Source: Pseudomonadota bacterium (GTDB lineage Bacteria > Pseudomonadota > Alphaproteobacteria > Acetobacterales > Acetobacteraceae). From it: a stretch of 15,339 nt of DNA. Made by a program: the position numbers and the translations under genes. Where the stretch lies: NCBI GenBank assembly GCA_021829055.1, contig JAJZCS010000021.1:1-15339 (forward strand). Direction: 5' to 3'. Positions 1 through 15,339 of this stretch are shown one piece after another; within the stretch, counting starts at the first letter, position 1, and each line of letters opens with the position of its first letter. Under the pieces are notes generated by a model. That model saw nothing but the letters and a program-made list of their open reading frames with translations. It was not told the DNA's origin and searched no databases.

Positions 1-855
1 CCGAAGATCGGGCGCATCCGGCTGCGTGGCGGCGATGTGCCGGAAGGCCGCTTGCTGGCGGCCCGCGTCTGGCGTGATGGCGACCGATGGCTGATCTCGG
101 CGCAATTCGAATGTGCCCGCCCGGCTCCGATGGAGGCAACTGGCGTCGCGCTCGGCATTGATCTTGGCGTCGCGACGCTGGTCACCGCGTTCGATGGTGC
201 GGGCTTTGACGAATGGGTCGCTCCAAAGCATCTGCGCCACGCGCAAAAGCGGCTCAGGCGAGCGCAGCGGGTTCTCTCGCGGCGCAAAAAGGGTTCGGCA
301 CGCCGCCACGCTCAGGCGCGGCGCGTCGGCGCCATCCATCGCAAGGTTCGTGACCGCCGAAAAGACTTGCCGCATCAAATTTCGCATCGGCTGACAGCCA
401 AGGCCGATGTGCTCAAGGTCGAGACGCTGAACGTCCGGGGCATCGTCCGCAACCGGCATCTCGCCCTTTCCGTGGCCGATGCCGGAATGTCCAGGCTGGT
501 CACGTTCTGCGACTACAAGGCGGACTGGCGCGGGCGCCGGGTCGAGAAGATCGATCCGTGGTTCCCCGGCAGCCAGACATGCTGCATGTGCGGCTCGCTG
601 CACCGGGAGATGAAAAACCTCTCGGTGCAGACCATGCGCTGTGACTGCGGCAATGTCATGGACCGCGACCGCAACGCGGCGATGAACCACTACTGGTACG
701 GGGAGGAACCCCGGAACCGCGTCCTTTTGGGCGCAACGCGCGTGGAGACCGGAAATCAGGTTGATGACGAAAGCGCCCGGCGCTCCTGTCATCTCCCGGT
801 GCCGATCGTTGAAACGCGAATATTGACGATCATGACTGCATATGAAAGTCAGTAA
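1..855 (+). CDS. tnpB: TnpB-family RNA-guided nuclease / IS200-IS605 accessory protein, 5' end outside window
   Basis: The frame is open from base 1 (first residues PKIGRIRLRG, a typical TnpB segment), so the GTG at 37 is internal and the true start lies upstream. 284 residues are visible. The RuvC-like triad is intact: Asp in GIDLGV (local residue 54), Glu in KVETLNVRG (141) and Asp in DRDRNAAMN (223). Between the last two is a zinc ribbon, CxxC at 194/197 and a shortened CxC at 214/216. TnpB proteins cut DNA guided by an omega-RNA transcribed from the element's right end. The tail after NRVLLGA matches no domain I know and overlaps a strong nested hairpin (748-800). Third codon positions look richer in G+C than in the neighbouring que genes, which fits acquisition by transfer. 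No tnpA is visible, and the left end is outside the window. Family call is firm; activity is inferred only from the intact triad. Confidence 0.9.
   Translation, partial: PKIGRIRLRGGDVPEGRLLAARVWRDGDRWLISAQFECARPAPMEATGVALGIDLGVATLVTAFDGAGFDEWVAPKHLRHAQKRLRRAQRVLSRRKKGSARRHAQARRVGAIHRKVRDRRKDLPHQISHRLTAKADVLKVETLNVRGIVRNRHLALSVADAGMSRLVTFCDYKADWRGRRVEKIDPWFPGSQTCCMCGSLHREMKNLSVQTMRCDCGNVMDRDRNAAMNHYWYGEEPRNRVLLGATRVETGNQVDDESARRSCHLPVPIVETRILTIMTAYESQ
741..818 (+). ncRNA. Putative omega-RNA (reRNA) scaffold at the 3' end of tnpB
   Basis: The sequence folds into a nested hairpin: ACCGG (748-752) pairs with CCGGT (796-800), GATGAC (763-768) with GTCATC (788-793), and AGCGC (772-776) with GCGCT (780-784) around a CCG loop. 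That gives 16 base pairs in three stacked stems inside the coding region. TnpB guide RNAs are known to overlap the 3' end of tnpB and run through the right end of the element, so position and structure fit. The exact 3' boundary, and so the guide start, cannot be fixed from one copy; GTTGAAACG at 808-816 is one candidate region. Stem pairing is directly seen; the omega-RNA role is inferred. Confidence 0.42.
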
Positions 856-1148
856 TTCCGAAAAAGTCACCCAAAATTACCTTGCCATCGTCACCATCGC
901 AGCAATAGCCCTATGGCTCAGATAACTGTCCACACGAGCTAGGGACCCCTCCATAGCCAGGCGCATTGCACCTATGCGTGATCGCCGGTCCTGCCCCCAA
1001 TGACATCGGGGCCCGTATGCGTAAGGTATGCACGCTAACAATCGAACCCGCCGTACGAGTCACTGGCGTTCTGCCTCCGACCCGTCCGGCCTGTTCCCGG
1101 TATCCGCGTGGCAATCTGATCGAGATTACAATTTTTTGAGAACTGAAC
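856..1148 (+). other. Intergenic stretch between tnpB and the queuosine operon
   Basis: Three short features were noted in these 293 bases. AGCC-CTAT-GGCT is a small inverted repeat at 907-918. CTATGG (911-916) has a distant complement, CCATAG, about 35 bases later. AATCT-gatcg-AGATT (1113-1127) is followed by six T (1132-1137) just before the transporter gene. The last resembles a weak A+T-rich terminator or leader hairpin, but the stem is only 5 bp. No convincing -35/-10 pair, tRNA or preQ1-type aptamer was recognised, and no open frame here looks coding. The right end of the insertion element should lie near the start of this stretch, and the promoter of the que operon should lie within it. 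Confidence 0.4.
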
Positions 1149-1697
1149 ATGGATCGTCCCGTAGCCCGCAATCTCGGCGTAGCAGCCTTCCTCATGTTCA
1201 TGCTGTCCATCCCAGTTGCCAACTGGATGATCGGTCACGTGGGCTTGGTTTGCGTGCCCCACGAAGCCTGCCTGATTCCCGTCGCCCCCGGCGTGATGGC
1301 ACCGTCCGGGGTGGTTACGGTGGGAGCCGCGCTGGTTCTGCGCGACATTGTGCAGCGCTGTCTCGGTGCCAGATACGGGCTTTTTGCCATTGTGGCCGGG
1401 GCGTTGCTCTCCGCACTCATTGTACCTGCCAGTCTTGTGATTGCATCCACAGCTGCTTTTGTACTGTCCGAATTTGCGGATTTTGCAGTTTTTTCGCCGC
1501 TGCAGCGCCGAGGCTTCATAGCTGCAGCCCTAGCGTCGTCGTCTCTTGGCATTGTCATCGACTCGATGGTGTTCCTGACACTGGCCTTTCATTCCCTTGC
1601 CTTTCTTCCTGGACAGGTTATCGGTAAACTTTGGTCAATTTTCTTTGCCATGCCGCTAATCATCCTTACTCGGCGGCTCGCTCCCACCCCTGCATGA
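1149..1697 (+). CDS. VUT/YhhQ-family queuosine precursor transporter
   Basis: A 182-residue, very hydrophobic inner-membrane protein with about five to six predicted helices (roughly 8-30, 53-70, 76-105, 122-146, 156-174). Recognisable family positions include a D-x-x-Q motif (LRDIVQR, 64-70), SEFADFAVFSPLQRR (107-121) and an S-x(n)-D-x-x-x-F helix with Asp138. The VUT family (DUF165, E. coli YhhQ) imports 7-deazaguanine precursors such as preQ0 and preQ1. It is first in an operon with queA, tgt, queF and queG and overlaps queA by four bases (ATGA at 1694-1697), which strongly supports this substrate class. The start is the first ATG after an in-frame TGA at 1137; the ribosome site is poor. 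Whether it prefers preQ0, preQ1 or queuine cannot be read from sequence; queF downstream argues for preQ0. Confidence 0.87.
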   Translation: MDRPVARNLGVAAFLMFMLSIPVANWMIGHVGLVCVPHEACLIPVAPGVMAPSGVVTVGAALVLRDIVQRCLGARYGLFAIVAGALLSALIVPASLVIASTAAFVLSEFADFAVFSPLQRRGFIAAALASSSLGIVIDSMVFLTLAFHSLAFLPGQVIGKLWSIFFAMPLIILTRRLAPTPA

Positions 1698-2734
1698 ATC
1701 TCAGCGATTTCGACTACTTTCTTCCACCGGAACGTATCGCAGTTGAACCTTCCCGCCCTCGGGATTCAGCTCGTTTGCTGCATGTTGCCCGTGACAGCCT
1801 ACAGGACTACCGTATTTCCGATCTTCCGGATCTGCTGCGTCCTGGAGATTGCCTGGTCGTTAACGACACAAAAGTAATTCCGGCTCGACTCACCGGCCGC
1901 CGAGGTAACGCCCACATAGGCATAACGCTGGATCGTCCCATGCCAGATAGAACTTGGCGCGTCTTGCTACGAAATGCTCGCCGTGCCCGCCCGGGAGACA
2001 CCATCGCCATCGACGGACCCGACAGCTTCACAGCCAAGGTCATCACCCGATTCGACGATGGTTCGGCGCAGCTGCGGTTTAACCGGGACGACGCAGATTT
2101 CGAAGCGGCTCTCTCTTCTAGTGGCGTTCTGGCCCTTCCACCTTACATTCCGCGGGATCACGGCCTCACGCCTCAAGACGCGGCCGACTACCAGACGATT
2201 TTTGCCAAACATCCGGGTGCCGTTGCAGCACCCACCGCTGGTCTCCATTTTTCACCAACGTTACTCACACGCCTCGAAGAGAAATCGATCGGTATTGCGC
2301 GAGTGACACTCCACGTAGGGGCCGGAACGTTTCTCCCAGTGAGGACTGACGATATCTCAGCCCACAGGATTCACGCCGAATACGGCGTTATCGGCGCAGA
2401 GGCGGCCGCACGGGTCAACACTGCCCGAGCGCAAGGCGGCAGAATTATCGCCGTAGGAACCACCTCGCTGCGCCTTCTGGAATCGGCTGTCGACAGGGAT
2501 GGTAGAATCTTGGAATTTGATGGAGAAACCGACATTTTCCTTCGCCCCGGCGTGCAGATTCGTTCAGCCGATCTGCTTTTGACCAATTTTCACCTTCCCC
2601 GCTCGACCTTGCTGATGCTGGTGGCCGCGTTTGCGGGACTGGACCGCATCCACTCTGCTTACAGCCACGCGATCAAGGAAAACTACCGGTTCTATTCTTA
2701 CGGTGATGCGACCCTGTTGGAGCGCGCGTTCTAA
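1694..2734 (+). CDS. queA: S-adenosylmethionine:tRNA ribosyltransferase-isomerase
   Basis: QueA transfers and isomerises the ribosyl group of SAM onto preQ1 already in the tRNA wobble position, giving epoxyqueuosine. The 346-residue product has the family motifs throughout: DYFLPPERIA near the N-terminus, PGDCLVVNDTKVIPARL (50-66), PTAGLHF (180-186), VTLHVGAGTFLPVR (204-217), VGTTSLRLLESA (254-265) and TNFHLPRSTLLMLV (297-310). The ATG at 1694 is chosen rather than the upstream one at 1631: it gives the normal N-terminus MNLSDFDYFLP, whereas the longer form would add 21 residues inside the transporter gene. It overlaps the transporter stop in an ATGA, suggesting translational coupling. A 72-base gap follows before tgt, spanned by a mini-ORF. 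Confidence 0.97.
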   Translation: MNLSDFDYFLPPERIAVEPSRPRDSARLLHVARDSLQDYRISDLPDLLRPGDCLVVNDTKVIPARLTGRRGNAHIGITLDRPMPDRTWRVLLRNARRARPGDTIAIDGPDSFTAKVITRFDDGSAQLRFNRDDADFEAALSSSGVLALPPYIPRDHGLTPQDAADYQTIFAKHPGAVAAPTAGLHFSPTLLTRLEEKSIGIARVTLHVGAGTFLPVRTDDISAHRIHAEYGVIGAEAAARVNTARAQGGRIIAVGTTSLRLLESAVDRDGRILEFDGETDIFLRPGVQIRSADLLLTNFHLPRSTLLMLVAAFAGLDRIHSAYSHAIKENYRFYSYGDATLLERAF

Positions 2735-2738
2735 GGCC

Positions 2739-2810
2739 ATGACATCTGCCGTCCGACATAAAAGCGCATTTTCTTCTGTGCTTGACCCTTTGACACCCGC
2801 ACAACCATGA
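2739..2810 (+). CDS. Possible 23-residue bridging ORF between queA and tgt
   Basis: An ATG four bases after the queA stop opens a 23-codon frame beginning [11 protein letters not shown]. It ends in a TGA overlapping the tgt start (ATGA at 2807-2810), so it fills the whole queA-tgt gap. The peptide resembles nothing I know and has no membrane or signal segment. If translated, its likeliest role is to carry ribosomes from queA to tgt, as the other direct overlaps in this operon do. A frame of this length can easily occur by chance. Confidence 0.2.
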
Positions 2811-3922
2811 CGTTTTCGTTTTCGCGGCTTGCAAGTGACGGCCAGGCCCGCTGCGGTCGCATCCACACCGCCCACGGCACCGCCGAGACACCTGCCTTCA
2901 TGGCCGTAGGCACCGTTGGTGCAGTCAAGGCGATAACTGCGGATGGCGTACGCGCCACGGGTACCGAGATCATCCTCGGAAACACATATCACCTGATGCT
3001 TCGGCCAGGTGCCGAACGTGTCGCAGCGCTAGGTGGACTGCACCGCATGACAGACTGGCCCGGGATCATACTCACCGATTCCGGTGGGTTTCAGGTCATG
3101 TCGCTGGCACAACTACGCTCAATCGACGAAACTGGAGCGACATTCCGTTCACATATTGACGGTTCTGCCTATCACCTCACCCCCGAATTTTCGACTGAAA
3201 TCCAGCACGCGCTCGACGCGACGATCACAATGGCGTTCGACGAATGCATCCAATTTCCAGCATCGTACGAGGAGGCCGCGACTTCGATGCGCCGATCAAT
3301 GCGGTGGGCGAAGCGATCCCGGGCCGCATTCGTGCCCCGTAAAGGATACGCGCAGTTTGGCATCGTCCAGGGCAGCGTCTATGCTGATCTACGAGCAGAA
3401 TCCGCCAAAGCCCTTACACAGTTAGGTTTTGAAGGCTACGCTATTGGTGGGCTGGCCGTCGGCGAAGGCCAAACAGCGATGCTTGAAACCGTCGAAGCAA
3501 CCGTGCCCTATCTGCCAAATAACCTGCCGCGTTACCTTATGGGGGTCGGAACCCCGGATGATCTCCTCAGCGCCATCGCGCGTGGAATGGACATGTTCGA
3601 CTGCGTAATTCCAACTCGAGCGGGCCGTACCGCCCGTGCGTACACGTCACGAGGAGTTCGCAATTTGCGCAACGCAAGATTTGCCAAAGAAGTAGACCCT
3701 CTGGACAACGCCTGCGGCTGCATCGCCTGTTCACGCCATAGTAGTGGCTATTTGCACCATCTGTTTCGCTGCGGGGAGATGCTCGGCCCAATGTTGCTGA
3801 CAGCGCACAACCTTACGTACTACCAAAAGCTGATGAAAGGTGCGCGTAGTGCGATTGTGGATGGCCGCTTCGCGGAATTTGTACGATCGACAAGAAAAGA
3901 ATGGGTGAACCCGCATGACTGA
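2807..3922 (+). CDS. tgt: tRNA-guanine transglycosylase (bacterial, preQ1-exchanging)
   Basis: Tgt exchanges guanine-34 in GUN-anticodon tRNAs (Tyr, His, Asn, Asp) for preQ1. The protein is 371 residues, full length for the bacterial family. Key residues are present: the general acid/base Asp91 in [11 protein letters not shown], the nucleophile Asp265 in MFDCVIPTR, the substrate-pocket GGLAVGEG (214-221), and the zinc site Cys303, Cys305, Cys308 and His334. Positions match the E. coli enzyme within one or two residues. The start gives the normal N-terminus [17 protein letters not shown]. The 3' end overlaps queF by eight bases. Nothing is truncated or missing. Confidence 0.98.
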
Positions 3923-4376
3923 CGAACGTTACGCAGGGCTGCATGCGCTTGGAGCGAAATCGGCCATACCTGAATCTCCCGATCTTGCCATACTCGAACG
4001 CGTCGCAGCACCTGACCAAAAGAATCTCGTTATCCGTTTCACAAGCCCGGAATTCACGTCGCTCTGTCCCATTACCAAGCAGCCTGATTTCGCCCACATT
4101 GTCATCGACTACATTCCCGATGCATGGATCATTGAAAGCAAATCCCTCAAACTTTTCCTTAATTCTTTCCGTAATTACGGCGCCTTTCACGAAACCTGCA
4201 CGGCCACAATTGCGGAACGCGTCGTCGCGGCCGTCGCACCGGTCTGGCTTCGTATCGGTGCTTACTGGTATCCCCGCGGGGGCATCCCGATCGATGTATT
4301 CTGGCAGACCGGCGTTCCACCCGAGGGCATATTTCTTCCCGATCAGGGCATTGGGCCCTACCGCGGCCGCGGCTGA
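3915..4376 (+). CDS. queF: NADPH-dependent 7-cyano-7-deazaguanine (preQ0) reductase, type I
   Basis: QueF reduces the nitrile of preQ0 to the aminomethyl group of preQ1 using NADPH. At 153 residues this is the short, single-domain YkvM-type form rather than the long E. coli form. The catalytic Cys51 lies in [14 protein letters not shown], with the conserved Asp58 following. The family signature ESKSLK is at 74-79 and the HE pair is at 92-93. The start codon lies eight bases inside the end of tgt, and the gene is followed after only three bases by queG, so the genes are almost certainly cotranscribed. QueF supplies the substrate for Tgt and, with the transporter upstream, fits a route starting from imported or locally made preQ0. 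Confidence 0.97.
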
Positions 4377-4379
4377 AAA

Positions 4380-5459
4380 GTGGCCGACGACCATCTCAAA
4401 CAGAAGATCGCCGACCATGCCAAAACGCTTGGGTTTGATTCTGTCGGCTTTGCCCGCGCCACAGTGAGAGAGGCTCACCGCACGGGTTTGTATGCCTACC
4501 TTGCCGCCGGTTACCATGGCACGATGTTCTGGATGAACAGTCGCGCGAAGTTGCGAGGCAATCCAGCAGTGCTCTGGCCAGACGCCGTAAGCATCATCTC
4601 TCTTGGTCTGTCCTATGCACCGAAGGGCGATCCCCTAGCCACCCTGCGTGCGCACGGTCGCGGCAATATCTCGGTCTACGCGCGTAACCGCGATTATCAT
4701 GAGGTTCTGAAAGGAAAGCTCAAGCATCTGGCACAGTTCATAATCTCTAAGGGTGGCGGGCAGGCGAAGGTCTTTGTCGACACTGCGCCCTTAATGGAAA
4801 AGCCCGTAGCGCACCTGGCCGGCATCGGCTGGCAGGGCAAGCACACCAATCTCGTATCGCGTCGCCATGGATCTTGGCTTTTGCTTGGAGAAATCATGAC
4901 GACCTTGGATTTTGCTCCTGATGAACCACACCGAGATCGCTGCGGAAGTTGTACGAACTGCCAAACCGCGTGCCCAACGAACGCGTTCCCGCAACCGTAC
5001 CAGCTGGATGCACGGCGTTGTATCTCTTATCTCACCATTGAACATGATGGGTCGATCCCCGAAGAATTTCGCCACAAAATGGGAAATCGCATTTACGGTT
5101 GTGACGATTGTCTGGCCGTCTGCCCATGGAACAAATTTGCGCAGGCGGGACGAGAGCAAAAACTCGCGGCGCGCGAAGACCGGATCGCACCGGACCTGGC
5201 CTCTCTTGCGGAGCTGGATGACGTCGGCTTTCGCACCCGATTTTCCGGCTCACCGATAAAGCGGATCGGCCGCAATCGCCTGCTGCGCAACGTGGCGATA
5301 GCGATTGGTAATTCGAGAGACCCGAACCTCCTCGCTGCGGCCATGAAACTTGCTCGTGATCCCGCTGCGGTCGTCGCTGAAGCTGGGGCCTGGGCCTATG
5401 ATCGATTAACGAAAGACGATTGTTCCCAAACGAACTCACCGAAGAAACATTACGACTAA
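4380..5459 (+). CDS. queG: Epoxyqueuosine reductase (cobalamin and Fe-S dependent)
   Basis: QueG performs the last step, reducing epoxyqueuosine in tRNA to queuosine, using cobalamin and two [4Fe-4S] clusters. The 359-residue product has the conserved Asp134 in FVDTAPLMEKP, then GIGWQGKHTN (148-157). The ferredoxin-type cysteines are C188, C191, C194, C198 and C214, C241, C244, C248 (CGSCTNCQTACP and YGCDDCLAVCPWN). The C-terminal 90 residues look like the HEAT-like repeats of the family. Translation starts at GTG 4380, three bases after queF; it gives the expected N-terminus and no better start exists. The choice of queG, rather than the cobalamin-independent queH, implies that the cell makes or imports B12. 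Its last 24 bases overlap the convergent gene on the other strand. Confidence 0.97.
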   Translation: MADDHLKQKIADHAKTLGFDSVGFARATVREAHRTGLYAYLAAGYHGTMFWMNSRAKLRGNPAVLWPDAVSIISLGLSYAPKGDPLATLRAHGRGNISVYARNRDYHEVLKGKLKHLAQFIISKGGGQAKVFVDTAPLMEKPVAHLAGIGWQGKHTNLVSRRHGSWLLLGEIMTTLDFAPDEPHRDRCGSCTNCQTACPTNAFPQPYQLDARRCISYLTIEHDGSIPEEFRHKMGNRIYGCDDCLAVCPWNKFAQAGREQKLAAREDRIAPDLASLAELDDVGFRTRFSGSPIKRIGRNRLLRNVAIAIGNSRDPNLLAAAMKLARDPAAVVAEAGAWAYDRLTKDDCSQTNSPKKHYD

Positions 5460-5846
5460 GGCAATCAATGTCAGCATAACGGCGCCAATGTTAACCAAGA
5501 CGGAAACCCGGTGCCCGCGCATGAATCCCGTGTGGTCGCCCGCCTCGCGCAAATCATTCAGGTGCGGCAACCACAGCATCCACAGCCATAGTGTACTCAC
5601 CAGCACAAGGATTGGCAGGCTCATAAGAAACACCTCAGCGTGTAATAAGAAGCCCAGTGTGGCCAGCCCCGAAGCGATGGCAATATACCGATAATAGCGC
5701 GGGAAAGCTACTCGGGTGAAAACTCTGGCATCTTCGGGCGACAGGGTTCCGAATACCAACGGCGTTACAACGACGGCAAAAAACACCATGCCGCCGAAAG
5801 TGGCCGACAGTGCCAAAACGGCAAGAAGGTCTCCGAATAAGTGCAT
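5436..5846 (-). CDS. Four-helix membrane protein, DUF4149-like
   Basis: A 136-residue inner-membrane protein with four hydrophobic stretches: about 6-28, 52-68, 73-94 and 111-134. The loop after the first helix holds PLVFGTLSPEDARVFTRVAFPRYY-like residues, typical of the DUF4149/TMEM205-like group (a P-x-V-F turn, then an A-x-x-x-x-x-x-F-P-x-Y-Y motif). The biochemical role of this family is not known to me. Its start overlaps the ahcY stop by one base (TGATG at 5844-5848 on the minus strand), so it is probably translated with ahcY. No enzymatic motif is visible. The 3' end runs 24 bases into queG from the opposite strand. The DUF assignment is by pattern only. Confidence 0.78.
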   Translation of the reverse strand: MHLFGDLLAVLALSATFGGMVFFAVVVTPLVFGTLSPEDARVFTRVAFPRYYRYIAIASGLATLGFLLHAEVFLMSLPILVLVSTLWLWMLWLPHLNDLREAGDHTGFMRGHRVSVLVNIGAVMLTLIALVVMFLR

Positions 5847-7153
5847 CAGTAACGATAGTTGTCGTGTTTGAATGGGCCGGACCGCTCAACGCCGATATAC
5901 TCGGCCTGCCTCACCGAAAGTCGAGTGAGTTTAGCTCCAACCTTTGCGAGATGAAGCGCCGCCACCTTTTCGTCGAGATGCTTGGGGAGCACGTAGACCT
6001 TATTGGCGTATTTACCTCTCGGCGCCGTCCAGAGTTCGATTTGCGCCAACACCTGGTTTGTAAAACTTGCGGACATCACAAAGCTGGGATGCCCTGTCGC
6101 GTTGCCTAGATTTACAAGTCGGCCTTCGGAAAGCACGATCAACCTTTTGCCATCTGAAAACACGACCTCGTCGACTTGAGGTTTGATGTTCACCCATGGA
6201 TAGTTCCGCAGCGCCTCAATCTGGATCTCACTATCGAAATGTCCAATGTTGCAGACAATGGCACGATGTTTCATCGCCCGCATATGGTCAGCGGTAATGA
6301 CATCAATGTTACCGGTAGCCGTCACGAAGATGTCACCGCGCGGCGCCGCCTCATCCATCGTTACGACCTCGTATCCCTCCATCGCCGCTTGCAGCGCGCA
6401 AATCGGGTCGATCTCCGTGACCATAACCCGGCATCCGGCGTTACGCAGAGATGCAGCGGATCCCTTGCCCACGTCGCCGAATCCAGCAACGACGGCGATC
6501 TTGCCCGCCATCATCACATCGGTCCCGCGCCTGATTCCGTCAACAAGTGACTCCCGACAGCCATAAAGGTTGTCAAACTTGGATTTCGTCACACTGTCAT
6601 TCACATTGAAAGCAGGACACAGCAGAGAACCATTGCGCGCCATATCTCGCAGCCGGTGAACGCCGGTAGTCGTCTCCTCCGATATACCTCGCACCTCGGC
6701 AAGCATTCCTGGGTACTTGTCATGCATCAGCCGGGTCAGGTCTCCACCGTCATCGAGAATCATGTTTGGCGTCCAACCATCGGGGCCATGGATCGTCTGG
6801 TCGATACACCACCAGAACTCTTCTTCGTTCATCCCTTTCCACGCGAACACCGGGACCCCAGTTGCGGCCACAGCGGCAGCTGCATGATCTTGTGTCGAGA
6901 AAATGTTACATGATGACCAGCGCACCGTTGCCCCAAGCACCAACAGTGTCTCAATCAGCACAGCAGTCTGGACCGTCATGTGTAGGCACCCAGCTACGCG
7001 TGCACCAGCGAGAGGCCGCGTCGTGCCAAACTCCCTGCGGAGGGCCATCAGGCCGGGCATTTCGTCCTCGGCCATACTGATTTCCTTATGCCCCCATTCG
7101 GCCATGGAAAAATCGCGGACTTTATAGTCATTGAACTGGCTTGCCTCGCGCAT
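5846..7153 (-). CDS. ahcY: S-adenosylhomocysteine hydrolase
   Basis: AhcY hydrolyses S-adenosylhomocysteine to adenosine and homocysteine, relieving product inhibition of SAM-dependent methylation. From the start at 7153 the protein has 435 residues. NAD-binding [11 protein letters not shown] lies at 224-234, substrate and catalytic residues in HMTVQTA (from His58), DDGGD (134-138), Glu160 and [11 protein letters not shown] (185-195), and the C-terminus is FKHDNYRY. The frame could extend 27 codons upstream to 7234, but 7153 is preferred because [12 protein letters not shown] is a normal family N-terminus, GGAGAG sits five bases before it, and a promoter lies inside the longer version. At this length it belongs with enzymes lacking the roughly 40-residue insertion seen in many bacterial and plant homologues. 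The stop overlaps the next gene by one base. Confidence 0.97.
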
Positions 7154-7158
7154 AACAA

Positions 7159-7164
7159 CTCTCC
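7159..7164 (-). promoter_or_regulatory. Ribosome binding site deciding the ahcY start
   Basis: GGAGAG on the minus strand is separated by five bases (TTGTT) from the ATG at 7153. It favours this start over the upstream in-frame ATG at 7234, which would lie before the predicted promoter. Confidence 0.7.
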
Positions 7165-7179
7165 ATTTCGTGCCGATCG

Positions 7180-7208
7180 CATATAGGCGATGGCTGAATG
7201 ATTGCCAA
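7180..7208 (-). promoter_or_regulatory. Predicted sigma-70-type promoter of ahcY
   Basis: On the minus strand TTGGCA (7208-7203) and TATATG (7185-7180) are separated by exactly 17 bases, a good housekeeping promoter arrangement. Transcription would start around 7173, leaving a leader of about 20 bases that holds little more than the ribosome site. That leaves no room for an SAH-type riboswitch. An inverted repeat ACCAG-tg-CTGGT at 7252-7263 lies just upstream and could be an operator, but this is unproven. Confidence 0.5.
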
Positions 7209-7273
7209 ACAATAGGATGGCTATATTTATCCAACGATCATCGCGCGACGCACCAGTGCTGGTCGCCGACAGC

Positions 7274-7521
7274 TTAGACTTCTAGAGAAACCTCCTCGAC
7301 GGCAAACCATACTCCATCGCCAGTTCCGATAATCTTGGTATTATAAGCCGCCTCCTCGCCGCAAAGGCAACAGATCTGTCGAGGAGCGAGAAACGATGGA
7401 ACTTCGGGACGGTCCGGACACGGGCCACCTTGAATTATGCGAAGATCGGGTAATTTAGCCTGATCTCCATGAGCGCACTCATGTGCTATGAGAAAAGAAC
7501 CGCTCCGGCCTCAATCGTCAT
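7274..7521 (-). pseudogene. Small Cys-containing ORF between rho and ahcY, apparently split by a one-base frameshift
   Basis: A strong Shine-Dalgarno (AGGGGAGG, 7537-7530) stands eight bases before ATG 7521, which reads MTIEAGAVLFS and stops at TAG (7488-7486). The neighbouring frame is open from 7510 to TAA at 7276-7274 (78 codons) but has no ATG, GTG or TTG near its beginning. It encodes a natural-looking sequence including IAHECAHGDQAKLPDLRI, a CP pair, ICCLCGEEAAYNTKIIGTG and the C-terminus WFAVEEVSLEV. A one-base deletion (or -1 shift) around 7490-7498 would join them into a product of roughly 83 residues. CxxC (CCLC) and the earlier CP could bind zinc, and HECAH resembles an HExxH motif, but I do not recognise the family. 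Alternatives are a real short gene with a sequencing error, a decayed gene, a rare start at ATA, or programmed frameshifting. Confidence 0.45.
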
Positions 7522-7556
7522 GAACAGCGCCTCCCCTGCCAGAGCCGCAACCGACG

Positions 7557-8831
7557 TTAGGTATTCATTGCGTCAAAGAAGTCGTTGTTAGTTTTGCTAT
7601 ATTTAAGCTTGTCCAAGAGAAAGTCCATTGCTTCGGATGGACCCATCGGATTTAGAATCCGCCGCAGCACCCACATCTTGGACAAGGTACCCTTCTCGAC
7701 CAGCAATTCTTCCTTCCGGGTTCCGGACTTGGTGATGTCGATGGCCGGGAAAGTCCGCTTATCCGACAACTTCCGGTCAAGGATCAGCTCAGAATTGCCT
7801 GTGCCTTTGAATTCCTCAAAGATTACTTCGTCCATGCGCGATCCGGTATCGATCAGAGCGGTAGCGATGATCGTTAGAGAACCGCCCTCCTCTATATTTC
7901 GCGCGGCGCCAAAAAACCGTTTCGGCTTCTGCAGGGCGTTCGCATCGACACCACCCGTGAGCACCTTGCCTGACGACGGGACTACCGTGTTATAGGCGCG
8001 CGCCAATCTTGTAATGGAATCCAGAAGAATAACCACATCGCGTTTGTGCTCCACTAGGCGCTTGGCTTTCTCCAACACCATTTCAGTTACTTGCACGTGC
8101 CGCGTTGCCGGCTCATCGAATGTTGAGGCGATCACCTCTCCCTTCACCGTGCGCGCCATGTCGGTCACTTCCTCTGGCCGCTCATCAATCAGCAGAACGA
8201 TAAGGAATACCTCTGGATGGTTCGTCGAGATTGCGGTTGCAATATTTTGCAACATGACCGTCTTACCCGTCCGTGGCGGCGCGACGATAAGAGCTCGCTG
8301 ACCTTTGCCAATCGGTGCAATCAGGTCAATCACCCGGGGCGTGTAGTCCTTGGCCGGCCCCTTTGCGACGGACTCGAACTTTTCGGTCTCCATCTTGAGT
8401 CTTGACGTCGGATAGAGTGGCGTCAAATTGTCAAAATTGATCCGATGACGAACGGAATCAGGCGCCTCAAAATTGATCGTCTCGACTTTGAGTAGCGAAA
8501 AATACCGTTCACCATCCTTGGGTGCCCGTATCTCGCCGGCCACAGTATCGCCCGTCCGCAAGCCGAAGCGTCTCACCTGCGCTGGGGAAACGTATATGTC
8601 ATCCGGGCCTGGCAAATAGTTGCTCTCCGGACTCCGCAGGAATCCGAACCCATCCGGCAGAATCTCCAGCGTCCCATCGCCGTGAATCGGCTGGTCATTC
8701 TCGGCATACGCCTTGAGAATGGCAAACATCATGTCCTGTTTGCGAAGAGACGAGGCGTTCTCAACTTGCAGTTCTTCCGCAAGATTAAGCAGGTCGGTTG
8801 GGGTTTTACTCTTGAGTTCAGCGAGATCCAT
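7557..8831 (-). CDS. rho: Transcription termination factor Rho
   Basis: Rho is the hexameric RNA-dependent ATPase helicase that ends transcription of many untranslated RNAs. The 424-residue product has the N-terminal helix bundle (1-45), the cold-shock-like RNA-binding fold (about 50-120, [26 protein letters not shown] region), Walker A APPRTGKT (184-191), Walker [17 protein letters not shown] (266-281), Q-loop region [10 protein letters not shown] (291-300) and the conserved [20 protein letters not shown] segment. There is no long insertion in the RNA-binding domain. The start [11 protein letters not shown] is typical of the family, though the ribosome site is weak. The gene is divergent from the his operon across 248 bases. 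Confidence 0.98.
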
Positions 8832-9079
8832 GGAAAATCCAGAGGCAGTAGCCCCACGAAAAAACTGGGCTCTTGGCGGAGGGGAATAAACTCGTCAAAA
8901 AAATGGCGAGCAAACGACAACGGGCGTGTATGTCCCGCCGCCCCCTCCTGCCGGAAATAGGGCAACCCGTCAAGCAGAATCTTTCGGACGTGTGTGACCA
9001 ACTCGTTGTGCGCGCGAGAAAAACAGCTCTTCCGTTCCGCTTATTGGCGGGGAAAGGGAATTGAGCTACGCAATGCGTC
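8832..9079. promoter_or_regulatory. Divergent intergenic region between rho and hisB
   Basis: These 248 bases must carry the promoters of rho (leftward) and of the his operon (rightward). I could not pick a -35/-10 pair with confidence on either strand. On the rho side the transcript would contain AGCCC and GGGCT (8871-8867 and 8854-8850), a 5-bp stem with a U-rich 12-base loop about 20 bases before the start codon. On the his side GGGGAAAGGGAA lies roughly 20 bases before the hisB ATG, farther than a normal ribosome site. Open frames here overlap rho or hisB and look non-coding. Confidence 0.45.
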
Positions 9080-9670
9080 ATGACCCGCACCGCAGAAATT
9101 AAACGCAAAACCGCTGAAACCATCGTCGAGGTCCGCCTTGATCTCGACGGAACTGGCCTTACCGACGTCGCAACGGGCATCGGCATTTTTGATCATCTGC
9201 TTACATCCCTAGGCCGTCACACCCTATTCGATCTCTTCATCCATGCGGAAGGCGACCTGCATATTGACGCCCACCATACGATTGAGGATGTCGGCATCGT
9301 CCTCGGTCGCGGGTTGCACCAGGCACTCGGCGATAAACGCGGCATTACACGCTTTGGCCACGCGATCCTGCCAATGGACGAATCCCGCGTTGAAGCGGCA
9401 GTCGACCTCTGTGGACGCGGCTTCCTAGCATTCGACATCGACTTTGAGAGAGCAATGCTAGGAGATATGGACACGCAGCTAGTGGAGGAGTTCTTCCGGG
9501 CACTTACCACGAACGGCCAGTTTACTCTCCATCTCAGCCGCCGTGCCGGCCGCAACACGCATCACGTGGCGGAAGCCGCTTTCAAGGCCGCGGCTCGCGC
9601 TCTGCGGATGGCTGTGGAACTCGATGCTCGGCAGGTGGAAAGCATCCCCTCCACCAAAGGCATTCTGTGA
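9080..9670 (+). CDS. hisB: Imidazoleglycerol-phosphate dehydratase
   Basis: HisB dehydrates imidazole-glycerol phosphate to imidazole-acetol phosphate, the sixth step of histidine synthesis, with manganese. The 196-residue product is the monofunctional enzyme without a phosphatase domain. Metal-binding motifs DAHHTIEDVG (63-72) and NTHHVAEAAFKA (159-170) are intact, as are the N-terminal FDHLLTSLGRHTLFDL (37-52) and the C-terminal PSTKG. The ATG at 9080 is the first start after an in-frame TGA at 9062. It is first in the operon, and its stop overlaps hisH in GTGA. Other his genes (hisG, hisD, hisC, hisI) are not in the window. Confidence 0.97.
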   Translation: MTRTAEIKRKTAETIVEVRLDLDGTGLTDVATGIGIFDHLLTSLGRHTLFDLFIHAEGDLHIDAHHTIEDVGIVLGRGLHQALGDKRGITRFGHAILPMDESRVEAAVDLCGRGFLAFDIDFERAMLGDMDTQLVEEFFRALTTNGQFTLHLSRRAGRNTHHVAEAAFKAAARALRMAVELDARQVESIPSTKGIL

Positions 9671-10302
9671 CGGTCGCCATTATCGATACCGGCAGTGGCA
9701 ATCTGGCTTCGGCCGCGCGCGGCCTTGAGCGCGCAGCGGCGGACATCGGCATCTCTACGGCCGTCGTCATTACAGACGACCCCACCATCGTGGCCACTGC
9801 CAAGCGAATCGTTCTTCCGGGCCAAGGTTCGTTTGCTGATTGCGCCCGCGGCCTAGCGATCAAGCCACAGCTTCGAGAGGCGCTGTTCGCCCGCGTCAAG
9901 TCTGGAGTACCTTTTCTCGGAATTTGTGTCGGTATGCAGTTGATGGCCGAACGCGGCCATGAGCACGGGACGACTAAAGGCTTCGGCTGGATTCGAGGCG
10001 ATATCACCCCAATACGACCGACAGGCTTGCGCTTGCCTCATATGGGCTGGAATGAACTTTTTTTTCGGGCCTCGCACCCATTGCTTGCTGGTATTAAGCC
10101 GGGGGACCATGCCTATTTCGTGCATTCATACGCTTTGACCGGCGCCAACTCAGCTGATGTCATCGCCACCACCGATTACGGAGGCACAATCGTTGCGATG
10201 GTTGCATCGGGAAATTATGCAGGCACCCAGTTCCACGTCGAAAAAAGCCAAGAGGTCGGCCTCACGATCCTGCGCAATTTCCTCTGCTGGACTCCTCAAT
10301 GA
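9667..10302 (+). CDS. hisH: Imidazole glycerol phosphate synthase, glutamine amidotransferase subunit
   Basis: HisH hydrolyses glutamine and passes ammonia to HisF. The 211-residue class I amidotransferase has its triad: Cys87 in FLGICVGMQLM, His190 and Glu192 in TQFHVEKSQ. The oxyanion strand LPGQGSF (50-56) and HMGWNEL (125-131) are also present. The start is the GTG at 9667 inside the hisB stop (GTGA overlap), giving the normal N-terminus VTVAIIDTGSGNLAS. The partner hisF lies two genes downstream, separated by an acetyltransferase gene and hisA. Confidence 0.96.
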   Translation: MTVAIIDTGSGNLASAARGLERAAADIGISTAVVITDDPTIVATAKRIVLPGQGSFADCARGLAIKPQLREALFARVKSGVPFLGICVGMQLMAERGHEHGTTKGFGWIRGDITPIRPTGLRLPHMGWNELFFRASHPLLAGIKPGDHAYFVHSYALTGANSADVIATTDYGGTIVAMVASGNYAGTQFHVEKSQEVGLTILRNFLCWTPQ

Positions 10303-10856
10303 ACCAGTCACAGACTCAAGATCTGCCACCGCCCCAATCCCTCACCGTTGATCGTGTTTCTGATCTCAGCGATGACGAGTTGCACGCCTTATGCGAAGCC
10401 GCGGACGCTGCAATCCTTGATGGAGGCGGCTTTGGTTGGGTCCGTCCGCCTCGGCGAGCGACGCTTGAGCAATATTTTCGGGGCCTCGTGCTGGTGCCTG
10501 AGCGTGAGCTTTTTGTCGGCCGGATGGATGGCACGATCTACGGTGCCGCCCAACTGGTGCGTCCTCCCCGCCACAACGAAGCTCAGGCATTTTGCGCGAC
10601 ACTGATGCACAACTTTGTTGCCCCCTATGCTCGCGGCCACGGCCTTGCTCGGCTGATCGTCGCGCGTATAGAGGAACGCGCGCGCGCCCTCGGCTTCAAA
10701 GTTCTTAACCTCAATGTCCGAGCCTCCCAAACTGCCGCAATTTCGCTTTACGAAGCCGCAGGATTCACGCGCTGGGGCACACATCCTGCCTATGCCCGCA
10801 TAGAGGGGCAAACCGTAGCTGGTCATTTCTATTTCAAAATGCTGCAACCCGACTGA
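10299..10856 (+). CDS. GNAT-family N-acetyltransferase within the his operon
   Basis: A 185-residue protein with the GNAT fold. The acetyl-CoA pyrophosphate loop is ARGHGLA (111-117, R-x-x-G-x-A type), preceded by the strand [12 protein letters not shown] and followed by the typical [18 protein letters not shown] segment (139-156). The start overlaps the hisH stop by four bases (ATGA), and hisA begins four bases after its stop, so it is embedded in the operon. The acceptor is not predictable; an amino acid, a small metabolite or a protein lysine are all possible. The placement between hisH and hisA is close enough to imply coexpression but does not prove a role in histidine metabolism. Family call is firm, function unknown. 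Confidence 0.88.
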
Positions 10857-10860
10857 TGCC

Positions 10861-11598
10861 ATGGCTCTCACCCTCTATCCAGCAATCGATCTGAAGGATG
10901 GACGATGCGTCCGTCTCAAACGAGGTGTCATGGAAGATGCCACAATCTACGGCGACGAGCCCGCTGCACAGGCAAGGCTTTTTGAGTCCGTCGGATTCAA
11001 GGCTCTGCATGTCGTTGACCTTGACGGCGCCTTCGCCGGCCGACCTGTTAACGCCACCGCTGCCCGTGCGATCCTCGCAGCATGCCATATCCCAGTACAG
11101 CTCGGTGGTGGTATCCGCGACATGGTCAGCATCAGCTCATGGCTTGAACTGGGAGTCTCCCGCATTATTCTCGGTAGCGTCGCAGTGAAGAATCCTGCGC
11201 TCGTGCGACAAGCTGCCAAAACCTTTCCAGGACAGATTATTGTGGGTATCGATGCGCGTGACGGGATGGTCGCCACAGAAGGCTGGTCACAAACGTCGAC
11301 CCTGACAGCGACAGAGATCGCAAAACACCTTGAAGATTCGGGTATCACCGCAATCATCTACACAGACATTGCGCGCGACGGGATGCTTTCTGGCCTCAAC
11401 CTCGAAGCAACCGAAGCGCTCGCGGCAACCGTCGCCATCAATGTTATCGCGTCGGGTGGCGTGGCAGGGGTTGAAGATATCGTGCGCCTCCGTGAAGCGT
11501 CTGCGCGACATTCAAATCTCGTGGGCGCCGTCGTTGGCCGAGCCTTTTACGATGGCAGTCTTGTGCCAAAGATTGCCTTGGCCGCCGCAACATGCTGA
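10861..11598 (+). CDS. hisA: ProFAR isomerase (phosphoribosylformimino-AICAR-P isomerase)
   Basis: HisA carries out the Amadori rearrangement of ProFAR to PRFAR, the substrate of the HisFH synthase. The 245-residue TIM barrel shows the twofold pattern of the family. The catalytic pair is Asp10 in PAIDLKDG and Asp131 in VGIDARDG, and the phosphate-binding loops LGGGIR (81-86) and ASGGVAG (197-203) are intact. [13 protein letters not shown] (166-178) is the usual specificity segment. Trp142 is also present. The start at 10861 follows the acetyltransferase stop by four bases. The last seven bases overlap hisF. Confidence 0.97.
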
Positions 11599-12368
11599 AG
11601 CTCCGCGTCATTCCCTGCTTGGATGTCAAGGATGGCCGGGTTGTCAAAGGCGTGAACTTCGTATCGCTGCGCGACGCGGGAGATCCAGTCGAACAGGCGG
11701 TCATCTACGACGCAGCCGGTGCTGACGAACTCACGTTCCTGGATATTACAGCAAGCCACGAGGGTCGGGATACCATCCTTGATGTTGTCGCCCGAACAGC
11801 CGCCCACGTTTTCCTGCCGCTTACCGTCGGTGGCGGCATCCGCACCACTGACGACATGCGTCGCCTACTGCTGGCAGGCGCGGACAAGTGCAGCATAAAC
11901 TCTGCGTGCATAACCCATCCCGATCTAATCAACGAAGCCGCGCGCAAGTTCGGCAGCCAGTGCGTTGTGGTGGCGATAGATGCGCGCGCTAACTCGGGCG
12001 GTGGCTGGGAGGTCTTCAGTCATGGCGGCCGCCGACCAACAGGAATCGACGCAATCGCCTGGTGCCGCGAAGTCGAGGCGCGCGGTGCCGGAGAAATCCT
12101 GCTCACGTCAATGGACCGCGACGGCACGGGCAGCGGCTTCGATCTCGCGCTCCTGCACGCAGCTTCCGACGCAACCCGCGTACCATTAATCGCTTCCGGC
12201 GGTGTCGGCCAACTCGAGCACTTCGTGGAAGGTGCCAAAGCAGGCGCGACTGGCTTACTCGCCGCGAGTGTGTTTCATTTCGGTACATTTACAATCACTG
12301 AAGTGAAATCCGCGCTAGCTCGGGCGGGTTTGCCGGTGCGCTTGCCGCACCGGCGCACGTCGGCCTAG
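11592..12368 (+). CDS. hisF: Imidazole glycerol phosphate synthase, cyclase subunit
   Basis: HisF uses ammonia from HisH to convert PRFAR to imidazole-glycerol phosphate and AICAR, the latter feeding purine synthesis. The 258-residue TIM barrel has both catalytic aspartates, Asp11 ([13 protein letters not shown]) and Asp130 (VVAIDARA). It also has phosphate sites VGGGIRT (79-85) and ASGGVGQ (201-207), and [14 protein letters not shown] (171-184). The start overlaps hisA by seven bases and gives the canonical [13 protein letters not shown] short basic tail [12 protein letters not shown] closes the protein. HisE follows after ten bases. Confidence 0.97.
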
Positions 12369-12378
12369 ACTCGACCTC

Positions 12379-12891
12379 ATGGCAAAAAAGGCTCCCGATT
12401 CGCGGGCTCTAAAATCGCGCAAGCTGAAGCGCGGCAATTCCGGAACAGCCCGGCTACAGACACCTGCCGGGCTGCCATCCTTGATGCCGAAGCAAAGCAA
12501 GAAGTTGCCACCTGTCTCACCACTAAATCCCGATCTACCAGATGCGCGGGTACTTGATCGGCTGTGGTCGACGATTCTCTCACGTAAGGACGCGGACCCA
12601 CTCGTCAGCCATTCCGCCCGCCTCCTGTCACGCGGCATCAACAAAGTCGCCCAAAAATTTGGTGAGGAATCCGTCGAATGTCTGATAGAGGCAGTTGCAG
12701 GAAACCGAACAGCTCTCGTGGCCGAGTCCGCCGATGTTCTCTATCATCTTCTCGTGATGTTGGTCGCCTCAGGCATCCGGCCTGAAGAGATCTGGGCCGA
12801 ACTGGTCCGACGCGAAGGCGTGAGTGGCATCGCTGAAAAAACGGCGCGCAAGGTTTCCGTTCTAATCGCTGAAACCCGGAAAATACCATGA
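12379..12891 (+). CDS. hisE: Phosphoribosyl-ATP pyrophosphatase with a basic N-terminal extension
   Basis: HisE hydrolyses phosphoribosyl-ATP to phosphoribosyl-AMP. The catalytic all-helical domain occupies about residues 56-170, with [17 protein letters not shown] (89-105) and [13 protein letters not shown] (116-128) carrying the acidic metal-binding residues. Residues 1-55 are a lysine- and arginine-rich, low-complexity extension ([19 protein letters not shown]) that brings the length to 170 compared with roughly 105-110 for a minimal HisE. A start at the internal Met36 would shorten it, but no better ribosome site is visible there. The stop overlaps the next gene (ATGA at 12888-12891). Function is firm; the exact start is less so. 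Confidence 0.93.
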
Positions 12892-13286
12892 CGACAAATT
12901 CCAGTTCAAAGGGCCTTTCCGTCAAGCCATCTTATGACGATGACAATGTCTTTGCCCGCATCCTGCGTGGTGATTTGCCATGTCAGAAGATTTATGAGGA
13001 CGAATTCGCGCTCGCCTTCTACGACATCAATCCGCAGGCACCCGTTCACGTTCTAGTCATCCCAAAAGGCCAGTACATTTCTTTCAGCGACTTTTCGTCA
13101 ACCGCCAGCAGCAACGAGATTGCCGGGTTCATACGCGCGGTTGGCAGCGTGGCAGGAAAACTTGGAGTAGAAGAGCCAGGTTATCGCCTTCTCGCAAATA
13201 CCGGTCTGGACAGTCACCAAGAGGTCCAGCATTTCCATATACATCTTTTTGCGGGAAAGCCGCTCGGCCCCATGCTGACCCGCTAA
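12888..13286 (+). CDS. HIT-family (histidine triad) nucleotide-binding protein
   Basis: A 132-residue HIT-fold protein of the HinT/PKCI branch. It has [22 protein letters not shown] near the N-terminus, a central PVHVLVIPK strand (52-60), and the signature [10 protein letters not shown] with the histidine triad at 115, 117 and 119. Family members hydrolyse nucleoside phosphoramidates and adenylates through the central histidine. It overlaps hisE by four bases and sits at the end of the his genes. AMP-lysine or AMP-histidine adducts are only possible substrates. The stop at 13286 is seven bases before the next gene. Confidence 0.92.
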
Positions 13287-13293
13287 CTGTGCC

Positions 13294-15339
13294 ATGATCA
13301 TAGCCGCACCACGGCTTTTTATTGATGGCGTTTTCATCTCTGCCGCTGCCGTAGAGTTCGAAGCCGGCCGCATTACCGCCGTTCATCGGCAGCTTCGCGC
13401 AACAAGCAATGTCGTCCAACTCGATCACGGCTTTCTTGCCCCTGGCCTTATCGACATCCATAATAACGGAGCGTTTGGCATTGATTGTGCGACCGCCGAG
13501 CCTTCCGACATTCTCCACCTCGCCCGTATGCTTGCTGCCAAAGGAGTCACAAGCTTTGCCCCGACCATCGTCACGGCAGCAATTCCCGAGCTGCACGAGT
13601 CGGCTTCCCGGATCGCAGCCGCTCATCCCGGTGCAGACGCAGCATCCATACTCGGCCTGCACCTGGAAGGTCCCTTTCTCTCCCGTGCCTATCGGGGTGC
13701 GCACCCAGCCGACCTGCTAGTTCCGCCATCGGAAGCCAATCTCAACGCCTTGCTGGGCAGCGAAAGGCTTAGGCAGATACTCCGTTTGGTTACCATCGCG
13801 CCCGAACTGCCCGGAGCGCTCGAGGCGATCACCCGACTGCACAAGTGTGGCGTTCTCGTTGCCTTGGGACATACCGGAGCGGATTCTGCCACCTCGCTCC
13901 GCGCTCTCGCCGCGGGCGCCAGCATCGCGACACACGTCTTCAACGCCATGGCCCCGCTACACCACCGCGCGCCAGGCCTCCCCGGTATCGCTCTAACTGA
14001 TCCTCGAGTTTCCATGTGCATCATCGCGGATGGCGTGCATCTCGACCCATCAATACTCCGCCTCTGTTACAGTGCCGCCCCCAATCGTGCTGTCGCCGTT
14101 ACCGATTCCGTTAGCCTAGCCGGCCTCCCGAGTGGAGCAACCGCGTCGTTTGGTGGAGGGACAGCCATCCTACGCGACGGAGCGGCGCGCCGAGCAGACG
14201 GATCGCTTTGCGGTGCCGCTATCACGCTTGACCAAGGGCTCACCCGGCTCATCGATGCTGGCATTCCGCCGGAAGCGGCGCTCCGCTCGGCCACGGCAGC
14301 CGCTGCCCGAGCTCTTGGTATGAGCGACCGCGGCCGAATCACGCCGGGAGCACGCGCCGATCTCGTCTGGTTTGACGATAACTTTTCACCTCTCGAAACC
14401 TGGATCGGTGGTCGTGCCGTACATGGCATCATCGGCACGCCAAAACAAACATTTCCATCACTGGCGCCAACCGAAATGGCTCGACCGGATCTCGCGGGCC
14501 TTGATCTACAGCCAAGCGAAGTGATTGTTCGTTCGCTCTTGGATCAGGAAGCCGCTGCCCACGCTTGTCTGCAATGGGTAACCGCACAGCTCGCCCAACT
14601 CGCTGATATTGTAGCCCGTACAATTGCAAACGCGGGACGTGTGTTCACACTTGGGGCCGGCACATCAGGCCGTTTAGCAGTACTCGACGCCGTCGAATGT
14701 GGACCAACGTTTTCAGTTCCCCCCGGAATCATCGTTCCCCTTCTTGCAGGTGGGGAAACAGCCCTGACTCGGGCAGCCGAGGGAGCAGAGGATGATGGAG
14801 CGGCTGCGATTAAAGCGCTTGACTCTCACGGCCTCAACGCAACCGATCTCGTTCTCGGAATTTCCGCCTCGGGGAACACGGAATTCGTGCGAGCCGGTCT
14901 TGCATATGCCAGGACCATCGGTGCCATCACTGCTGCGATTATCAACAACCAGACCGGTACGATTGCAGACGCCGCAGACCACCTGATCGTTCTCGATACA
15001 GGCCCAGAAATTCTCGCCGGATCCACTCGACTGTCAGCGGGAACCGCTCAGAAAATTGCGCTAAACACCCTCTCAACGACCGCGATGATCCGTCTTGGAA
15101 AAACCTTAGGCACCTACATGGTTGAGTTGCAGGCCACCAACGCAAAGCTGCGTGACCGAGCAACGCGTATCGTGTGTGCCATTACCAAGTGCGACGAGGG
15201 TCGTGCAGAAACGACGCTGGAACAAGCGAACTACGCTGTCAAAACAGCGGTCATCATGATTCGTTTGAACGTCGACGTCGACACGGCCAATCGGCGCCTC
15301 GCCCAAGCAGGCGGCCGCCTGCGCAACGCTTTAGAGCCA
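13294..15339 (+). CDS. NagA-MurQ fusion: GlcNAc-6-P deacetylase joined to MurNAc-6-P etherase, runs off right edge
   Basis: One frame without a stop for 682 codons, reaching the window edge. Residues 1 to about 385 are NagA: HLEGPF with Glu125, LGHT with His193, THVFNAM with His214, IIADGVH ending at His249, and catalytic Asp271 in AVTDSVSLAG. After a short join (TPKQTFPSLAPTE) residues from about 392 are MurQ: the SIS phosphosugar loop GAGTSGR (454-460), Glu468 in LDAVECGPTF and Glu499 in EGAED, matching catalytic Glu83 and Glu114 of E. coli MurQ, then SGNTEF, AGSTRLSAGTAQK and RLRNALEP at the edge, where E. coli MurQ also nearly ends. MurQ releases D-lactate from MurNAc-6-P to give GlcNAc-6-P, and NagA deacetylates it to GlcN-6-P. 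The start ATG is seven bases after the HIT stop with no clear ribosome site. Confidence 0.93.
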   Translation, partial: MIIAAPRLFIDGVFISAAAVEFEAGRITAVHRQLRATSNVVQLDHGFLAPGLIDIHNNGAFGIDCATAEPSDILHLARMLAAKGVTSFAPTIVTAAIPELHESASRIAAAHPGADAASILGLHLEGPFLSRAYRGAHPADLLVPPSEANLNALLGSERLRQILRLVTIAPELPGALEAITRLHKCGVLVALGHTGADSATSLRALAAGASIATHVFNAMAPLHHRAPGLPGIALTDPRVSMCIIADGVHLDPSILRLCYSAAPNRAVAVTDSVSLAGLPSGATASFGGGTAILRDGAARRADGSLCGAAITLDQGLTRLIDAGIPPEAALRSATAAAARALGMSDRGRITPGARADLVWFDDNFSPLETWIGGRAVHGIIGTPKQTFPSLAPTEMARPDLAGLDLQPSEVIVRSLLDQEAAAHACLQWVTAQLAQLADIVARTIANAGRVFTLGAGTSGRLAVLDAVECGPTFSVPPGIIVPLLAGGETALTRAAEGAEDDGAAAIKALDSHGLNATDLVLGISASGNTEFVRAGLAYARTIGAITAAIINNQTGTIADAADHLIVLDTGPEILAGSTRLSAGTAQKIALNTLSTTAMIRLGKTLGTYMVELQATNAKLRDRATRIVCAITKCDEGRAETTLEQANYAVKTAVIMIRLNVDVDTANRRLAQAGGRLRNALEP

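Follow-up and report, generated by a model that had tools for sequence, protein, structure and literature searches.

NagA (GlcNAc-6-P deacetylase) and MurQ (MurNAc-6-P etherase) are normally separate proteins, although the fusion of consecutive enzymes is in itself a common kind of event. The locus studied here raises the question of whether a single chain carrying both is a genuine bifunctional enzyme and, if so, what the fusion is for. The window analysed is a whole contig of 15,339 bp from a draft metagenome-assembled genome (2.1 Mb in 305 contigs, 78.5% complete). At its end, one stop-free frame runs for 682 codons on the plus strand (13294-15339) and off the contig. A preliminary description made from the DNA letters had read this frame as NagA and MurQ in one polypeptide, and we confirmed both the frame and the two domain matches. 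The features are as follows.

13294..15339, plus strand: NagA-MurQ fusion gene, of which the window shows 682 codons; truncated at its 3' end by the contig boundary
13294..14421, plus strand: NagA (GlcNAc-6-P deacetylase) domain, residues 1-376
13666..13668, plus strand: NagA Glu125, equivalent to E131 of E. coli NagA
13870..13872, plus strand: NagA His193, equivalent to H195 of E. coli NagA
13933..13935, plus strand: NagA His214, equivalent to H216 of E. coli NagA
14104..14106, plus strand: NagA Asp271, equivalent to D273 of E. coli NagA
14422..14469, plus strand: linker of varying sequence and length, residues 377-392, with predicted disorder at 382-389
14470..15339, plus strand: MurQ (MurNAc-6-P etherase) domain, residues 393-682, with the T-E motif at its start
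14695..14697, plus strand: MurQ Glu468, placed by alignment with solved MurQs
14788..14790, plus strand: MurQ Glu499, placed by alignment with solved MurQs

Because the gene reaches the contig end, its stop codon is not visible; the 682 residues encoded in the window amount to 70.2 kDa. Little of the 3' end seems to be missing, since MurQ profiles aligned up to 291/291 positions (TIGR00274) and 296/300 positions (PRK05441), and the fusions of the two nearest relatives terminate after residue 681. A gene at a contig end in a draft of 305 pieces could also be the product of an assembly error that joined two genes. Against this, all 120 of the best-scoring proteins listed are fusions of identical architecture, relatives carry the fusion on contigs of up to 3.7 Mb, and two other assemblies contain it at 92% identity. 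The same catalytic residues recur in these 120 proteins, which excludes an artefact for the family, and for the window itself we consider the probability of one negligible. The alternative that relatives always keep the two halves as separate genes, which the preliminary description had named as a possible refutation, is contradicted by the same 120 proteins.

It also appears unlikely that the MurQ half is translated on its own from a start codon inside the gene, given where such codons lie. Between codons 340 and 440, the in-frame starts are ATG 343, well inside NagA, and ATG 395 (14476), GTG 410 and TTG 416, all of which follow the T-E motif at codons 393-394. The motif is well kept (Thr in 118 and Glu in 120 of 121 fusion rows), and its position ahead of the ATG at 14476 is as previously described. 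The linker between the domains comprises about 16 residues (377-392).

Both catalytic sets had been reported as complete, and our alignments bear this out: none of the six residues varies across the 121 fusion proteins (the 120 best-scoring homologues listed and the window protein). The four NagA residues align with their counterparts in the E. coli structure 1ymy, and D273 is the residue changed in structure 2p53, according to its title. We take the Glu and two His to be metal-binding, the Asp to be the catalytic aspartate and the two MurQ glutamates to be catalytic. The positions of E468 and E499 are occupied by Glu in all 68 standalone MurQs compared and in solved MurQs. The NagA half scores 228.8 bits against TIGR00221, above the cut-off of 225.65 (231 for residues 1-392 alone), and 187.6 against PRK11170, below the cut-off of 483. 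The MurQ half exceeds the cut-offs of PRK05441 (328.3 bits; cut-off 168) and PRK12570 (292.6; cut-off 255). It falls under that of the TIGR00274 equivalog (279.7; cut-off 302), a result that counts against the bifunctional reading. Both halves are under purifying selection. The predicted folds match solved NagA and MurQ structures across the whole length of each domain, with a MurQ match at 1.1 Å; the list of structural matches is mostly of the NagA half, and the comparison of the MurQ half rests on four rows.

Full-length domains, intact catalytic sets, purifying selection and whole-length fold matches make a bifunctional protein the best-supported reading, and we think it very likely that this is a genuine peptidoglycan-recycling enzyme of Acidiphilium and its kin. 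In this model, AnmK would make MurNAc-6-P from imported anhydro-MurNAc, the C-terminal MurQ domain would remove D-lactate to give GlcNAc-6-P, and the N-terminal NagA domain would deacetylate GlcNAc-6-P to GlcN-6-P and acetate. The overall conversion of MurNAc-6-P to GlcN-6-P, lactate and acetate is the one that had been proposed from the window; both activities and the direction of flux are inferred.

The fusion is conserved within a small group of relatives. In a search of 40 relatives, it was whole in 10 of 12 other Acidiphilium genomes. Contig ends cut it in G012, and G010 has MurQ alone, with a distant NagA (36%) elsewhere in the genome. Of the 12 genus genomes, the window's own included, whose locus is uncut by contig ends, 11 retain the fusion; the existence of G010 within the genus shows that it is not essential. 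Among the matches listed for a family sample of 249 genomes, both halves were spanned in eight, four from Acidiphilium (the window's own genome, G000, and G006, G007 and G011) and four from the Acidocella-like group g85 (G096, G167, G213 and G249), which groups in the MurQ tree with a protein named Acidocella aquatica (P0103). The homologues listed with organism names belong to Acidiphilium and Acidocella. A database search over both domains, as had been suggested, thus places the fusion in these two genera and in a second fusion clade discussed below. Across 385 genomes sampled from the class, none of the matches listed for genomes other than the window's own extends over both halves. Among 80 loci listed in a contig scan, at least seven have both halves, six in one open frame and one (L131) in two. 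The reverse order, MurQ-NagA, was found in none of 140 two-half proteins. Of 281 matching plasmid records, three reach 80% or more coverage of the query, and in each of them nagA and murQ are annotated as separate genes. In G051 (group g40; L056:9253-11347), a frame break interrupts the NagA part of the fusion, owing either to misassembly or to decay of the gene.

Within Acidiphilium, the fusion lies at the end of a conserved his gene string, as in the window:

9080..12891, plus strand: hisB, hisH, GNAT acetyltransferase, hisA, hisF and hisE, a conserved neighbourhood upstream of the fusion (the his names are presumed from recognition of the sequences)
12888..13286, plus strand: HIT/HinT-like gene, whose best family match falls short of the cut-off

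The stop codon of the HIT/HinT-like gene is 7 bases ahead of the fusion start, and the same neighbour is found in the Acidiphilium relatives with flanking sequence. The order hisF-hisE-HIT lies directly upstream, on the same strand, in 11 of 11 Acidiphilium fusion loci with flank (the window, G001-G009 and G011), and loci with long flanks show the full string hisB-hisH-GNAT-hisA-hisF-hisE-HIT-fusion. In G010, the same gene string is followed by murQ alone. This standalone MurQ (L061:8028-9032, plus strand) occupies the fusion site with about 31 residues ahead of the T-E motif, and no NagA match was found at the locus. None of the his genes of this string was seen in the available stretches of the Acidocella-like loci and G051. 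The GNAT acetyltransferase gene between hisH and hisA (10299-10856) is a conserved part of the Acidiphilium his operon and has only weak matches. Elsewhere, the window carries a TnpB RNA-guided nuclease truncated by the contig start to its C-terminal part (1-855), a queuosine cluster queA-tgt-queF-queG (1691-5459) and, ahead of that cluster, a small ORF without an NCBIfam match (1149-1697).

To trace the origin of the fusion, we used a MurQ tree of 67 rows (25 of 135 available rows of the window's own fusion clade, here called fusion-A; 5 second-clade rows; 15 NagK-MurQ rows; and 22 that are unfused in the available frame) and a NagA tree of 45 rows. In the MurQ tree, the fusions of Acidiphilium and Acidocella share a single starred clade, which G051 and P0040 join weakly (87/47). 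The MurQ of G010 nests inside the Acidiphilium fusion clade on a starred branch, so this genome probably lost the NagA half at the original site. Five further NagA-MurQ fusions (P0135, P0154, P0169, P0180 and P0194) make up a second clade. It is sister to G018 (95/85), sits among NagK-MurQ fusions and has a MurQ with AGTPGR and DAAEL in place of AGTSGR and DAVEC. In G018, the genes are separate and run NagB-II-like, nagA, murQ, anmK. No murQ adjoins nagA in the available stretches of G086 and G161, which have the same NagA type. A single clade of both fusion groups with G010, G051 and G018 was rejected for MurQ (p-AU 0.0006), and a single clade of both fusion groups alone was rejected for NagA (p-AU 0.029). 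An Acidiphilium/Acidocella clade alone was neither rejected nor demonstrated in the NagA tree (p-AU 0.34). Two independent origins of NagA-MurQ fusions are therefore likely, short of proof because the groups were named after the trees had been seen, some branches are long and fission occurs, as in G010. For the first of them, adjacent nagA and murQ genes probably became one frame in the ancestor of Acidiphilium and Acidocella.

MurQ is also found behind a different partner. In G054 (L057:3401-5266, minus strand), a BadF-type, NagK-like kinase is fused to MurQ; nagA lies upstream and overlaps it, and anmK is in the same locus. The same type is represented by P0122-P0134 and others, including two proteins named Mycobacterium sp. 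(P0224 and P0240); the NagK-MurQ rows of the MurQ tree are 14 of 115 listed long proteins plus G054. Among the 120 proteins listed in this connection, 103 have a BadF kinase domain, 5 a NagA domain and 12 neither. Pro replaces Ser of AGTSGR in 109 of 116 long non-NagA rows. These fusions resemble the present one in having MurQ C-terminal to another sugar enzyme and differ from it in that the partner is a BadF-type kinase rather than NagA and the MurQ belongs to a separate clade. The second NagA-MurQ clade, in turn, shares both domains and their order with the window protein, while its MurQ is nested in the NagK-MurQ clade.

One feature of the MurQ half could indicate a changed function. Of the 68 standalone MurQs from other groups, 67 have the Lys of an STR-x-K-AGTAQK motif, a conserved feature seen here and not a published criterion, whereas every one of the 135 fusion-A rows has Ser (127) or Ala (8) at the same position, residue 581 of the fusion. 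All five second-clade rows have Thr there, and just 1 of the 116 other long rows has Lys. The Lys is also missing from two unfused MurQs of the same region of the tree, those of G010 (Ser) and G018 (Thr), while 17 of the remaining family members have Lys and 2 have Arg, so that its loss looks like a matter of ancestry and not an effect of fusion. Judging from this substitution, the kinetics or substrate of MurQ could differ in the fusion clade. A stronger version of the same idea gives the MurQ domain another substrate, or a sensory role such as that of its relative GKRP, and leaves NagA as the working enzyme. Besides the replacement of Lys 581, a Pfam GKRP_SIS_N match and the scarcity of Arg 528 (about 11% of fusion-A rows versus about 71% of the 68 standalone MurQs) point in this direction; however, Arg 528 is likewise rare among unfused family members (about 14% of 22). 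Both catalytic Glu are invariant, the MurQ subfamily score is far above its cut-off, the fold matches MurQ at 1.1 Å and AnmK supplies the MurQ substrate. Moreover, the standalone MurQ of G010 scores as MurQ despite its own Ser at 581. We therefore regard a sensor or different-substrate role as very improbable and retain the bifunctional enzyme as our model.

The gene content of the genus is consistent with this model. AnmK is present in all 13 genus genomes, the window's own included (in two pieces in G012), and the muropeptide importer AmpG in 11 of 13, again including the window's own. No NagB-I match exceeds the cut-off in the 13 genomes, seven of which have weak matches (27-52 bits versus 236.9). 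For NagB-II, the genus has no full frame of NagB-II length; the matches of 84-111 bits lie in GlmS-like frames of 609-1068 aa or in a 266-aa contig piece in G012. Given the lack of a NagB at the family cut-off, GlcN-6-P would most likely return to wall synthesis via GlmM/GlmU and not enter glycolysis. A BadF-type GlcNAc kinase was found in none of the 13 genomes. All 13 have ROK-family matches, those in G000 and G004 being weak at less than 60 bits, so GlcNAc-6-P might also arise from free GlcNAc; the best name for the two ROK proteins examined is fructokinase, below its cut-off.

The usual place of the alternative AmgK-MurU shunt is the tsaE locus, which we read in 34 genomes (G014 and G021, without a tsaE match, are uncounted; G021 has MurQ). 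An AmgK-like gene lies beside tsaE in six (G015, G017, G019, G023, G030 and G032), none of which shows MurQ in the search of 40 relatives, and is absent there from all 26 MurQ-bearing genomes read. G024 and G037 have neither MurQ nor AmgK at this locus, and in all 13 Acidiphilium genomes tsaE is followed directly by addB. These counts refer to the tsaE locus only and to genomes that are related to one another. The AmgK and MurU names are best matches below curated cut-offs in three representatives (161 and 237 versus 500 bits; 191 versus 370 bits). A MurU-like nucleotidyltransferase gene follows tsaE without an AmgK-like gene at 11 of the 34 loci (L085, L088, L091 and eight more). Caulobacter fits the AmgK-or-MurQ pattern: according to PMC13046382, it has no MurQ and takes the MurU route. 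With AnmK present, no NagB over the cut-off and no AmgK-MurU at its usual locus, the likely job of the fusion is peptidoglycan recycling.

This assignment places the fusion close to the known E. coli-type system of separate MurQ and NagA enzymes. The catalytic residues and predicted folds align with those of the separate enzymes, AnmK and AmpG are encoded in the genome, and the route matches E. coli-type recycling of anhydro-MurNAc as summarised in PMC13046382. In contrast to the E. coli type, Acidiphilium has one polypeptide, no NagB over the cut-off and the gene at the end of a his operon. The AmgK-MurU salvage of Pseudomonas and Caulobacter also starts from AnmK-made MurNAc-6-P, according to PMC11980594 and PMC13041923, but it bypasses GlcNAc intermediates, unlike the MurQ-NagA route. 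The naming of many fusion proteins for both functions is already known from one source database: JGI-named "N-acetylmuramic acid 6-phosphate etherase/N-acetylglucosamine-6-phosphate deacetylase" proteins belong to the same family, with the same domain order and 51-58% identity to the window protein. This double name is a listing label borne by many, not all, of the fusion proteins; P0002, at 93% identity to the window protein, has no name. In the open-access literature we found no paper describing a NagA-MurQ fusion, although an older mention is possible in the Jaeger and Mayer review of the MurNAc etherase, and none treating MurQ, NagA and Acetobacteraceae together.

What the fusion may be good for is a separate question. 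The preliminary description had suggested channelling, in which MurQ would hand GlcNAc-6-P on to NagA and keep it apart from the cytosolic pool. Consecutive reactions in one chain, the existence of a second similar fusion and the fact that genus genomes with the fusion have no other copy of either enzyme would all fit. However, the linker varies in length and sequence, G010 has lost its NagA half, and the fusion may serve 1:1 expression only. The structure prediction, from which it had been hoped to see whether the active sites face each other, lends no support: the AlphaFold model has pLDDT below 50 at linker residues 382-389 and a pTM of 0.58, and thus fixes no relative orientation of the two sites. 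Both parent enzymes are dimers, so a single chain would have to accommodate two dimer axes. We consider true channelling quite unlikely. A related but broader idea is that MurNAc salvage was rewired from a MurU shunt to a fusion that would hold GlcNAc-6-P on the enzyme, so that muramic acid would go back solely into wall synthesis, as GlcN-6-P, without a deaminase to drain it off, and that the same solution evolved twice in neighbouring lineages, NagK-MurQ being a third; we offer this as a speculation that is probably wrong in its full form.

The explanation that we favour, with modest confidence, is mainly one of stoichiometry or operon structure, in which two co-expressed genes were joined with no mechanistic gain. 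The nagA and murQ genes of G018 are already adjacent and in the same order, nagA overlaps nagK-murQ in G054, the linker is flexible and the fusion was reversed in G010. The retention of the fusion in 11 of 12 uncut genus loci and the probability that the genes fused more than once speak for some advantage beyond this.

In summary, two consecutive steps of peptidoglycan recycling appear to be carried out by one chain in Acidiphilium and its kin. Since related genomes hold fused, second fused, separate but adjacent, and secondarily unfused versions, any benefit of fusion could be measured against natural controls. Our findings support an E. coli-type recycling pathway in acidophilic Acetobacteraceae.
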